From: Methylococcus geothermalis
Lineage (GTDB): Bacteria > Pseudomonadota > Gammaproteobacteria > Methylococcales > Methylococcaceae
Length of the DNA stretch: 64,000 nucleotides
NCBI RefSeq assembly: GCF_012769535.1
Contig: NZ_CP046565.1
Location: 1,316,501-1,380,500 of the forward strand
Direction of reading: 5' to 3'
Positions 1-64,000 of the stretch are shown here, in pieces. Under the pieces are notes generated by a model, which worked only from the letters and a program-made list of their open reading frames with translations, did not search any database and was not told the DNA's origin. A program made the translations under genes and the position numbers. The stretch's first letter is position 1. Each line of letters opens with the position of its first letter.

Positions 1-56
1 GGGGGCCGGCCTGGAGCCGGACGACTTTCCATGACATGTAACTTGGGGTTGACATT

Positions 57-1244
57 ATGAAAGAGACATTGGCTCGTTCCGGCGGGAAACCGGCCGGAAT
101 TCGCAACAAGGCGTTATCGTTGGCCGTGGTCATGGCTGCCGCGGGAACCGTTTCCACCGATGCATTTGCGGCGGCGACCTATTCCGGCAGTTGCCAGGGG
201 TGTCACGGCGCCTATGACGCCAACACTGGGCGTACGGCCGGCGGTTACGGTCCGGCTCTTTCGGGAGCGAAGAAGAACGCTTCGGCGACCAAGAAGGCGA
301 TTGCCAACGTCGCTGCGATGAACAGCTTGAGCAATCTCACCAACGCCGACTTGAATGCCATCGCACGGGAAATAGGTGGCGCGGCGGATCTTCCGGTGGC
401 GACGGCGACGCCCACACCCACACCGGCTCCGACGGCCACCCCGGCCCCGACGCCTAAACCGACCCCGGCTCCGACGACCACGCCGGCTCCGACGCCTAAA
501 CCGACCCCGGCTCCGACGACCACGCCGGCGCCCACGCCCGCTCCGTGCGCGGATGAATCAGAGCCTGAACTCGACACCATTCCGTCGCCGTGGGACGCCA
601 ACGTTGGCAAGGAGCTCAAGTTCACGGTGAGCGCCCTCGACTGCGACGATGATTCGTTGGTGATCAAGGCCAAGGGTCTTCCGAAGGGTGCGAGCATGAC
701 CCAAGGGTTCGATGTCAACACCCGCAAGCAGGTCGCAACCATCACCTGGACCCCGGGACCGGACGCCGAAGGCAAGATCTACCATGTCACGTTCACCGCC
801 GTAGAGTCGGAAGTCCGCGCCCAGAAACGGCGGGAGGGGGAGAGCAAGCAGGATGATCAGGGCCATTCCTCGGCATCTCGTTCCACCGATATTCGCGTAT
901 GGCCGGCGAACACCACGCCGGAAGCGGGAGCCGTCGAAGCGGTCGTGATCCAGCAGGCGCAATGGCAGTCTTCCAAGAAGACCGGCAAGCTCGCCGTGAA
1001 CGGCTCCATCAAGTTCAGCAAGCTTGTGACCGCAACTGAACGCGCTGCTTTGCTGGCCAATCCGGTGATCATCCGGACGGATAGCACTCAGGAGATCATC
1101 GGGCAAGCGACCGCGAACTCTTCCGGCAAGTGGTCGGCCAATCTTCCGTTGGCCAGCACGGCTGTCCCCTGCGTGGTGGATGCCGAGTTCGTGAGCGACA
1201 CCGCTTCCCGCCCGGTGAAACGCGCGCCGTCGCAATGCAAGTGA
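57..1244 (+). CDS. Secreted monoheme cytochrome with Thr/Pro linker and Ig-like domain
   Basis: 395 aa. An N-terminal signal peptide (about residues 15-39) is followed by a small c-type cytochrome domain with one CQGCH heme motif at 46-50. A Thr/Pro/Ala-rich linker runs from about 113 to 163. After it comes a beta-sandwich region resembling putative-Ig/cadherin-like repeats (LDCDDDSLVIKAKGLPKGA), then a C-terminal module with QW and GSIKF. The protein should be exported, with heme attached in the periplasm; the linker and Ig-like parts suggest a cell-surface or outer-membrane display role. The start is supported because the heme motif falls at exactly residues 46-50 in the downstream paralogue too. 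Electron donor and acceptor are unknown. Confidence 0.8.
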   Translation: MKETLARSGGKPAGIRNKALSLAVVMAAAGTVSTDAFAAATYSGSCQGCHGAYDANTGRTAGGYGPALSGAKKNASATKKAIANVAAMNSLSNLTNADLNAIAREIGGAADLPVATATPTPTPAPTATPAPTPKPTPAPTTTPAPTPKPTPAPTTTPAPTPAPCADESEPELDTIPSPWDANVGKELKFTVSALDCDDDSLVIKAKGLPKGASMTQGFDVNTRKQVATITWTPGPDAEGKIYHVTFTAVESEVRAQKRREGESKQDDQGHSSASRSTDIRVWPANTTPEAGAVEAVVIQQAQWQSSKKTGKLAVNGSIKFSKLVTATERAALLANPVIIRTDSTQEIIGQATANSSGKWSANLPLASTAVPCVVDAEFVSDTASRPVKRAPSQCK

Positions 1245-1299
1245 CCTGCGATACCTGAAAAAACGGGTTTGATATGGATTTGAAGGGACAAACTCGTTC

Positions 1300-1330
1300 A
1301 CGCTCCTCTTCGTGAGGGGAGGAGCGTTTT
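1300..1330 (+). terminator. Rho-independent terminator after the first cytochrome gene
   Basis: A 9-bp stem (ACGCTCCTC at 1300-1308 with GAGGAGCGT at 1319-1327) has a 10-nt loop and is followed by T residues. It lies 56 bases after the stop codon, so the paralogue downstream probably has its own promoter. Confidence 0.75.
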
Positions 1331-1427
1331 CGATACTTTTTGTTTGACTATCTTTATTTGAGACGCTCGTTCGGTATTGCCCGAGTTATATGCTGGGAAA
1401 TTCGAATCAGCGGGCGTTTAATCCGTT

Positions 1428-1518
1428 GTCGCTCGGGAAATACCGCAGGGAATGGCGGTCTCCAAGGATTTAGAGGGATAGGGTGGTGTAGAAAGGCGCC
1501 ACCCATAAGGGAGCGACG
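1428..1518 (+). ncRNA. Candidate structured 5' leader (three-way junction) of unknown class
   Basis: Three helices can be drawn. P1 pairs GTCGCTC (1428-1434) with GAGCGAC (1511-1517), with one extra T-G pair possible. P2 pairs ACCGC (1442-1446) with GCGGT (1455-1459). P3 pairs GGGTGGTG (1481-1488) with CGCCACCC (1497-1504). The RNA would end about 35 nt before the cytochrome start codon at 1552. It does not match the c-di-GMP-I, cobalamin, TPP, glycine or fluoride aptamer consensus as I know them. The paralogue at 57 has a shorter hairpin at 6-20 in the matching place. Riboswitch-like or translation-control function is only inferred. Confidence 0.4.
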
Positions 1519-1551
1519 CTTTGTTATGACATGAAACTTGGGAGTTTCGAT

Positions 1552-3096
1552 ATGAATGTCAAATTAGTGAAATCAGGAACCAAGCCATCCGGCTATCAAT
1601 TCAGGACCTTGTCTATGGCAGTCATTGTTGCCGCGAGTGGCGGTTTCGCCTCCGAAACATTTGCCGCGGCCACCTATTCCGGCAGTTGCCAGGGGTGTCA
1701 CGGCGCCTATGACGCCAACACCGGCAGTACGGCCGGCGGTTACGGCCCGGCTCTTTCGGGAGCGAAGAAGAACGCTTCGGCGACCAAGAAGGCGATTGCC
1801 AACGTCGCTGCGATGAACAGCTTGAGCAATCTCAGCGACGCCGACTTGAATGCCATTGCCCTGGAAATAGATGGCGCGGCGGATCTTCCGGTGGCGACGG
1901 CGACGCCCACACCCACACCGGCTCCGACGATCCAGCCAACGCCGCTCCCGACGATCCAGCCAACGCCGCTCCCGACGATCCAGCCAACGCCGCTCCCGAC
2001 GATCCAGCCAACGCCGCTCCCGACGATCCAGCCAACGCCGCTCCCGACGATCCAGCCAACGCCGTTCCCGACGATCCGGCCAACGCCGTTCCCGACGATC
2101 CGGCCAACGCCGCTCCCGACGATCCGGCCAACGCCGTTCCCGACGATCCGGCCAACGCCGTTCCCGACGATCCGGCCAACGCCGCTCCCGACGATCCGGC
2201 CAACGCCGTTCCCGACGATCCGGCCAACGCCGTTCCCGACGATCCGGCCAACGCCGTTCCCGACGATCCGGCCAACGCCGCTCCCGACGATCCGGCCAAC
2301 GCCGTTCCCGACGATCCGGCCAACGCCGCTCCCGACGATCCGGCCAACGCCGTTCCCGACGATCCAGCCAACGCCGCTCCCGACGATCCAGCCAACGCCG
2401 CTCCCGACAATCCGGCCAACGCCGTTCCCCATGGGGTGTCTACCGGGATCCAAGCCCGAACTCGATACCCTCCCGACCGGTTGGAACATCCGGGCTGGAG
2501 AAATCCTGAAAATCACCCTGAGCGCACTTGACTGCGACGACGACGTCGTCACGATCAAGGGCATGAAGCTGCCGGAAGGGGCGAAATTGAGCCAGACATT
2601 CGATCCGGAGAGCCGCAAGCACGTCGCAACACTCACCTGGACGCCCAAGGCCGAGGATGCGGGCAAGACCTTTGACCTCGGCTTCCAGGCGGTCAACCTG
2701 GATCAAACGGGCCGTCAGACCGAAGCGTCCGATCCGAGGTGGACCAACGTGACCGTTCAGGCAACCCCGATCGACGTGCCCGATGTGGATTCGATCCAGG
2801 CGCTGATCATCCAGAAGGCGCAGTGGCTGGCGGATCAGGGCGAACTCATCCTGTCGGGGCTCATCAAGTTCGACAGGCAACTGAGCAAATCCGAACGCGA
2901 AGCGCTGGTTTCCAATCCGGTCACTCTGGTGGATGGTGCGACGGATGCCGTGCTCGCCGAGGTGTTCGCCGACGCGCGCGGCAAATGGCTGGCGAAGCTC
3001 CCCCTGGCCGAAGGATCCGTTCCCTGCACGGTGGAAGTCCAGTTCCAGGGCCAGACGGCCGTCCGTTCGGTGAAGCGCGCCCCGCAGTGCAAATAG
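1552..3096 (+). CDS. Secreted monoheme cytochrome with 21-copy PTPxPTI(Q/R) repeat linker
   Basis: 514 aa, paralogue of the gene at 57. Signal peptide to about residue 39, CQGCH at 46-50, then a repeat linker (residues 121-288) made of 21 octapeptides PTP(A/F/L)PTI(Q/R), then the Ig-like domain and the C-terminal QW...IKFDRQ module. I chose ATG 1552 over the in-frame ATG at 1531: it has a GGGAG ribosome site and gives the same heme position as the paralogue. The first 125 residues are nearly identical to the paralogue at DNA level, whereas the C-terminal half has clearly diverged. Predicted extended, proline-rich stalk presenting a heme domain; function unknown. Confidence 0.8.
1912..2415 (+). 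repeat. In-frame tandem repeat, 21 units of 24 bp
   Basis: Twenty-one consecutive 24-bp units encode PTP(A/F/L)PTI(Q/R). Unit variants differ at only two codons (gct/ctc/ttc and cag/cgg), so the array looks recently expanded and homogenised. Length is an exact multiple of three, keeping the gene open. It is coding DNA without spacers, so it is not a CRISPR array. Confidence 0.97.
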
Positions 3097-3104
3097 CGGT
3101 AGCG

Positions 3105-3135
3105 GGCGGCAATCAAGGTTGAATCGCCTTTTTTT
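3105..3135 (+). terminator. Weak candidate terminator after the repeat-bearing cytochrome
   Basis: GGCG (3105-3108) can pair with CGCC (3125-3128), with a CAA/TTG helper pairing inside, and a run of seven or more T follows. The stem is short, so support comes mainly from the T tract and the position after the stop codon. Confidence 0.3.
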
Positions 3136-3275
3136 GGGGTCCACCCCGGTGCAGGATGGCGCCGGGGCGGACCGTTCCAGTTTCCACCTGTCGGCACCCC
3201 GAAACGCCCAGGGTGTTGCCGCGACGCCTCCTTGCGAACTTTCCGAACCGTGGTATCTGTGCGACCTTAACGGCT

Positions 3276-3680
3276 ATGCCCAAAGCAAGCCTGCCGAAAA
3301 AATTCTTCCGTTTCGTGTTCGTGGGCGGTTTGGCCACCGCTTTGCAGTACGCGATGCTCGTCGCGCTGGTCAGCCTCTGGCAGTGGCAGGTGACCCTCGC
3401 TTCCTCGCTGGGTTTCACGGCGAGTGCCGTTGTAAACTACTGGCTGAATTACAAACTGACGTTCAGGGCGAAGAACAGCCACCGAGTCGCGGCGTTCCGG
3501 TTTTCCCTCACGGCCGGTGCTGGGTTGCTGCTGAACGGAGCCATCGTACACCTCGGAATCACCTATACGCCTTTCCCTTACCTCTGGTCCCAGATTGCGG
3601 CGACCGTCGCCGTACTGTTCTGGAATTTCGTCGGCAGCCTCAAGTGGACGTACGCCCCGCCGGCTCGAAAATCCGCCTGA
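3276..3680 (+). CDS. GtrA-like membrane protein (polyprenyl-phosphate-sugar flippase family)
   Basis: 134 aa with four hydrophobic segments and the GtrA features FxFVGGxAT near the N-terminus and NYxLNYKxTF in the middle. GtrA proteins are thought to flip undecaprenyl-phosphate-linked sugars to the periplasmic face. ATG 3276 is preferred over an upstream GTG because the conserved family start (KKFFRFVFVGG) follows closely. The stop codon lies 19 bases before the glycosyltransferase start at 3700, so the two form the usual GtrA/GtrB pair. Confidence 0.8.
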   Translation: MPKASLPKKFFRFVFVGGLATALQYAMLVALVSLWQWQVTLASSLGFTASAVVNYWLNYKLTFRAKNSHRVAAFRFSLTAGAGLLLNGAIVHLGITYTPFPYLWSQIAATVAVLFWNFVGSLKWTYAPPARKSA

Positions 3681-3699
3681 CATGACAAAAGGATTCGCT

Positions 3700-4662
3700 A
3701 TGCGCACACTCGGTATCGTCGTGCCCTGCTTCAATGAAGAAGAAGCGTTGCCTGAGACCGCAAGACGGCTGGCCGTCCTGCTGCGGGATCTGCAAGACAA
3801 AGGCAAAATTGGGCCGGACTCACGGGTGTATTTCGTCGACGACGGCAGCACGGATGCAACCTGGCAGACCATTCGCGGCCTGGCGGAAACCTATGCCTTC
3901 GTCCGGGGAATGAAACTGTCCAGAAACCAGGGTCATCAGAGCGCGCTGCTTGCCGGTTTGATGCATGCGAGAGGGGACTGCCTGATCAGCATCGACGCCG
4001 ACTTGCAGGACGACCTGGCCGCCATCGAGTCGATGATCGACGCCCATGCCGCCGGTGCCGACATCGTCTACGGGGTTCGCAGGAACCGGAAGTCGGACTC
4101 GTTGTTCAAGCGCTGGAGCGCGGAATGGTATTACCGCGTCCTGGCGCTCATGGGGGTGGAAGTGGTGTTCAATCACGCCGACTATCGCTTGATGAGCCGG
4201 CGCGCCGTCGATGCCCTCAGGGAGTTCGGCGAGGTCAACCTGTTCCTTCGCGGGATCATACCGAAACTCGGATTCAACACCGCGACCGTCTATTACGACC
4301 GGGCGGAGCGTATCGCCGGGGAGTCCAAATATCCTTTGCGGAAAATGCTGGGCCTCGCCCTTCAGGGCGTCACTTCGTTTTCGGTATTTCCGCTGCGCCT
4401 CATTACCTTCCTGGGCTTTCTCATTTCCGCCGTCAGCTTCCTGGTGGTGTGCTGGGTGCTGTGGGTCCGGTTCGTCGCCGCCGAGGCCGTTCCGGGCTGG
4501 TCGTCGATCCTGCTGCCGATGAGCCTGCTCGGCGGCATCCAACTGCTGAGTCTGGGGGTCATCGGCGAGTATCTCGGCAAGATTTACATGGAAACCAAGC
4601 GCAGGCCTCGCTATTTCATCCAGGAAGTCGTCGCGCGCGATAACCAGGAATCGGGTACCTGA
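3700..4662 (+). CDS. GT2 glycosyltransferase, GtrB/dolichyl-phosphate mannose synthase type
   Basis: 320 aa. The GT-A motifs are present: VVPCFNEEEALPE at the N-terminus, DDGSTD at 47-52 and DADLQDD at 99-105. Two transmembrane helices at about 230-300 are typical of GtrB/DPM1-like enzymes that load a hexose from a nucleotide sugar onto a polyprenyl phosphate on the cytoplasmic face. ATG 3700 follows an AAAGGA ribosome site; an in-frame ATG at 3682 lacks one. It is paired with GtrA upstream and runs convergently into the PMT-type gene at 4672, whose likely donor is just this type of lipid-linked sugar. Sugar identity cannot be read from sequence. Confidence 0.85.
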   Translation: MRTLGIVVPCFNEEEALPETARRLAVLLRDLQDKGKIGPDSRVYFVDDGSTDATWQTIRGLAETYAFVRGMKLSRNQGHQSALLAGLMHARGDCLISIDADLQDDLAAIESMIDAHAAGADIVYGVRRNRKSDSLFKRWSAEWYYRVLALMGVEVVFNHADYRLMSRRAVDALREFGEVNLFLRGIIPKLGFNTATVYYDRAERIAGESKYPLRKMLGLALQGVTSFSVFPLRLITFLGFLISAVSFLVVCWVLWVRFVAAEAVPGWSSILLPMSLLGGIQLLSLGVIGEYLGKIYMETKRRPRYFIQEVVARDNQESGT

Positions 4663-4671
4663 CCTGGTGCT

Positions 4672-6030
4672 TCAGTTTTTCCATCCAGGAATCAAAAAGT
4701 AGACGGCATCGGCAAAACCCTGCGGGACGTGTATGCCGGTGTTGTTGGGATAGAACACGACAAACCAGAGAATCCCTGCGGCCAGGACAGATGTCGCGGT
4801 CATTCGATCGGCCTTTTCCTGACTGGCCAGATGGCCATCGAGCCAGCGGGCCAGAATGATGCACAGTATCGGCACCGCCGGCGCATAGTGGTAGAAGAAC
4901 ATGATCCTGGGCGAAATCGTCCACGGCAGCCAGAGCATGAAGTAGACCAGAAGAATGAATCCCACGGCCCAGCTCCTGTACCATTCCTTCTTCAGTATCG
5001 CTGCGGCAGCGGCATAAAGCCCGGCGTAAAAAATCACCGAGTTTCCGAGATTGTAAATATTGGCGATTTTTCCCTTCACCGAATAATCGACGTACATCCA
5101 TACCGGGCGGAGGTTGAGTATCCACTGCCAGGGCTGCGAATGGGCGGCATGGGTGGCTTTCAGTCCGGTATGGTAGAACCACATCTGGCGGAACAGTTCG
5201 ATGAAATCCGGCCAGCGGTAGCCCAGAGCGAAAAACTGCAGGTAGGACGACAGGTAGATCGCGATGGGCAGGAGACCCAGCGCGACGGGCATGTTGAGGC
5301 AGGCCGCCAGGGGAGGCAGGCGCCGGTGACGGACCGCCGTTACGCCGAGATCGACGGCCAGGACCAGAAACACGTAGAGCGTGGTCCATTTGGTCGCGAG
5401 CGCAAGGCCAAGTGCCGTTCCGGTGAAGTACAGCCAGCGAATCGAGGTCTCGTCTCTTTTCCAGCGGACATAGCCGATCAAGGCCGTCAACATGAAAAAG
5501 ATGAAGTAGATATCGTTCATCGCGATGCGGGATTGGCTGAGGATGAGACCATCCAGGCTCATCAGCGCCGCGGTCAGGACGGCGATGGGAAGGGAGCCGA
5601 ACAGCTCGAAAGCCAGCGCGGCGGCGGCAAGGGTGGCGAGGGTGCCGAAAATGACCGAACCGATGCGCCAGCCGAACGGATCCTCGCCGAAAACCGACAT
5701 CATTCCGGCCATGATCAGCTTGGACAAGGGCGGGTGCGTCCATTCATACGCCTTGCCAGGCGGCGATTTTGCCCAGGGGTCGTAGGCGTTCCGGTCGCCG
5801 TGCAGGACGACGGTCGCGGTGAAACCGTGATACACCTCGTCGAAATAAAAATCCTGCGGGTATTCGAGGCGGGCGATTTTCGTGAAAAAGCCGAACAGGA
5901 CGATCGCGGCGAACAATGTGAGAATCTTCTTATCCGCCAGAAGGCTGCCGAAAAAACCGGTGTCCTTTCTTTCTCGACCCAATGAAGCGGAATTCCCAGC
6001 GAATGCGGTTGTCATTGTTCTGCTGTTCAT
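4672..6030 (-). CDS. PMT/GT39-type membrane glycosyltransferase
   Basis: 452 aa multi-spanning membrane protein. The first periplasmic loop has the PMT-family acidic motif FDEVYH (63-68), then the THPPLSK motif (98-104), followed by about nine hydrophobic segments. PMT (GT-C fold) enzymes transfer a hexose from a polyprenyl-phosphate donor to protein Ser/Thr, or in relatives to lipid A. It lies 36 bases behind the beta-barrel gene and is the last gene of the multiheme cytochrome operon, which makes exported protein a plausible acceptor. Alternative: lipid A or other surface glycan modification. Confidence 0.8.
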   Translation of the reverse strand: MNSRTMTTAFAGNSASLGRERKDTGFFGSLLADKKILTLFAAIVLFGFFTKIARLEYPQDFYFDEVYHGFTATVVLHGDRNAYDPWAKSPPGKAYEWTHPPLSKLIMAGMMSVFGEDPFGWRIGSVIFGTLATLAAAALAFELFGSLPIAVLTAALMSLDGLILSQSRIAMNDIYFIFFMLTALIGYVRWKRDETSIRWLYFTGTALGLALATKWTTLYVFLVLAVDLGVTAVRHRRLPPLAACLNMPVALGLLPIAIYLSSYLQFFALGYRWPDFIELFRQMWFYHTGLKATHAAHSQPWQWILNLRPVWMYVDYSVKGKIANIYNLGNSVIFYAGLYAAAAAILKKEWYRSWAVGFILLVYFMLWLPWTISPRIMFFYHYAPAVPILCIILARWLDGHLASQEKADRMTATSVLAAGILWFVVFYPNNTGIHVPQGFADAVYFLIPGWKN

Positions 6031-6066
6031 CGACGGAAGTTATCTGAGTATATCGGGCCAGTAGGA

Positions 6067-8268
6067 TCAGAAATCCCAGCGGTATCCCACGTTGACATAA
6101 TAGCCTTTGGTATCGCGTTCGTTGAGCACCAGGGGTTTCGTCATGTATTCGAATCCTCCCTCCAGCTCGAAGTACAGTCCGTCGACCACGCGGTAGTTGA
6201 AGCGTGTGCCGGGACGAACGCGCCAAACGTCGGGGCCGTCGAAGCCGGTGAAATAGTCGACTCTCAACCTGGGATCGATGCGGATGTCGGGGGTGACCGG
6301 ATAATGCGCGTCCACGAATCCCGACAGGATATCGTCGATCTGTTGGGTCATGTAGCGCAGGCCGAAATTCCAAACGTCGTTGTCGGTGATCAGGCGGTTG
6401 GTGATGACCTGGCCGAAATACGAGACCTGGGTGCCCGATCCCTGATAGGCGGAAACCCAGGGCGAGCCTTTGGTCGCCGACAGATTGGAGACGGTGATGT
6501 CGGCATTGATCTGGGTGTCGGGGGTGATCGGCGTCATGCCGCTGATGCTGAGGTACTTGAACGTCGGCGTATTGTCCTCCGCCAGCGTCTTGAGGTCGAT
6601 GGTGTCCTGGTAGCGCAGGATGTCGCCGACCGAATCCGCGCCGTAGCCGGTGCCGGGACCGTATCCCGATCCCCAGCCGATCAGCGCGTTGCTGGTGCTC
6701 AGGTAGGGGGTTTTGCGGTAGTCGGCGGTCAGGGTGAGGATGGCGCCGTTGTCGAAGTTCCAGTTCGCGACCACTTGAGCCGTATTCAGCGCATTGAAGT
6801 GGACATCGTAGTCGAACAGGGTGAACAGCGGGTGCACGGGATGCTGGTAGCGGCCTTCACCGCCCACGGCCCGCCTGCCCAACAGGCCGTCGACGGTCTG
6901 GTTGATGAAGAACACGTTGCCGGCCCAGTAGTCCGCGAACGGCCCGAATTCCAGGGACGCGCCTTCGAAGGAGGTATTGGTGTTGGGGGCGGTGGAGCGA
7001 TAGGGCAACACGGGGAATCCCCCGATGACCGTGGCCTGCCACTGCGGCGCGAAACGGTAGCTGAGCACCCCGCCGTCGAAACGGCCCATGGCGCCGCCGC
7101 TGCTGCGCGACTGGCGTCCGATGCGGCCGGACACGCCGGTTGCCTTGTCGACGACATCGATGAATGCGTTGGCGACCCGGAATTGGTTGTTTTCGTCATA
7201 AACCACTTTCAGGAAGTTCTGGCGGTAGCGGGCATCGAATTGGGTCCGGATGTCGAACCGCTCGGTGCGCAGACGGCTGGTGACGTCCAGCACGGTGAGG
7301 AACAGCGACTGGTCGACGTATTCGCCTTGGTTGTCGGTGAGCAAGGCATCGCGGAAATAGTACTGGCCGAAGCTGCCGTAGGTTTCCCAGCCGCGCTCGG
7401 CGACCGGCGACGACGACAGCGGCGTCAGTTTTTCCTTGGGCTGTTGGTCGGCACTGTTCAGCGCGTCCAGGCGCTTCTTGACACGCTCGGCGGCTTCGCC
7501 TTCCGGGTAGCGTTGCAGGTATTTCTCGTATTCTGTCTTGGCTCGGAAAGCCTGGCCGTTGCGCTCGCGCGCCAAGCCCAGCATCTCCTGGGCTTCCCGC
7601 TGGTAGCTGGCGTCCGGCTGCTGAACCAGCTTGGTATAGAGGCCGATGGCGGCGGGCCAGTCTTCCTTGATCATGCACTGGCGCGCTGCTTCCTTCAGAT
7701 CGGCGGGCGGCGACTTGACCCGCAGGCCGGAGGCGCAGGCTCCGCTGGCGGGAGGGACGGGAAGGGACCGGTCGCCAGTCCCGACTCGATCGCCGTCGCC
7801 GGAGCCGGCGATCTCCACGTCGATGCCCTGGGCATCCTTGCCCGGCCTTACCTGGAAGTTGACGACGCGATTGAACCGCAGTGTCAGGAAATCTCCGCCG
7901 GGCTTTGTTTCGTAGCCCACTTCAGTCAGGGGAACTTCTGCGGTGGCCGGCCAGCGCAGCGTGCCCGGCTGCGGCACGACACCTTGCGCCGCGGCGGGAG
8001 ACGTCCGATTCACCCGGATGCGCAGGGTGTCGCCGGATTCCGCGGGCGAGTGCCGCACGTAGTTGACCGGTTCCGCCAGGCGGATGTGAATCACCGGCCG
8101 GCGTCCCGAACCGTCGACGTCAAGTCCTTCGAGGACGCCTTGAGCCATGGCGGCGGAAAACAGCGCCGGTGCCAGGAAACCGAAGATCGCCGGCGCGACG
8201 GTCCGCGCACATGCCATCGCTCGGGTGTGTCCTGAGGGGGCCGCCATCCGGGAAGTCATGATCGACAT
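6067..8268 (-). CDS. Outer-membrane beta-barrel protein with N-terminal AMIN-like and TPR regions
   Basis: 733 aa. Signal peptide (about 1-43), a beta-rich AMIN-like segment (VLEGLDVDGSGRRPVIHIRL...), a TPR-like helical stretch (about 185-275, EAARQCMIKEDWPAAIGLY...LQRYPEGEAAERVKKRL), then about 430 residues of alternating aromatic/polar beta strands ending in YRWDF, the terminal-Phe signature of outer-membrane barrels. The start is 6 bases after the 11-heme cytochrome stop, so they are co-transcribed. In that context it is a candidate porin sheath or surface anchor for the multiheme cytochromes, as in porin-cytochrome complexes. It is not an obvious MtrB/PioB homologue: the N-terminal CxxC of that family is not seen. 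Confidence 0.7.
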   Translation of the reverse strand: MSIMTSRMAAPSGHTRAMACARTVAPAIFGFLAPALFSAAMAQGVLEGLDVDGSGRRPVIHIRLAEPVNYVRHSPAESGDTLRIRVNRTSPAAAQGVVPQPGTLRWPATAEVPLTEVGYETKPGGDFLTLRFNRVVNFQVRPGKDAQGIDVEIAGSGDGDRVGTGDRSLPVPPASGACASGLRVKSPPADLKEAARQCMIKEDWPAAIGLYTKLVQQPDASYQREAQEMLGLARERNGQAFRAKTEYEKYLQRYPEGEAAERVKKRLDALNSADQQPKEKLTPLSSSPVAERGWETYGSFGQYYFRDALLTDNQGEYVDQSLFLTVLDVTSRLRTERFDIRTQFDARYRQNFLKVVYDENNQFRVANAFIDVVDKATGVSGRIGRQSRSSGGAMGRFDGGVLSYRFAPQWQATVIGGFPVLPYRSTAPNTNTSFEGASLEFGPFADYWAGNVFFINQTVDGLLGRRAVGGEGRYQHPVHPLFTLFDYDVHFNALNTAQVVANWNFDNGAILTLTADYRKTPYLSTSNALIGWGSGYGPGTGYGADSVGDILRYQDTIDLKTLAEDNTPTFKYLSISGMTPITPDTQINADITVSNLSATKGSPWVSAYQGSGTQVSYFGQVITNRLITDNDVWNFGLRYMTQQIDDILSGFVDAHYPVTPDIRIDPRLRVDYFTGFDGPDVWRVRPGTRFNYRVVDGLYFELEGGFEYMTKPLVLNERDTKGYYVNVGYRWDF

Positions 8269-8274
8269 GAACGG

Positions 8275-9237
8275 CTACCGAGTGAAGACCGGAAGAAACG
8301 AATGCGTATTCAGATGGCACTGGCTGCAATCCGGCGCCACATTCGGCTGCGGGTGGGGAGGGGCCGGCCGCGAGGTGATGCCGTAGATGTTCCCCGCCTC
8401 ATGGCAGCGCTGGCAGCCATGGGTGATATTGGCGCCGGTGTGGTCCATCCGTGCGCCGGCGAAGGTATGGAATTGCGCCGGGTTGTGGCAGGTTTCACAG
8501 GGCGTCGCCGGTACCGGGATGTGGTTGCGGGGCTGCCCGACGGCGAGCACGTTGTTGTGGCAGCGCGCGCAGCCGGACGCGATGCCCTCGTGGTTCATCC
8601 TGACCGCCGACCAGGCTGCGGTCGAAACATGGCAGGTTTCGCAAGCTTGCCCGGTCGGAATGTGGTTGGCCGGTTTGCCGGCAACCGTGACGTTGTTGTG
8701 GCACTGCCCGCATCCCGCTGAGACGCCCACATGATCGAACCGCGCGCCGGCCCAGGCGATCGTGGAGCGGTGGCAGGTTTCGCAAGGGGCGTTGGTGGGA
8801 ATGTGATTGGGCGGCTTGCCGGGTGCGAAGACGTTGTTGTGGCAGCTTGCGCAATTGTTGACGATGCCGGCGTGGTTCATGTTGACGAGCTGCCAGCTCA
8901 CGTTCGGGAGGAAGTCGTTGTGGCAGACGTCGCAATCTTCCGTGGTCGGGATGTGATTGGGCGATTTCTTGGACGCTTCGATGTCGGTCGCCAGTTGATG
9001 GCAGCCGATGCAGCGGCGCGGCGTGCCCTTGAAGATGCCGCGGACGTGGCACTGTTCGCAGGTCAGATGTTCATGGGCTCCCCGCAGCGGAAACCCGGTA
9101 TTGAGGTGCTCGAAATCCTTGGGCGTGGCCGGCCGCTCGGCTGCGGATGCGATTGTGAAGAGGGCTCCCAGCAAGACCGGAACAATCAGGGCGATGAATG
9201 TGAACGGCGAAGTCGTTGCGGAGACTGAGGTATTCAC
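8275..9237 (-). CDS. Undecaheme (11 CxxCH) c-type cytochrome
   Basis: 320 aa. A signal peptide (about 1-33, FIALIVPVLLGALFTIASA) precedes eleven CxxCH motifs. The central region repeats a roughly 37-residue unit containing NHIPT..CETCH and MNHxG...CxxCHNN. Expected to be a periplasmic or outer-membrane-associated electron-transfer protein with covalent c hemes. It lies 55 bases after the 21-heme cytochrome and 6 bases before the beta-barrel gene. Redox partners are not known; the three-gene order suggests electron transfer across the outer membrane. Confidence 0.9.
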   Translation of the reverse strand: MNTSVSATTSPFTFIALIVPVLLGALFTIASAAERPATPKDFEHLNTGFPLRGAHEHLTCEQCHVRGIFKGTPRRCIGCHQLATDIEASKKSPNHIPTTEDCDVCHNDFLPNVSWQLVNMNHAGIVNNCASCHNNVFAPGKPPNHIPTNAPCETCHRSTIAWAGARFDHVGVSAGCGQCHNNVTVAGKPANHIPTGQACETCHVSTAAWSAVRMNHEGIASGCARCHNNVLAVGQPRNHIPVPATPCETCHNPAQFHTFAGARMDHTGANITHGCQRCHEAGNIYGITSRPAPPHPQPNVAPDCSQCHLNTHSFLPVFTR

Positions 9238-9292
9238 TGGCTTCTCCTTGCATCAATGGTGGATCGTCGTGGGCCCACGACGGCATGCGGTT

Positions 9293-10879
9293 TCATCTGA
9301 GGCGCTGCTTCAATTGATTGAACCCTTGCGGCGTATGGCAGCGGCCGCATTCCCTGCCGTAGGCCCCGCGGTGCGGTTCGTCCTTTTCGTGGCAACCAAA
9401 GCAATCGCTGGATAGCGCGATTCGGCCGTCGGCGGCCGCCGGACGTTTGTGGCAACCGGTGCAGACCAGCTTTTCGTGTTTGCCCTCGAGCGGGAAACCG
9501 GTTTCCTTGTCGTGGTCGAAATGCCAGATGCGCCAGCCGTTCGGCGTGTGGCAGCGGTCGCAGTTGCGGCCCAAGGCCTCGCCATGGGGGTCGTCCTTCC
9601 GGTGGCAGGACGCGCACTGGGTTTCGGCGTCCCGGAAACTCGCGGTCAGATGGCATTCGGCGCAAGGGGTGATGGCGTGCAGGCCGGTGAGCGGAAATTG
9701 GGTCAGATCGTGGCTGAATGCGACATCGACGCGCCAACCCCGGTCGGTATGGCATGTCTCGCAGGCGTCCCCCTCCTGGTTCTTGTGGGGATCGTTTTTC
9801 TTGTGGCACGAGACGCAGTTGAGGCTGAGCTTGTCCTCGTCCATCGCGCCTTTGTGACAGCTAACGCAGGCGACGGTGCTGTGGCTGTTGCGCAGCGGGA
9901 ACCGCGTCGCGGCGTGATCGAACGTGGTTTTCGCCCAGCTTTGCGGAGTGTGGCAGTCCTCGCAGCGGTTGCCACGGCGGCCCTTGTGCTCGTCGTCTTT
10001 CTCGTGGCAGGACACGCATGCCATTGCCGGCTTGTTGTCGAAAGGATCGGCCTTGTGGCAGCTTTCGCAGGAAGTCTTGTCGTGTTTTCCCGTCAGTGGA
10101 AATCGGGTGTCGCGCCGGTGATCGAACTTGGGTTTGTTCCATTTCGTTGTTTCATGGCACTTGTCGCACTTTTGCCCCATGTGTCCGGCATGGACGTCAT
10201 TGATTTCATGGCAGGCGTAACAGCTGCGGACCGTCTCCTTGAAGCGACGGTCGGCGTGGCAGTTGCCGCAAGCCACGTCCTTGTGGCTGCCCGTCAGGGA
10301 AAACCGTGTCTTCGCATGGTCGAACTTCGTTTCCTTCCAGCCGGCTTCGCTATGGCAGTCGGTGCACTTGTCGCCCAGGCGGCCTTCGTGGGGTTCGTCG
10401 TCCTGGTGGCAGACCGCGCATTGGTGCGAGGCCTCGCGGTATTTTTTCTTGTCCAGGTGGCAGCGGGAGCATTCGACCTTCAAGTGTTCGCCTTTCAGCA
10501 GGAAGTCGGTGTTCCGGTGGTCGAAGGTTTCCTTGTCCAGCCCCATGATGTCGAAGTGCCGTCCCTTGTGCTCGCCGTGGCAGTCCTTGCATTTCCGGTC
10601 TTCCATGTTTTTCAGGTGGCCGTGGAATCCCTTGCCGGTTTCGATGTCCTCGGCCTGCTCCTTGTGGCAGGCCAGGCATAAGGCATTGGGTACGGTTTGC
10701 GTGGGCTGATCGTGGCACTTCCGGCATTGCTGTTCGTACTTGGCGTGCCCCGAGATCAACTCGCCGGGCATGACCAGCGACTTGAGCGCATTCGCGGTCG
10801 ACGGCGGGGGCAAGAGGGCAAATGCCGTCCATAACAGGACCAGAGGCAAGCGGGCGAAAATCCGGGGTTTCATGATCAT
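9293..10879 (-). CDS. 21-heme c-type cytochrome built of seven triheme repeats
   Basis: 528 aa with a signal peptide (1-31) and 21 CxxCH motifs by direct count. From the fourth heme on the protein repeats a roughly 75-residue unit carrying three hemes: FDHxxTxFPLxGxHxxxxCxxCH, then CxxCHxKDDxHxG, then CxxCHTPxGW. Such a string of closely spaced hemes makes a molecular wire, so periplasm-spanning or extracellular electron transfer is expected. It is the first gene of the operon running to 4672. ATG 10879 or the ATG six bases downstream could start it; neither has a strong ribosome site. Confidence 0.92.
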   Translation of the reverse strand: MIMKPRIFARLPLVLLWTAFALLPPPSTANALKSLVMPGELISGHAKYEQQCRKCHDQPTQTVPNALCLACHKEQAEDIETGKGFHGHLKNMEDRKCKDCHGEHKGRHFDIMGLDKETFDHRNTDFLLKGEHLKVECSRCHLDKKKYREASHQCAVCHQDDEPHEGRLGDKCTDCHSEAGWKETKFDHAKTRFSLTGSHKDVACGNCHADRRFKETVRSCYACHEINDVHAGHMGQKCDKCHETTKWNKPKFDHRRDTRFPLTGKHDKTSCESCHKADPFDNKPAMACVSCHEKDDEHKGRRGNRCEDCHTPQSWAKTTFDHAATRFPLRNSHSTVACVSCHKGAMDEDKLSLNCVSCHKKNDPHKNQEGDACETCHTDRGWRVDVAFSHDLTQFPLTGLHAITPCAECHLTASFRDAETQCASCHRKDDPHGEALGRNCDRCHTPNGWRIWHFDHDKETGFPLEGKHEKLVCTGCHKRPAAADGRIALSSDCFGCHEKDEPHRGAYGRECGRCHTPQGFNQLKQRLR

Positions 10880-11155
10880 GAAGCCGGTTGAGCAAGATGC
10901 GTTCCATCCGGCAAATGGGGGCGCTTTCCTGATTGGCCACCCACGCTATCGCAGACATGGCGGCCGTTTCGTCATTTCCCGGCGCGGTGCTTCGCGATCG
11001 GCTGTCGGGAAGCAGGCTCGAATGGGCGTCCGCACCCGACAGGTCGAGTTCGATTCCAGCGGGTACGGGTTGAGTGGGGTCGAAGACGGGAACCTTGCCA
11101 GGACAAGAACGCGGTTTGGCAGCCGCGATGGCCGGTATAAGGGTATACTGTGCGC
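10880..11155. other. Intergenic region between the cytochrome operon and rnpB
   Basis: No convincing gene. It should contain the leftward promoter of the 21-heme cytochrome operon and the rightward promoter of rnpB; a TATACT -10-like hexamer lies at 11144-11149, seven bases before the RNA start, without a well-spaced -35. Confidence 0.5.
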
Positions 11156-11510
11156 GGAGTCGGCCAGACAGCCGCTGTCCTCAAGGGGATGGAGGAAAGT
11201 CCGGGCTCCACAGGGCAGGGTGCCAGGTAACGCCTGGGGGGCGCGAGCCTACGGAAAGTGCCACAGAAAATATACCGCCCCGGTTCGTCCGGGGTAAGGG
11301 TGAAATGGTGCGGTAAGAGCGCACCGCGCTTGCGGTAACGCCAAGCGGCAGGGTAAACCCCATCCGGAGCAAGACCAAATAGGGGGGCATTGGGTTCGCC
11401 CAGACGTGCGGCCCGCACGGCTCCCGGGTAGGTCGCTCGAGGCGTACGGCGACGTACGTCCCAGATGAATGGCTGTCCACGACAGAACCCGGCTTATCGG
11501 CCGACTCCTT
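11156..11510 (+). ncRNA. rnpB: RNase P RNA (bacterial type A)
   Basis: The ribozyme core is recognisable throughout: GAGGAAAGTCCGGGCTCC near 11190, CAGGGTGCCAGGTAACGCC near 11216, GGGTGAAATGGTGCGGTAAGAG near 11300, AAACCCCATCCGGAGCAAG near 11355, and ACAGAACCCGGCTTATCGG near the 3' end. The terminal helix P1 pairs GGAGTCGGCC (11156) with GGCCGACTCC (ending 11508), followed directly by a T run. The RNA matures tRNA 5' ends with the RnpA protein. It converges on the SDR gene ending at 11517. Confidence 0.97.
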
Positions 11511-11516
11511 TTTCTC

Positions 11517-12362
11517 CTAGTCGATCCGTCGAAGGATCGCATCCAAGGCGCGCGTGGAAAGCACGCGTTTCAAGGTCGCGAACAGATAGGTCGGAAAAGT
11601 CACGCGATAACGGGCTTTCGGCCTTCTGCTTTCGAGCGCATGAATCACGCGTTTCAGCACCGCTTCCGGTCCTTCGGTGAACGGGGCCGCAGCGCCCTTT
11701 TTCTCCAGCCTCGCTTCCATTGCCCTGTAGCGGTCCCGATGCACGCTGGCGTCCGCATCGATATTGAGCTTGTACAGACCGTAGGCATTGGCGCGGAACT
11801 CGCTCAAGATCGGTCCGGGTTCGATCAGGCAGACATGGATGCCGCTGCCCGCCAGTTCCAGCCGCAGCGTATCGGTGAGTCCTTCCAGCGCGAATTTGCT
11901 GGCGTTGTAGGCGCCGCGCCAGGGCATGGCGGCGAAGCCCAGCACCGAGCTGTTCTGGAGGATGCGCCCTTCGCCCTGACGGCGCATGACCGGGATGACC
12001 AGGCGGGTCAGTTCGTGGGTGCCGAAGAGGTTGGTTTCGAACTGGGCGCGCAGCACTTCCCGGCTGAGATCCTCCACCGCGCCGGGCTGGCCGAAAGCGC
12101 CGTTGTTGAACAGTCCGTACAGCTTGCCGTCGGTCGCTCGCAGGACTTCTTCGAGCGCTGTGCGGATGGACGTGGAACACGCCAAGTCGAGTTGCACGGC
12201 TTCCAGCCCTTTCGATTGCAGCAGGGCCACGTCGGCGCTCTTGCGGGCGCTGGCGAACACCCGGTAGCCGCGCACTTTGAGGCCGAGAGCGGTACACAGG
12301 CCAATGCCGGATGAGCAGCCGGTGATGAGGATGGCGCGGGAAGATCGGAAGCTGTTTTGCAT
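11517..12362 (-). CDS. Short-chain dehydrogenase/reductase
   Basis: 281 aa, classical SDR. The dinucleotide motif TGCSSGIG is at 14-21, NNGAF (the NNAG-type motif) at 86-90, the catalytic Ser near 138-139, and YNASK with Tyr152 and Lys156. Length and the long C-terminal substrate region fit the 'complex' SDR group acting on lipids or retinoid/steroid-like substrates. NAD(P)-dependent oxidoreduction is expected; the substrate cannot be told. Single gene, convergent with rnpB and divergent from the cytochrome at 12474. Confidence 0.9.
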   Translation of the reverse strand: MQNSFRSSRAILITGCSSGIGLCTALGLKVRGYRVFASARKSADVALLQSKGLEAVQLDLACSTSIRTALEEVLRATDGKLYGLFNNGAFGQPGAVEDLSREVLRAQFETNLFGTHELTRLVIPVMRRQGEGRILQNSSVLGFAAMPWRGAYNASKFALEGLTDTLRLELAGSGIHVCLIEPGPILSEFRANAYGLYKLNIDADASVHRDRYRAMEARLEKKGAAAPFTEGPEAVLKRVIHALESRRPKARYRVTFPTYLFATLKRVLSTRALDAILRRID

Positions 12363-12412
12363 GGCGGGGCATTTTATCGCGTCTCAGCCGCCGGAATGAT
12401 GCTTTCCGCGTC

Positions 12413-12441
12413 TTGTGGGCATGGGGAGCGTGGGCTAGACT
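12413..12441 (+). promoter_or_regulatory. Candidate sigma70 promoter for the lipoprotein cytochrome
   Basis: TTGTGG (12413-12418) and TAGACT (12436-12441) are separated by 17 bases and lie about 32 bases before the ATG at 12474. Confidence 0.45.
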
Positions 12442-12473
12442 CCACCGGGATGGAACCTTGACCCAGGAAGCCC

Positions 12474-12836
12474 ATGAAGATCGCCGCCTACGCGTTTTCG
12501 CCGATCGTCCTGCCGATTCTGCTCGCAGGCTGCGCCAAGGACGCTCCGACGCCGGAAGCGCCTCCCCTGGCGAACTACAAGCCGGACTATCGGCAGGGGA
12601 TGTACACCTACAGCATGTACTGCTCGCGCTGCCATGATACGGGAGAGGACGGGGCGCCGATGCTGGATGATGTGGACGAGTGGGAGTCCCGCGGCATCCT
12701 TTGGCCCTCCCTCCTGCAGGACCATGTGCGGGACGGTTTTCTTCACATGCCATCCATGGGGCAGACCGGGTTATCGGAGCAGAATATCGCGGATGTGATC
12801 TATTTCATGACGGTCAAGATCGAAGCCGGCAAGTAG
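12474..12836 (+). CDS. Lipoprotein-anchored monoheme c-type cytochrome
   Basis: 120 aa. The lipobox LLAGC puts the lipidated Cys at 20, and the heme motif CSRCH is at 50-54. HMPSMGQTGLSE downstream supplies a likely axial Met, and NIADVIYFM is the usual C-terminal helix of class I cytochromes. Ribosome site AGGAAG sits about 8 bases before the start. A membrane-tethered small electron carrier in the periplasm. The mature domain resembles the cytochrome at 14675, so the two are probable paralogues. Confidence 0.85.
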   Translation: MKIAAYAFSPIVLPILLAGCAKDAPTPEAPPLANYKPDYRQGMYTYSMYCSRCHDTGEDGAPMLDDVDEWESRGILWPSLLQDHVRDGFLHMPSMGQTGLSEQNIADVIYFMTVKIEAGK

Positions 12837-12884
12837 GCGGCAGCGGGCCGCCCGAAACCCGTTCGGCAGGCCAGGGGGCCGAGA

Positions 12885-13490
12885 ATGATGAAGCAACTCG
12901 AATGTCGGCCGGCGTTGCGCTCCGGAGCGAGTCTGGGGCTGGTCCTCGTGATCGCCCATGCCTCGGGATGCGCGTCCAGTCCGGTTCCCGAATCGCTGCG
13001 CAAGCAGGCCGCCTGGCAGCCCAGCAGTTTCAACGAGATCAAGACACACGCCTCGCTGTACCGGGACCGGATGGTGATCCTGGGCGGTGATATCGTGCAG
13101 ACCCGCCATCTCGGCAAGACCTCGGAGATCGAGGTCGTGCAGAAATCGCTCGACAGTGCCGACCGGCCGGAGCGGACCGACAGTTCCGGCGGCCGGTTCC
13201 TGGCCGAGTGCCCCTATTTCGTCGATCCGACGATTTACGAAAAAGACCGCGAGCTGACGGTGGCCGGGAAGGTGATCGGCGAACGCGCCCAGAAGCTCGA
13301 CGAGGCCGAATACGACTACCTGGTGGTCGGTTGCGATTATCTGCATCTTTGGCCCGAGCGGCAGCCGGCCGTCTACTACCCGTACCCCTACGCCTGGTAT
13401 GGCTGGGGATGGCCGTACTACTACTACCCGTACTCGTTCTACTACCCGTACTATCCGGGGCCGATGCGAGCTCCGGTCAAGCGCCGCTAA
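12885..13490 (+). CDS. slp: Slp-family outer-membrane lipoprotein
   Basis: 201 aa. Lipobox HASGC places the lipidated Cys at 29. The body matches the Slp family (VPESLRKQ...FNEIKTHASLYRDRMVILGGDIVQTRHL...TELEVVQKSLD-type region), known in E. coli as a starvation- and acid-induced outer-membrane lipoprotein of uncertain function. The last 40 residues are strikingly aromatic, with Tyr/Pro/Trp-rich runs, which is longer than in E. coli Slp. Follows the cytochrome by 48 bases and converges on yjbQ with only 3 bases between stops. Confidence 0.85.
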   Translation: MMKQLECRPALRSGASLGLVLVIAHASGCASSPVPESLRKQAAWQPSSFNEIKTHASLYRDRMVILGGDIVQTRHLGKTSEIEVVQKSLDSADRPERTDSSGGRFLAECPYFVDPTIYEKDRELTVAGKVIGERAQKLDEAEYDYLVVGCDYLHLWPERQPAVYYPYPYAWYGWGWPYYYYPYSFYYPYYPGPMRAPVKRR

Positions 13491-13493
13491 GGA

Positions 13494-13913
13494 TCACTCG
13501 CCGATGATTTTCACCAGGGCGCGCTTGCGGCGGCGGCCGTCGAACTCGCCGTAGAAAATCTGCTCCCACGGGCCGAAATCGAGCCTGCCCTCGGTGACGG
13601 CGACCACCACTTCGCGTCCCATGATCTGCCGCTTCATGTGGGCGTCGGCATTGTCCTCACCGGTATCGTTGTGGCGGTACTGGCGGATCGGCTCGTGCGG
13701 CGCGAGCTTTTCCAGCCACAGGGTGTAGTCGTGGTGCAGCCCCGATTCGTCGTCGTTGATGAACACGCTGGCGGTGATGTGCATGGCGTTGACCAACACC
13801 AGGCCCTCGCGCACGCCGCTTTCGCGCAGGCATTCTTCGACCTGCCGGGTGATGTTCACGAAGCCGACGCGGTTCGGCACGTTGAACCAGAGTTCCTTGC
13901 GGTAGCTTTTCAT
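13494..13913 (-). CDS. yjbQ: YjbQ/UPF0047 family protein
   Basis: 139 aa, full length for the family. Conserved elements seen: [87 protein letters not shown]. YjbQ proteins have weak thiamin-phosphate synthase activity in vitro; the physiological role is unsettled. His residues in ASVF..HHD and DAHMKRQ form the presumed metal/active site. Single gene. Confidence 0.92.
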
Positions 13914-14014
13914 GCGGTCTCCTCGAGGTTTTCGTCAAGAGCCGAATCTTAACCGTTTCCCCGCCGTGCAGGCGATATCATGCGGTTTTGGCGACCTCCC
14001 GGGGAGGAGAATCC

Positions 14015-14602
14015 ATGGAACTGAAAAGCGTCTGTGTCTATTGCGGATCGAGTGCCGGCGAGCGTCCGGAATACCTCGACGAGACCCGCCGGTTCGGGCG
14101 GCTGTTGGCGGAGCGCGGCATCCGGCTGGTCTATGGCGGCGCCAGCGTGGGTTTGATGGGGGCGGTCGCCGACGCGGCGCTCGCCGCCGGCGGGGAGGTG
14201 ATCGGCGTGATTCCGCATGCGCTGGTCGCCAAGGAAATCGCCCATCCCGGACTGACGGAACGGATGGTGACCGCCTCCATGCACGAGCGCAAGGCCCGGA
14301 TGGCGGAGCTGTCGGACGGCTTCGTCGCCTTGCCCGGCGGCATCGGCACCTTCGAGGAACTGTTCGAGGCCTGGACTTGGGCCCAGCTGGGCATACACCA
14401 CAAGCCGTGCGCCTTGCTGAATGTCGCCGGCTACTACGACCGGCTGGTGGCATTCCTGGAGCACGCGGCGGGCGAGGGTTTCATGCGGCGACTGCACCGT
14501 TCCATGCTGCTGGTGGCGCAGCAGCCGGAAGAACTGCTCGAAGCCTTCGCGGCCTATCGTCCGCCCGAGGTGGAAACCTGGGTGCGGGCCGACGAGACCT
14601 GA
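14015..14602 (+). CDS. LOG-family nucleoside-5'-monophosphate phosphoribohydrolase (TIGR00730)
   Basis: 195 aa. The family signature PGGIGTFEE is at 107-115, preceded by the ERKARM motif at 91-96; the N-terminal VCVYCGSS and YGGASVGLMG loops bind the nucleotide. LOG/YgdH-type enzymes hydrolyse cytokinin riboside or purine 5'-monophosphates to base and ribose phosphate. ATG 14015 sits behind GGGGAGGAG, so it is chosen over earlier in-frame codons. Confidence 0.9.
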   Translation: MELKSVCVYCGSSAGERPEYLDETRRFGRLLAERGIRLVYGGASVGLMGAVADAALAAGGEVIGVIPHALVAKEIAHPGLTERMVTASMHERKARMAELSDGFVALPGGIGTFEELFEAWTWAQLGIHHKPCALLNVAGYYDRLVAFLEHAAGEGFMRRLHRSMLLVAQQPEELLEAFAAYRPPEVETWVRADET

Positions 14603-14674
14603 AGGCTTCGCCCCATTGGATTGGCGCATGGAATCATCAATAATTCGACTTTCCCTGATCGAGGAGTCGCCCGC

Positions 14675-15025
14675 ATGAACACCCGAATCGCCCTGGCCGC
14701 CTGCGCACTGCTGACGGCGTCCGCCGCATTGGGCGAAGAGCCTTCCGCCCCGGTCACGGGCGACAAGCTCGACGCCAAACACGGCGCGAAGGTTTATCGC
14801 TCGGCCTGCGCCGGCTGCCACGACAAGGGAAAGGAAGGGGCGCCGAGGCTGGACCAGCCGGGGAGCTGGAAGAGCCGTTCGTTCGAATCCTTTTCCGTCA
14901 TGGAGAATCATGCCCGCGGCGGATTCCTCAAGATGCCGCCCAAGGGCCGCAGGCCGCTGCTTTCCGACCGCGATGTCGCCGATGCGGTGTTCTACATGAC
15001 CCAGCGGCTCGAAGGCGGGAAGTGA
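14675..15025 (+). CDS. Periplasmic monoheme c-type cytochrome
   Basis: 116 aa. Signal peptide (1-20), CAGCH at 45-49, GGFLKMPP supplying the probable axial Met, and a closing helix DVADAVFYMTQRL. Start at 14675 has GAGGAG upstream. Similar layout to the lipoprotein cytochrome at 12474. The stop overlaps the next start (GTGA), so both are translated as a pair. Confidence 0.87.
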   Translation: MNTRIALAACALLTASAALGEEPSAPVTGDKLDAKHGAKVYRSACAGCHDKGKEGAPRLDQPGSWKSRSFESFSVMENHARGGFLKMPPKGRRPLLSDRDVADAVFYMTQRLEGGK

Positions 15026-15540
15026 GCCGCTACTTGCCTGTCCGGACGGCTTTGGCCTTGGCGCTCGGGCTGGGGACGGTGATGTCAGCGCCGGCGGAGG
15101 AGGCGAGCGCGCAGCGACTGGATGAGGTGGCGAAGCGAGGGGCACGGGTCATGCCCTTCGATCTGGACAAGACCACTCACATCTTCAGCAAGACGGCGCA
15201 AGGCGGCATCCAGCAGGTCGTGGCGAAGAAAGAGGCGGACGCCGAGCAGATTCGCCTGATCCGCAACCATCTCGCCGAGATCGCCGGCAAATTCGCCCAC
15301 GGCGATTTTGCCGCGCCGGCACGCATACATGGCGAAGACATGCCGGGCCTGGCCGAGCTGAGGCGGGCGGCGCCCGGAAGCCTCAGGGTGAAATACGGCG
15401 TGCTGGCGCGGGGTGCCCAGATCGAATATTCGGCGGACGATCCCGCGCTGGTCGATGCGATCCATCGCTGGTTCGACGCCCAGCTGAGCGACCACGCCAG
15501 GCATGCGACCGAGGGGCACGGCGGACATCACCCGCATTGA
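15022..15540 (+). CDS. Secreted protein of unknown function with His-rich C-terminus
   Basis: 172 aa from a GTG start overlapping the cytochrome stop by 4 bases. Signal peptide (about 1-28), then a domain with VMPFDLDKTTHIFSKTAQGGIQ, IRNHLAEIA, HGEDMPGLAEL and VDAIHRWFDAQLSDH, ending in a His-rich tail. Proteins of this type are sometimes labelled aspartate carbamoyltransferase in databases, but none of that enzyme's carbamoyl-phosphate motifs is present and it is exported, so I reject that name. The conserved His residues and tail suggest metal or heme binding. Function unknown. Confidence 0.75.
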   Translation: MSRYLPVRTALALALGLGTVMSAPAEEASAQRLDEVAKRGARVMPFDLDKTTHIFSKTAQGGIQQVVAKKEADAEQIRLIRNHLAEIAGKFAHGDFAAPARIHGEDMPGLAELRRAAPGSLRVKYGVLARGAQIEYSADDPALVDAIHRWFDAQLSDHARHATEGHGGHHPH

Positions 15541-15842
15541 AGAAGTCGAACGATTCGATGTGCCGCCGGCCAGGGGGATTTCCTGGTGTAGCGTCCCCAA
15601 CTTTTCTTTATTTTCTGGGCGGTGGCGATTTGGACCGGCACAAGGATCAGCGAAGAGTCGCTATCGCGACGATGATTTGAATCGGGTTTCCGCACCCGAA
15701 GACGGGTAACTTTTCTTTGCTCGGCCAAAGAAAATTCACCAAAAGAAAGGCCGCCCGACTGCCGCGAGAGCTCTCGGGCGCGGCATACGGGATTCTCCGC
15801 TACCCGAACGTCGATTACGAAAGCTTCATCAGGGACGTTACA
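15541..15842. other. Intergenic region containing a TTTTCTTTG/CAAAGAAAA inverted repeat
   Basis: No gene seen. At 15711-15734 TTTTCTTTG pairs with CAAAGAAAA around a 6-nt loop, and the flanking text (gtaac...accaaaagaaaggc) resembles a dispersed intergenic element I associate with several proteobacterial genomes. A palindrome GAGAGCTCTC lies near 15767. Confidence 0.45.
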
Positions 15843-18158
15843 TTAGAAGCTGATGGTGATGCTCCCGCGCAGCATCCGGGGCTCCACCGGATGGATGAGC
15901 TTGCCTTCCACGCCTTCCGGCGGCTGGTTCTGCAGGCGGTACTGGTAGTAGTAGGCGATGTCGTTGGCCCTGGAATCGAAGATGTTGAACAGGTCCAGCG
16001 TCAGCTTGATGTTCTCTTCCTGCCAGCCCAGGCCGAAGTTGACCAGGGTGGTGTCACCCAGAAACACCGTTCCCGCCTCGTTGAGCGGCACGTTGCTGAA
16101 GTGGCGCAGCCTTAGGGTCGACCAGAAGCCGTAGGGCATTTGCACCGTGGCGCCGCTGGTGATGACGTTGCCGACCGAGTTGGGGATGCTGTTGTCTCCG
16201 CTGGGCAGATCGGTGTAGTACGACTTGGTGAAGGCCAGATCGGCGTCCAGGGTCAGCCAGTCGGTGGCCTGGTAATAGTTGGCCCATTCCACGCCATAGC
16301 GGTTGCCGGGGCCGGTCGGTTCGGTGGTGCCGGCATCGCCCGTGAACACGAGTTCCGAGGCGGTGTGCAGGAACCAGAACGCCAGCGTGCTGTTGAGCCC
16401 CGGAATGTACTGGCTGCGCGCCCCGATTTCAGCGCCCTTGGAGCGGACCATCGGGGTCACGGCATGAACCGGATCGCCATTGGTCGGGTTCACGCTTTCG
16501 ACCGCCCCGCGGGCATCGTTGGAATGGAAGCCGTAACCCATGTTGACGAAGAACTCGGTGTCCACCCAGGGGCCGAACACCATGCTGAGCTTGGGGCTGA
16601 CCATGCTGGAATTGCGGTTGCCGGAATTCAGGGGCGTCAGTTGGCTGTCCACGTTGAAGACGAAGATGTCGTTGCGCAGGCCGGCGATGGTCTTGAACTT
16701 CTCCATCCAGAAGGTTTCGTTCTTGAAGTACATGCCGATGCTGGTTTCGGACACGTTGTTGCGGCTGACGATGTTGAACACCTCGCGCCACTGGGTATTG
16801 GCCAGTTCCAGCCCGCCGATCTGGTCATGGCGGATCTGCAGACCCAGGCTGTTTTCCATGGGGGTGTCGAACAGCTTGTTGAACCAGGTCTGAGACGCCG
16901 TGCCGCCGTAATACACGCGGTGTTCGCCCTGCAGGATCTGGTCGCCCTGTTGCGGATGCTCCAGAAAATAGGTGAAGTCCGAATACAGGTCGAGATCGTA
17001 GTAGGCGGCGTACAGGTTGACTTCGCTCTTGGAGGATTCGCCCCGGCTCCAGAGATTGGTGGACAGGCTGTAGCGGTTGGTATTGCCGCCGTCGCTGCGG
17101 TTCATGGTGCCGTAGAGGTCGAGCTGATTCGCCAGCACCAGCGCTTCGGGAATCTGGTTGGTGGCGTACCAGCGCGAGTTGTAGCCCTTGGCGATCACCG
17201 AAAGGCCCCAGTCCTGTTTGTCGATGGTGTAGCGCAGCATGCCGTTGAATTGGTTCAGGTCCATCGGCCGCTGCCAGGGGCCGTCATAGAAGTTCACCGA
17301 AGCGGCGTAGAGCAGATCGCCCGGACCCAGCTCGTTGGAATTGGCCGCGACCGTGCGGTAGTAGTTGTACTCGCCGCCGGTGAAGTTGACGAAGCCTTGC
17401 GGCAGCCGGTGCTTGGTATGCATGTAGGCGTAGCCGGCCGCGGAGAAGTCGCCCATTTCCGCGTAGTACGGTCCCTTGCCGTACTCCACCCGGTCCACCA
17501 GCTCCGGGATGATGCTGTTGAGGTCCATGTAGCCCTGGCCGTGGGCGTTGGTCGGCAGGTTCATCGGCACGCCGTCGACCCAGGTGGCGAAGTCGGTGCC
17601 GTGGTCCAGGTTGAAACCGCGCAGGAAATACTGGTTGGCCTTGCCGGTGCCGCTGTGCTGCGTGGCCAGCATGCCGGGCACGACCTCCACCAGTTCGCCG
17701 ACACGCAGCAGGGGCCGGTACTTGAACTGGTTCTGGCCTACCACGCCTTGGGAGGCCGATTGCGTCAAACCGATCAGGTCGGTTTCGCGTCCGACCACTT
17801 CCACCGTTTCCAGGCTGACCGGTTCTTCGATGAGCTGCGGGTCGTTTTCGTCGTCGTCGTCTTTCTTCGGTTTTGGCTTTGCCTTTGCCTTAGCTATAGG
17901 CCTTCCCTTCGAATCGGCAGGAGTCGTGGTTTGTGACCGGGCGTCGGTCTGGGCCTCCGGTTCGGCCTGTGGCTGTGCTTCGGACGGGGGTTGCGGCTGC
18001 GGATGGGCGAAACCGACGGCAGGGCAGGCGGAGCCCAGCGTACACAGAATCGCCCAGATCTTGCGGGTATCCTGGATCGCACCGCGGAAATAGCGGGTGT
18101 CCTGAAATGCGGCGGCCTTTGGCACGCGGCGCGGAGTGATGATTTTTCTTGCTTGCAT
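15843..18158 (-). CDS. TonB-dependent outer-membrane receptor
   Basis: 771 aa. An N-terminal signal-like segment (about 33-51) is followed by an unusual charged and Pro-rich stretch (52-105, with alternating Lys/Ala and an Asp run). The TonB box ETVEVV is at about 117-122, then a plug domain (VGELVEVVPGMLATQHSG...NQYFLRGFNLDHGTDFATWVDGVP) and a barrel ending in GSITISF. It imports a scarce ligand using TonB energy; substrate is not evident, though the neighbourhood is rich in metal and cytochrome genes. No B12-type leader is visible upstream. Confidence 0.9.
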   Translation of the reverse strand: MQARKIITPRRVPKAAAFQDTRYFRGAIQDTRKIWAILCTLGSACPAVGFAHPQPQPPSEAQPQAEPEAQTDARSQTTTPADSKGRPIAKAKAKPKPKKDDDDENDPQLIEEPVSLETVEVVGRETDLIGLTQSASQGVVGQNQFKYRPLLRVGELVEVVPGMLATQHSGTGKANQYFLRGFNLDHGTDFATWVDGVPMNLPTNAHGQGYMDLNSIIPELVDRVEYGKGPYYAEMGDFSAAGYAYMHTKHRLPQGFVNFTGGEYNYYRTVAANSNELGPGDLLYAASVNFYDGPWQRPMDLNQFNGMLRYTIDKQDWGLSVIAKGYNSRWYATNQIPEALVLANQLDLYGTMNRSDGGNTNRYSLSTNLWSRGESSKSEVNLYAAYYDLDLYSDFTYFLEHPQQGDQILQGEHRVYYGGTASQTWFNKLFDTPMENSLGLQIRHDQIGGLELANTQWREVFNIVSRNNVSETSIGMYFKNETFWMEKFKTIAGLRNDIFVFNVDSQLTPLNSGNRNSSMVSPKLSMVFGPWVDTEFFVNMGYGFHSNDARGAVESVNPTNGDPVHAVTPMVRSKGAEIGARSQYIPGLNSTLAFWFLHTASELVFTGDAGTTEPTGPGNRYGVEWANYYQATDWLTLDADLAFTKSYYTDLPSGDNSIPNSVGNVITSGATVQMPYGFWSTLRLRHFSNVPLNEAGTVFLGDTTLVNFGLGWQEENIKLTLDLFNIFDSRANDIAYYYQYRLQNQPPEGVEGKLIHPVEPRMLRGSITISF

Positions 18159-18333
18159 GGCGCGTTGTCGTATCTCTCGACTTATTCTTATTTCGGACGC
18201 CTCTTGCCTGGCGTGCGGAATAGGTTCGGTGGTCTGAATCCGGTACGAAGAGTATCACCCGCTGGCCCGGTTCCCGTGATCCGGCGCGGTGCGGTACTTC
18301 GAATAAATCGTTGCTGGGGGTAGTCTCTGGCTG

Positions 18334-18471
18334 CTACGGAGCCTCATCCTTCGACTTCATCCATTCCGGTTTTTTCGGCCCGGGGGTATTCCCGAAAGGT
18401 CCCTCCTTGCCGCAGCCGCATAGGAACGCGGTTCCGAGGAGGATGATCAAGATATTCCTGTAGATTGACAT
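18334..18471 (-). CDS. Small lipoprotein
   Basis: 45 aa from ATG 18471. The N-terminal hydrophobic helix ends in the lipobox LCGC, followed by a short soluble tail KEGPFGNTPGPKKPEWMKSKDEAP. Small proteins of this design are common and uncharacterised. Confidence rests on the clean lipobox and open frame. Confidence 0.55.
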   Translation of the reverse strand: MSIYRNILIILLGTAFLCGCGKEGPFGNTPGPKKPEWMKSKDEAP

Positions 18472-18577
18472 GGTGGACTCGAAGAGGCGGAATTGTGGGG
18501 GAGAGATGCTAGAGAAGCGCACGCCGCTCCGCTTTCAGCGGCGCGAAGCGGCGGTTCTTCCTCGGTACGCGTGGGTC

Positions 18578-18958
18578 TTAGAGCTTCCCTTCCTTCTTGT
18601 AGTATTCGACTTCGCCGCCGACTTCCTTCACCACTTCTTCCAGCGGCGTTACCGTTTCCGCGACTTGACCGGCTTCAAGCGAATTGATCACCGATTTCAA
18701 TCGGCTGCTGGACATCTGCATGGGCATGGTGCTCTTTTCCTTATAGGAATCGATCGCCAGTTTTCTCGCCTTTTTGGCATTCTCCAGGCACAAATCCTTG
18801 TTGGATTGTTTCGCAGCCTCCAGTGCCGCCTTGCTGGCGTTGAAAACTTCGACGAGATTCGGCGGCGGGTCCGCATAGCGCCCACCGGCGAAGCTGATGC
18901 CGGCAGCCAGTCCGAGGAATGAAGCGAGCAGGACGCGGCGAAGGCCATAATTATTCAT
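18578..18958 (-). CDS. Small periplasmic helical protein, unknown function
   Basis: 126 aa with a signal peptide (1-24, LLASFLGLAAGISFAGG) and a mature part predicted mostly helical (VEVFNASKAALEAAKQSNKDLCLENAKKARKLAI...). Ribosome site AAGGAG at 18965-18970 supports the start. It recalls small metal-binding helical-bundle proteins, but lacks their His content, so I do not assign a function. Confidence 0.7.
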   Translation of the reverse strand: MNNYGLRRVLLASFLGLAAGISFAGGRYADPPPNLVEVFNASKAALEAAKQSNKDLCLENAKKARKLAIDSYKEKSTMPMQMSSSRLKSVINSLEAGQVAETVTPLEEVVKEVGGEVEYYKKEGKL

Positions 18959-19579
18959 TCAAGACTCCTTAACTGTAGTTATTTGTGAGGGATCACAGAT
19001 GCCGTCCGGATTCTTAACAGACCGGGAACGTACTTTCTGATTGAGCGAATCTTCATGGACGTGCAAAAAAGCCCGCCGCGAGCGGCGGGTATGGGAATGC
19101 GTCCATGTCCTGTGATTCCGAGCGAGTCCGCAAGGCAAGCGTTGAAAACGCTACCCGGCGGGGCGCGTGAAATCCCGAACTGGGCGCCCTAGGAGATTCA
19201 GCACATAATTAACAGCAAAACACGTGCCTATAGGGGTAAGGCTTGGAACAAATATCGGGACATGAGGCTGGAATAGCGGCTGTGACCGTGGCGCATCTCT
19301 TCGAAAATCCATAAATTTCTAGTGAAATCATCTGCATAGGCGATATTGGCTGGTGGTGCCATTCCCTGACTTCGAGAGGAGACGGGAAACCAAAGGCAGG
19401 TCGATCGTCATCATCGCGGCTGATTTCGTTGTCCGGGTCGCCCGCCGTCGGTTTCAGTTCTCTCCGACTGCGTCAAATCCCTCGGTGGATGTATCAAATC
19501 ACCTAGGTGTTCTGATTGGAAAAAAAATGGATCGAGCGCGATGTCTATTGGGATTTGGGGGTCGTCGTTAAGAGATGGT
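18959..19579. other. 620-base gap with a leftward terminator; possible small RNA
   Basis: No convincing protein gene. A strong hairpin with T run at 19065-19090 faces left. Sequence to its right (about 19095-19300) is not coding in any frame I trust and could be the 3' untranslated region of the operon ending at 19580 or an independent small RNA. Confidence 0.4.
19065..19090 (-). terminator. Rho-independent terminator facing left
   Basis: On the minus strand ACCCGCCGCTCGCGGCGGGC forms an 8-bp GC stem followed by six T (plus-strand A run at 19065-19070). It would end transcripts coming from the metal-handling operon or from an RNA in the gap. Confidence 0.8.
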
Positions 19580-19930
19580 TCAGAGTCGGATGCCGATCAA
19601 AGGTAACAGAGCCATCAGCGTGATATAGGCCAGCGCCGTCATCGTCGAAGAAATGGCCAGGCTGATCCAGAAACCGAGACCGTGTTTCAGCAGCAGAGGC
19701 AGAAGAAGGAATAAGACAAGCGAGGGCAGCACCAGCCAGAAAATACGGAATGAAAGGTCGGCGATTTGTCCGGGTGGCGCGCCGTCGCAGTGCAGCCAGA
19801 TGAAGGCGAGGAGGGAAGTCAGGGGAAGCGATGCGACCAGGGCCGCGAAAACGGTGCTGCGTTTTGCGATTTCGGTTATCGCCACCAAGGCCAAGACCGA
19901 TACCGCCAGCTTGACCGCGTAATACAGCAT
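19580..19930 (-). CDS. DUF3147-like four-helix membrane protein
   Basis: 116 aa with four hydrophobic helices and the family-like segment ITEIAKRSTVFAALVASLPLTSLLAFIWL. Uncharacterised inner-membrane protein. It starts 10 bases after the binding-protein gene and is the last gene of the eight-gene operon, so it may assist the transporter, but nothing in the sequence shows how. Confidence 0.75.
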   Translation of the reverse strand: MLYYAVKLAVSVLALVAITEIAKRSTVFAALVASLPLTSLLAFIWLHCDGAPPGQIADLSFRIFWLVLPSLVLFLLLPLLLKHGLGFWISLAISSTMTALAYITLMALLPLIGIRL

Positions 19931-19940
19931 GGGCTGCTCA

Positions 19941-20846
19941 TCAGCGCTGGAAGGACGTCCTCAGATTCTCGACGTTCTGTTTCATGATGACAAGAAAATC
20001 CCCGGCTTCCGGCCGGTTGGCGCAAGGATCGAAAACCGCGCTCGCGACACCTTTGGCGCCCAGCTTGTCCGCGATCGCGGCGGCCGGCCGGGCTTCCCAC
20101 AGCATGGTCTTCGCCGGGTGGCCGGCCAGGGTCTTGTCCAGCTCGGTCCATTCCTTTTCCGGCGGCATTTCGCCGGGCTCCCAGTGGACGCTTTTCAGAT
20201 TCAGGCCGTAGCGGCGGGCGAGGTACTGGTAAACCGGATGGGATGCCATCAGGGGCAGGTTTGGTTTGACGGCGGCAATCCGCTTGATTTCACCGTCCAG
20301 GCCCGACAGGTCCGCCTGCAGTGACCGCAGGGCGTCGAGGACGGCCGTCTTGAGTTCGGGCCGTTTGGCGATCAGCGCTTTTGCCACCGCTTCGGCCTGT
20401 TGCGCCGCTTGGTCGAAATCCAGCCAGGTGGTGTAGGCGATGCCTTCGTGCGAATGCTGGCCGGCCGGCCCGTGGCTGTGCACCACCGCGTTCTCGATGC
20501 GGATGAAGCGGTCGCGGAAGCCGGCCGAAGTGTCCACCGTTTTCAGGCGGGGCAGGGCGACGTGCGCCCGCCATTTTTCGTAGTCCGCGCCGTTGAGAAG
20601 AATCAGGTCGGCCTTCTGCATGGCGCCGACCGCTTTCGCATCCGGCCGCCAGTAGGCCGGATCGACGTCCGCCGGCGCCGGGAGGATGACCGTGGCCCAA
20701 GGGCCTGCGAGCCGTTCGGCGAAGTAGGCCAGGGGATAGTTCGAGGCGACGATCTCGAGCTTGTGCTCGCCGATGGCGCTCGCGCCCCCGGCGGAAGCGG
20801 CGGCGACCAGGGCGATGACGAGGGAAAGGATGCGGAATGTCGGCAT
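19941..20846 (-). CDS. ZnuA/TroA-like metal-binding ABC solute-binding protein
   Basis: 301 aa. Signal peptide (1-24), VASNYPLAYFAERLAG at 33-48, the His-rich loop HSHGPAGQHSHEG at 123-135, SHPVYQYLARRYGL and VFDPCANRP, all hallmarks of cluster A-I metal-binding proteins. The usual first metal ligand (His in PHxYEPxP) is replaced by DPAYWRPDA, so metal coordination may differ from ZnuA. ATG 20846 is used; upstream codons in this frame belong to another gene's antisense reading. It travels with an FtsX/MacB-type permease, not a ZnuB-type one, 8 bases upstream. Confidence 0.87.
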   Translation of the reverse strand: MPTFRILSLVIALVAAASAGGASAIGEHKLEIVASNYPLAYFAERLAGPWATVILPAPADVDPAYWRPDAKAVGAMQKADLILLNGADYEKWRAHVALPRLKTVDTSAGFRDRFIRIENAVVHSHGPAGQHSHEGIAYTTWLDFDQAAQQAEAVAKALIAKRPELKTAVLDALRSLQADLSGLDGEIKRIAAVKPNLPLMASHPVYQYLARRYGLNLKSVHWEPGEMPPEKEWTELDKTLAGHPAKTMLWEARPAAAIADKLGAKGVASAVFDPCANRPEAGDFLVIMKQNVENLRTSFQR

Positions 20847-20854
20847 GGCGGGTT

Positions 20855-22036
20855 TCAACTCAGGATGAAATGGCGTGCAAGATCGGAAGCATGGGGCGCG
20901 GCCGTGTACAGCACGGCGGCGCAAACCGCGCCTGCGAGCAGGGCGATGAGCAGGATCTCCGCGAACAGCAGGCGCATCACGGCAAGCCGGGCGCAGCCGA
21001 GCAGGTAGATCGTTTCGATTTCCCGTTGCCGAAGGCGCAGCGAAAGTGCGAACACCAGGGCGACGAGCAGGAAAGCGATGGCGACGACCAGCAGCAGGAT
21101 GCCGTCGAACAGTGCACCGACCCGGAAGATGTTCTCCAGCAGGCCGCGGGTCACATCCAGCGGACGGATCATTTCGGTCGCCGACTTGTCGTCCAGGTAG
21201 CGCCCGCGCAGCAGGGTCGCGGAGCGGGCGTCGTGCGGCAGGGCAATCACGGCGCTGATCGGGTAGGTGGCCGGGTCGCCGTGGAAATGGAACGAACCCA
21301 GGTTCTCGGGGGTGATTTCGGTATAGGTGAGGAGCCCGGCATCGGCGCGGCGGACGGTCGCGGCGCCGAAAGGCGAATCGGGCTGGGTGGGGGCCGCTTG
21401 GGTTTCCGCATGGCCATGGCCCAGGCCTTCGATGATCCAGGCGGTCTGGAGATCGACGAAGACGGCGTGGTCGTCCGGCGAATGCGCCTTGGCCAGCACG
21501 CCGGTGACGTGAAGCTTGAGCGGATAGGTGCCGGCGAGATCGAATGCGTTTCCCGAGGAAGACGCCAGGGTGTCGCCCGGTCCGAGCCCGAGGCGCTCGG
21601 CGACGTCGGCACCGAGGACGCAGTCCCCGAGGATCGCGGGCAATTCGCCCTGCGCCGGAACGAGTCCCCGGAAGTCGAAATAGTCCAGGGTGACGCCGAT
21701 CAACGGCTGGCCCTGCACCCGGTAGCGGGCGTAGATGGGCAGCGGGTCGGCCCAGCCGGTGGCGGCGATGCGGTCGGCCTCCTGCATGCGGATGGACGGC
21801 ACGCCGGCCTCGCTGAAATACAGCGCGCCGAGCGTGAGGTCCACCGCGCTGCCGCGGGCGCCGACCAAGAGCGGCGTGGCTTCGGCCCGGCGGGTCATCC
21901 AGTATTCGCCCGCGTCCAGGACCCGGTGCAGGCCCAGCGGGAGCGCGGCGATCAGGCTCAGGCACAGCACCAGGATCAGCGTCCGCGTCCGGTGGTGGCG
22001 CAGATAGCGCCAGGCCAGATAGAAATCGTGCCTCAT
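20855..22036 (-). CDS. FtsX/MacB-type ABC permease
   Basis: 393 aa. One N-terminal helix (about 18-38), a large extracytoplasmic domain (about 40-295) and three C-terminal helices (about 305-385, with LRQREIETIYLLGCARLAVMRLLFAEI) give the type VII ABC topology of MacB, FtsX and LolCE. Such permeases usually transmit force to periplasmic partners instead of importing ions. HGHAETQ in the periplasmic domain is a small His cluster. It overlaps the ATPase gene by 4 bases. Confidence 0.87.
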   Translation of the reverse strand: MRHDFYLAWRYLRHHRTRTLILVLCLSLIAALPLGLHRVLDAGEYWMTRRAEATPLLVGARGSAVDLTLGALYFSEAGVPSIRMQEADRIAATGWADPLPIYARYRVQGQPLIGVTLDYFDFRGLVPAQGELPAILGDCVLGADVAERLGLGPGDTLASSSGNAFDLAGTYPLKLHVTGVLAKAHSPDDHAVFVDLQTAWIIEGLGHGHAETQAAPTQPDSPFGAATVRRADAGLLTYTEITPENLGSFHFHGDPATYPISAVIALPHDARSATLLRGRYLDDKSATEMIRPLDVTRGLLENIFRVGALFDGILLLVVAIAFLLVALVFALSLRLRQREIETIYLLGCARLAVMRLLFAEILLIALLAGAVCAAVLYTAAPHASDLARHFILS

Positions 22037-22701
22037 TCTGCTTCTGGGCCCTGGGGTTGGCGGATGTCGATGACGCGGTCGAACAGCGGCAGCAGTTCGT
22101 GGTCGTGGGTGACGGCCAGCAGGGTGGACCGCTTGCGCTCCGCGGCTCGGATCAGCAGTTCGATGACCCTGAGCTTGTTGGCCGGATCGAGGTTCCCGGT
22201 CGCCTCGTCGGCCAGCACCAGACCCGGCTCGGCCAGCAGGGCGCGGCAGACCGCCGCTCTTTGCCGCTCGCCCTGGGACAGCTCCCGCGGTAGCGCGGCG
22301 AGCTTGTCCGCCAGGCCGGTTTGTTCCGCCAGTTCGCGGGCCCTGTCCCGCACCCCCTGGTCCAGCTTCAGCACCCGGTTGATCCGGTAGGGGTGCACGA
22401 TGTTGTCGAACACGCTGAGGTAGTCGAGCAACTCGAGTTCCTGGAACACGAAGCCGACGCGGGAAATCCGGAAATTCCGCCGCGCGCCATCGTCCAGTGC
22501 GCTGACGGTGACGCCATCGACGCGGATGGTTCCCTCATCGGGGGACAGAATGCCGGCGATGAGTTTCAGCAGGGTGGTTTTCCCCGCCCCGCTGGGGCCG
22601 ATGATGGCGACCCTGCCGCCGCGTTCGATGCGCAAGGCGGGCAAGGCGACGCCAAAGCGGCTGCCGGGATAGCGGAAGCTCAGGTTTTCGATTTCGATCA
22701 T
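22033..22701 (-). CDS. ABC transporter ATP-binding protein
   Basis: 222 aa. Walker A GPSGAGKT at 35-42, Q-loop FQELELLDYLS, signature LSQGERQR at 141-148, Walker B LVLADE at 161-166, and a switch His in VTHDHE. Closest in style to LolD/MacB ATPases (LDYLSVFDNI). It overlaps both neighbours by 4 bases and surely pairs with the permease downstream. Start ATG 22701. Confidence 0.92.
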   Translation of the reverse strand: MIEIENLSFRYPGSRFGVALPALRIERGGRVAIIGPSGAGKTTLLKLIAGILSPDEGTIRVDGVTVSALDDGARRNFRISRVGFVFQELELLDYLSVFDNIVHPYRINRVLKLDQGVRDRARELAEQTGLADKLAALPRELSQGERQRAAVCRALLAEPGLVLADEATGNLDPANKLRVIELLIRAAERKRSTLLAVTHDHELLPLFDRVIDIRQPQGPEAE

Positions 22702-24371
22702 GAACGGGGGGAGGATGCCGAGGGGCGGCCTTCGAGGAGGTCCATCGCGGTGATTTTCCAGGTGCCGTCTCCGGCGATGCTCAGCACCATGCGGGCGGCA
22801 TACAGATTGTGGCGGTCGTGGGAATGGCCCCAGTGGGAGACCGTGCCGTGGGCAATCCATTGGGCCGTGACCTCGAAGCTGGAAGGCCCGAGTTTCCGGG
22901 TGGCGAGCCCGTCTCCCAGCACTTCGATGCGGCTGACCCGCCCTTCGCCTCCCAGCCCCTGATTGCGGGCCATGACCGCCCGCCGCTGGCGGAGATAGAC
23001 TTCTTCCAGCAGTGGCCCGTCCAGGCTCATCGCCAGGCGGTCGTAGCCGGCCTCTTCTCCAGGCAGGGCGTAGGCGCGGTAGACGTTGTGCAGCAGGGCT
23101 TCCAGGCGGGGCCGCACCTGCGGACGAGGGAAGGCCTCGGCGCGGGCTTCCGGCTGTCCGGTCAAACCGAGCGCTTGCGGAAACAGCATCGCGGCGACGG
23201 CCGCGGCCAGCCCGGTGCCGGCCAGGACGGGATGCTTGCGCCGGGCCAGCCATGCCGCGCACAGAAAGGCCACGGCCGCGGCCTGGAAGCGGAGGGCTGG
23301 TACGCCGTGCTCGTCATCGGGGGCCGGTGCCGGTGGTTCGACCTCGGGTGCCAGCCCCAAGGCTTCTTCCGCCGACCAGCGGAACACCGGGTCGCGCGGG
23401 GTGGCGTCGAATTCGAAGGATTCCTTGCCGAAATACAGCGTGACGGGCCGCCGCTCGAGGCCGGGGCCGAACAGCTCCCATTGCAGGTCCACCGTTTCGG
23501 CGGGCGCTTCCGTGAGGTAGACCAGGATGGCGCCGACCAGCGCCGAGGCGGGGTAGAGAGGCTCGGTATCGCCGGCTTTCTGCATGCCCTGGCGGTCGAA
23601 ACGCAGGAATTCGACCCGGTCGAGCTGGGCTTCCACCACGGTGCCGTTGACGCGCACCGGGTTGCGCGTCCGCAGGAAATCGCCGGCCGCCTGCTTCAGG
23701 GATTCGCGTTCGCCGGCACCGAGGTTCTGTGGATCCTTGGGTTTGAATCGCAGATAAGGCGCCAGGTCTTCCAGCCGCAGCAGCACTTCGTGCCGGACCT
23801 CGTAGGGCTCGACGTAGAGGAAGGAGCGAGGCGCGCTGTGGCGCCGGAGGCGGCCGGAATCTTCGAAGCGCGAGCGCCACGGGTCATTCCAGTCCAGCAG
23901 GATGCGGGCGGGCGCCTCGAGTGCGCCGAGATCGGCCACAGGCACGCCGCGATGGCTGACGACCACGCCGAGTTCCTTGCCGAGTCGCGCTGCGGGAACC
24001 AGGCTCAGGGCTTCGGGTTTTCCGGCGACGTCGAAACGCAGCCTGGCTTCGTAACAGGGACCGTCCGTTTTGCCTGGGACGGCGTCGGGTTTGGCGAAGG
24101 ACACAATCCTGCCTTCGAGCGGATGACCGTCCTTGTCCTGGAGCCGCAGCAGTCCGGGGAGGAGCGGCCCGCCATCGGCTCCGGCCAGATTCGTGAACAC
24201 GCTTTCCTTGATGCGGATGTCCATGTCGACCGCGTCCGGTTCGACGGCGATTTCCGCCACTGCGCCGTACTGGGCGAAGCCGGCCCAATCCGCGAACGCG
24301 GTCGTTCCGGCTGCCAGAGCAAGCAACAGGCACGGCGCAAGGCCTTGACGGGCGCGGCGATGATCCATCAT
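22698..24371 (-). CDS. Large periplasmic/membrane protein of unknown function with C-terminal HWGHSH domain
   Basis: 557 aa. Signal peptide (1-27), a large beta-rich periplasmic region, two hydrophobic helices at about 375-420, and a C-terminal alpha+beta domain with HNVYRAYALPGEE and QWIAHGTVSHWGHSHDRHNLYAARMVL...WKITAMDLLEGR. That domain looks like an NTF2-like fold with a conspicuous His cluster that could bind metal. The frame is open far upstream, but the preceding gene overlaps there in another frame, so ATG 24371 is taken as the start. Not recognised as a named family. Confidence 0.75.
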   Translation of the reverse strand: MMDHRRARQGLAPCLLLALAAGTTAFADWAGFAQYGAVAEIAVEPDAVDMDIRIKESVFTNLAGADGGPLLPGLLRLQDKDGHPLEGRIVSFAKPDAVPGKTDGPCYEARLRFDVAGKPEALSLVPAARLGKELGVVVSHRGVPVADLGALEAPARILLDWNDPWRSRFEDSGRLRRHSAPRSFLYVEPYEVRHEVLLRLEDLAPYLRFKPKDPQNLGAGERESLKQAAGDFLRTRNPVRVNGTVVEAQLDRVEFLRFDRQGMQKAGDTEPLYPASALVGAILVYLTEAPAETVDLQWELFGPGLERRPVTLYFGKESFEFDATPRDPVFRWSAEEALGLAPEVEPPAPAPDDEHGVPALRFQAAAVAFLCAAWLARRKHPVLAGTGLAAAVAAMLFPQALGLTGQPEARAEAFPRPQVRPRLEALLHNVYRAYALPGEEAGYDRLAMSLDGPLLEEVYLRQRRAVMARNQGLGGEGRVSRIEVLGDGLATRKLGPSSFEVTAQWIAHGTVSHWGHSHDRHNLYAARMVLSIAGDGTWKITAMDLLEGRPSASSPRS

Positions 24372-24379
24372 CGGGGGGC

Positions 24380-25072
24380 TCAGACCGGGAAGCGGCGCGG
24401 CGCCTTTGCCGTTCCGCCGGCGGCGGCGCTGCCGGCACGGCGCAGGCCCAGATGGCGGTAGGCCACATAGCAGAGCGTGGCGAGCACGATGGCGCCGACC
24501 AGCGCCGCCAGGGCGCCGGGCCAGCGGTTGGGCTGGACGGGAGAGGGGACGCCGACGCTGAACGGAATCCGCAGGCGGTCGTCCTCGGTCACGGCCTCGT
24601 CTCCGATCACGGCGATCAGCGCATAGTGGCCGGGCCGGGTGATGTTGGCATAGGTTTCCACCGTGCCGTTCTTGTAGATCTTGGGCGGCACCTCGGACAG
24701 CGTGCTCTTCTCCTTGGGCAGTTGCCCGCCTTCGCCCAGGTCTTCTTCGATCACCCGCAAGGCGACCGGGGTGTTGCGCACGTCGCGGTCCAGCAGGTCG
24801 ATGCTCAGATAGGTTTTCCCGGTGCCCGGAATTTCCTGGCAGTATTTGACGAAATCGTGCCGCTCGCCTTCGTAGCGGCCTTCCTGCATGGCGGTGAAAT
24901 GCACGGCGTAGAAGTCGTTGGCCACCAGGCAGTTCATCGAAGCGCCCTGGTACATCTGCCGGGCGTTGTTCATGTCGCGGGGGGAGCTGGCGCCGAAGGC
25001 CGGGCCGGCGGCCACGGACAAGCCCAAGAGGGCCGCGGCGGTGCGGCAGAAAAATGCGTAACGATGCGTCAT
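24380..25072 (-). CDS. Secreted membrane-anchored protein of unknown function
   Basis: 230 aa. Signal peptide (1-27), a mature domain with MYQGASMNCLVANDFYAVHFTAMQEG, a short beta-rich part (YANITRPGHYALIAVIGDEAV) and one transmembrane helix near 187-207 with a basic cytoplasmic tail. Ribosome site GGAGG lies upstream. Sits between CopC and the 557-aa protein in the operon. No family recognised; the exposed domain may interact with CopC or the beta-propeller protein. Confidence 0.72.
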   Translation of the reverse strand: MTHRYAFFCRTAAALLGLSVAAGPAFGASSPRDMNNARQMYQGASMNCLVANDFYAVHFTAMQEGRYEGERHDFVKYCQEIPGTGKTYLSIDLLDRDVRNTPVALRVIEEDLGEGGQLPKEKSTLSEVPPKIYKNGTVETYANITRPGHYALIAVIGDEAVTEDDRLRIPFSVGVPSPVQPNRWPGALAALVGAIVLATLCYVAYRHLGLRRAGSAAAGGTAKAPRRFPV

Positions 25073-25087
25073 GGGAGTCGTCCTCCT

Positions 25088-25534
25088 TCAGGGGGTCTGG
25101 ACTTGGAAGAAATATTTGCCGCTGACCACATGGCCGTCGGCGGAGAGCACCCGGTAGCGCACCATGTAGCGGCCGGGGGAGAGCTTGGAAATCGAGGTCC
25201 GCAGCTTGGAGCGGTCGGTGAAATCGAGCTTGGCGTCGTGGTTGTCGACCCGCTTGCCTTCGCCGTCGACCACGGCCAGGGCCAGGAAGTCGTTGCCCAC
25301 GCCTTCGTTGAAGGTCAAAAGGACCTCCTCCGGCACGTCGGTGATGGTGGCGTCCCGCTCCGGTATCGCCTTGACCAGGATGGCGTGGGCCAGATGGACG
25401 GGCGTGTCGACCGTCCGGGCAAGGAAAGGATTGGCGGCGGCCAGCGCGCCGTCTTCCGAAGCGTTCGCGGCTGCCGCGCCGGCCAAGGCCAAGCCGGCGA
25501 CGATCATGGCTAGGGATGGGGTGGGTTTTCTCAT
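25088..25534 (-). CDS. copC: CopC-domain periplasmic copper-binding protein
   Basis: 148 aa. Signal peptide (about 1-24), then a CopC beta-sandwich: HAILVKAIPERDATI (50-64), FNEGVG, NHD (98-100), and SADGHVVSGKYFF (131-143). In classical CopC the Cu(II) site uses the mature N-terminal His plus a His in the DGHxxxG motif. Here the equivalent His50 follows a 25-residue extension after the likely cleavage site, so the site may be altered or need further processing. Start overlaps the beta-propeller stop by 4 bases. Copper chaperone or uptake role expected. Confidence 0.87.
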   Translation of the reverse strand: MRKPTPSLAMIVAGLALAGAAAANASEDGALAAANPFLARTVDTPVHLAHAILVKAIPERDATITDVPEEVLLTFNEGVGNDFLALAVVDGEGKRVDNHDAKLDFTDRSKLRTSISKLSPGRYMVRYRVLSADGHVVSGKYFFQVQTP

Positions 25535-26796
25535 GAATCTCGTCGTGTCGTGGTTTCGGTTCTGGGGGCTGCCATGGCCCAGGTTTTCCGGCCGCCGGGG
25601 CGGGTTTCGGTCCAGAACACCCGGAATCCGAAAGGCGTGGCCAGGATGCGCGGGTGCTGGGCTTTGGCGGCCTCGCCGGTGAGCGGTGCCGGATCGGTCC
25701 AATGTCCCCCCTCGTCGCCGGACTGCGTGAGCTGGACGGAGGTGCCGGCCGGGGTGTCGCGGGTGAAGGCGATGGCCAGCGTCCCCCGATCGAGTGCCGC
25801 GATGTCGCCGTCACGGCTGTGGCCGTCGCCGACCTTCCGGGGCGCGGACCAGTTCCTGCCGGCGTCCGCCGACTTCAGATAGAACAGGCCGGCCGAGTCT
25901 TCCTTGCCCGTCCAGACCACGCTATGCAGCATCGCCCGGCCGTTCCTGGCCTTGCTGCCCGCCAGCCCGCCGCCGCAATGGGGGCAGCCGGTGAAATGCC
26001 AGCCGAAGGCGCCGACCGGCCCGGCAGGCCGCCAGCCGCCGGTTTGGCCGGGACGGAGGACAAGCTTCATGTCGCGCGGGTCGGCGTCGCGGTACAGCAC
26101 GGACAGCGTGCCGTCCGGCAGGACCTCGAGCCGGCTCCAGCAGCAGGTGCAGACCGCCGGGTCCAGGGTGGCTTCGGGGCCCCAGTGCAACCCGCCGTCC
26201 TTCGAGCTGGCATAGCGCAATCCCTGGGTGTCCCCGGTTTCCTCACGGTCGTCCAGCCAGACCAGATGGAATTCCCCTTGCGGGTCGGCCACCAGGGAAA
26301 GATAAGCCTGGTTTTTCAAGCTGTCTCCGGTCGCGGGATTGTCGCCCCGTGTCCACGTGTTTCCGCCGTCGCGCGAGCTGACGATGCTCATCGGTCCGGT
26401 GCCCGGAAGTTCGCCTTGGGTCTGCCAGGCGGCCACGATGTCTTTCCCTTTGACGGCAAGCCGCGCGTCGTTGCCCCGCCGGGCGATGACCGGCGGGTCG
26501 TCCGGGCGGTTCAGGACATTCGGCGGTGTCCAGGTTTGCCCGCCGTCCTCCGAATGCACGTGGACCACGCGGGAGCGTCCGCCATCCGCCGGTTTTCCCA
26601 CCAGCAGGGCGTGGATGGAGCGGCCATCGACCGCGACATCCAGGCCCTGAATCTCGTTCAGTCCGTCGATGACGGGGTAGCTCACGGCATACGACGCTTC
26701 CGGCTGCTGCGCGGAGCAGGGAGGCTCGAAAAGGAACCCGGCCCACGCCGCCGCGAGGGCAATGAGTGGCCGGGTTGTCAGAGAGGACGTGCGCAT
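25531..26796 (-). CDS. Secreted Asp-box (BNR) beta-propeller protein with paired-Cys motifs
   Basis: 421 aa from ATG 26796; a TTG 12 bases upstream is an alternative. Signal peptide to about residue 29. Asp boxes SEDGGQTW (82-89), SRDGGNTW (141-148) and SKDGGLHW (198-205) define a sialidase-like propeller. The Arg triad of true sialidases is not evident, and there are two Cys clusters, CTCCW (216-220) and CPHCGG (271-276), unusual for sialidases and suggestive of metal or disulfide chemistry. First gene of the operon with CopC and the ABC genes, so a copper-related role is more likely than glycan hydrolysis. Confidence 0.82.
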   Translation of the reverse strand: MRTSSLTTRPLIALAAAWAGFLFEPPCSAQQPEASYAVSYPVIDGLNEIQGLDVAVDGRSIHALLVGKPADGGRSRVVHVHSEDGGQTWTPPNVLNRPDDPPVIARRGNDARLAVKGKDIVAAWQTQGELPGTGPMSIVSSRDGGNTWTRGDNPATGDSLKNQAYLSLVADPQGEFHLVWLDDREETGDTQGLRYASSKDGGLHWGPEATLDPAVCTCCWSRLEVLPDGTLSVLYRDADPRDMKLVLRPGQTGGWRPAGPVGAFGWHFTGCPHCGGGLAGSKARNGRAMLHSVVWTGKEDSAGLFYLKSADAGRNWSAPRKVGDGHSRDGDIAALDRGTLAIAFTRDTPAGTSVQLTQSGDEGGHWTDPAPLTGEAAKAQHPRILATPFGFRVFWTETRPGGRKTWAMAAPRTETTTRRDS

Positions 26797-26808
26797 GTCG
26801 AAACTCAA

Positions 26809-27148
26809 GGATGGAACTCGCCGGTCTGAAAAATCTGTATCGCCAGCCGGTGCCCCGTGGCTGCTTAGGCGGTCTTCCTGTCCGCGGGAAGGAGGGCACC
26901 GCTACGGTCGTTGACTTTCAAAGCAGCTCGCGTGCCAATTAATTTTCTATTGAATAACAGATCGTTACGCCGAGATGGTGGCTGTGGCGGTAAGTGAAAT
27001 CACCAAGCGGCTGAGGTAAATGCCTCGTTGGCTGGAGAGAGAGGGGAAGAGAAGGCAACCGGTGCCCGCGGGGTGCCGGTTGCCGAGCGTCGATGAGGGA
27101 GATTGCGGTTTCCAGGAACGCAGAACGCGTTCCCGAGGGGGTGGAGTC
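26809..27148. other. Intergenic region upstream of the CopC operon
   Basis: No gene seen. It is partly AT-rich (about 26935-26965) and must hold the leftward promoter of the operon; no clear metal-regulator box could be recognised. A hairpin at 27054-27084 belongs to the gene on its right. Confidence 0.5.
27054..27084 (-). terminator. Candidate hairpin terminator for the four-helix membrane protein gene
   Basis: GGCAACCGG (27054-27062) pairs perfectly with CCGGTTGCC (27076-27084). It lies 65 bases past the stop of the leftward gene at 27149; the following T/C tract is only weakly U-rich. Confidence 0.45.
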
Positions 27149-27502
27149 TTAGATCAGGGTTGCATTCGGATTGAACGCAAAGAAGCCCAGCGCCAGATAG
27201 CAGGTTACCGCCAGGCCCACGTGAGCCACCAGCACGGCGCGCGGTACCCGCTTGCCTTTCTTGGCGGTCAGCCCCATCAAGAGGCCCAGGCCGATGATCA
27301 CCACGGCCATGCCGATGTTGAGGTAAAGGCGGGTGTCGCCTCCCAGGGCGGCCACGATGACGAGGGCGGAACCGACCAGCGAGGCCACGCCGTGCAGGAT
27401 GGGATAGGCGGGCTCCACGGGGCGGCCGGCCCAGACATCGCAAATCATGGCCAGCCCCATCAGGGCGACGAGCGTGAATACGGCGAGAGCACCTACGAGC
27501 AT
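27149..27502 (-). CDS. Four-helix membrane protein, unknown function
   Basis: 117 aa with four hydrophobic helices and short loops (CDVWAGRPVEPAYPILHGV, LTAKKGKRVPRAVLVAHV). GGAGG eight bases before ATG 27502 supports the start. Stand-alone gene between the metal operon and lexA. No family recognised; the His in the second and fourth segments could bind heme or metal, but that is speculation. Confidence 0.7.
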   Translation of the reverse strand: MLVGALAVFTLVALMGLAMICDVWAGRPVEPAYPILHGVASLVGSALVIVAALGGDTRLYLNIGMAVVIIGLGLLMGLTAKKGKRVPRAVLVAHVGLAVTCYLALGFFAFNPNATLI

Positions 27503-27738
27503 GATGAATACCTCCGATGTTCTGTGTGATAAAGGGAAAATGCTCCAAGGAGCATGAAAACATTATGCCAACATCATTGCCGGGGTGTGAAAGCCCGGCT
27601 ATAGCCGGAGAGTAAATGCTGAATCAACGCGATCGCCTCATGCATTTTTCCCGCAGGCTGCGGCGTATGCCGCAGTGGATGGGGCAATAGCCTGAATGCC
27701 GGGCGGATCGCCGGCCGGTTGACGGACGGGGTTTGATG

Positions 27739-27764
27739 GAATACTGTTTATAAAAACAGTATTC
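27739..27764 (+). promoter_or_regulatory. LexA (SOS) box, perfect 26-bp palindrome
   Basis: GAATACTGT (27739-27747) and ACAGTATTC (27756-27764) are exact reverse complements around TTATAAAA, containing the E. coli-type core CTGT-N8-ACAG. It ends two bases before the lexA start codon and overlaps possible -10 hexamers (TATAAA 27749-27754 or TACTGT 27742-27747 with TTGACG at 27719-27724, 17-bp spacing). Binding here would block the whole lexA-imuA-imuB-dnaE2 operon. Confidence 0.92.
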
Positions 27765-27766
27765 GT

Positions 27767-28384
27767 ATGCCGAGCATGAAGCCTCTGACCTCGCGTCAAC
27801 GGGAAATCCTGGATTGCATCCGCCGCAGCCTGGAAGACGAAGGTTTTCCCCCCACCATCGCCGAGATCGCCCGCGCCATCGGGGTCAGTTCGCCCCATGG
27901 CGTGCGCGAGCAGTTGCGCGCGCTGGAGCGCAAGGGCGTGATCGAGCTGATCCCCTCCGTCTCCCGCGGCATCCGCCTGCTCGCCAAGGCCGAGGACATG
28001 GGCCTCCCTCTGATCGGCAAGGTCGCGGCGGGGCGGCCGTTGATGACCGAAGCCCAAGTCGAGCGCCACTGCCGGCTGGGACCGGAGCTGTTCGAGCACA
28101 AAGGCGATTATCTGCTGCGGGTCGAAGGGATGAGCATGCGCGACGCCGGCATCATCGACGGCGATCTGCTGGTGGTGCAGCAGGCGCCGGAAGCCCGCTC
28201 CGGCCAGATCGTGGTGGCGCGCCTCCACGACGAAGTGACCGTGAAGCGCCTGCGGCTGGAGGGCGCCGTGGCCTATCTGGAGCCCGCCAATCCGGAGTTT
28301 TCCGTCATCGCCGTCGATCTCGAACGTCAGCCGCTGTGCATCGAGGGCGTCGTGGTCGGCGTGATCCGTACCCGGGTGGGCTGA
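27767..28384 (+). CDS. lexA: LexA repressor of the mutagenesis operon
   Basis: 205 aa. Winged-helix DNA-binding domain (LTSRQREILDCIRRSLEDEGFPPTIAEIARAIG), self-cleavage site Ala88-Gly89 in KVAAGRP, catalytic Ser123 (GMSMRD) and Lys160 (TVKRL). It represses SOS genes until RecA-stimulated autocleavage. Autoregulated through the box directly upstream. The start lies only a few bases from the likely transcription start and no ribosome site is visible, so the mRNA may be nearly leaderless. Its stop overlaps imuA by one base. Confidence 0.97.
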   Translation: MPSMKPLTSRQREILDCIRRSLEDEGFPPTIAEIARAIGVSSPHGVREQLRALERKGVIELIPSVSRGIRLLAKAEDMGLPLIGKVAAGRPLMTEAQVERHCRLGPELFEHKGDYLLRVEGMSMRDAGIIDGDLLVVQQAPEARSGQIVVARLHDEVTVKRLRLEGAVAYLEPANPEFSVIAVDLERQPLCIEGVVVGVIRTRVG

Positions 28385-29007
28385 TGGCCGGGAAAACGGA
28401 CGCCTTGGCCGATCTGCTGGAGCGCGACCCCCGGGTCTGGCGCGGGCGCCGGCCGGAATCCTGGCGGGCGCCGGTCATCCCCAGCGGCCATGCGGCGCTG
28501 GATGCGGTGCTGCCGGGCGGCGGCTGGCCGGCGGGCGCCCTGACCGAGATCGTCGCGCCGGTCCAGGGCATCGGCGAATTGCGGTTGCTGCTGCCGCTGA
28601 TGCGGCGCATCGCCGGCGACGGCCGCCGGCTGGTGTGGGTCGCGCCGCCGTTCGAGCCTTACGCGCCGGCGCTGGTCCAGGCCGGGGTCGAGATCGGGCG
28701 GATGCTGGTGGTGGCGGTGGCGGACCGCAGGCGGGATCTGGGTTGGGCGATGGAACTGCTGCTGCGCCATCCGGAAACCGGGCTGGTGCTGGCCTGGCCC
28801 CGGACGCTGCCGCCCGCGGTCTGGCGCCGCCTGCAAGTGGCGGCGGCGGAAAGCGGCGCGCTCGGCATGCTGTTCTCCGCCGGCGCCGCCTGCGGCACGA
28901 CGGCGGCATTGCGCCTGAATCTCGGCATCTGCGAAGGCGGACTGGAACTGCGGATACTCAAAGCTCGCGGCGGATTCGGCGGGGCGCGCGTCCGCTTGAT
29001 GCTCTGA
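28384..29007 (+). CDS. imuA: ImuA, SOS mutagenesis accessory protein
   Basis: 207 aa, RecA/SulA-like fold. Recognised by IPSGHAALDAVLPGGGWPAGALTEI at the N-terminus, GLVLAWP in the core and the C-terminal LELRILKARGGFGGARVRL. ImuA works with ImuB and DnaE2 in damage-induced mutagenesis; its exact role (interaction with RecA and ImuB) is less well defined. Start overlaps lexA (TGATG), so translation is coupled. Confidence 0.93.
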   Translation: MAGKTDALADLLERDPRVWRGRRPESWRAPVIPSGHAALDAVLPGGGWPAGALTEIVAPVQGIGELRLLLPLMRRIAGDGRRLVWVAPPFEPYAPALVQAGVEIGRMLVVAVADRRRDLGWAMELLLRHPETGLVLAWPRTLPPAVWRRLQVAAAESGALGMLFSAGAACGTTAALRLNLGICEGGLELRILKARGGFGGARVRLML

Positions 29008-29014
29008 GGGCGCC

Positions 29015-30493
29015 ATGGCCCTGGCGCGCGCTTACCATTTCCCATCTCTCCCGGCGGAGCCGCCGTGCGAGGACTCCGCGGCCGTTGCCGCGCCGCTCTG
29101 GCTGGCGCTGCATTTCCCCGCGCTTGCGCTGGAGGCTTTGGGGGCCGCGGCGCCCGAACCGCTCGCCGTCACCGACGCCGCTGGCGGCCGGCTCCGGGTT
29201 CACGGTGCTTCGGCGGCAGCCGCTGCGCAAGGTGTCGTCCCCGGCATGGTCTTGGCCGAAGCCCAGGCGCTCTGTCCCAAGCTGGCGCCAGTGAACCGTG
29301 ATCCGGAGGCCGAGCGGCGCGCCCTTTCCCGGCTGGCGGAACGCTGCCTGCGATTCACCCCCTGGATCAGCCTGGACTTCCCGGCCACCCTCCAGCTGGA
29401 GGTCCGCGGCAGCCTCCGGCTGTTCGGCGGGGCGGAGGCACTGGCCGAAAAGGTGCGGCAAGCTTGCGCGGCGGATGGCCACGCGGTGCAATGCGGTCTG
29501 GCGCCGACGCCCGCGGCGGCCTGGCTGCTGGCGCGCGCAGGGTGCCCGGCGCCGGTACTCGAGGCCGGGGCGTTGCGTTCCGTGCTGGGCGATCTGCCCA
29601 TCGCCGCGCTGGGCATCGACGATAAGCTCACCGGGCGCCTGGCCCGTGCCGGACTGCGGGTGCTGCGCGATCTCTGGCGCATGCCGCGGGACGGCTTGGC
29701 GCGCCGCTATGGCCGCGATCTGCTGCGGCGGCTGGACGAGGCCGCGGGCAGCCGGCCCCAGCCGCTGCGGCAGTTCCATGCCCCGCCGCGGTTCCGCGCC
29801 GAGCGAGAACTGGCGATGGAAACCGAAGACCTGACCCGGGTCTTCCCGCTGGTCGAAGCTTTGCTGGCGGAATTCGAGGCTTTCCTGCGGAGCCGCGATG
29901 CCGTCGCCGCCGGGCTGGAACTCGAACTGCGGCATGCCCGCGCCGCGCCGACGCGGGTTTGCTTGGGACTACGCCGGGCAGGACGGGAGGCCGGGCAATT
30001 CGCAGCCCTGCTGCGCGAGCGGCTGGATCGGCTGGCGCTGCCCGGCCCGGTCCGGGGCATGCTGCTGCGAAGCGCCGGCCTCCAGCCGTTCACGCTGCCG
30101 AGGACGGACCTGTTCACGCCCGAAACGGCCGGCGGGGAGGGCTGGGACGAGCTGCTCGACCGCCTCCAGGCCCGGCTGGGACCGCAGGCCCTGCGCCAGC
30201 CTGTGCTCCGCGCCGATCACCGGCCGGAGCGGACGGAATCCGGCAACGCGTCCCGCAGCGGCGAGACCGCGCGGTCGCCCCGGCCGCTGTGGCTGCTGCC
30301 TCGGCCTCGGCTTTTGTCCCGGCGGGACATCCGTATCCTGCCCGAGTGCGAGAGGATCGAAACCGGCTGGTGGGATGGCGGGCCGGTGCGGCGTGATTAT
30401 CACGTGGCGGTCGACGGCGCCGGGGCGCGGCTGTGGATCTACCGCGACACCGGGACGGCGGGGCCCTGGCATTGGCACGGCCTGTTCGGCTGA
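29015..30493 (+). CDS. imuB: ImuB, inactive Y-family polymerase hub
   Basis: 492 aa. Y-family layout (LWLALHFPALALEAL at the N-terminus; palm; helix-hairpin-helix region IAALGIDDKLTGRLARAGLRVLRDLWRMP; little-finger domain), but the catalytic acidic residues are not where DinB has them: the palm reads SLDFPATLQLEVRGSLRLFGG. Known ImuB proteins are non-catalytic and bridge the beta clamp and DnaE2. The first 25 residues before PLWLALHF are a loosely conserved lead. Located 7 bases after imuA. Confidence 0.93.
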   Translation: MALARAYHFPSLPAEPPCEDSAAVAAPLWLALHFPALALEALGAAAPEPLAVTDAAGGRLRVHGASAAAAAQGVVPGMVLAEAQALCPKLAPVNRDPEAERRALSRLAERCLRFTPWISLDFPATLQLEVRGSLRLFGGAEALAEKVRQACAADGHAVQCGLAPTPAAAWLLARAGCPAPVLEAGALRSVLGDLPIAALGIDDKLTGRLARAGLRVLRDLWRMPRDGLARRYGRDLLRRLDEAAGSRPQPLRQFHAPPRFRAERELAMETEDLTRVFPLVEALLAEFEAFLRSRDAVAAGLELELRHARAAPTRVCLGLRRAGREAGQFAALLRERLDRLALPGPVRGMLLRSAGLQPFTLPRTDLFTPETAGGEGWDELLDRLQARLGPQALRQPVLRADHRPERTESGNASRSGETARSPRPLWLLPRPRLLSRRDIRILPECERIETGWWDGGPVRRDYHVAVDGAGARLWIYRDTGTAGPWHWHGLFG

Positions 30494-30498
30494 GACCG

Positions 30499-33400
30499 AT
30501 GTTCGCCGAGCTGCATGCCTTGAGCAACTTCAGCTTCCTGCGCGGGGCCTCGCATCCCGGGGAACTGGTGGCCGAAGCCGCCCGGTTGGGCTATGCGGCC
30601 CTGGCGCTCACCGACGAATGCTCGCTGGCCGGGGCGGTGCGCGCCCATGCCGAGGCCAAGACGCTCGGCTTCAAGCTCATCATCGGCAGCGAATTCCGCC
30701 TGGAGGGCGGTCCCAAGCTGGTGCTGCTGGCGACCGACCGCTGTGGCTACGGCCAGCTCGCGGCCTTCATCACCCTGGGCCGGCGGGCGGCGGAGAAAGG
30801 GGAATACCGGCTGCTCCGCGGCCAGCTCGAAACCCACGCGCTCGACCGGTGCCTCGCGATCTGGCTGCCGGAGGACGCGTCCGATGCCGAAACCGGAGGC
30901 TGGCTGGCACGACTGTTCCCGGCCCGCTGCTGGATCGGCGTCGAGCTGTTCCTGAGCGGCGAGGACGGCCGCCGCCTATCCACCCTGCAGGCGCTGGGCG
31001 AGCGGCTGGGGCTGCCCCTCGTCGCCTGCAACGACGTCCACATGCATGTCCGCGAGCGCCAGCCGCTGCAGGATACCCTGACCGCCATCCGTCTCGGCAA
31101 GCCGCTGGCGGAACTCGGCTACGCACTGTTTCCGAACGGCGAGCGCCATCTGCGTCCCGTCGAGACCCTGGCGCGGCTTTATCCACGGGCGCTGCTCGAA
31201 GAATCGCTGCGCATCGCCGAACGCTGCCGGTTTTCGCTGGACGAGCTGCGCTACGAATACCCGGCCGAGCTGGTGCCGGACGGCTGCACGGCCATCGCCT
31301 GGCTGCGCGAGCTGACCCGGCAAGGCATGGCGCGGCGCTGGCCGGAAGGCGCGCCGGACAAGGTACGGCGGCAGATCGAGCACGAACTGGAACTGATCGG
31401 CGCCATGGCCTACGAGCCGTTCTTCCTGACCGTGCACGACGTGGTCCAGTTCGCCCGCAGCCGCGGCATCCTGTGCCAGGGCAGGGGATCGGCGGCCAAT
31501 TCGGCGGTGTGCTATTGCCTCGGGATCACCGAGGTCGACCCGGCCCGGCTCGATCTCCTGTTCGAGCGCTTCATTTCCAAGGAGCGCAACGAGCCGCCCG
31601 ACATCGACGTGGATTTCGAGCACGAGCGGCGCGAGGAGGTCATCCAGTACATCTACCGCAAGTATGGCCGCCACCGGGCGGCGCTGGCGGCCAGCCTCAT
31701 CACCTACCGTACCAGGAGCGCGGTGCGCGACGTCGCCCGGGCGCTGGGCTTTTCGCCGTCGCGGATCGATGCCCTGGCGCGGGTGCTCGATCGCCACGGC
31801 GTCGCCGCGACGCTGCCGGAGCGCTTGGCCGAAGCCGGGCTCGCGCCCGAAAGCCCGGCGGTGCGGCGTCTGCTGGCCCTGGTGCAGGTGCTGGTGGGTT
31901 TTCCCCGCCACCTGTCCCAGCACGTGGGCGGCTTCGTCATCGCCGCCGAGGACCTGTCGCACTGGGTGCCGGTGGAGAACGCCGCCATGCCCGAGCGCAC
32001 CGTGATCCAGTGGGACAAGGACGATCTGGAATCGCTGGGGCTGCTCAAGGTCGACGTCCTCTCCTTGGGCATGCTGACCGCGATCCGCAAGGCGCTGGCC
32101 TATGTGGGCGAAGGGCGGGGCCGGCCGTTCGCGCTGGCCGACATCCCCCCGGAAGACCCGGCGGTGTACGAGATGCTGCAGCGGGCCGACAGCATCGGCG
32201 TGTTCCAGGTGGAATCGCGGGCGCAGATGAGCATGCTGCCGAGGCTCCGTCCCAACAGCTACTACGACCTGGTGATCCAGATCGCCATCGTCCGGCCCGG
32301 ACCGATCCAGGGCGACATGGTGCATCCCTATCTGAGTCGGCGGGCCGGGCTGGAGCCGGTGTCCTACCCCAGCCCCGAGGTGGAGAAAGTGCTGAAGCGG
32401 ACCCTGGGCGTGCCGATCTTCCAGGAACAGGTGATGCAACTGGCCATGGTCGCCGCCGGATTCACGCCGGGCGAAGCCGACCAACTGCGCCGCGCCATGG
32501 CCGCCTGGCACCGCAAGGGCGGGCTGGAGCCGTTCGAAAAGAAGCTGATGGACGGGATGCGCGAGCGCGGCTACGAAGAGCGCTTCGCCCGCCAGATCTA
32601 CCGCCAGATCCAGGGCTTTGGCGAATACGGCTTCCCCGAGTCGCATTCCGCCAGCTTCGCCCTCCTGGCCTACGTCTCGGCCTGGCTCAAGTGCCACCAT
32701 CCCGCCGCTTTCGCCTGCGCCCTCCTCAACAGCCAGCCGATGGGCTTCTACGGCCCCTCCCAGCTCATCCAGGACGCCCGCCGCCACGGCGTCGAAGTGC
32801 GCCCGATCGACGTCAACCACAGCGACTGGGATGGCACGCTGGAGCCGGCTGACTCGCCCGTTCCGGCCCTTCGGCTGGGGCTGCGCCTGGTCAACGGATT
32901 CTCATCCGCTGCGGCGCAACGCCTGAGCGAAGCCCGCCGGCAGGGACCGTTCCAAAGCGTCCAGGATTTAACCACCCGCGCCCGGCTCGACCGCCGCGAA
33001 CTGGAAACGCTGGCCGCCGCCGATGCCCTGCGCGGACTCGGCGGCCACCGTCACCGCGCCTTCTGGGAAGCCGCCGGGGTGGAAGCGCCGACCCCGCTCC
33101 ATGCCGAACCGCAATTCACGGAAGCCGAGCCCTTGCTGAGGAAACCGGGCGAAGCCGAGGACGTCATCGCCGACTACGCCGCCGCCGGCGCCAGCCTGCG
33201 CCGCCATCCCTTGAGCTTGCTGCGGGAACGGCTGGACCGCCACGGCTTCCGCACCGCCGAAGCGCTATGGCAGGTGAGGAACGGCGCCATCGCCCGCGTC
33301 GCCGGTCTCGTGGTCTGCCGGCAGCGCCCCATGACCGCCAACGGCACCACCTTCGTCACGATCGAGGACGAAACCGGCCAGATCAACCTCATCGTCTGGC

Positions 33401-33567
33401 CCGCCACCGCCCAGGCCCAACGCCGCCCCTTGCTGTATGCCCAGCTCCTCGCGGTATCCGGCACCGTGCAGCAGGAAGAAGGCGTATTGCACCTCGTCGC
33501 CGGGCGGCTGGAAGATATCGGAAAATGGCTGGACGGGTTGGTGGTAAAGTCCAGGGATTTCCAGTGA
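30499..33567 (+). CDS. dnaE2: DnaE2/ImuC error-prone DNA polymerase III alpha subunit
   Basis: 1022 aa from ATG 30499 (5 bases after imuB). N-terminal PHP domain (FAELHALSNFSFLRGASHP), family C catalytic motif PDIDVDF at 367-373 (Asp370, Asp372), third Asp in LLKVDVLSLGM (Asp519), LSQHVGGFVI, a tandem helix-hairpin-helix region and a C-terminal OB fold (VAGLVVCRQRPMTANGTTFVTIEDETGQINLIVWP). It makes the translesion step of the SOS cassette. Length fits DnaE2 (shorter than replicative DnaE). Confidence 0.96.
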   Translation: MFAELHALSNFSFLRGASHPGELVAEAARLGYAALALTDECSLAGAVRAHAEAKTLGFKLIIGSEFRLEGGPKLVLLATDRCGYGQLAAFITLGRRAAEKGEYRLLRGQLETHALDRCLAIWLPEDASDAETGGWLARLFPARCWIGVELFLSGEDGRRLSTLQALGERLGLPLVACNDVHMHVRERQPLQDTLTAIRLGKPLAELGYALFPNGERHLRPVETLARLYPRALLEESLRIAERCRFSLDELRYEYPAELVPDGCTAIAWLRELTRQGMARRWPEGAPDKVRRQIEHELELIGAMAYEPFFLTVHDVVQFARSRGILCQGRGSAANSAVCYCLGITEVDPARLDLLFERFISKERNEPPDIDVDFEHERREEVIQYIYRKYGRHRAALAASLITYRTRSAVRDVARALGFSPSRIDALARVLDRHGVAATLPERLAEAGLAPESPAVRRLLALVQVLVGFPRHLSQHVGGFVIAAEDLSHWVPVENAAMPERTVIQWDKDDLESLGLLKVDVLSLGMLTAIRKALAYVGEGRGRPFALADIPPEDPAVYEMLQRADSIGVFQVESRAQMSMLPRLRPNSYYDLVIQIAIVRPGPIQGDMVHPYLSRRAGLEPVSYPSPEVEKVLKRTLGVPIFQEQVMQLAMVAAGFTPGEADQLRRAMAAWHRKGGLEPFEKKLMDGMRERGYEERFARQIYRQIQGFGEYGFPESHSASFALLAYVSAWLKCHHPAAFACALLNSQPMGFYGPSQLIQDARRHGVEVRPIDVNHSDWDGTLEPADSPVPALRLGLRLVNGFSSAAAQRLSEARRQGPFQSVQDLTTRARLDRRELETLAAADALRGLGGHRHRAFWEAAGVEAPTPLHAEPQFTEAEPLLRKPGEAEDVIADYAAAGASLRRHPLSLLRERLDRHGFRTAEALWQVRNGAIARVAGLVVCRQRPMTANGTTFVTIEDETGQINLIVWPATAQAQRRPLLYAQLLAVSGTVQQEEGVLHLVAGRLEDIGKWLDGLVVKSRDFQ

Positions 33568-33689
33568 GCGTTAATAAAGTCGGATGACATAGGGTTGCTT
33601 CGGCCGGAGTCGTTCACCCGGCGGTCACCGACGTATTTCTGCCGCTCAGGTAGCCGGGACAGGCGGATGCGGGACGTGTCCGGGAGGTG

Positions 33690-34979
33690 CTATCCGCCGA
33701 TCCGAACGACGTCCCGCAAGCTGCGGTTTCCCAGCGTCGTTTCCGGGCTGCGGTCGATGGCGGCCAGGATGTCCCGGACGACGTCGGGTTCGTCTTGAAG
33801 CATCAGAACCGGCTGATCGCCCGCGGTTCGCACCGCCTCCACCACTTCGCTCAACAGGATCGCATCGGTATCCCGCGCGAGAACGTAAGCTTTCTGCTCG
33901 CCATTCACGCTTAACAGCAGGCCGTGCCGTTTCAGGCATTCCAGCGGGTCCGCCACCGCTTCCCAAGGCAGGTTCACTTGATCCGCCAGGTCGGGCAGCG
34001 TGCGTGCGGGCGCGCCGCGCGCGTGGCTCCGTCCGATCAGGATCATGAGCAGCAGGGCGAGGCGTTCCTGGGATTGTGGGCTCAGGTGGGGCCGCCGGCC
34101 GCCGTAGCCGAGATAGTGGGGAAACTGGATGTGGAAGGAGACGACGCTCCCCAGCAGCAGGATGAGCCAACTGAGGTACAGCCAGATCATGGACAGGAGG
34201 ATGACGGCAAAGCCGGAATAGATGGCGCTGTAATGGGCGGAATTGACCGTGAACTCGGCGAACAGAAAGCCCGTCGCTTTCCAGCTCAGGCCGGCGAACA
34301 GCCCGCCCGCCAGCGCGGGCCGCCATTTCACCGTGGTGTTGGGTATGAACGAATAGGCGAAGGTGAAGGCGGCGACGATCAGCACATAGGGCAGGGCGAT
34401 GCCGGCCAGATAGTAGGCCGTGCCGAAAGGCTCCAGAGCGATCAGCCGCTGTACGATGTCCATGCGGCTCATCGAGGCCGCGATGCCGATGGCGGAAAAC
34501 AGCAGTACCGGACCGATCAGGACGATGCTGAGGTAGTCGCTGAACTGGCGGTACAGCGGGCGCGTCCTGGACACCCGCCAGATGTGATTGAAGCTGTCTT
34601 CGATCTGCTCCAGCAGCGACACCACGGTGTAGAACAGCATCACAAAGCCGACGAAGCCCAGAACGCCTACCTGGATGTTCCCGACGAAGCCGATGATGTT
34701 ATCGGTGACCTCCTTCGCTTTTTCGCCCAAGGGAGCCAGCATTTCGAGCAGAAACGGCTGTATCTCGTTGTGCACGCCGAACGCCTTGAGCACCGAAAAG
34801 CTCACCGCCAGCAGCGGCGCCAAGGAGAGCAGGCTGGTATAGACCAGGCTCATCGCCCGATGCTTGATCCCGCCTTCGCGGTACTCGCGCAGCAGCACCA
34901 GGGCCAGCAGTTTCAGCGTCTTGAAGGTGTCCGCGGCTTGCGGCCCGACAGCGGGGAACAAGCGCTCGGTGGATTTCAT
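33690..34979 (-). CDS. YihY/BrkB family membrane protein with C-terminal winged helix
   Basis: 429 aa. The N-terminal 290 residues hold six hydrophobic helices and YihY motifs (HRAMSLVYTSLLSLAPLLAV, WRPALAGGLFAGLSW, YSAIYSGFAVILLSMIWLYLSWLILLLG). The last 110 residues form a soluble winged-helix-like domain (LPDLADQVNLPWEAVADPLECLKRHGLL), as in the longer members of the family. Formerly called ribonuclease BN, a name now known to be wrong. Function unknown. Convergent with dnaE2. Confidence 0.9.
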   Translation of the reverse strand: MKSTERLFPAVGPQAADTFKTLKLLALVLLREYREGGIKHRAMSLVYTSLLSLAPLLAVSFSVLKAFGVHNEIQPFLLEMLAPLGEKAKEVTDNIIGFVGNIQVGVLGFVGFVMLFYTVVSLLEQIEDSFNHIWRVSRTRPLYRQFSDYLSIVLIGPVLLFSAIGIAASMSRMDIVQRLIALEPFGTAYYLAGIALPYVLIVAAFTFAYSFIPNTTVKWRPALAGGLFAGLSWKATGFLFAEFTVNSAHYSAIYSGFAVILLSMIWLYLSWLILLLGSVVSFHIQFPHYLGYGGRRPHLSPQSQERLALLLMILIGRSHARGAPARTLPDLADQVNLPWEAVADPLECLKRHGLLLSVNGEQKAYVLARDTDAILLSEVVEAVRTAGDQPVLMLQDEPDVVRDILAAIDRSPETTLGNRSLRDVVRIGG

Positions 34980-35154
34980 GGGCTTGGCTCTCGGCGGTAA
35001 GCGGGGGGCGAGCGCCTTACCGAGGCTTCGACCGGCAAGCCGGATTCGGCCCCTGCTCGGGAGTTCAGTCTATGCCAATGCGATTGTCCGCGTCGATTTG
35101 CATGGGGGCGTTGGGGGGAGGTCCGACGATGAGGCCGGATGCCCGGTTTTTCGC

Positions 35155-35676
35155 TTATTTTTCCCCCAGCCGCGGTATCAGTTCGGCCAGGTTGCAGGGC
35201 CGGGTGCGGGAGTCGAGCTGCGGGCGGATGAGGTGGTCCCAGGCGGTGCGGCAGGCGCCGGAGGAGCCGGGGAGGGCGAAGATGTAGGTGCCATTGGCGA
35301 CGCCGGCGATGGCCCGCGACTGGATGGTGGAGGTGCCGATTTCCTGGTAGGAGACGGCGCGGAACACCTCGCCGAAGCCGTCCAGGGTCTTGTCGAACAG
35401 CACCGAGATGGCCTCTGGGGTGCCGTCGCGGCCGGTGACGCCGGTGCCACCGGTGCTGATGACGGCCTGGATGCCGGGATCGGCGATCCACCTGGAGACC
35501 ACCGCCCGGATGCGGTAGACGTCGTCCGGCACGATGCATTTCTCGGCCAGACGATGGCCGGCCTCGGTGAGGCGTTCGACCAGTATCTTCCCCGAGCTGT
35601 CGTTGTCTTCGGTGCGGGTGTCGGAAACCGTGAGTACGGCGATGTCGAGCGGAAGGAATGTGCGGTCGGAAGTCAT
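35155..35676 (-). CDS. moaB: Molybdenum cofactor biosynthesis protein B (MoaB)
   Basis: 173 aa. MogA/MoaB fold: IAVLTVSDTRTEDNDSSG, VISTGGTGVTGRDGTPEA and the C-terminal IFALPGSSGACRTAWDHLIRPQL. These enzymes bind molybdopterin and act in adenylation before molybdenum insertion. Full length. Only 58 bases beyond the sqr stop, in the same orientation, so it may be in its transcript, though the functions are unrelated. Confidence 0.93.
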   Translation of the reverse strand: MTSDRTFLPLDIAVLTVSDTRTEDNDSSGKILVERLTEAGHRLAEKCIVPDDVYRIRAVVSRWIADPGIQAVISTGGTGVTGRDGTPEAISVLFDKTLDGFGEVFRAVSYQEIGTSTIQSRAIAGVANGTYIFALPGSSGACRTAWDHLIRPQLDSRTRPCNLAELIPRLGEK

Positions 35677-35734
35677 GGCGGAAGGGTCCGGGCTGGGGCG
35701 CCCGCCTGGATGCGCGGGCGCTGGACCGAATAGC

Positions 35735-37009
35735 TTAGTTCTTCAGCCGGACGATGCCCAGGGCCTTGAGGCCCAAGCGTTCATAGATGGGCTCGCTGAT
35801 GCCTTTCCTCACCTTGCGGATGAAGTACTTTTCGAAGGCGATCTTGGCCAGATGCACCCAACGCCCTTTCTTGGCCCAGGTGACGTTGCGCGGCGGGATC
35901 TGCGGCTGGGCGATGAAGGCGGCGCCGGTGTCGCCCATGTCCGCCAGGCACAGCGCGGCCCAGGTGCCCTTGAAGCTGGGCTCCTTGCCGTCGAGTTCGG
36001 CGCGGATATTGTGCGCGGTGGCGGTGACCATGGACTCGATCATGTAGCCGGTCTTGGGCACGCCGGTGGGCACCGGGGTCTGTTCCAGCGGCGGAATCGC
36101 GATGCACACGCCGACCGAATAGACGTTCTTGAAGGTGGGGTTGCGCTGATGTTCGTCGACGATGACGAAGCCGCGCGGGTTGACCAGTCCCTCGATGCCG
36201 CGCACCGCGTCGATGCCGGTAAAGGCCGGGATCATCATGCAGTGCTTGAACGGCAGTTCGTGCTTTTTCTTTTCCTTGCCGTCGTCGTCGACCTCGGTGA
36301 CGAACATCTTGCCATCCTCGATCTTGTCGACCTTGGCATTGGTGATCCATTTGATGTGGCGGTCGCGCATCTCGCTTTCGAGGAGTCCCTTGGAGTCGCC
36401 CACCCCGCCCAGGCCGAGATGGCCGATATAGGGTTCGGAGGTGACGAAGGTCATCGGCACCTTGTCGCGGATCTTGCGGCGGCGCAGGTCGGTGTCGGCG
36501 ATGAAGGCATATTCATAGGCGGGGCCGAAGCAGGAGGCGCCCTGCACCGAGCCGACGACGATCGGGCCGGGGTCCTTGACGAAGCCATCCCAGAACTCCA
36601 GGGCCTCGGCGGCGTGGTCGACGTGGCACACCGACTGGGTGTGGCCGTGCGGGCCGAAGCCGGGTACTTCGTCGAAGGCCAGGCGTGGGCCGGTTGCGAT
36701 GACCAGGAAGTCGTAGTTCACCGAGCTTCCGTCCGCAAGTTCGACGCGGTTGTTGGCCGGATCGACCTTGGTCGCCTTCTGCTGGATGAACTCGATCTTG
36801 CGCTTCTTCAGCATGGGGGCGAGTTCGACCTTGATGTCCTCCGGCTTGCGCCAGCCCACCGCGACCCAGGGATTGGAAGGCACGAAGTGGAACGTGGGGC
36901 TGTCGGAGATGACCACGACCTCGTCCTGCTTTTTCCGGGCGAGGTGCTTCATTTCCAGGGCCATGGGGATGCCGCCGATGCCGGCGCCGAGTATGACGAT
37001 TCGAGCCAT
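35735..37009 (-). CDS. sqr: Sulfide:quinone oxidoreductase
   Basis: 424 aa flavoprotein. FAD motif GAGIGG (8-13), FHFVPSNPWVAVGWRKPEDI (41-59) typical of SQR, ATGPRLAFDEVPGFG, and cysteines at 128, 160 and 354 that line up with the three redox/FAD-linked Cys described for the Acidithiobacillus enzyme (128, 160, 356). It oxidises sulfide to polysulfide and passes electrons to quinone at the membrane surface; the basic C-terminal helices (FEKYFIRKVRKG) suit membrane attachment. ATG 37009 follows GGAGGAAA. Confidence 0.9.
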   Translation of the reverse strand: MARIVILGAGIGGIPMALEMKHLARKKQDEVVVISDSPTFHFVPSNPWVAVGWRKPEDIKVELAPMLKKRKIEFIQQKATKVDPANNRVELADGSSVNYDFLVIATGPRLAFDEVPGFGPHGHTQSVCHVDHAAEALEFWDGFVKDPGPIVVGSVQGASCFGPAYEYAFIADTDLRRRKIRDKVPMTFVTSEPYIGHLGLGGVGDSKGLLESEMRDRHIKWITNAKVDKIEDGKMFVTEVDDDGKEKKKHELPFKHCMMIPAFTGIDAVRGIEGLVNPRGFVIVDEHQRNPTFKNVYSVGVCIAIPPLEQTPVPTGVPKTGYMIESMVTATAHNIRAELDGKEPSFKGTWAALCLADMGDTGAAFIAQPQIPPRNVTWAKKGRWVHLAKIAFEKYFIRKVRKGISEPIYERLGLKALGIVRLKN

Positions 37010-37114
37010 TGGGTTTCCTCCCGCGCAGTTCGCCTGCGTGATTGATGGTGTTGTTTGGTAACGCTGTTGACGATCGGGCGTGAAAAGTCTGCTCGTGTAC
37101 CGATCGCTTGTCGA

Positions 37115-37138
37115 GAATATTAGCAACTGCTAAAATTC
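37115..37138. promoter_or_regulatory. 24-bp near-perfect palindrome in the sqr/efflux divergent region
   Basis: GAATATTAGCA and TGCTAAAATTC flank a 2-base centre with a single mismatched pair; the core is TTAG-N6-CTAA. It lies 106 bases before the sqr start and 116 before the efflux operon start. The spacing and AT-rich shape fit an ArsR-family (BigR/SqrR-like) operator for sulfide control, but no such regulator gene is in the window. Confidence 0.55.
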
Positions 37139-37253
37139 ATATCAAGCTCAAGATATATTATCGGGCTTGGTGGTTCCATGTCATGGAACTGGCTATCATT
37201 CGGAAAGAGCTTCCCGCAGGGAGCCGTCGACATCGACACGCAGCGTCGCACCC

Positions 37254-38624
37254 ATGCATTCGATAGAAATCAGGTCTGCCCGTTTCCGGATGCGGTTCTC
37301 TCCGGTCCTCGTTCCGCTCGTAGCGCTCGCGTTCGGGAGTCCACAGGCCTTATCCGCCGAATCGGGCAAATCCCGCCTGACCTTGCAGCAGGCCATCGAA
37401 CTGGCCTGGGAGAAGAACCCCGACATTCATGCCGCCGAGGCGAGGCTCGGGCAGGCCCAGGCCAGCGTCGAGGAGGCCACGGCCGCGTTCTATCCCCGCC
37501 TCACCGCTCGCGTCGGTTACGACTATTCGGACAACCCCGCTCTGGCGTTCTCCTACGTCGTGGCCCAGCGCCGCTTCAATTTCGGCATGAACATCAACCA
37601 TCCAGGCTACGTCGAGAACTTCCGCCCGGAAGTGTTCACCACCTGGTCGATATTCCGCGGCGGCCAGGACTATTACCGCAAGAAGGCGGCGGAGCTGGGC
37701 GTCGAGGTCGCCGAGCTGGAGCATTCGGCGCTGCGCAATCAGCTCGCGGCCGCCGTCACGGCGGCGTACTACGCCTTGCTGGAAGCGCCGCGCCAGGTCG
37801 AGGTCTCCAAGAAATCGGTGGAAGCGGTCACCAGTGAGCTCGAACACACGCGCCACCGGCATCAGGCCGGTTCCAGCCTCAAATCGGACGTGCTGTCGCT
37901 GGAAGTCCGGCTGGCCCAGTCCCGCGAAAACGAAACCCATGCGTTGAATTCGGTGGAACTCGCCCGCGCCGCCATCAAGACCCTGCTCGGTGGCGAGTCG
38001 GCGGCCAATCTGGAGGCGGTGGAGCCGGTGGCCAGGGAAGCCGCGGGCGGGGACGGCATGGAGAAAGTGCTGGCCCAGGCCCTGTCGCAACGGCCGGAAA
38101 TGCAGGCGGCGACGCATCAGGTCGCCATGCGCCAGCACGAACTCGACATGGAGAAGGGCGCTAGGCTGCCCCGGGTCAATGCCTTCGCCGCCTATGGCCA
38201 GAACAGCAGGACGCCGGGTTTTTCCACCGAGCAGGGCAACGTCACCCTGGGCGTCAACGCCGAACTCGACCTGTACGCAGGGGGGGCGGTCACGGCCCGG
38301 ATTGCCGCCGCCGAGAAACGCCTGAGCGAAGCCCAGGCGCTGGAGACGCGCACCCGGCTGGAAATCGAGGAGGAAGTGCGCAAAGCCTATCTCCAACTCA
38401 ACGAAGCCCTGTCGCGCAAGGATGCGGCGGAAGCCGGCGCCAGGTCGGCGGACGAAGCGTTGCGGCTGGTGCACGAACAATACCGGGAAGGCGCGGCGAC
38501 AGTGACGCGCTACCTCGAAGCCGAAGCCGACCGGGCCCAGGCCCAGACCCGCGCCATCGCCGCCCGCTATGCGGTTGAAGTGGCGACGGCGAGCCTGAAG
38601 AAGGCATCCGGCTTCTGGCGCTAG
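37254..38624 (+). CDS. TolC-family outer-membrane efflux protein
   Basis: 456 aa from ATG 37254; ATG 37290 gives a tighter signal peptide and GTG 37167 a longer one. Signal segment FSPVLVPLVALAFGSPQALSA, then the duplicated OEP helical hairpins: LTLQQAIELAWEKNPDIHAAEARLGQAQASVEEATAAFYPRL and the second half (ELDLYAGGAVTARIAAAEKRLSEA). Forms the outer-membrane channel for the RND pump encoded downstream (21 bases to the adaptor). Confidence 0.9.
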   Translation: MHSIEIRSARFRMRFSPVLVPLVALAFGSPQALSAESGKSRLTLQQAIELAWEKNPDIHAAEARLGQAQASVEEATAAFYPRLTARVGYDYSDNPALAFSYVVAQRRFNFGMNINHPGYVENFRPEVFTTWSIFRGGQDYYRKKAAELGVEVAELEHSALRNQLAAAVTAAYYALLEAPRQVEVSKKSVEAVTSELEHTRHRHQAGSSLKSDVLSLEVRLAQSRENETHALNSVELARAAIKTLLGGESAANLEAVEPVAREAAGGDGMEKVLAQALSQRPEMQAATHQVAMRQHELDMEKGARLPRVNAFAAYGQNSRTPGFSTEQGNVTLGVNAELDLYAGGAVTARIAAAEKRLSEAQALETRTRLEIEEEVRKAYLQLNEALSRKDAAEAGARSADEALRLVHEQYREGAATVTRYLEAEADRAQAQTRAIAARYAVEVATASLKKASGFWR

Positions 38625-38645
38625 ATCGATAGAAGGAATAAAGCA

Positions 38646-39725
38646 ATGCACGCTGAAGCGCACGGTTCGAATTCCCGCAGGACGCTGCTGTATGCGGCAG
38701 TCGCCGTCTCGGCCCTGGTCCTGATGCTGGTCTGGATGGAGGGCGGTTTCGTCGGCAAGGCGGAGCCCGGCTTGCTTGCCGAGGAGCAAGCGGTACCGGT
38801 GACGGGACAGACCCTTACCCTGGCGCCGCGGACGATCGCGGAAACCGCCGCCTGGCCGGCCACCGTGTCTGCCCCGGTCGTCGCCCGCATCTCGCCGAAA
38901 GTCGCGGGCCGCATCGTCGAGATCACCCGCAAGGTCGGCGACGGCGTGCGGCGCGGTGAGGTGGTGGCGCGGCTGGAAGCGAAGGAGTTGAGCGCCCGGC
39001 TCGGCCAGGCCAGGGCGCAACTGGCCGCCGCCGAAGCCGAGGCGGTGCGGGCCCGCGCGGAGCTGATCCGCAGTGAAAGCCTCTATGCCAAGGAGGCAGC
39101 CACCCGACAGACCTTGGAGACCGCCCAGGCCACCGCCCGCGCCGCGAACGCCCAGGTGAAGGCGGCGCAGGACGCGATCGCCGAGGCCGGTTCGCTGTTC
39201 GGCGAGACCGAGCTGGAATCGCCGGTCGACGGCACGGTGGTGTCGCGCGAACTCGACCGCGGCGATACCGCCCTGCCCGGCATGCCGGTGCTGACCGTAC
39301 AGGAAAGCGGCAGGCTGCGGATCGAAGGCGCGGTCGCCGAGCGCTGTGCCGGCGCCTTGCGGGCCGGAACGCCTCTGACGGCAACAGGCGGCGCGCCGGA
39401 ACAGGTCTACCCGGTCGAGGTGGACGAAGTCGCCCCGGCCGCCGACCCCGCCACGCGCACGGTCTGGTTCAAGGCGCGCCTGCCGGATGTCACAGCCTGG
39501 CAGCCGGGCGCCTACGCCAGCGTGGAGCTGCCCTGCGGCCAGCGTGAGGTGCTGCTGATTCCCGCGGCCGCCGTCACGCGGATCGGCCAGATCGAGAGCG
39601 TGCGCGTCGTCGAACAGGGCCGTGCCGTGCTGCGGCACATCCGTACCGGGAGGGTCCACGACGGCCAGCTCGAAGTCCTGGCCGGGCTCGAGCCGGGCGA
39701 TACCATCCAGATCCCGAGCCGCTGA
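38646..39725 (+). CDS. HlyD-family periplasmic adaptor of an RND efflux pump
   Basis: 359 aa. N-terminal membrane anchor (13-31), barrel-sandwich/lipoyl halves (VVARISPKVAGRIVEITRKVGDGVRRGEVVARLEAKEL and SPVDGTVVSRELDRGDTALPGMPVLTV) around a coiled-coil hairpin (about 115-180), then beta-barrel and membrane-proximal domains. It links the pump to the TolC-type channel. Middle gene of the three-gene operon. Confidence 0.93.
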   Translation: MHAEAHGSNSRRTLLYAAVAVSALVLMLVWMEGGFVGKAEPGLLAEEQAVPVTGQTLTLAPRTIAETAAWPATVSAPVVARISPKVAGRIVEITRKVGDGVRRGEVVARLEAKELSARLGQARAQLAAAEAEAVRARAELIRSESLYAKEAATRQTLETAQATARAANAQVKAAQDAIAEAGSLFGETELESPVDGTVVSRELDRGDTALPGMPVLTVQESGRLRIEGAVAERCAGALRAGTPLTATGGAPEQVYPVEVDEVAPAADPATRTVWFKARLPDVTAWQPGAYASVELPCGQREVLLIPAAAVTRIGQIESVRVVEQGRAVLRHIRTGRVHDGQLEVLAGLEPGDTIQIPSR

Positions 39726-39742
39726 CCGTCCCGGAGAACCGC

Positions 39743-42700
39743 ATGGCCAAACCAACCGACGAACGGGGCCTGACGGCGGCGATCGTCCGTGTCTTCATCA
39801 CCTCCAAGCTGTCCCTGGTCTTCCTCATCGCCTCCTTCCTGCTCGGCGCGGCGGCCTTGCTGCTGACGCCGCGGGAAGAGGAGCCGCAGATCGTGGTGCC
39901 GGTGGCCGACGTGGTCGTCAGTGCGCCGGGAGCCTCGGCCGAGGAAGTCGAGAAACTGGTGGCGACGCCGTTGGAGAGCCGGCTGAGGGAGATCGACGGC
40001 GTGGAATACGTCTATTCCGCTTCCCGCGCCGGCGAAGCCATGGTGACGGTGCGCTTCTATGTCGGCGAAGACCGCGAGGACAGCCTGCTCAAGGTGTGGA
40101 GCAAGTTGATGTCGAACAAGGATGCCATTCCTTCCATCGTCGAGTCCTGGCTGGTCAAGCCGGTCGAGATCGACGACGTGCCCATCCTCACATTCACCCT
40201 GTCTTCGCCCCATCCGCTGTACGACGCGGCGGTGCTCCGGCGCCTGGCCGACGAGATGAAGGACAAGCTGAGCTCCCAGGAGGACACCGGCCGCATCTTC
40301 GTCGTCGGCGGCCAGCGCCGGACGGTGCGGATCCATCCGGATCCAGCGCGGCTGGCGGCGCACGGGCTGGACATCGGCGGCCTGATGCAGGCCTTGCGGG
40401 GCGCCAACGTCAAGCTGGAAGCCGGGAGTTTCGACCGCGCCAATCACAGCGTCGACCTGGAAGCCGGCCCGCATTACGCTTCCGCCGGCGAGGTCGCGGA
40501 CACCGCCGTCGGTCACCACGACGGCCGGGTGGTGCGCCTGAGCGAGGTGGCCGAGGTGATCGACGGGCCGGCCGAGGTCGAAAGCTATACCCGCATCGGC
40601 TTCGGCGCGGCGGCGGCGGAAAGCAGGTCGGTCGGCCAAACCGCCGCCGCCAGGCCCGGCGAAGAGCGCCAGGCGGTGACCCTCGCGGTCGCGAAGCGGC
40701 GGGGCGCGAACGCGGTCAGCGTGAGCGAGCGGGTCATCGAGGAAGTGAAGGGCCTTTACGGCACGCTCATCCCGGAAGACGTTACCGTCACGATCTCCCG
40801 CGATTACGGTGAGACCGCGAACCACAAGGTCAACGAGCTGGTGAAGCATCTCTTCATCGCCATCGTCACCATCATCGTGCTGCTGGCTTTTGCCTTGGGG
40901 CCGAAGGAAGCCTTCATCGTGGCGCTGGCTGTGCCGATGACACTGGGCATCACCCTGCTGTTCGACCTCATCTTCGGCTACACCATCAACCGAGTGACGC
41001 TGTTCGCGCTGATCCTCTCGCTGGGTCTTCTGGTGGACGACCCCATCGTCGACGTCGAGAACATCTACCGCCACTTCAAGCTGCGGCGCGAACCGCCCCT
41101 CGAGGCCGCGATCACCGCCGTCGACGAAGTCCGGCCGCCGACCATCTTCGCGACCTTCACCGTCATCGTCTCGTTCCTGCCGATGTTCTTCATCACCGGC
41201 ATGATGGGGCCGTATATGGGGCCGATGGCGTTCAACGTGCCGATCGCCATGCTGATGTCGCTGCTGGTCGCCTTCACCGTCACCCCCTGGGCCAGCTATT
41301 ACCTGCTGAAGAGCGAATACGGCACGGGCGAGGTTGCCTATTCCCTCCAGGACAGCCCGATCTACAAGTTCTATCGCCGTACCCTGGGTGCGCTGGTGTT
41401 GCGGCCCGGACGCGCCAGGCTGTTCCTCTGGCTGATGGTCGGCGCCCTGGTGGCGTCGAGCCTGCTCGCCGTGACCCGTGTGGTGCCGCTGAAGCTCCTG
41501 CCGTTCGACAACAAGAACGAGCTGCAACTGGTGATCGACATGCCGCGCGACGCCAGCCTCGAACGCACCGACGCGGTGGCGCGGGCGCTGGGCGACTACC
41601 TGGCGCGGGTCAACGAAGTCACCGACTTCGAGACCTACGTCGGTCTGGCTTCGCCCATGGATTTCAACGGCATGGTGCGGCATTACTACCTGCGCCGCGG
41701 CGGCTACGTCGGCGACATCCGCATCAGCCTGCTCCCGAAGGAGCGGCGCGAGCAGCAGTCGCACGAGATCGCGCTGCGGATACGCGCGGACGTGGAGCGC
41801 ATCGCCGCGCGCTTCGGGGCCAAGGCCAAGATCGTGGAAACCCCGCCTGGACCGCCGGTGCTGTCGACCTTCGTCGCCGAAGTCTATGGTCCGCTGGATG
41901 CCGAACCCGGCGAGCTGGACCGGGTGACCGAACGGGTGCGGGACGACATCGCCGGCATCGCCGGCATGGTCGATGTCGACGACCGGGTGGACGAGCCCAA
42001 GACCCTGATCCGCTACCGGGTGGACCGCGACAAGGCGGCGCTCAACGGGCTCAGCGTGGCGACGCTGGCCGAGGCTTTGCAAGCCGCGACGGCAGGGCGG
42101 CCTGTCGGCACCGTTCACGTGCGGGGAGAACGCGAGCCGCTCGACATCGTGCTCCGCCTGCCGCGCGCCGAGCGCTCGTCCCTGGCCGAACTCATGACGC
42201 TCAAGGTGCGGGGGGCGGACGGCCAACTGGTGCCGCTCGGCGAGGTGGGCACCCTGGTCGAGGACCAGGCGGACCGTACCATCTACCACAAGAATCTTCT
42301 CCGGCTGAATTACGTCACCGCCGAAATGGCCGGCCGAACCCCGGTCGAGGCGGTGCTGGACTGGGGCGACATCGAGGACTCCAAGCCGCTGCCGCCGGGC
42401 TACCGGGTCGACCTGGCCGGAGAAGGGGAATGGAAGATCACCGTCGACGTGTTCCGCGACTTAGGCGCAGCGTTCGGCGCCGCGCTGGTCATGATCTACG
42501 TGCTGCTGGTGGCTCAGACCGGCTCGCTCGGCATGCCCCTGGTCATCATGGTGGCCATTCCGCTGACCATCATCGGCATCATGCCCGGATTCTGGCTGCT
42601 CAACCTGCTGTTCACCTCGCCGGTGGCCGGCTATGACAATCCCGTCCTGTTCACCGCCACCGGCATGATCGGCATGATCGCGCTGGCCGGCATCGTGGTG

Positions 42701-42973
42701 CGCAATTCCATCATCCTCATCGACTTCATCGAGCGCCTGCGGGGGCAGGGCACGCCGCTGTTCGATGCCCTGGTCGAAGCCGGCGCCACCCGCCTTAGGC
42801 CCATCTTCCTCACCGCCGGCGCCGCCATGTTCGGCTCCTTCGTCATCACCCTGGACCCGATCTTCTCAGGCCTGGCCTGGAGCTTCATCTTCGGCATCTT
42901 CGCCTCCACCCTGTTCACCCTGTGGGTCGTGCCCGTCGTCTACTGGATGATCCACCGGGAGCCCGCTCCCTGA
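39743..42973 (+). CDS. RND efflux permease
   Basis: 1076 aa, twelve transmembrane helices in the usual 1+5 / 1+5 arrangement with two large periplasmic loops. Proton-relay aspartates Asp432-Asp433 sit in GLLVDDPIVDVENIYRH in TM4; NPVLFTATGMIGMIALAGIVVRNSIILIDFIE is the TM10-11 region. Likely drug/organic-type (HAE-like) instead of metal-type, but the substrate is unknown. The divergent sqr and shared palindromic region raise the possibility of sulfur-stress control. Confidence 0.93.
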   Translation: MAKPTDERGLTAAIVRVFITSKLSLVFLIASFLLGAAALLLTPREEEPQIVVPVADVVVSAPGASAEEVEKLVATPLESRLREIDGVEYVYSASRAGEAMVTVRFYVGEDREDSLLKVWSKLMSNKDAIPSIVESWLVKPVEIDDVPILTFTLSSPHPLYDAAVLRRLADEMKDKLSSQEDTGRIFVVGGQRRTVRIHPDPARLAAHGLDIGGLMQALRGANVKLEAGSFDRANHSVDLEAGPHYASAGEVADTAVGHHDGRVVRLSEVAEVIDGPAEVESYTRIGFGAAAAESRSVGQTAAARPGEERQAVTLAVAKRRGANAVSVSERVIEEVKGLYGTLIPEDVTVTISRDYGETANHKVNELVKHLFIAIVTIIVLLAFALGPKEAFIVALAVPMTLGITLLFDLIFGYTINRVTLFALILSLGLLVDDPIVDVENIYRHFKLRREPPLEAAITAVDEVRPPTIFATFTVIVSFLPMFFITGMMGPYMGPMAFNVPIAMLMSLLVAFTVTPWASYYLLKSEYGTGEVAYSLQDSPIYKFYRRTLGALVLRPGRARLFLWLMVGALVASSLLAVTRVVPLKLLPFDNKNELQLVIDMPRDASLERTDAVARALGDYLARVNEVTDFETYVGLASPMDFNGMVRHYYLRRGGYVGDIRISLLPKERREQQSHEIALRIRADVERIAARFGAKAKIVETPPGPPVLSTFVAEVYGPLDAEPGELDRVTERVRDDIAGIAGMVDVDDRVDEPKTLIRYRVDRDKAALNGLSVATLAEALQAATAGRPVGTVHVRGEREPLDIVLRLPRAERSSLAELMTLKVRGADGQLVPLGEVGTLVEDQADRTIYHKNLLRLNYVTAEMAGRTPVEAVLDWGDIEDSKPLPPGYRVDLAGEGEWKITVDVFRDLGAAFGAALVMIYVLLVAQTGSLGMPLVIMVAIPLTIIGIMPGFWLLNLLFTSPVAGYDNPVLFTATGMIGMIALAGIVVRNSIILIDFIERLRGQGTPLFDALVEAGATRLRPIFLTAGAAMFGSFVITLDPIFSGLAWSFIFGIFASTLFTLWVVPVVYWMIHREPAP

Positions 42974-43057
42974 TTTTTCCCGTTCCCGACCGATTAGAAT
43001 AAGCGCACGGTCTGCGGGGAGGGCCGGACAACGAAAACAATCGGGCAGGGTGCGTTC

Positions 43058-43708
43058 ATGGGAAAGCTATCGCCATTCCAGGTCGGTGAGCTGGTGGTCT
43101 GGCAGGATGAAAAGGGGTACGGGTTCATCCGTCCGTTCGTGGGAGAGCATGATCTCTTCATCCACATCAGCGCTTTCAAGAAGGGCATGAGCCGGCGGCC
43201 TCAGATCGGCGATATCGTGCACTACCGCGTCGAAACCGAGGCCGACGGCCGGGAGCGGCTGCGGCATGCGGCGATCGAGGGGATCAAGTACGCCGCGCCG
43301 CGTTTCGGGCCCGTCCAGGTCAAGCCGCTGGAGCGGTCGCCATACATCAACGGCGTGATCGGCCTGCCCTTCCTGTTGTCGACCTGGCTGCTGTGGAGCG
43401 TCGGCAACCCCATCCCCCTCCTGATGTACGTGTTCATCAGCGCCATCACGCTTTTTCTCTATGGCCTGGACAAGCGCTCCTCGATCACCGGGCATTGGCG
43501 CGTGCCTGAAACCTACCTGCATCTGTTCGCCCTGCTCGGCGGCTGGCCGGGAGCCTTGATTGCCCAGCGGGAATACCGGCACAAGCTCAGGAAATCGCGG
43601 TTCCAGATCATTTTCAGGGCGATTATTGCCCTACATGCATTGATTTGGATCATAACAATCGCCTTCGAATTTTCCACGCACCAAGCAATGGCAATGTTTG
43701 TGATGTGA
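43058..43708 (+). CDS. Cold-shock domain / DUF1294 fusion membrane protein
   Basis: 216 aa. N-terminal cold-shock fold with RNP1-like KGYGFI (19-24) and RNP2-like DLFIHI (32-37), then a DUF1294 module with three or four hydrophobic helices (FLYGLDKRSSITGHWRVPETYLHLFALLGGWPGALIAQREYRHKLRKSRFQ). The fusion is common in proteobacteria; role unknown. Stand-alone gene at the edge of the accessory region. Confidence 0.9.
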   Translation: MGKLSPFQVGELVVWQDEKGYGFIRPFVGEHDLFIHISAFKKGMSRRPQIGDIVHYRVETEADGRERLRHAAIEGIKYAAPRFGPVQVKPLERSPYINGVIGLPFLLSTWLLWSVGNPIPLLMYVFISAITLFLYGLDKRSSITGHWRVPETYLHLFALLGGWPGALIAQREYRHKLRKSRFQIIFRAIIALHALIWIITIAFEFSTHQAMAMFVM

Positions 43709-43815
43709 ATGAAAATTAACAGAGTGTCGCAACTTTTAAGAACGAAATCTGTTAATATAGCCTGTCCGGAACGAAGAACAGGGGTATCGCTTCGATCTCT
43801 GCGTCTGTTTCTGAT

Positions 43816-43849
43816 AAGTAATCATAATATTAGAATATTATGATTACTT
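43816..43849. repeat. 34-bp perfect palindrome in an AT-rich stretch
   Basis: AAGTAATCATAATATT (43816-43831) is followed after AG by its exact reverse complement (43834-43849). A further copy of AAGTAATC lies at 43854. The surrounding 43709-43998 has no gene and is clearly more AT-rich than the rest of the window. It may be a regulatory site, an attC-like or IS-related relic; it lacks a T run on either side for a classic terminator. Confidence 0.85.
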
Positions 43850-43998
43850 GATGAAGTAATCTGCTGATTTTAGTGATGCGCGTCCTGATCGCTGGAGCGA
43901 TCGATACACAGGGCCTCGGCTGCGAAATGCATGCTGGACGTCGTCCTGGGCGACATAGGAAATACTTAAAACAATGATAGTTTTTATGGAGATATGAA

Positions 43999-45273
43999 AT
44001 GGCAGATAACGCACATTCCATTGGTTTTTGTTCTTGGCTGATTCTGGGGGTTGGCCTGGTATCGGCACAGGCTGCGGAGTCAGCTGAACCGTGTATCGTT
44101 CCGTTGAAGCTCGTGAACGTCAATGCCGGTTCCGGGAAGTCGCCTGAATACAAGCTCGGCATCCATGTCGGGCTCGGCGGCGGGGCTCCACAGCTGTATG
44201 AATTCGATACCGGAGGTCCGGGATTCTGGGCGGCATATACGCCTACGCCACCGAAAAAGAAAGGGCAGTGGTGGGGGAATTACGAGACAGTCCAGACCGA
44301 TGCGCTTTCGATAGCCTATACATCTGGTAATGAATACACGGCCAATCTGGTGGATACGGTGGTAGCGCTGTATAAACCCCGGGGGTCCGGATTCGCCAAA
44401 CAGTGCGAGTCAGTGGCTCCCGTCGGCGTCGCTCAGATTACAGCTTTTGCGGACAAGAAAAAACCGAAGAAAGTCAAGGCTTGGTATAAGGCCTTGGCGA
44501 CCGGCAAGCCGCCCTTGTTCGGGCATTTCTATGGTGACTTCGGTGCGGCACTTTTTCCGATAATGACAGCTGATAAGTCGGCCGGCGTTTATTCCGCCCT
44601 CCCTCAGTTGCCGCAAACCGGCCTGACTAACGGTTTTATCGTCCATGTGGGTCCGCTGGGAAAATCTAAACCGACATTGACGATCGGCATTACCGATGAG
44701 GATATGGCCACCTTTACCACGCAATTGCCGATGAATCCGACCTGTGTGGAAGCGGGTGGGGCGCCGGAAGCCCCTTCTTCTACTTGTCCGCCATATTCGA
44801 ATTTTCCGGTCGGCAGCATGCCGACGTGGAGCGAGCAGATTACCTATGCGAATCTGTCATGGGAATATGGCAGGTCCAGCAGTGGCAATGGTCAGGCGTT
44901 TTCGAACGTTGGCTTGACCCTCGACACCGGCGCGCCCGCGACGACCCTTTGGCAAAACGATAATTTATATGTCGACTCTCTGTTTCTTCGCAACCCCGAG
45001 GGTAGCACTGTACCCTATACGGGGGATTTCAAATCGAAAGTGGGTCTGACGATCAGCGCGGCCACGACGGTTCCGGGTGGCCAGAATCTCGATTTTTATC
45101 TTCTCACCGGGCAGAAGGCGACTGTCAATAAGGTTTCGGCTAGCGTGCGCGGAAACGATGGCGGGCCGACGTGGTCGGGATATATGAACACCGGGTTGAT
45201 GTTGTATACCTACTATGACGTCATGTTCGACGTGGAGCATGGTGTGGTGGGATTCCGGCCAGTGAAGAAATAA
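43999..45273 (+). CDS. Secreted pepsin-like (A1-type) aspartic protease homologue
   Basis: 424 aa with a signal peptide (about 8-29). Two active-site-like triads, FDTG at 69-72 and LDTG at 308-311, lie about 240 residues apart as in two-lobed pepsins. ALPQLPQTGLTNGFIVHVG (200-218) and the ending LMLYTYYDVMFDVEHGVVGF (400-419) match the pepsin interdomain and C-terminal 'YYxVFD...VGF' strands. The residue after each DTG is Gly or Ala instead of Ser/Thr, so activity is uncertain. Base composition is lower in GC than neighbours and IS elements follow at once, both signs of transfer. Ribosome site GGAGA upstream. Confidence 0.65.
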   Translation: MADNAHSIGFCSWLILGVGLVSAQAAESAEPCIVPLKLVNVNAGSGKSPEYKLGIHVGLGGGAPQLYEFDTGGPGFWAAYTPTPPKKKGQWWGNYETVQTDALSIAYTSGNEYTANLVDTVVALYKPRGSGFAKQCESVAPVGVAQITAFADKKKPKKVKAWYKALATGKPPLFGHFYGDFGAALFPIMTADKSAGVYSALPQLPQTGLTNGFIVHVGPLGKSKPTLTIGITDEDMATFTTQLPMNPTCVEAGGAPEAPSSTCPPYSNFPVGSMPTWSEQITYANLSWEYGRSSSGNGQAFSNVGLTLDTGAPATTLWQNDNLYVDSLFLRNPEGSTVPYTGDFKSKVGLTISAATTVPGGQNLDFYLLTGQKATVNKVSASVRGNDGGPTWSGYMNTGLMLYTYYDVMFDVEHGVVGFRPVKK

Positions 45274-45286
45274 GTATTCAGTAAGC

Positions 45287-45972
45287 CTACTTGTCAAGTC
45301 CCGTGAGGTGATAAACCTTCTTGTGAAAGAGATCGGGGTGTGATGCTTGCCATTGTTTCAGGGCCTGGACCGGCGTTTGATGGTTGAGGGCTCGCTGCGG
45401 CATGTGGTGATTGTAGAGGTTGGCATAACGCAGCAAGGTGGTCGCCAGGTCTTCGGTCGAGTCGAAGCGATGGGTTTGCAGCACCTCGGCAATGCGGCCC
45501 TTGAACCGTTCGACCATGCCGTTGGTTGGTGGCTTTCGGGGTGGAATCAAGCGGTGTTCGATAGTGTGCTCGGCGCAGGCTTGATCGAAGAGGTGGGTGC
45601 CCGTCGGTTGCTTGGCCTTAACCAGGAAGCGGTCAGTGAACTCCGAGACGTGATCGGTCAGGCATGTCGGGATGCGGAACGGTGCCGCCTCGACCACGGC
45701 CTTCAAGAACGCCTTGGCGGAACGCGCGGTGCGGTTGGGTTTCAGAGCCACGTAGACCCACCGCGTGGCGCGATCGATGGCGGCGAACAGGAACTGGCGG
45801 GCTTCGCCCTGGATGGCGGGGAGGTACTTCACGTCGACGTGGAGGAAGCCCGGCTCATAAGCCTTGAAGGATTTGTGGGGTGTGGCGGCGGGTATCGGTT
45901 GCAAGGCCTTGAGATGAGCGACGCCATGCCGCCGCAGGCAGCGATCCAGCCCGGAGCGCGAGACGCCGGGAT
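45287..45972 (-). pseudogene. IS481-family transposase, C-terminal part
   Basis: Catalytic DDE core: HVDVKYLP, TDHVSEFTDRF (canonical TDNGSEF, so the second motif is altered) and PPTNGMVERFKGRI. The frame is open upstream through VSRSGLDRCLRRHGVAHLKALQ to the insertion point at 45972. It is the 3' part of the gene whose 5' part lies at 47657-47943, so it is not a functional gene by itself. Confidence 0.85.
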
Positions 45973-46041
45973 CCCCCTGCGTCAGAATAGTTGTCGCCTC
46001 TAATTTTCAGAACTGATGAACTTTAGAGGATAGAGAGCCAG

Positions 46042-46536
46042 ATGAAAGCAACGTATTCTGAAGCCTTCAAAGAGCAAGCGCTCGCCAAGACATTGAATCG
46101 TGGAGACCGGTCGGTCCGGTCTTTAGCGCAAGAGTTAAACGTGAATTACTTTACCTTGAAGGGTTGGATGAACAAGGCTACAGACCAAGATCAGAGTCCC
46201 TCGTCAGTGCGGGAGAAACGCCCTCAGGATTGGCGCGTGGAAGAACGTTTGCTCGCACTGCATGAAAGCCATGGCCTGGAAGGCGAGGCGCTCAATGCCT
46301 GGTGTCGGGAAAAAGGCTTGTTTGCACATCACTTGGCGCAATGGCAGGCGGACTTTTGTCGTGCTGCCGGCGCGGTCGAAAGTCGTGAAGGCTCGCGGGA
46401 GCTCCGTACACTGAAGGAAGAAAACCAACGCCTCCAACGCGAATTGACGCGCAAGGAGAAAGCGTTGGCGGAAGCGGCGGCGCTGTGGGTGCTTCAAAAA
46501 AAGTACCGGGCGCTCTTGGGGGGAGAGGTCGAATGA
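46042..46536 (+). CDS. IS transposase subunit OrfA (helix-turn-helix)
   Basis: 164 aa. N-terminal HTH_8/Tnp_1-type domain (YSEAFKEQALAKTLNRGDRSVRSLAQELNVNYFTLKGWMNKA), then a coiled-coil region (RTLKEENQRLQRELTRKEKALAEAAALWVLQKKYRALLG) typical of OrfA proteins. The stop overlaps the orfB start (ATGA), implying translational coupling. Intact frame. Confidence 0.85.
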   Translation: MKATYSEAFKEQALAKTLNRGDRSVRSLAQELNVNYFTLKGWMNKATDQDQSPSSVREKRPQDWRVEERLLALHESHGLEGEALNAWCREKGLFAHHLAQWQADFCRAAGAVESREGSRELRTLKEENQRLQRELTRKEKALAEAAALWVLQKKYRALLGGEVE

Positions 46537-47619
46537 CCCCCCTCGAAGAGCGCCAGCAAGGGGTCGCACTGCTGTCGGAAGCCACGACGGCGGGCGCGCG
46601 CCAGGACGAAGCCTGCGCCGTGCTGGGGCTGAGTGCGCGCACCCTGCAACGCTGGCGGGAGGACGAAACGATCCGCAGCGACCAGCGCCCGTTACGGCCG
46701 TATGAGCCACCCCACAAGCTGACGGCCCAAGAGCGCGCCGAGCTGCTGGCGGTGGCGAATTCGGAGGAATTCGGCCATTTGCCGCCAAGCCAGATCGTGC
46801 CCCGGCGGGCGGATCAAGGCCGCTATCTCGCCTCGGAGTCGACCTTCTATCGCGTGCTGCGGGCGGAAAACCAGTTGGGGCACCGCCGCAGCGAACGCCC
46901 CGCAAAGACCACGAGAGCCAAGCCCCGTGCGGTCTGCGCCACGGCGTCGAACCAGGTCTACAGTGGGGACATCACCTACCTGCCGGCCGCCATCCGGGGG
47001 CAGTTCTTCTATCTCTACCTGTTCCTCGACCTGTTCAGCCGCAAGATCGTTGGCTGGCAGGTCTATGAAGAAGAAAACAGTGTCCTGGCCAGCGAGGTTT
47101 TGCGTGATCTCTGCCACCGCGAAGGCGTTCTGCCGGATCAGGTCATCCTGCATTCCGACAATGGCGGCCCCATGAAAGGCGCGACCATGCTGGCCACCCT
47201 GCAGGCGCTCGGCGTCATACCGTCATTCAGTCGCCCGGCGGTCAGCAACGACAACCCTGACTCGGAATCGCTGTTCAAGACCTTGAAATACCGCCCCGAA
47301 TACCCGCTGCGGCCCTTTGCCGACCTGGCGGCGGCCAGGGCAGTGGGTAATGGGCTTGGTTCGCTGGTACAACCACGAACATCGCCACAGCGCCATCCGC
47401 TTCGTCACCCCGGCACAGCGCCATGCCGGCCAGGACACGGCGCTGCTGGATCAACGCAAGGCCGTCTACGAGGCCGCCCGAGCCCGGCATCCTCAGCGTT
47501 GGCGGGGACCCACCCGGAATTGGCAACGGATCCAGGTGGTTCATTTGAATCCGGATCAGACTGATGCGAAAGCAGGCGATCCAAGAGAGGGGAAAACCGA
47601 GGCCAAAAAAGCCGCTTGA
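46533..47619 (+). pseudogene. IS transposase OrfB, frameshifted
   Basis: Reads TPLEERQQGV... with an integrase core: SGDITYL, HSDNGGPMKG and NPDSESLFKTLKYRPEY. At about 47341-47344 an extra G (GGCAGTGGG) throws the frame. The proper continuation WVMGLVRWYNHEHRHSAIRFVTPAQRH...HLNPD runs in another frame to 47619. The catalytic Glu precedes the break, but the C-terminal 90 residues are lost in the shifted reading, so the copy is probably inactive. Confidence 0.85.
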
Positions 47620-47656
47620 GATTTAACCACCGAGGCGACAACTACCTTGACAATTT

Positions 47657-47943
47657 CCGGGATTGAGGCATTCCCGCGTGACGGCCAGCAGGTCATCCAG
47701 CGGCAACAGCAGGTGTTGCCGCAGGTAGATGACGATGGCCTCCTGCGCCGGGGTCAACGTGGTATGCAGCGTAGGCGGCCGGTGGGAGGCGTCTTCGACC
47801 GACGTCCGCCGGCGCCACTTCTGCACGGTGGCACGGGCGAGGCCCTACTGCCGGGCCAGGGCCCGCGAACCCTGGGTGGACTCCTGAAGTTCCCGCCGCA
47901 CCGCAGGCGTCGTACGGGCACGGGGATGCAAACGAATCATCAT
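47657..47943 (-). pseudogene. IS481-family transposase, N-terminal part with amber stop
   Basis: Reading left from 47943: MMIRLHPRARTTPAVRREL...RALARQ, then TAG at 47845-47847, then GLARATVQKWRRRTSVEDASHRPPTLHTTLTPAQEAIVIYLRQHLLLPLDDLLAVTRECLNPG to the insertion. The stop replaces the expected Tyr codon of the family helix-turn-helix (RQYGL-type), so this copy was or became dead independently of the insertion. Confidence 0.8.
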
Positions 47944-47999
47944 CGGGACGCTCCCTTCTTCGAGGACGGACCAAACACTTCCCGGAGCAGGCTCCAGGC

Positions 48000-49200
48000 T
48001 TCGAATAGAGCCTAACTCCTTCGAGGAAGATGATCACTCGGGACGTAACAAGTACACCGCGGAGTTCAAGGAATCGGCGGTGAAGTTGGCCGTGGAGTCG
48101 AAGCGCCCGTTGCCCCAGACGGCGCGGGAGTTGGGGGTCGGCAAGGATACGTTGTACGGCTGGGTTCGGCGGTATCACGGCAAGCCTCAGGCCGGTCAGG
48201 AGTCGGTGCATTCCGAGCACCTTGACGAAGAGCTGAGGCGGCTGCGCCGAGAGGTATCGATCTTGAAAGAGGAGCGCGACATCTTAAAAAAAAAAAAGCA
48301 GCGGCGTACTTCGCGAAGCATGCCACGTGAAGTACGCCTTGATTCAAGAGCATGAGGCTGTGTTTTCGGTGAGCCGGATGTGTCGTGTGTTCGACGTCTC
48401 CCGGAGCGGGTTCTACGAATGGGTGAGCCGGCCCGAGAGTGCCCGCAAGCAAGCCGATCGGCAGTTGACAGAGGACCTCAAACAGATCTTCGAGGACAGT
48501 CGCCAAACCTACGGAACACGGCGTATCCAGGACGACTTGGACCCGCAGGGGCAGCGGGTCAGCCGTGCCCGGATCGGCCGTCTGATGCGCCAGGCAGGGC
48601 TGCGCTGCAAGACCCGGCGGCGGTTTCGGGCGACCACGAACTCGAACCATACCCTGCCGGTGGCGCCCAACCGTCTGGACCGGCAGTTCCAGGTCGCCGA
48701 GCAGGATCGCGTCTACGTCGGCGACATCACCTACGTGGCGACCGGCGAAGGTTGGCTCTACCTGGCGGTGTTTCTGGACCTATTCTCGCGCCAAGTGGTG
48801 GGGTGGGCCATGTCGGCCTGGATGACCGCCGACCTGGTCGTCGATGCCCTGCAGATGGCCCGCTGGCGTCGACGTCCTGGCAAGGGCTTACTGGTGCCTT
48901 CCGACCGCGGCAGCCCGTACGCATCAGGTCGCTTCCAGACGAGGCTGAAGGACCCTGGCTACCTCTGCAGCATGAGTCGCAACGGCAACGGCTGGGACAA
49001 CGCTCCGGCCGAGAGCTTCTTTCCCACCCTCAAAACGGAGCTGATCCCTCATCGCCGTTTCGAGACCCGGGAGCAGGCCAAGCAAGAGATCTTCGAATAC
49101 CTCGAAGTGTTTTATCACCGGCAGCGCAAGCATTCGACACTCGGTGATCGAACGCCTGCCGAGTTCGACCAACTGCACCGACAAAGCTGCATGATTTTGT
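48000..49200 (+). mobile_element. IS3-family element abutting the IS481 remnant
   Basis: orfA/orfB pair with an A-tract frameshift window and DDE integrase. I could not define its terminal inverted repeats, so both borders are approximate: the left lies between the IS481 start codon (47943) and about 48045, the right shortly after the conserved HSTLGDRTPAEFD end of OrfB. Confidence 0.6.
48080..48355 (+). CDS. IS3-family OrfA with shifted C-terminus
   Basis: 91 aa from GTG 48080; the frame is open further upstream (RNKYTAEFKESAVKLAVES...), where the true start may lie. HTH (PLPQTARELGVGKDTLYGWVRRY) and leucine-zipper-like region (LDEELRRLRREVSILKEERDILKK). A run of 12 A at 48286-48297 changes the frame; with 7 A it would read KKAAAYFAKHAT and stop at 48328-48330, overlapping the orfB GTG, as in related elements. 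Confidence 0.7.
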   Translation: MKLAVESKRPLPQTARELGVGKDTLYGWVRRYHGKPQAGQESVHSEHLDEELRRLRREVSILKEERDILKKKKQRRTSRSMPREVRLDSRA

Positions 49201-49478
49201 GTCCGGAAAACTCTTGCCAGATCATTTCACGGTCGATCTCTCCCAGATGTTGTTATTCGGAATCCAATCATCCGCTCATTGGTTCCCGATCGGGGGAGGA
49301 CCGCGGTATCGCCGAGGTGGCGGCAGATCGCCGGGGCGGAGAAACTGGAGAGGGTTCCTATTGTCATCCCGTCGGGCGGAACGGTCCATCTCGGGATGGA
49401 AAAAAACCGCTGCCCAAGCCGCCGCAAAGGAGAGCCGCCACCCTCCTTGTTGCGGCCCGCGGTCATGGCGACGGCTGA
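48327..49478 (+). CDS. IS3-family OrfB transposase (integrase core)
   Basis: 383 aa if read from GTG 48327 to the stop. HTH_21 region (VSRMCRVFDVSRSGFYEWVSR...YGTRRIQDDL), then rve motifs VGDITYVA, VPSDRGSPYAS (canonical HSDRGSQYAS) and NAPAESFFPTLKTEL, and the closing HSTLGDRTPAEFDQLHRQ near 49185. The remaining 90 residues look like run-on into flanking DNA, suggesting loss of the native stop or IS end. Confidence 0.75.
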   Translation: MKYALIQEHEAVFSVSRMCRVFDVSRSGFYEWVSRPESARKQADRQLTEDLKQIFEDSRQTYGTRRIQDDLDPQGQRVSRARIGRLMRQAGLRCKTRRRFRATTNSNHTLPVAPNRLDRQFQVAEQDRVYVGDITYVATGEGWLYLAVFLDLFSRQVVGWAMSAWMTADLVVDALQMARWRRRPGKGLLVPSDRGSPYASGRFQTRLKDPGYLCSMSRNGNGWDNAPAESFFPTLKTELIPHRRFETREQAKQEIFEYLEVFYHRQRKHSTLGDRTPAEFDQLHRQSCMILCPENSCQIISRSISPRCCYSESNHPLIGSRSGEDRGIAEVAADRRGGETGEGSYCHPVGRNGPSRDGKKPLPKPPQRRAATLLVAARGHGDG

Positions 49479-49529
49479 ACGGCTCCGGCCGCTCGGGTAT
49501 GCTTACCCCTTTTGGGCAGGGGATGGCGG
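49200..49529. other. Junction between the IS cluster and dctA
   Basis: The IS3 OrfB frame runs on through here without family similarity. No independent gene is supported. It should contain the IS right end and the dctA promoter, neither of which I can place firmly. Confidence 0.4.
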
Positions 49530-50822
49530 ATGGCGGGGCGGCACCTCTTCAAGGAACTCTACGTCCAGGTGATCCTGGCGGTCATCGTCGGCGTGGCGCT
49601 GGGTGCGGCTTGGCCGGAGCTGGGGGTGACGCTCAAGCCTTTGGGCGATGGCTTCGTCAAGCTCATCAAGATGATGATCGCGCCGATCGTGTTCGTGACG
49701 GTGACGCTGGGCATCGGCAAGGTCGGCGATCTGCGCAAGATCGGCAGTGTCGGGTTGAAGGCGTTGATCTACTTCGAGGTGCTGACGACCGTGGCGCTGG
49801 TGATCGGGCTGGTCGTGGTCAACCTCCTGCAGCCGGGGGCGGGCATCCACGCCGATCCCAAGACCCTGGACGCCGCGGCGATCGGCCAGTACGCCAGCGG
49901 CGCCAAGGCTCTGAACGGCGTCGATTTCGTGTTGAACATCATCCCCGCCAGCGCGGTCGACGCCTTCGCCAAGGGCGATATCCTGCAAGTGCTGCTGGTC
50001 TCGGTGCTGTTCGGCGTCGCCATGAGCAGGCAGGGCGAGCGCGGCACGCTGGTGCTGGATTTTCTGGAACGGGTGTCGGAAGCCTTGTTCGCCACCATCG
50101 GCCTCATCATGCGGGCGGCGCCGGTAGGCGCATTCGGGGCGATGGCGTTCACGATCGGCAAGTACGGGCCGGACACCCTGCTGTCGCTGGGCAAGCTGAT
50201 GGGCGGGGTCTATCTGACCTGTGCGTCGTTCGTGGTCCTGGTGCTGGGGACGGTGGCGAGAGTTTCCGGCTTCAGCCTGTGGCGGCTGCTGAAGCTCATC
50301 AAGGAAGAACTATGGCTGGTGCTGGGCACTTCTTCATCGGAAGCCGCCTTGCCGCGGCTCATGGAAAAACTGGAGGCGGCGGGGTGCCCGCGTTCGATCG
50401 TCGGGCTGGTGGTGCCGACCGGCTATTCCTTCAACCTGGACGGAACGGCGATCTACCTGACGATGGCGGCGGTGTTCGTGGCCCAGGCGACGGACACGCC
50501 GCTGACCCTCGGGCACCAGCTCACCCTGCTGGCGGTGCTGCTGCTGACCTCCAAAGGCGCGGCGGCCGTGACCGGGGCCGGCTTCATCACCCTGGCGGCC
50601 ACGCTGTCCTCGCTGGATGTGGTGCCGGTGGCGGGTCTGGCGCTGCTGCTCGGGGTGGACCGGTTCATGTCGGAGGCGCGGGCGATCACCAACCTGATCG
50701 GCAACGCCGTCGCCACGCTGGCCGTCACCCGCTGGGAGCGGGCGGCCGAAGACACGGGGAGCAGCGTCTGGACGCCGCGATCAGTGCTTGCCCCGGGTGC
50801 CGCGCCAGATCGCGACCAGTAG
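49530..50822 (+). CDS. dctA: DctA/GltP-type dicarboxylate:cation symporter
   Basis: 430 aa from ATG 49530 (a TTG 18 bases upstream is possible). SDF family marks: [21 protein letters not shown], the Ser-rich hairpin [41 protein letters not shown] and [23 protein letters not shown], with substrate-binding [19 protein letters not shown]. Imports C4-dicarboxylates or acidic amino acids with protons or Na+. Its last 42 bases overlap the 3' end of the convergent kinase gene. Confidence 0.92.
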
Positions 50823-52466
50823 CCAGGACGCCATGGCGCTGGCGCCGACGTAGCCCAGCAGCCCGAACGCCGGCAGGCCCCATAGCGTCGGGCCGCCCTG
50901 CACGGTCATGACGATGGCCGAGGCGATGATCAGCGCCGAGGCAACCAGGCCGAGGCTGAGCCAGCCCAGCGCCCGCTCCACCTGCCAGCCCAGGTGATCG
51001 AGCCGGGCCAGGTCGATGTTGAGCTTGAGCGCGCCTTTCTGTACGGCGCGCGACACCCGCCGCAGCTCGGTCGGCAGGGTGGCGACCATGTCCATGGCGT
51101 GCAGGGCGTTGCGCCAGGCGCTGCGGGCGATCTTCTCGGGGTCGTAGCGCTCTTTCAGGCTTTTCTCGATGAAGGGGGCCGCCTGGGTGAAGATGTCGAA
51201 GTCCGGATCGTTCTGCTTGCCGATGCCGTCGAGGGTGATGAGCGCGCGGAACAAAAGGGTCAGATCCGGCGGCAATGCCAACCGGTGCTGCCGCATGAGC
51301 TGGGTCAGGTCGGTGAGCATCTGGGTGAGGCTCAGCTGCTTCAGCGTGGCGCCGTGATAGTCGTCGATCAGGTTGTCCATGTCCGCGATCAGCAGATCCG
51401 GATCGACGTTGACCGTGCCCGCCCAGTCCAGCAGGACGTCCGCCGCCGTCTGGGCGTCCCGGCCGACGATGGCGGACAGGAGATCGACCAGTTGGTGGCG
51501 GCGCAGTTCCGGCAGGCGGCCCACCATGCCGAAATCGAGGAAGGCGATGCGGTGGTCCGGCAGGTACAGCAGGTTGCCGTGATGCGGATCGGCGTGGAAG
51601 AAACCGTCCAGCAGGATCATCTTGAGCATCGCATCCGCGCCGACCTTGGCCAGCGTGCGCTGGTCCAGCCCGGCCGCGCGGACGGCGTCGAGATCCATGG
51701 CGTCGATGCCTTCGATGTAGTCCATGACACAGACCCGCTCCCGCACATAGTCCCAGTGAACCCGGGGAATGACGATCCTGGGATCGGTCCGGAAGTTCGC
51801 CGCCAGGCGATCGGTGTTGCGGCATTCGTTGACGAAATCCAGCTCGCGGTGGATCGAAAGCCCGAACTGGCGCACGATTTCGCTGGGGCGCAGGTAATCG
51901 AGCTCGGGGAATTCGAACTCGATCAGTTTCGCCAGCTTCGCCATCAATCGCAGGTCCGCATCGATGGTCTTGGTGATGCTGGGCCGGCGGATCTTGACCA
52001 CGACGTCTTCGCCGCTGTGCAGCCTGGCGCGGTGCACCTGGGCGATCGAGGCCGCGGCGAGCGGCCGGGTATCGAAGGCCGCGAACAGCTTGTCCAGCGG
52101 CCCGCCCAGATCGCTTTCGAGTTGCGGCCGCAGAGCCTCGAAGGGGAGGGGGGGGACCCGCCGCTGGAGGTGGCTCAGTTCCTCGATCCATTCGGGCGGC
52201 AGCAGGTCGACGCGCGTCGACAGAATCTGCCCGAGCTTGATGAAGCTCGGTCCCATTTCCTCGAGGGCGCGGCGCATGCGGGCCGGCAGCGAGAGCTGCG
52301 CTTGTTCCTCCGCGTATTTCCAGTACAGCGATTTTCCGGCTTTTTCCAGCGCGTGATGGATGCCGAGCCGGTGCACGGCCTCGCCGAACCCGAACCGGAT
52401 CAGGACCGAGGCGATCTCGTGCAAACGGGCGAAGTCGCGGAGCGTGTGGAAGGTTTCGACGAGCAT
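50781..52466 (-). CDS. ubiB: ABC1/UbiB-family kinase-like protein
   Basis: 561 aa from ATG 52466. Signature KxGQ motif in [11 protein letters not shown], Ala-rich loop [13 protein letters not shown] replacing the Gly-rich loop, VVVKIRRP (Lys), ExD motif [22 protein letters not shown] catalytic loop and LDFGMVG. Two C-terminal transmembrane helices (about 505-555). UbiB supports ubiquinone biosynthesis. No other ubi genes are near, so an unassigned ABC1 paralogue is possible; it follows the RibD-like gene by 38 bases. Confidence 0.85.
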
Positions 52467-52504
52467 GCGGCTTGACGCAGTGGTATCAATCGGGGCAGTG
52501 TAGC

Positions 52505-53350
52505 TTAAGCCGCGCCGGACAGGTTTTCGAACTGGGCGAACCACTGCCCGGTGTCGAGCGGTGAGGTCGGATCGTAGTACAGGGACAGCATTTTGAAATG
52601 GCCATGGGGGCCGAGTTCGGGCCCCGGCACCAGGGTGCGGAAGCCTTCGCCGCCGAGCAACTGGTGGGTGATGGTCTGGAACAGCCGCGACAGCCGGCCG
52701 TTGCGGACCATGGTGTCGAGCATGTGGGGACCGGCGATCAGGTAGATGGAGCGGTAGCCCAGCGCGTCGAGCTCGTCGACCAGGGCATCGCCTTGCGCCA
52801 TGGCGCCGTCGCCGGTGAACAGAATGTCATAGCCTTCGTTTTCCCAATGGCGGACCCGGGCGGGATCGGCATGGCGGCCGGTGGCGATGAGGCAGCGCTG
52901 GCCGTGCTCGCGGATCGATGCAGGCATGGGAAAGTCCAGGCTGGCGCTGGCGACGACGATGTCCGGCTGGGGCTTGAGCCCCTGGTTCCGGCGCCAGGCA
53001 GCCAGATCGCGCGAGCGCTCCTCCAGGCCGATCTGAAGGATGTTGCCCAGCCGCTTTTCCTGCAGCGAACGCAGATAGCCGCCGTGGGTGATCAGGCAGT
53101 CGGCCTGGGCTTCGAGTTCGAGGAACAGCCGGAAATCGTCCGGCGTGGTCAACGATTTCGGCAAGAAGGTCTGGCCGCTGGCATCCTCCAGGGCGATGCG
53201 CCCGTCCAGGCTGGCGAGGAAATTGGCATACACGAACGGCCGGCCCGCGCTGCTCAACCGATGCAGGTTCAGGCTCAGATACAGGCCGTGCAGCGCGACT
53301 TCCTCGAATGGCGGGGGAAACAGGCGGTAGATGGATTTGCCACGGGTCAT
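52505..53350 (-). CDS. RibD C-terminal (pyrimidine reductase/DHFR-like) domain protein
   Basis: 281 aa. The DHFR-like reductase fold is recognised from [45 protein letters not shown] and [38 protein letters not shown]-dependent reductase expected; stand-alone copies without the deaminase half are widespread and often not riboflavin enzymes. Start overlaps the cupin stop by 4 bases, so both are co-translated. Confidence 0.85.
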
Positions 53351-53736
53351 TCGGATTCCAGGGTTTCGGTACGGACCGGTTCGGGATAATGCAGGGCGAG
53401 CCAGACGGCTTCCGGCTGGGTCGAAGTCCATTCCACCCGGTGCCGGCAATGCGGCGGGATGCGCAGCCAGTCGCCGGGAGCCAGGCGCCGCGGTTCGGAT
53501 TCCTGCTCGAAGCGCAGCGAGGCTTCGCCCTGCAACAGCACCACCCATTCGGTCAGCGGCTGGTCGTACCATGCGCTTTCCGGCGTGACGTGTCCGCGGG
53601 ACACGATGCGTTCCAGCCGGAAGCCGTCGGTCTGTTCGAGGGTTTCGAACAGTTCGTCGGGCAGATCGGCGGGTATGGCGGAGTACAGGTTGTCGGTTTT
53701 CGGCATACCGGTGCTCTCGGGGACGTGGGGCGTCAT
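53347..53736 (-). CDS. Cupin-domain protein
   Basis: 129 aa from ATG 53736, preceded by AAGGGAG; ATG 53706 is an alternative. Cupin strands [22 protein letters not shown] and [34 protein letters not shown] give the two motifs with PxHxxH-like ligands. Small single-domain cupin of unknown substrate; metal binding likely. First gene of the cupin-RibD-UbiB run. Confidence 0.85.
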
Positions 53737-53790
53737 TATCTCCCTTCGATGCTTTATAGTGGAGCCTTTTGGGTTTCCGGCTCCGTTTCC

Positions 53791-55950
<2,160 letters not shown>

Positions 55951-55968
55951 AGCGAAGACGGAGGAACC

Positions 55969-56331
55969 ATGGAAGCACTGAGAAACGTCGTGGCCCAGCT
56001 CGGGCTGAACGACATCGAACGACATATCTTTCTGTGTGCTGGCGCGACCAAGCCCAAGTGCTGCGGCAGGGAGGAAAGCCTGGAGTCCTGGGAGTACCTC
56101 AAGCGCCGTCTCGAGGAACTCGGCCTGACCAAGCGCGGCGTATTCCGCACCAAGGCGGACTGCCTCCGCGTCTGCGCCCAGGGCCCCATCGCCGTGGTCT
56201 ATCCCGAGGGCGTGTGGTATCGCGACTGCACCCCGGAAGTGCTGGAGCGGATCATCCAGGAACATCTGATCGGCGGCACGCCGGTGGCGGAATACGTGAT
56301 CGCCTCCCGCCGCGGCGTGGCCACGGATTGA
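55969..56331 (+). CDS. Thioredoxin-like [2Fe-2S] ferredoxin
   Basis: 120 aa. Cys23 and Cys32 (with Cys31) plus Cys65 and Cys69 give the C-x8-C...C-x3-C pattern of thioredoxin-fold ferredoxins; [15 protein letters not shown] and [24 protein letters not shown] are characteristic. Soluble electron carrier, partner unknown. Only 18 bases after recQ, with GACGGAGGA upstream, so probably co-transcribed. Confidence 0.9.
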
Positions 56332-56634
56332 TCACGGCGGCGGGCGTCGGCGCGGCCTGCCGTAGAGCGCCCGCAGCTCGTCCTTCGCCGCCTCCAGGCA
56401 GGCCCGCTGCGATTCGGAAAGCTGGCTGCCGGCACGGTTGATGTAGAAATTCAGCATCGACATCGCCGACTGGAACGGCCCGGCCTTGCGGCGCCTGCTG
56501 GATTCGGCGGAGCGCCGCAGCGACAGCGCGATCCGGCGCGGATCGTCCCAGGTGAACACGCCCGGCTCCAGGTCCAGCGCATTGCTGGTCTCGGTGACGC
56601 GCTGGGACCAGCGTTGGCGGTCATCCGGTGCCAT
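56332..56634 (-). CDS. DUF3175 family protein
   Basis: 100 aa. Recognised from RWSQRVTETSNALDLEPGVFTWDDPRRIALSLRRSAESSRRRKAGPFQSAMSMLNFYINRAGSQLS. Small basic cytoplasmic protein of unknown function. It lies 10 bases after ribE in the same orientation and its stop touches the ferredoxin stop on the other strand. Confidence 0.85.
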   Translation of the reverse strand: MAPDDRQRWSQRVTETSNALDLEPGVFTWDDPRRIALSLRRSAESSRRRKAGPFQSAMSMLNFYINRAGSQLSESQRACLEAAKDELRALYGRPRRRPPP

Positions 56635-56644
56635 GGGCTACACC

Positions 56645-57292
56645 TCATTTCTCGGCCTGACGATCCTCCCGGCCCGCCAGCGCGGCGCTGATCGTCCGCG
56701 TCACCACGTCCACCAGCACCTGGGTCTGGTGCTCCACTTCGATGTTCACCCGGTCGCCGGTGCGGTAGCGGCGGAAGCAGGTGTTGCGGAGGGTTTCGGG
56801 AATCAGGTTGATCCGGAACCGGCCGCGCTCGGGATCGGCTTCCGCCACCGTGAGGCTGGCGCCGTCCACCGCCAGGAAGCCGCGCAGGAAGATGTAGCGT
56901 GCCCACTGCGGGTCCACCTGGAATTCGATGTGATGGTTGCCGGGGCTTTCCAGTTCGATCGAAGTAATCACGCCGGTGGTGGAGACGTGGCCCGAGACAT
57001 GATGCCCGCCGACCTCGTCGCCCAGGCGGGCCGAGCGCTCCAGGTTGACTTCGTCGCCGGCGCGGCGGTCGCCGAGATTGGTCAGCGCCAGCGTGCCGGC
57101 GATGGCATCGAAGTCGATCTCATTGCCGGCGATCCGCACCACGGTGAGACAGACGCCGTCGATCGCCACGCTGGCGCCGGTTTCCAGGCCGCCGAGCAGG
57201 TCGTCCGGAAAGCGGATGCGAAAGCGGGTGCCGGTGTCTTGCGGGTCGGCGGCAATGATCCGGCCGCGGCCTCGGATGATTCCGGTAAACAT
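56645..57292 (-). CDS. ribE: Riboflavin synthase alpha chain
   Basis: 215 aa with the internal duplication typical of the family: MFTGIIRGRGRI...GASVAIDGVCLTV and GGHHVSGHVSTTGVI...GFLAVDGASLTV. Converts two 6,7-dimethyl-8-ribityllumazine molecules to riboflavin. GGAGG upstream. No FMN riboswitch is visible. It follows mfd by 96 bases on the same strand. Confidence 0.96.
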   Translation of the reverse strand: MFTGIIRGRGRIIAADPQDTGTRFRIRFPDDLLGGLETGASVAIDGVCLTVVRIAGNEIDFDAIAGTLALTNLGDRRAGDEVNLERSARLGDEVGGHHVSGHVSTTGVITSIELESPGNHHIEFQVDPQWARYIFLRGFLAVDGASLTVAEADPERGRFRINLIPETLRNTCFRRYRTGDRVNIEVEHQTQVLVDVVTRTISAALAGREDRQAEK

Positions 57293-57388
57293 GGTGGACA
57301 GGTCCTCCGTTCAAAGTAAGAGTTCCAAGCCGCCCGGTGGTCCAGCGTGCCGGCTTCCACGAGGTGTGGCTCTTCCGGTCTCGGCAGC

Positions 57389-60300
57389 TCATTTGGCCGC
57401 CAGTCTTCCCAGCAGGGCCTCCACGAACTGGATGCGTTCCGCCGGGGTGGGGAGCTTGGCGATGAACCGCAGCTTGTCCGGGCCGTCCAGCTTGTAGGTG
57501 GCTGCCTCCTTCTGGATCAGCAGGATGATCGCGGCCGGGTCGATGTTGGGCTGGGCCTCGAAAATCAGCCGCCCGCCGCTGGCGCCCGCTTCGATCTTGG
57601 CGATGCCCAGCTTGGCGGCCTCGTTCTTCAGCGTGCTGATCGCGAACAAGTGCTTGGTCGCGTCCGGCAACAGGCCGAAACGGTCGATCATCTCGATCTG
57701 CAGCTCGCGCAGCTCATCGTCATTGCGGGCATTGGCGATGCGCTTGTACAGCACCAGGCGGGTGTGCACGTCGGGCAGGTATTCCTCCGGAATCAGGGCG
57801 GCGCACTGCAGGTCGACCTCGGTCCCGCCGAGATGATCGGTCTCCAGCTCCGGCTGCCTGCCCGATTTCAGCGCGTTGACGGCGCGCTCCAGCAACTCCG
57901 TATATAAGGTAAAGCCGATTTCCTGGATCTGGCCGCTCTGGTCCTCGCCCAGCAGTTCGCCGGCGCCGCGTATCTCCAGGTCCTGCGAGGATAGCAGGAA
58001 GCCGGCGCCGAGTTCGCCCGCCGCCTCGATCGCATCCAGGCGCTTCACCGCATCGGCGGTCATGGCCTTTTTCGGCGGCACCAGCAAATAGGCGTAGGCG
58101 CGGTGGTGGGAGCGTCCGACCCGTCCGCGCAGCTGGTGGAGCTGAGCCAGGCCGAAGGTGTCGGCGCGGTCGATCAGGATGGTGTTGGCGCTGGGCACGT
58201 CGATGCCGCTTTCCACGATGGTGGTGCAAAGCAGCACGTTGAAGCGCTGGTGGTAGAAGTCCAGCATGATGTTTTCCAGCTCGCGCTCCGGCATCTGGCC
58301 GTGGGCGATGCGGATGCGCACGCCGGGCACCAGTTTCTCCAGCCGCTCCGCCAGCTTGGGTTGGGTCTCGATCTTGTTGTGCACGAAATAAACCTGGCCG
58401 CCGCGCTTGATCTCGCGGTGGAGGGCCTCCTGCACCAGGGCGTCGTCCCATTCGGTGACGAAGGTGCGGATGACGTGGCGGTGCGGCGGGGGGGTGGCGA
58501 TGATGGAAATCTCGCGCAGGCCGGTCAGCGCCATGTCCAGGGTGCGTGGAATGGGCGTGGCCGTCAGCGCCAGGCAGTCCACTTCGCTGCGCAGTTTCTT
58601 GAAATGCTCCTTGTGGGCGACCCCGAAGCGGTGCTCCTCGTCGATGATGACCAGCCCCAGATCCTTGAAGCGGATGTCCTTCTGCAGCAACCGGTGGGTG
58701 CCGATGATGATGTCGACCTTGCCATCGCCGATGTCCGCGATGGCCTGGGTCTGGTCCTTCTTGGAGACGAAGCGCGACAGCACTTCGATCCGCATCGGCC
58801 AGTCGGCGAAGCGATCGCAGAAGTTCTTGTAGTGCTGCTGGGCCAGCAGCGTCGTCGGCACCAGCACGGCGACCTGGCGGCCGTTCTGGGCGGCGATGAA
58901 GGCGGCCCGCATGGCGACCTCGGTCTTGCCGAAGCCGACGTCGCCGCAAATCACCCGGTCCATCGGACGGGCGGCGGCGAGGTCGCGGATGACGTCCTGG
59001 ATCGCGGTTTCCTGGTCGGGCGTTTCCTCGAACGGGAACTGGGCGGCAAAGCCTAGGTATTCTTCGGTCAGGGTGGCGAAGCTCTTGCGGCTCGCCGCGG
59101 CCCGCTTGGCGTGGATGTCGAGCAATTCGGCGGCGACGTCACGGACTTGCTCCAGCGCCTTGCGGCGCGCCTTGGCCCATTGCTCGCTGCCCAGGCGGTG
59201 CAGCGGCGCATGCTCCGGGTCCGCGCCGGCGTAGCGGCTGACCATCCCCAGCGCCGAAACCGGCACGTAGAGCTTGTCGTCGTTGGCATAGCGCAGGGTC
59301 AGGAACTCCGATTCCACGCCGCCGGTTTCGATCCGCTGCAGGCCGAGATAGCGGCCGACGCCGTGTTCGCGGTGCACCACCGGCGCGCCGATTTCCAGTT
59401 CCTCCAGGTTGCGCAGGAATTGGCCGATATCTTTGGCGTGCGTGCGCTGCCGGCGCCGGCGCTGCTGGGCCTTGTCGCCGGAAAGCTGGGCCTCGGTCAC
59501 GATCGCCAGCGGCGGCTGGGAAATGACCAGCCCATGATCCAGAGCGGCCACCGTCAGGCACAGCGGGTCGTCGGCGGCGAGAAATTCCCGCCAACCGTCG
59601 ACGATCCTGGGCCGGATCCGGAATTTCGCGAGATTGGCGGCCAGGGTTTCGCGATGGCCGGCGGATTCCGCCACCAGGAGGATTTTCCCGGCGAATCCCT
59701 CGATGAAGCGCTGGAGTGGTTCGTAGGGCGGCTGGGTCTTGCTGTCGGGACTCAAGGGGGGGGGCGGGGTGCAGTCGAACGCCACGGCGGCGATGCCGCC
59801 GGACGCGGCATCGGCCGGCGGGATGGCGATCCGAGCGAAGGTCGCCAGGGTGGATGCGAGCGCCGGTGGTTCCAGAAACAGCCGGGCAGGGGGCAGCGGC
59901 GGCCGGTCGACATTGTGGAGGCGCTGGTCGTGGCGGCCGACGGCTTCGGCGTAGTAGGCCGAGGCGGCTTGCTCGACGTCGCCGTGCAGTATCAGGGTCG
60001 TATCGGCCGGCAGGTAATCGAACAGCGTATCCATCCGTTCCACGAACAGGGGTATGTAGTATTCGATGCCGCCGGCGGCGATTCCCTTGCTGACATCCTG
60101 GTACAAGGCGCTGTGACTCACGGCGTCGGGAAATTCGGCACGGAAATTCCGCCGGAACCGTTTGATCGCCGCGTCGTCGAAAGGAAATTCACGGGCGGGA
60201 AAAAGTTCTATCCCTGACACTTTTTCGATCGAGCGCTGGCTTTCCGTATCGAAGGAACGGATCGTTTCGACCTCGTCGTCGAACAGTTCGATGCGGTAAG

Positions 60301-60868
60301 GCACCTCGCTTCCCATCGGGTAAAGGTCAAGTATCGAACCCCGGATCGCGAACTCGCCGTGCTGGTATACCTGCGATACGCACTGATAGCCGACGCTTTC
60401 CAGGGTCTGCCGGGTCTGGTCGATATTCAGGGCGCTGCCGGCGCGTATGGAAAACGTATTGGCCAGGGTGTGGGTCCGCGGGGCCACGCGATGCATCAGG
60501 GTGGAAACCGGCGTGATGAGCAGGCCGTGCTGCGTCCTGGATAAGTCGAAGAATGTCCGCAGCCTTTGCGAGGTGATTTCCGGCAGAGGGGAAAAAACGT
60601 CGTACGGTAGGATTTCCCAGTCGGGGAACGGAAGTATCGGTATGTCCGTGCCTAGAAACGTCCTCACTTCCTGTTCGATGCGCAAGGCGCCTTGCGCATC
60701 GGCGGTAACGACCAGAAACAAGCCCGGCGATGCCTCGAAGGCTGAAGCGATCGCGAGCGAATCGCCGCAGCCATGCAGACCGCTCCAGCAGACGGCCCGA
60801 TGGTGCAGGGCGGGTAACACCGGTTTCAACAGCGAGGACAGGGAGGGAGGAGGGACGTGTGGTTTCAT
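57389..60868 (-). CDS. mfd: Transcription-repair coupling factor Mfd
   Basis: 1159 aa. UvrB-like N-terminal domains, RNA polymerase-interacting CarD-like domain (LEIGAPVVHREHGVGRYLGLQRIE...DKLYVPVSAL, about 475-540), Walker A GDVGFGKT at 642-649, DEEH at 743-746, RecG-like translocation motif region (FGLAQLHQLRGRVGR) and TRCF C-terminal domain. It removes stalled RNA polymerase and recruits UvrA. Full length. Confidence 0.97.
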   Translation of the reverse strand: MKPHVPPPSLSSLLKPVLPALHHRAVCWSGLHGCGDSLAIASAFEASPGLFLVVTADAQGALRIEQEVRTFLGTDIPILPFPDWEILPYDVFSPLPEITSQRLRTFFDLSRTQHGLLITPVSTLMHRVAPRTHTLANTFSIRAGSALNIDQTRQTLESVGYQCVSQVYQHGEFAIRGSILDLYPMGSEVPYRIELFDDEVETIRSFDTESQRSIEKVSGIELFPAREFPFDDAAIKRFRRNFRAEFPDAVSHSALYQDVSKGIAAGGIEYYIPLFVERMDTLFDYLPADTTLILHGDVEQAASAYYAEAVGRHDQRLHNVDRPPLPPARLFLEPPALASTLATFARIAIPPADAASGGIAAVAFDCTPPPPLSPDSKTQPPYEPLQRFIEGFAGKILLVAESAGHRETLAANLAKFRIRPRIVDGWREFLAADDPLCLTVAALDHGLVISQPPLAIVTEAQLSGDKAQQRRRRQRTHAKDIGQFLRNLEELEIGAPVVHREHGVGRYLGLQRIETGGVESEFLTLRYANDDKLYVPVSALGMVSRYAGADPEHAPLHRLGSEQWAKARRKALEQVRDVAAELLDIHAKRAAASRKSFATLTEEYLGFAAQFPFEETPDQETAIQDVIRDLAAARPMDRVICGDVGFGKTEVAMRAAFIAAQNGRQVAVLVPTTLLAQQHYKNFCDRFADWPMRIEVLSRFVSKKDQTQAIADIGDGKVDIIIGTHRLLQKDIRFKDLGLVIIDEEHRFGVAHKEHFKKLRSEVDCLALTATPIPRTLDMALTGLREISIIATPPPHRHVIRTFVTEWDDALVQEALHREIKRGGQVYFVHNKIETQPKLAERLEKLVPGVRIRIAHGQMPERELENIMLDFYHQRFNVLLCTTIVESGIDVPSANTILIDRADTFGLAQLHQLRGRVGRSHHRAYAYLLVPPKKAMTADAVKRLDAIEAAGELGAGFLLSSQDLEIRGAGELLGEDQSGQIQEIGFTLYTELLERAVNALKSGRQPELETDHLGGTEVDLQCAALIPEEYLPDVHTRLVLYKRIANARNDDELRELQIEMIDRFGLLPDATKHLFAISTLKNEAAKLGIAKIEAGASGGRLIFEAQPNIDPAAIILLIQKEAATYKLDGPDKLRFIAKLPTPAERIQFVEALLGRLAAK

Positions 60869-61246
60869 GCTAGGGGGTTATCGGACGTCTACGACGATAT
60901 GTCCGCGAAAAAAAAGGCGTATTTTATGGGCTCGGTGTCCTAGAACGCGAGCCTGGGCGCGCGGAAAAGTTTCTGGATTCGAAGCAAGCGCGCGACGATG
61001 TCAAATCGGGTTTCTCGGGCCGGTCCGAATTGCCTCCAGTCCCGGGAGGTCGACGGTGCGTTTCGGCTTGGTTCGGCAGCCAGTGTAACTAAACGGCGCC
61101 AGGGCCAAAAAGTCGACCTCCAAGGCGGGAATTCGCCCTTCTCGAAGAGGATGGGCTGGCACATATTGTATTGTGTTCTCCGATTTATGTATTATATCGA
61201 GGGTGTCAACAATATAGTTTAAGACTTGCTCAGAGAGGTGTTGTCA
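60869..61246. promoter_or_regulatory. Divergent mfd/H-NS-like intergenic region with candidate promoter
   Basis: No gene seen. TTGTAT (61166-61171) and TATTAT (61190-61195) with 18-bp spacing form a candidate promoter in a markedly AT-rich stretch, 52 bases before the H-NS-like start; AGAGAGGTG upstream of ATG 61247 is the ribosome site. AT-rich curved DNA here would suit autoregulation by an H-NS protein. Confidence 0.45.
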
Positions 61247-61585
61247 ATGTCACATGATTTTTCGGGTTATACGGTACAGGAATTACAGTCGCTGATCGAT
61301 GCGGCGACTAAGGCGCTCAAGGACAAACAGGAATCGGAGCGGCGCGAATATCTTCGCCAGATGAATGAACTGGCCTCCAAGGCCGGCGTCAAGTTCCAGA
61401 TCGTCGAAGACGTTTCGAAAAGTGCAGCCGCGCCGAGTTCCCGCCGGGGCGCCAAAGTGCCCGCAAAATACCAGAACCCGCATAATGCCGCGGAAAAGTG
61501 GAGCGGCCGCGGCGTGAAACCGCGTTGGCTGCAGGCTTTGCTCGCGCAAGGCCACGATATCAAGGAATTCGAGATCAAATCCTGA
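61247..61585 (+). CDS. H-NS family nucleoid protein
   Basis: 112 aa. N-terminal coiled coil (VQELQSLIDAATKALKDKQESERREYLRQMNELASKAG) for oligomerisation, a flexible linker, and the C-terminal DNA-binding motif KYQNPHNAAEKWSGRGVKPRWLQALLAQG (84-112 region), matching the H-NS/MvaT-like 'WSGRGxxPxW' AT-hook-type loop. Binds AT-rich DNA and silences horizontally acquired genes. Monocistronic with its own terminator. Confidence 0.93.
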   Translation: MSHDFSGYTVQELQSLIDAATKALKDKQESERREYLRQMNELASKAGVKFQIVEDVSKSAAAPSSRRGAKVPAKYQNPHNAAEKWSGRGVKPRWLQALLAQGHDIKEFEIKS

Positions 61586-61599
61586 TCCCGCTGGCGAAA

Positions 61600-61635
61600 A
61601 GCCGGGGCGAGCGTCGTGCTTGCCCCGGCTTTTTT
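61600..61635 (+). terminator. Rho-independent terminator of the H-NS-like gene
   Basis: GCCGGGGC (61601-61608) pairs with GCCCCGGC (61622-61629), extended by an internal GC pair, followed by a T run. It lies 15 bases after the stop codon and just before the 3' end of the leftward aguB. Confidence 0.9.
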
Positions 61636-61650
61636 ATGGACCGAGGATGG

Positions 61651-62538
61651 TTAATCGAGATAGCGCCGCAATAATCCTTCATAACTGTCGATACGGCGAT
61701 CCCGCAGGAAGGGCCAGATGCGGCGGACGTCTTCGGAGCGTTTGCGGTCGACTTCCACCATCAACAATTCCGCGTCCGCCGAGCTTCCCCGACAGATGAA
61801 TTCGCCCTGAGGGCCCGCCGCAAAGCTGTTGCCCCAGAACAGGATGCCCGGTGTCTGGCCGCTGGGATCGGGTTCGCTGCCGATGCGGTTGCAGGCAGCC
61901 ACCGTCAGTCCGTTGGCCACGGCATGGCCCCGCTGCACAGTCACCCAGGCTTCGAGCTGGCGCGCCCGCTCTGCCTCGTCGTCGGCGGGATTCCAGCCGA
62001 TGGCGGTGGGGTACAGCAAGAGGTCTGCGCCGGCCAGCGCCATCAGACGCGCGGCTTCCGGATACCATTGATCCCAGCAGACCAGTACTCCCAGCCGTCC
62101 GATCGAGGTGTCGATTGGCCGAAAGCCGAGATCGCCCGGCGTGAAATAAAATTTCTCGTAGTAGCCGGGGTCGTCCGGTATGTGCATCTTCCGGTATTTG
62201 CCGGCCAGGCTGCCGTCGCTGTCCAGCACCACCGCTGTGTTGTGATAGAGGCCGGGCGCCCGCCGCTCGAACAGCGAGGCGACGACCACGATATTCAGCG
62301 CCCGCGCCACGGACGCCAGTTCGGCGGTGGTGGGGCCCGGTATGGCTTCCGCGCCGTCGAAGCAGCCGCAGTCCTCGGTCTGGCAGAAATAGGGGCCAAG
62401 GTGCAGTTCCGGCAGCATCACCAGATCGGCGCCCTGAGCCTTGGCGCTGCGGATGGCTTCCACGGACTCGGCCAGATTCTGTGTCCGGCCACCGTTGCAG
62501 GCTTGCTGTACCAGCGCCAGCTTGAAGGTGGATTTCAT
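61651..62538 (-). CDS. aguB: N-carbamoylputrescine amidase
   Basis: 295 aa nitrilase-superfamily enzyme. Catalytic Glu44 (LPELH), Lys117 (KYRKMH) and Cys154 (VCWDQWYPEAAR). The block LHLGPYFCQTED and PDDPGYYEKFYFTPGD are typical of AguB. It hydrolyses N-carbamoylputrescine to putrescine, CO2 and ammonia. Start overlaps the aguA stop by 4 bases. Confidence 0.95.
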   Translation of the reverse strand: MKSTFKLALVQQACNGGRTQNLAESVEAIRSAKAQGADLVMLPELHLGPYFCQTEDCGCFDGAEAIPGPTTAELASVARALNIVVVASLFERRAPGLYHNTAVVLDSDGSLAGKYRKMHIPDDPGYYEKFYFTPGDLGFRPIDTSIGRLGVLVCWDQWYPEAARLMALAGADLLLYPTAIGWNPADDEAERARQLEAWVTVQRGHAVANGLTVAACNRIGSEPDPSGQTPGILFWGNSFAAGPQGEFICRGSSADAELLMVEVDRKRSEDVRRIWPFLRDRRIDSYEGLLRRYLD

Positions 62539-63581
62539 GCCCGGGTGACTCCTGCGGCTTCGGGAAATTGCATGCTCATGCAGTGCAGGCTGCCGTATTG
62601 GCGGATGAGCGGCGTGCAGCGGATCGGGACGATTTCGCGATCCGGAAAACACGGCGCGAGGCGTTCGAGGGCGAGCGCATCCGCCGGGTCGGCGTAGACG
62701 GGGACCAAGACGGCGCCGTTGATGATCAGGAAATTGGCGTAGGTGGCGGGCAGGCGCAGCCCCTCCTCGTCGCGGATCGGTTTCGGAATCGGTAGCGGCA
62801 CCAGGGTGTAGGGCCGGCCGTCACGCTGCGTCATGGCCTGGAGTTGCCGCTCCATCGCCTTGAGCGGCGAATAGTGCGGATCGGATTCGTCGTCGCAGGC
62901 GGTATAGGCGATGGTGTGTTCCGAGCAGAACCTCGCCAGGGTGTCGACGTGGGCGTCGGTGTCGTCGCCTTCAGCCTTGCCGTGATCCAGCCACAGTATC
63001 CGGTCGGCCCCCAGCGTCTCGGCCAGGCGGGCCTCGATGTCGGTGCGGCTGCAATCCGGATTGCGGTTGGGGTTGAGCAGGCAATGGCTGGTCGTGAGCA
63101 GGGTGCCGAGTCCATCGGTCTCGATACTGCCGCCTTCCAGCACGAAATCTACCGCGACCCGCGGCGTGTGGCCAAAAATGCCGCTCGCAACGAGGCGGGC
63201 AGCCAGTGCCGCATCGTCGGCGCATTCGTATTTCCCACCCCAGCCGTTGAAGCGGAAATCCAGCAATTCCACACGACCGTCATTCTGACGGCTCAAAGGG
63301 GCGGTATCGCGCACCCAGATGTCGTTGTACGGGATTCGGATGAAAACGGTCCGGTCGGGGTCCGCCGCGGTATTTGCCAGGATTTCGCCGATATGCTGTT
63401 CATGGCTCTGGTCCTGGCAGGCGACCAAGAGGGTTTCGCGCGTGCTGACGGCCTCGGCGATGGCGGCATAGGTTTGTTCCACTTCGTCCAGCCAGGGGGC
63501 GAAATCGCCGTTGCGGGGCGGCCAGGCGATCAGCACGGCGGACTGTTTTTCCCATTCGGGAAGGAATCGTAGGGAAGTCAC
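62535..63581 (-). CDS. aguA: Agmatine deiminase
   Basis: 348 aa, peptidyl-arginine-deiminase superfamily. IPYNDIWVRDTAPL, FNGWGGKYECADD, EGGSIETDGLGTLLTTSHCLLNPNRNP, WLDHGKAEGDDTDAHVD, and the catalytic Cys334 in GSLHCMSMQFP. Converts agmatine to N-carbamoylputrescine, feeding AguB. Full length. A few codons of another leftward gene lie upstream at the window edge. Confidence 0.96.
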   Translation of the reverse strand: MTSLRFLPEWEKQSAVLIAWPPRNGDFAPWLDEVEQTYAAIAEAVSTRETLLVACQDQSHEQHIGEILANTAADPDRTVFIRIPYNDIWVRDTAPLSRQNDGRVELLDFRFNGWGGKYECADDAALAARLVASGIFGHTPRVAVDFVLEGGSIETDGLGTLLTTSHCLLNPNRNPDCSRTDIEARLAETLGADRILWLDHGKAEGDDTDAHVDTLARFCSEHTIAYTACDDESDPHYSPLKAMERQLQAMTQRDGRPYTLVPLPIPKPIRDEEGLRLPATYANFLIINGAVLVPVYADPADALALERLAPCFPDREIVPIRCTPLIRQYGSLHCMSMQFPEAAGVTRA

Positions 63582-63703
63582 GTAAGTCGGAAATAGGGGA
63601 CTGAACGGCTTACGCCGTGGATTTTTCGGAAACGGATGTCGGGACGAAGCGGCCGCGATCCATACGGTCGCGGCTTTCCAGCCTTGGCGTCGCGCGGTCG
63701 GAA

Positions 63704-63859
63704 TCAGAAAAGGACAAGGCCCGGAGCGATCAGTGCGGCTGCGACGACCACTTTCCTGGGTAGGGTCCCGGTAGCGCAGCTTTTCAGTATTTCCACGGTT
63801 TCCTGGAGATTCTCCTTGAGTGACCGTGTCGGTTTCGTCTCTTGCGTCGCTTCAGTCAT
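63704..63859 (-). CDS. Small protein with C-terminal hydrophobic helix
   Basis: 51 aa: a charged N-terminal half (TEATQETKPTRSLKENLQET) and a hydrophobic end (VVVAAALIAPGLVLF). GGAG lies five bases before ATG 63859. It could be a small tail-anchored membrane protein. No family recognised; evidence is only the frame, start site and composition. Confidence 0.45.
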   Translation of the reverse strand: MTEATQETKPTRSLKENLQETVEILKSCATGTLPRKVVVAAALIAPGLVLF

Positions 63860-63955
63860 GGGGGCTCCTGGTCGGTGTACGGGTGATCGGGTCGGCTAAC
63901 CGACGTGGTGATAGTGTCATTCATTCTAAAGCAAAATCCGCCGAAGAATGCGAGA

Positions 63956-64000
63956 TCAGTGCGCCAGCATCAGCATTTCCCGTGCATGGGCCAAAGTCTG
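63956..64000 (-). CDS. 3' end of a leftward gene cut by the window edge
   Basis: Fourteen codons ending LAHAREMLMLAH and a TGA stop at 63956-63958 are open to the edge. Too short to identify. Confidence 0.35.
   Translation of the reverse strand, partial: QTLAHAREMLMLAH

Follow-up and report, generated by a model that had tools for sequence, protein, structure and literature searches.

A putative PCC3-type outer-membrane conduit in Methylococcus, with no inner-membrane protein found

A run of three genes in Methylococcus geothermalis, lying in the 64,000-nucleotide stretch analyzed here (the window), matches the outer-membrane half of PCC3, a candidate electron conduit of wide occurrence, and hence presents no new conduit design. 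Its products, a 21-heme cytochrome, an 11-heme cytochrome, and a putative porin, probably carry electrons through the outer membrane. The real oddity of the Methylococcus set is the missing PCC3 inner-membrane protein (IMP), while the other three parts remain. We think it likely that the set is a PCC3-type outer-membrane conduit half, whose IMP was lost in Methylococcus and which is fed by another source. This reading draws on the genes themselves, their heme motifs, order, homology, and co-occurrence, the purifying selection upon them, and the failure to find an IMP.

The operon and its porin

The genes form one tight leftward run, as a preliminary description had it, and the open reading frames, the gaps (55 and 6 bases), and the CXXCH counts all agree with that account (Table 1); a further 36 bases separate the run from the next gene. 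CXXCH occurs 21 times in the 21-heme protein, 11 times in the 11-heme protein, and never in the porin; the maximum per open frame is one in 20 mononucleotide shuffles of the window. The 21-heme protein consists of seven triheme units, with a unit spacing of mostly 66-68 residues. Signal peptides of the three products were read by eye. The same genes and heme counts are conserved in three other Methylococcus genomes, and the operon also is present in the M. capsulatus Texas strain. A mannosyltransferase-like gene adjoins the porin in genome G043 as well as in the window.

Table 1. The three-gene operon of the window, the parts of its porin, and the upstream region
Feature	Position	Strand	Remarks
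21-heme c-type cytochrome	9293..10879	-	528 aa; putative periplasmic wire
11-heme c-type cytochrome	8275..9237	-	320 aa, GTG start; putative surface (extracellular) multiheme subunit
Putative PCC3-type outer-membrane porin	6067..8268	-	733 aa
Porin, signal region			
Porin, AMIN-like beta domain	residues ~46-153		
Porin, TPR	residues ~188-272		
Porin, putative beta-barrel	residues ~290-733		
Intergenic region upstream of operon	10880..11155	.	IMP gene site in most relatives (e.g. G043)

The intergenic region upstream of the window operon holds no IMP gene match. Promoter-like sites are no commoner than in shuffles, with none upstream of the operon; terminator-like sites are commoner (14 vs 6.9), scattered over both strands. 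Among sequences of solved structures, the 21-heme protein has no match at E <= 0.01, the 11-heme protein has ten weak matches (best E 4e-4; seven are MtrC), and the porin has two, at E 0.11 and 0.22.

The preliminary description gave the third protein AMIN-like, TPR, and outer-membrane barrel parts, and no CXXC; these assignments held within limits, the last part of the protein being barrel-like. The TPR is a sub-threshold Pfam match; the AMIN-like part, with no Pfam match at E <= 1, is read from structure comparison with E above 0.001; and the cysteines, at positions 20, 178, and 198, form no CXXC. The putative barrel end, first noted as YRWDF, extends to GYRWDF, whose final F is kept in all 10 aligned homologues. 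The C-terminal part shows barrel-like strand alternation (z = 5.7 vs shuffles; z = 0.1 for the TPR part), with about 24 alternation peaks at an arbitrary threshold. The full-length structure model, made from a five-sequence alignment, has a pLDDT of 40.9 and is not reliable as a barrel model, and the structure comparison is based on the N-terminal 247 residues alone (pLDDT 73.5). For this part Foldseek gave no match at E <= 0.001. The first match by E, a flagellar scaffold (1.3e-3), was set aside for its TM-score of 0.24; the structural neighbors are the B2 domain of PilQ and the TPRs of YbgF and BamD. PilQ, YbgF, and BamD are proteins of secretion, division, and assembly. AMIN-like and TPR N-termini are the usual plan of this porin family: AMIN-like part, TPR, and barrel occur together in 29 of the 37 frames that bear a barrel (20 of 28 after removal of the genomes that supplied the model).

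Kinship with PCC3 and other conduits

The AMIN/TPR barrel earlier suggested a non-canonical conduit. In that sense the suggestion falls, and what does depart from the canon, the absent IMP, lay beyond the view of the preliminary description: the plan is common, and PCC3 was named in 2017 by He et al., who, by their account, put it forward from iron oxidizers with a Methylococcaceae strain already on the list (PMC5566968). Named PCC3 clusters include Slit_0867-0870 and Slit_1446-1449 of Sideroxydans lithotrophicus ES-1 (tags, PMC8788666). The PCC3 periplasmic multiheme cytochrome is described as having 21 (24, 27) hemes, and the second PCC3 cytochrome in Gallionellaceae 10-35 (PMC10734462); the IMP is described as cytochrome-b-like, with five helices, two WX3HX13H motifs, and SGXXG (PMC5566968). 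The link drawn here to the named ES-1 and Leptothrix clusters is built on the motifs of the IMPs, the order of the genes, and the numbers of hemes.

A search across genomes for the three-gene order, one of the checks first proposed, found that order to recur in the same class with the IMP upstream: IMP, 21-heme cytochrome, second multiheme cytochrome, porin. For 20 of the 22 uncut loci outside Methylococcus, the IMP gene stands directly upstream of the 21-heme gene (four cut loci excluded). Aligned IMPs bear WX3HX13H twice along with SGXXG, and all 14 of those aligned keep the residues W, H, H, S, G, and G. Along its whole length, the 21-heme protein shows homology to the first multiheme cytochrome encoded in PCC3-type clusters. 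Its orthologues have 38-47% identity in genomes from other families, and 56% in two genera that share its family. Among the uncut orthologues, 22 of 25 contain 21 hemes, and the others (24, 24, and 18) depart in steps of three. The 11-heme protein shows homology to the second multiheme cytochrome of such clusters, with local alignments at 27-45%.

Co-occurrence supports well the porin-cytochrome gene logic that was first proposed: of the 301 genomes of the order, 10 have the 21-heme protein, and every one of these also has the porin. Moreover, 34 of 37 loci having a barrel-bearing porin include a frame with at least six CXXCH; the others are L056 (a whole short contig), L074 (which runs off the contig end), and L086.

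The Methylococcus set resembles PCC3 in clustering a porin with a 21-heme and a further multiheme cytochrome; in having few residues per heme (25.1 for the 21-heme and 29.1 for the 11-heme protein vs 22-39 as given by He et al.); and in having homologous loci elsewhere whose IMPs have the He motifs. It differs in the lack of an IMP in the cluster, with none found in the genome either, and in its small second cytochrome (11 hemes vs a median of 34 as given by He et al.). The literature covered, which leaves aside most subscription journals and all supplements, describes no IMP-less PCC3 and no PCC3 in the genus Methylococcus.

MtrCAB, MtoAB, and PioAB have the same logic of barrel, periplasmic cytochrome, and surface multiheme cytochrome, but the set here has 21 hemes rather than 10, and a porin without CXXC. 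MtrB/PioB membership of the porin was rejected for lack of a match to MtrB_PioB (PF11854), either for the porin at E <= 1 or in any of six Methylococcus genomes at E <= 0.001; 1 of 14 control genomes matched, below cut-off. The decaheme MtrA/DmsE family was rejected as well (TIGR03508, 24.3 bits for the 11-heme and 19.9 bits for the 21-heme protein vs a cut-off of 192.2). The copper-responsive cluster CRC1 of M. capsulatus (Bath), MCA0421-MCA0447, similarly contains multiheme cytochromes and an outer-membrane barrel (MCA0427), but by description its cytochrome c553o genes adjoin what is putatively an operon of eleven genes, with 58 heme motifs, in an order unlike that of the window operon (PMC4831470, PMC6281684). 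The Methylobacter methane-bioanode porin-cytochrome cluster also is a putative conduit of scattered distribution in the Methylococcales, but is described as having an MtrA-type decaheme, an MtrB/PioB-type porin, and two monoheme cytochromes (PMC13322032).

The missing inner-membrane protein

At E <= 0.001, the PCC3 IMP was found in none of six Methylococcus genomes, the single-contig genome of the window included. It is present in 45 of 51 other porin-bearing genomes (15/15 and 30/36), or in 31 of 37 without the 14 model-building genomes, which match by construction. (The order search supplied 7 and the class search 48 of the 55 porin-bearing non-Methylococcus genomes, of which 51 were examined for the IMP; left out were G386, with a partial porin match, G486, G513, and G601, three of them near-threshold porin matches.) The six without an IMP match are G455, G458, G477, G600, G602, and G657. 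Across the order, 32 of 301 genomes have IMP matches at E <= 0.001, but E falls below 1e-80 in just 7. The remaining 25 matches, with E from 1e-21 to 1e-3, are weaker, and most represent partial relatives; that of porin-bearing G007, counted above as IMP-positive, is among them. The tie between IMP and conduit has exceptions: besides the six porin-bearing genomes without an IMP match, there is G253, which has a strong IMP match but where the 21-heme protein and porin were not found. Since a single loss of the IMP is the simplest account for Methylococcus, its six genomes do not count as six independent observations.

The IMP might have been replaced: the set would then belong to a complete trans-envelope PCC3, in which an unrelated quinol-oxidizing membrane protein (another di-heme cytochrome b, or bc1) takes the place of the IMP and the conduit works on the same principle as before. 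This is a serious possibility, although short of a probable one. Cytochrome-b-like membrane proteins are common. With the IMP itself described as cytochrome-b-like by He et al., a substitute is conceivable, and in two genomes of one family (f8) the IMP gene lies at a distance of ~10 and ~17 kb from that of the 21-heme protein, which shows that the two need not be neighbors. Arguing against replacement, besides the six-genome IMP search, are the absence of any replacement gene within the operon and the results for NapC/CymA, which has no match above cut-off in the six genomes. Sub-threshold, partial matches in five of them (21-23 bits vs a cut-off of 24.1) lie within frames of eight hemes rather than in any tetraheme membrane protein.

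Electron flow, selection, and loss

In the conduit half that we favor, the seven triheme units of the 21-heme protein would make up a periplasmic wire with one end inserted in the barrel protein, which would bring the wire to the 11-heme protein on the outside. The component lost would be PCC3's own inner-membrane cytochrome-b-like protein. Another electron source is proposed because no PCC3 IMP, and no CymA/NapC above cut-off, was found in the genus: most likely, soluble periplasmic c-type cytochromes of methanol oxidation or the bc1 complex would feed the wire, and outward flow would vent surplus electrons or balance the redox state. We infer that the proteins sit in or at the membrane and form a complex, as we do the electron donor and the direction of flow. 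Extracellular electron transfer in a Methylococcus has already been demonstrated by experiment: M. capsulatus (Bath) is reported to reduce ferrihydrite and an anode, with a contribution of another cytochrome, MCA0421, to the anodic current (PMC6281684). Without MCA0421, Bath reportedly retains 73% of current (86 vs 118 nA per cm2; PMC6281684), which leaves room for other conduits.

Inward flow, in which electrons from Fe(II), Mn(II), or an electrode would provide reducing power, is somewhat unlikely. It accords with the proposal of PCC3 from iron oxidizers (PMC5566968), with the suggestion by Tanaka et al. of reducing power via surface cytochromes under copper limitation (PMC6281684), and with the higher level of the inner-membrane gene of PCC3 copy 2 in iron-oxidation-capable cells of Sideroxydans CL21 (PMC12442390). 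However, the other PCC3 genes of CL21 are expressed regardless of iron-oxidation ability (PMC12442390); the part that in CL21 goes with iron oxidation is the very one not found in Methylococcus; both ES-1 PCC3 clusters are downregulated on Fe(II) (PMC8788666); and the Methylococcus experiments, as reported, show outward flow (PMC6281684). That PCC3 itself has no demonstrated function (PMC12442390), like the Fe(II) downregulation in ES-1, counts against the favored conduit as well.

A bolder form of outward flow, which we judge decidedly unlikely, is that the wire was re-plugged after loss of its quinol-oxidizing IMP partner, such that it draws electrons directly from the periplasmic methanol-oxidation cytochromes and delivers them outside, bypassing the quinone pool. 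If so, the re-plugged wire would couple C1 oxidation to extracellular acceptors.

The operon is intact in four of six Methylococcus species and persists as relics in two: a 21-heme fragment with a porin tail in G003, and a porin tail in G004. These remains differ, so there probably were two separate losses; loss in two of the six also means that the operon is dispensable, a point against the favored conduit. (The neighboring mannosyltransferase gene, 4672-6030, remains in both species without the operon, and a link to it was rejected.) Might the set everywhere be a functionless remainder, under removal since the IMP was lost? The differing relics fit such decay, as does the rate of the 21-heme protein with some outgroups. 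With the nearest outgroup, it evolves faster than in the IMP-bearing sister genus (71 vs 32 changes, P = 1e-4). With G043 as the sister, the window lineage has more 21-heme changes with every one of 20 outgroups (7 at P < 0.05), and the porin leans to a faster window lineage with 2 of 10 outgroups and the opposite way with 8 (none at P < 0.05), the outgroups not being mutually independent. The faster 21-heme evolution could also mean relaxed constraint, which likewise tells against the favored conduit. Yet in the four species all three genes are open, the 21 and 11 hemes are kept, and dN/dS is 0.11-0.22, at synonymous divergence of up to ~1.1; decay is therefore highly doubtful. On our reading, the set would be an outer-membrane conduit under selection, with its electrons coming from another source, perhaps the periplasmic cytochrome pool.

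Finally, a pairing of two soluble periplasmic cytochromes with an unrelated AMIN/TPR outer-membrane protein (an export protein, for example), which the PilQ, YbgF, and BamD likenesses of the porin N-terminus would suit, is scarcely credible against gene order and co-occurrence that hold across genera and the multiheme frames that accompany nearly all barrel-bearing porins.

With one of four PCC3 parts apparently lost and three under selection, Methylococcus offers a natural experiment on the role of that part. The source of electrons for the Methylococcus set is a testable question. M. capsulatus (Bath) is reported to be both growable and genetically alterable (PMC6281684), so that experiments within the genus could address the donor, the direction, and any part played in metal- or electrode-linked methane oxidation.

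The three-gene set in Methylococcus

The three-gene set is real and well conserved, and is a variant of porin-cytochrome c complex 3 (PCC3) that lacks the PCC3 inner-membrane protein (IMP). The preliminary description reported three contiguous leftward genes, 55 and 6 bases apart, two of them encoding multiheme cytochromes of 21 and 11 hemes; open reading frame positions and gaps bear out the arrangement, and CXXCH counts the heme numbers (at most one CXXCH per open frame in 20 shuffled windows). The genome is a single contig of 3.37 Mb. Its putative porin is closest, among the four named relatives listed, to that of M. capsulatus Texas (87% identical), which suggests that the genome belongs to Methylococcus (order Methylococcales, class Gammaproteobacteria).

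Features of the three-gene operon and its surroundings in the window
Feature	Position	Strand	Remark
21-heme cytochrome ORF	9293-10879	-	21 CXXCH counted
11-heme cytochrome ORF	8275-9237	-	11 CXXCH counted
Putative porin ORF	6067-8268	-	0 CXXCH counted
RNase P RNA gene	11156-11512	+	Upstream of operon, divergent
Mannosyltransferase-like gene			36 bases downstream of operon
Family-2 glycosyltransferase gene and the same mannosyltransferase-like gene	3595-6030		Adjoin operon; still present where operon lost
Two monoheme cytochrome c-like proteins	57-1244, 1531-3096		Long C-terminal extensions; similar genes in locus L001
Monoheme cytochrome c	12474-12836		Near operon; lipoprotein-like N-terminus
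Slp-family lipoprotein	12885-13490		Near operon
Second monoheme cytochrome c	14621-15025		Near operon
TonB-dependent receptor	15843-18158		Near operon

Across four Methylococcus species every heme motif is retained, and pairwise dN/dS is low for all three genes: 0.12-0.22 (21-heme), 0.11-0.16 (11-heme), and 0.15-0.19 (porin). Compared with G043, the nearest IMP-bearing genus, the 21-heme protein has evolved somewhat faster in Methylococcus, a difference that reached significance with 7 of 20 outgroups; for the porin, none of 10 did so. Two other Methylococcus species carry only relics: a 46-residue 21-heme match plus the last 21 porin residues in G003, and a porin tail in G004. Because these remains differ, two separate operon losses are likely. 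The relics in these two species lie at L076 (~4600-5900, near a transposase-like ORF at 4615-5073, judged by eye) and L077 (~6700-6950).

PCC3 and the missing inner-membrane protein

In the definition of He et al. 2017, PCC3 combines a porin with multiheme cytochromes, extracellular as well as periplasmic, and with an IMP bearing SGXXG and two WX3HX13H motifs; their list already includes a Methylococcaceae strain (PMC5566968, in part). An alignment of 14 IMPs from relatives' loci reveals invariant residues W108-H112-H126, S149-G150-G153, and W290-H294-H308, in exactly that published spacing, and the family is therefore identified without a named sequence.

At E <= 0.001, the porin was found in 13 of the 301 genomes searched from the order Methylococcales and in 50 of the 369 from the class Gammaproteobacteria. 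In another draw, from the phylum, 6 of 398 have it (E <= 1e-30), one of the six outside the class. A comparison of neighbourhoods across genomes shows that the gene order recurs, usually with the IMP first: IMP, 21-heme, second multiheme, porin. The second cytochrome has 11 to 69 hemes in loci with readable order. The 25 uncut 21-heme orthologues, including three from Methylococcus and leaving out four cut ones, have 21 hemes in 22 cases, 24 in two, and 18 in one. The IMP gene lies directly upstream of the 21-heme gene in 20 of 22 uncut non-Methylococcus loci, and ~10 and ~17 kb away in the other two.

Two loci, L003 (1-18247) and L004, raise a question of binning. In a MAG labelled Desulfuromonas (MnB_14), the ORFs on either side of the porin are cytochromes with at least 62 and at least 68 CXXCH, the latter incomplete at the locus end. 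Closely similar DNA also occurs in MnB_9, a MAG labelled Methylococcaceae, so one of the two bins may be mislabelled. Beside a PCC3-type porin, L064 (3-8237, +) has a 5'-incomplete ORF with 88 CXXCH, exceeding the largest count known to He et al. 2017, 85 (PMC5566968, in part).

The IMP model matches none of the six Methylococcus genomes (E <= 0.001), but matches 15/15 and 30/36 other porin-bearing genomes (31/37 when the 14 genomes that built it are excluded). Within the order, 10 of 301 genomes encode the 21-heme protein (E <= 1e-60). Of these, the six non-Methylococcus genomes each give a strong IMP match (E < 1e-80), and the four from Methylococcus give none. A strong IMP match also comes from G253, in which neither 21-heme protein nor porin was found, and weaker, mostly partial IMP-like matches occur in 25 of the 301. 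In G043 the IMP gene is directly upstream; its product finds only chance-level matches (E above 2) in Methylococcus upstream DNA, and no match at all in the upstream stretch of the window. In the tree of 21-heme proteins, Methylococcus clusters with two members of its family, G043 and G101 (support 0.88 and 0.997), which makes IMP loss on the Methylococcus stem the simplest history.

No NapC/CymA relative scores above cut-off in the six Methylococcus genomes (E. coli control positive). Partial matches just below it in five (21-23 bits; cut-off 24.1) were rejected as CymA-like proteins because they fall in 8-heme frames (L091-L095); a 6-heme frame adjoins in three. Because one part that the published definition requires was looked for without success, the set should not be classed as a full PCC3.

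Anatomy of the porin and cytochromes

Porin residues 44-290 were modelled (pLDDT 73.5) as a beta domain plus five helices. Structural neighbours of the model, none at E <= 0.001, include PilQ B2 (probability 1.00, E 8e-3), which we take to be an AMIN domain, and the YbgF and BamD TPRs (E 2e-3 to ~1e-2). The first part of the N-terminus thus appears AMIN-like in the model; the porin's own TPR match is sub-threshold (E 4e-4). Over the C-terminal 444 residues, the sequence alternates as beta strands do (z = 5.7, ~24 peaks; z = 0.1 in the TPR part as control). We infer a beta-barrel here, and only infer it, because the full-length model failed (pLDDT 41).

This AMIN-like, TPR, and barrel architecture is present in 29 of 37 barrel-bearing frames (nine of them from genomes that supplied the model); the AMIN part is absent or weak in seven, and one frame is incomplete. 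The suggestion of a new, non-canonical conduit design therefore falls: the set is a PCC3 variant, and its porin architecture is widely shared. (Neither "TPR" nor "tetratricopeptide" is mentioned in the partial texts of PMC5566968 and PMC10734462.) A stand-alone AMIN-like frame of ~150-210 residues lies near the porin in 11 loci: L050, L054, L055, L057, L058, L060, L068, L070, L073, L079, and L081. In L054, L068, and L079 the porin itself is without the AMIN-like part.

The 21-heme protein consists of seven triheme units, most spaced 66-68 residues. It has 26 histidines outside CXXCH motifs, so a second ligand is possible for each of its hemes; the 11-heme protein has 15 such residues. Both cytochromes match the Cytochrome_C7 and Cytochrom_c3_2 families.

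Proposed electron transfer at the outer membrane

Published work on M. capsulatus (Bath) supports outward conduction: with formate as donor the strain reduces both ferrihydrite and an anode, with methanol it reduces ferrihydrite less strongly, and it did not grow by these reductions; deletion of MCA0421, a separate cytochrome, lowers current from 118 to 86 nA per cm2 (PMC6281684, in part). Two observations count against a role for PCC3 in iron oxidation: both ES-1 clusters are down on Fe(II) (PMC8788666, in part), and the CL21 PCC3 is expressed whether or not iron is oxidised, except that the inner-membrane gene of copy 2 is higher in iron-oxidising cells (PMC12442390, in part).

The Methylococcus set is homologous to the outer-membrane part of PCC3, and probably works like that part. 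We think that it still carries electrons across the outer membrane, where its proteins would be located; flow would be outward, and the donor would be periplasmic cytochromes or another membrane donor.
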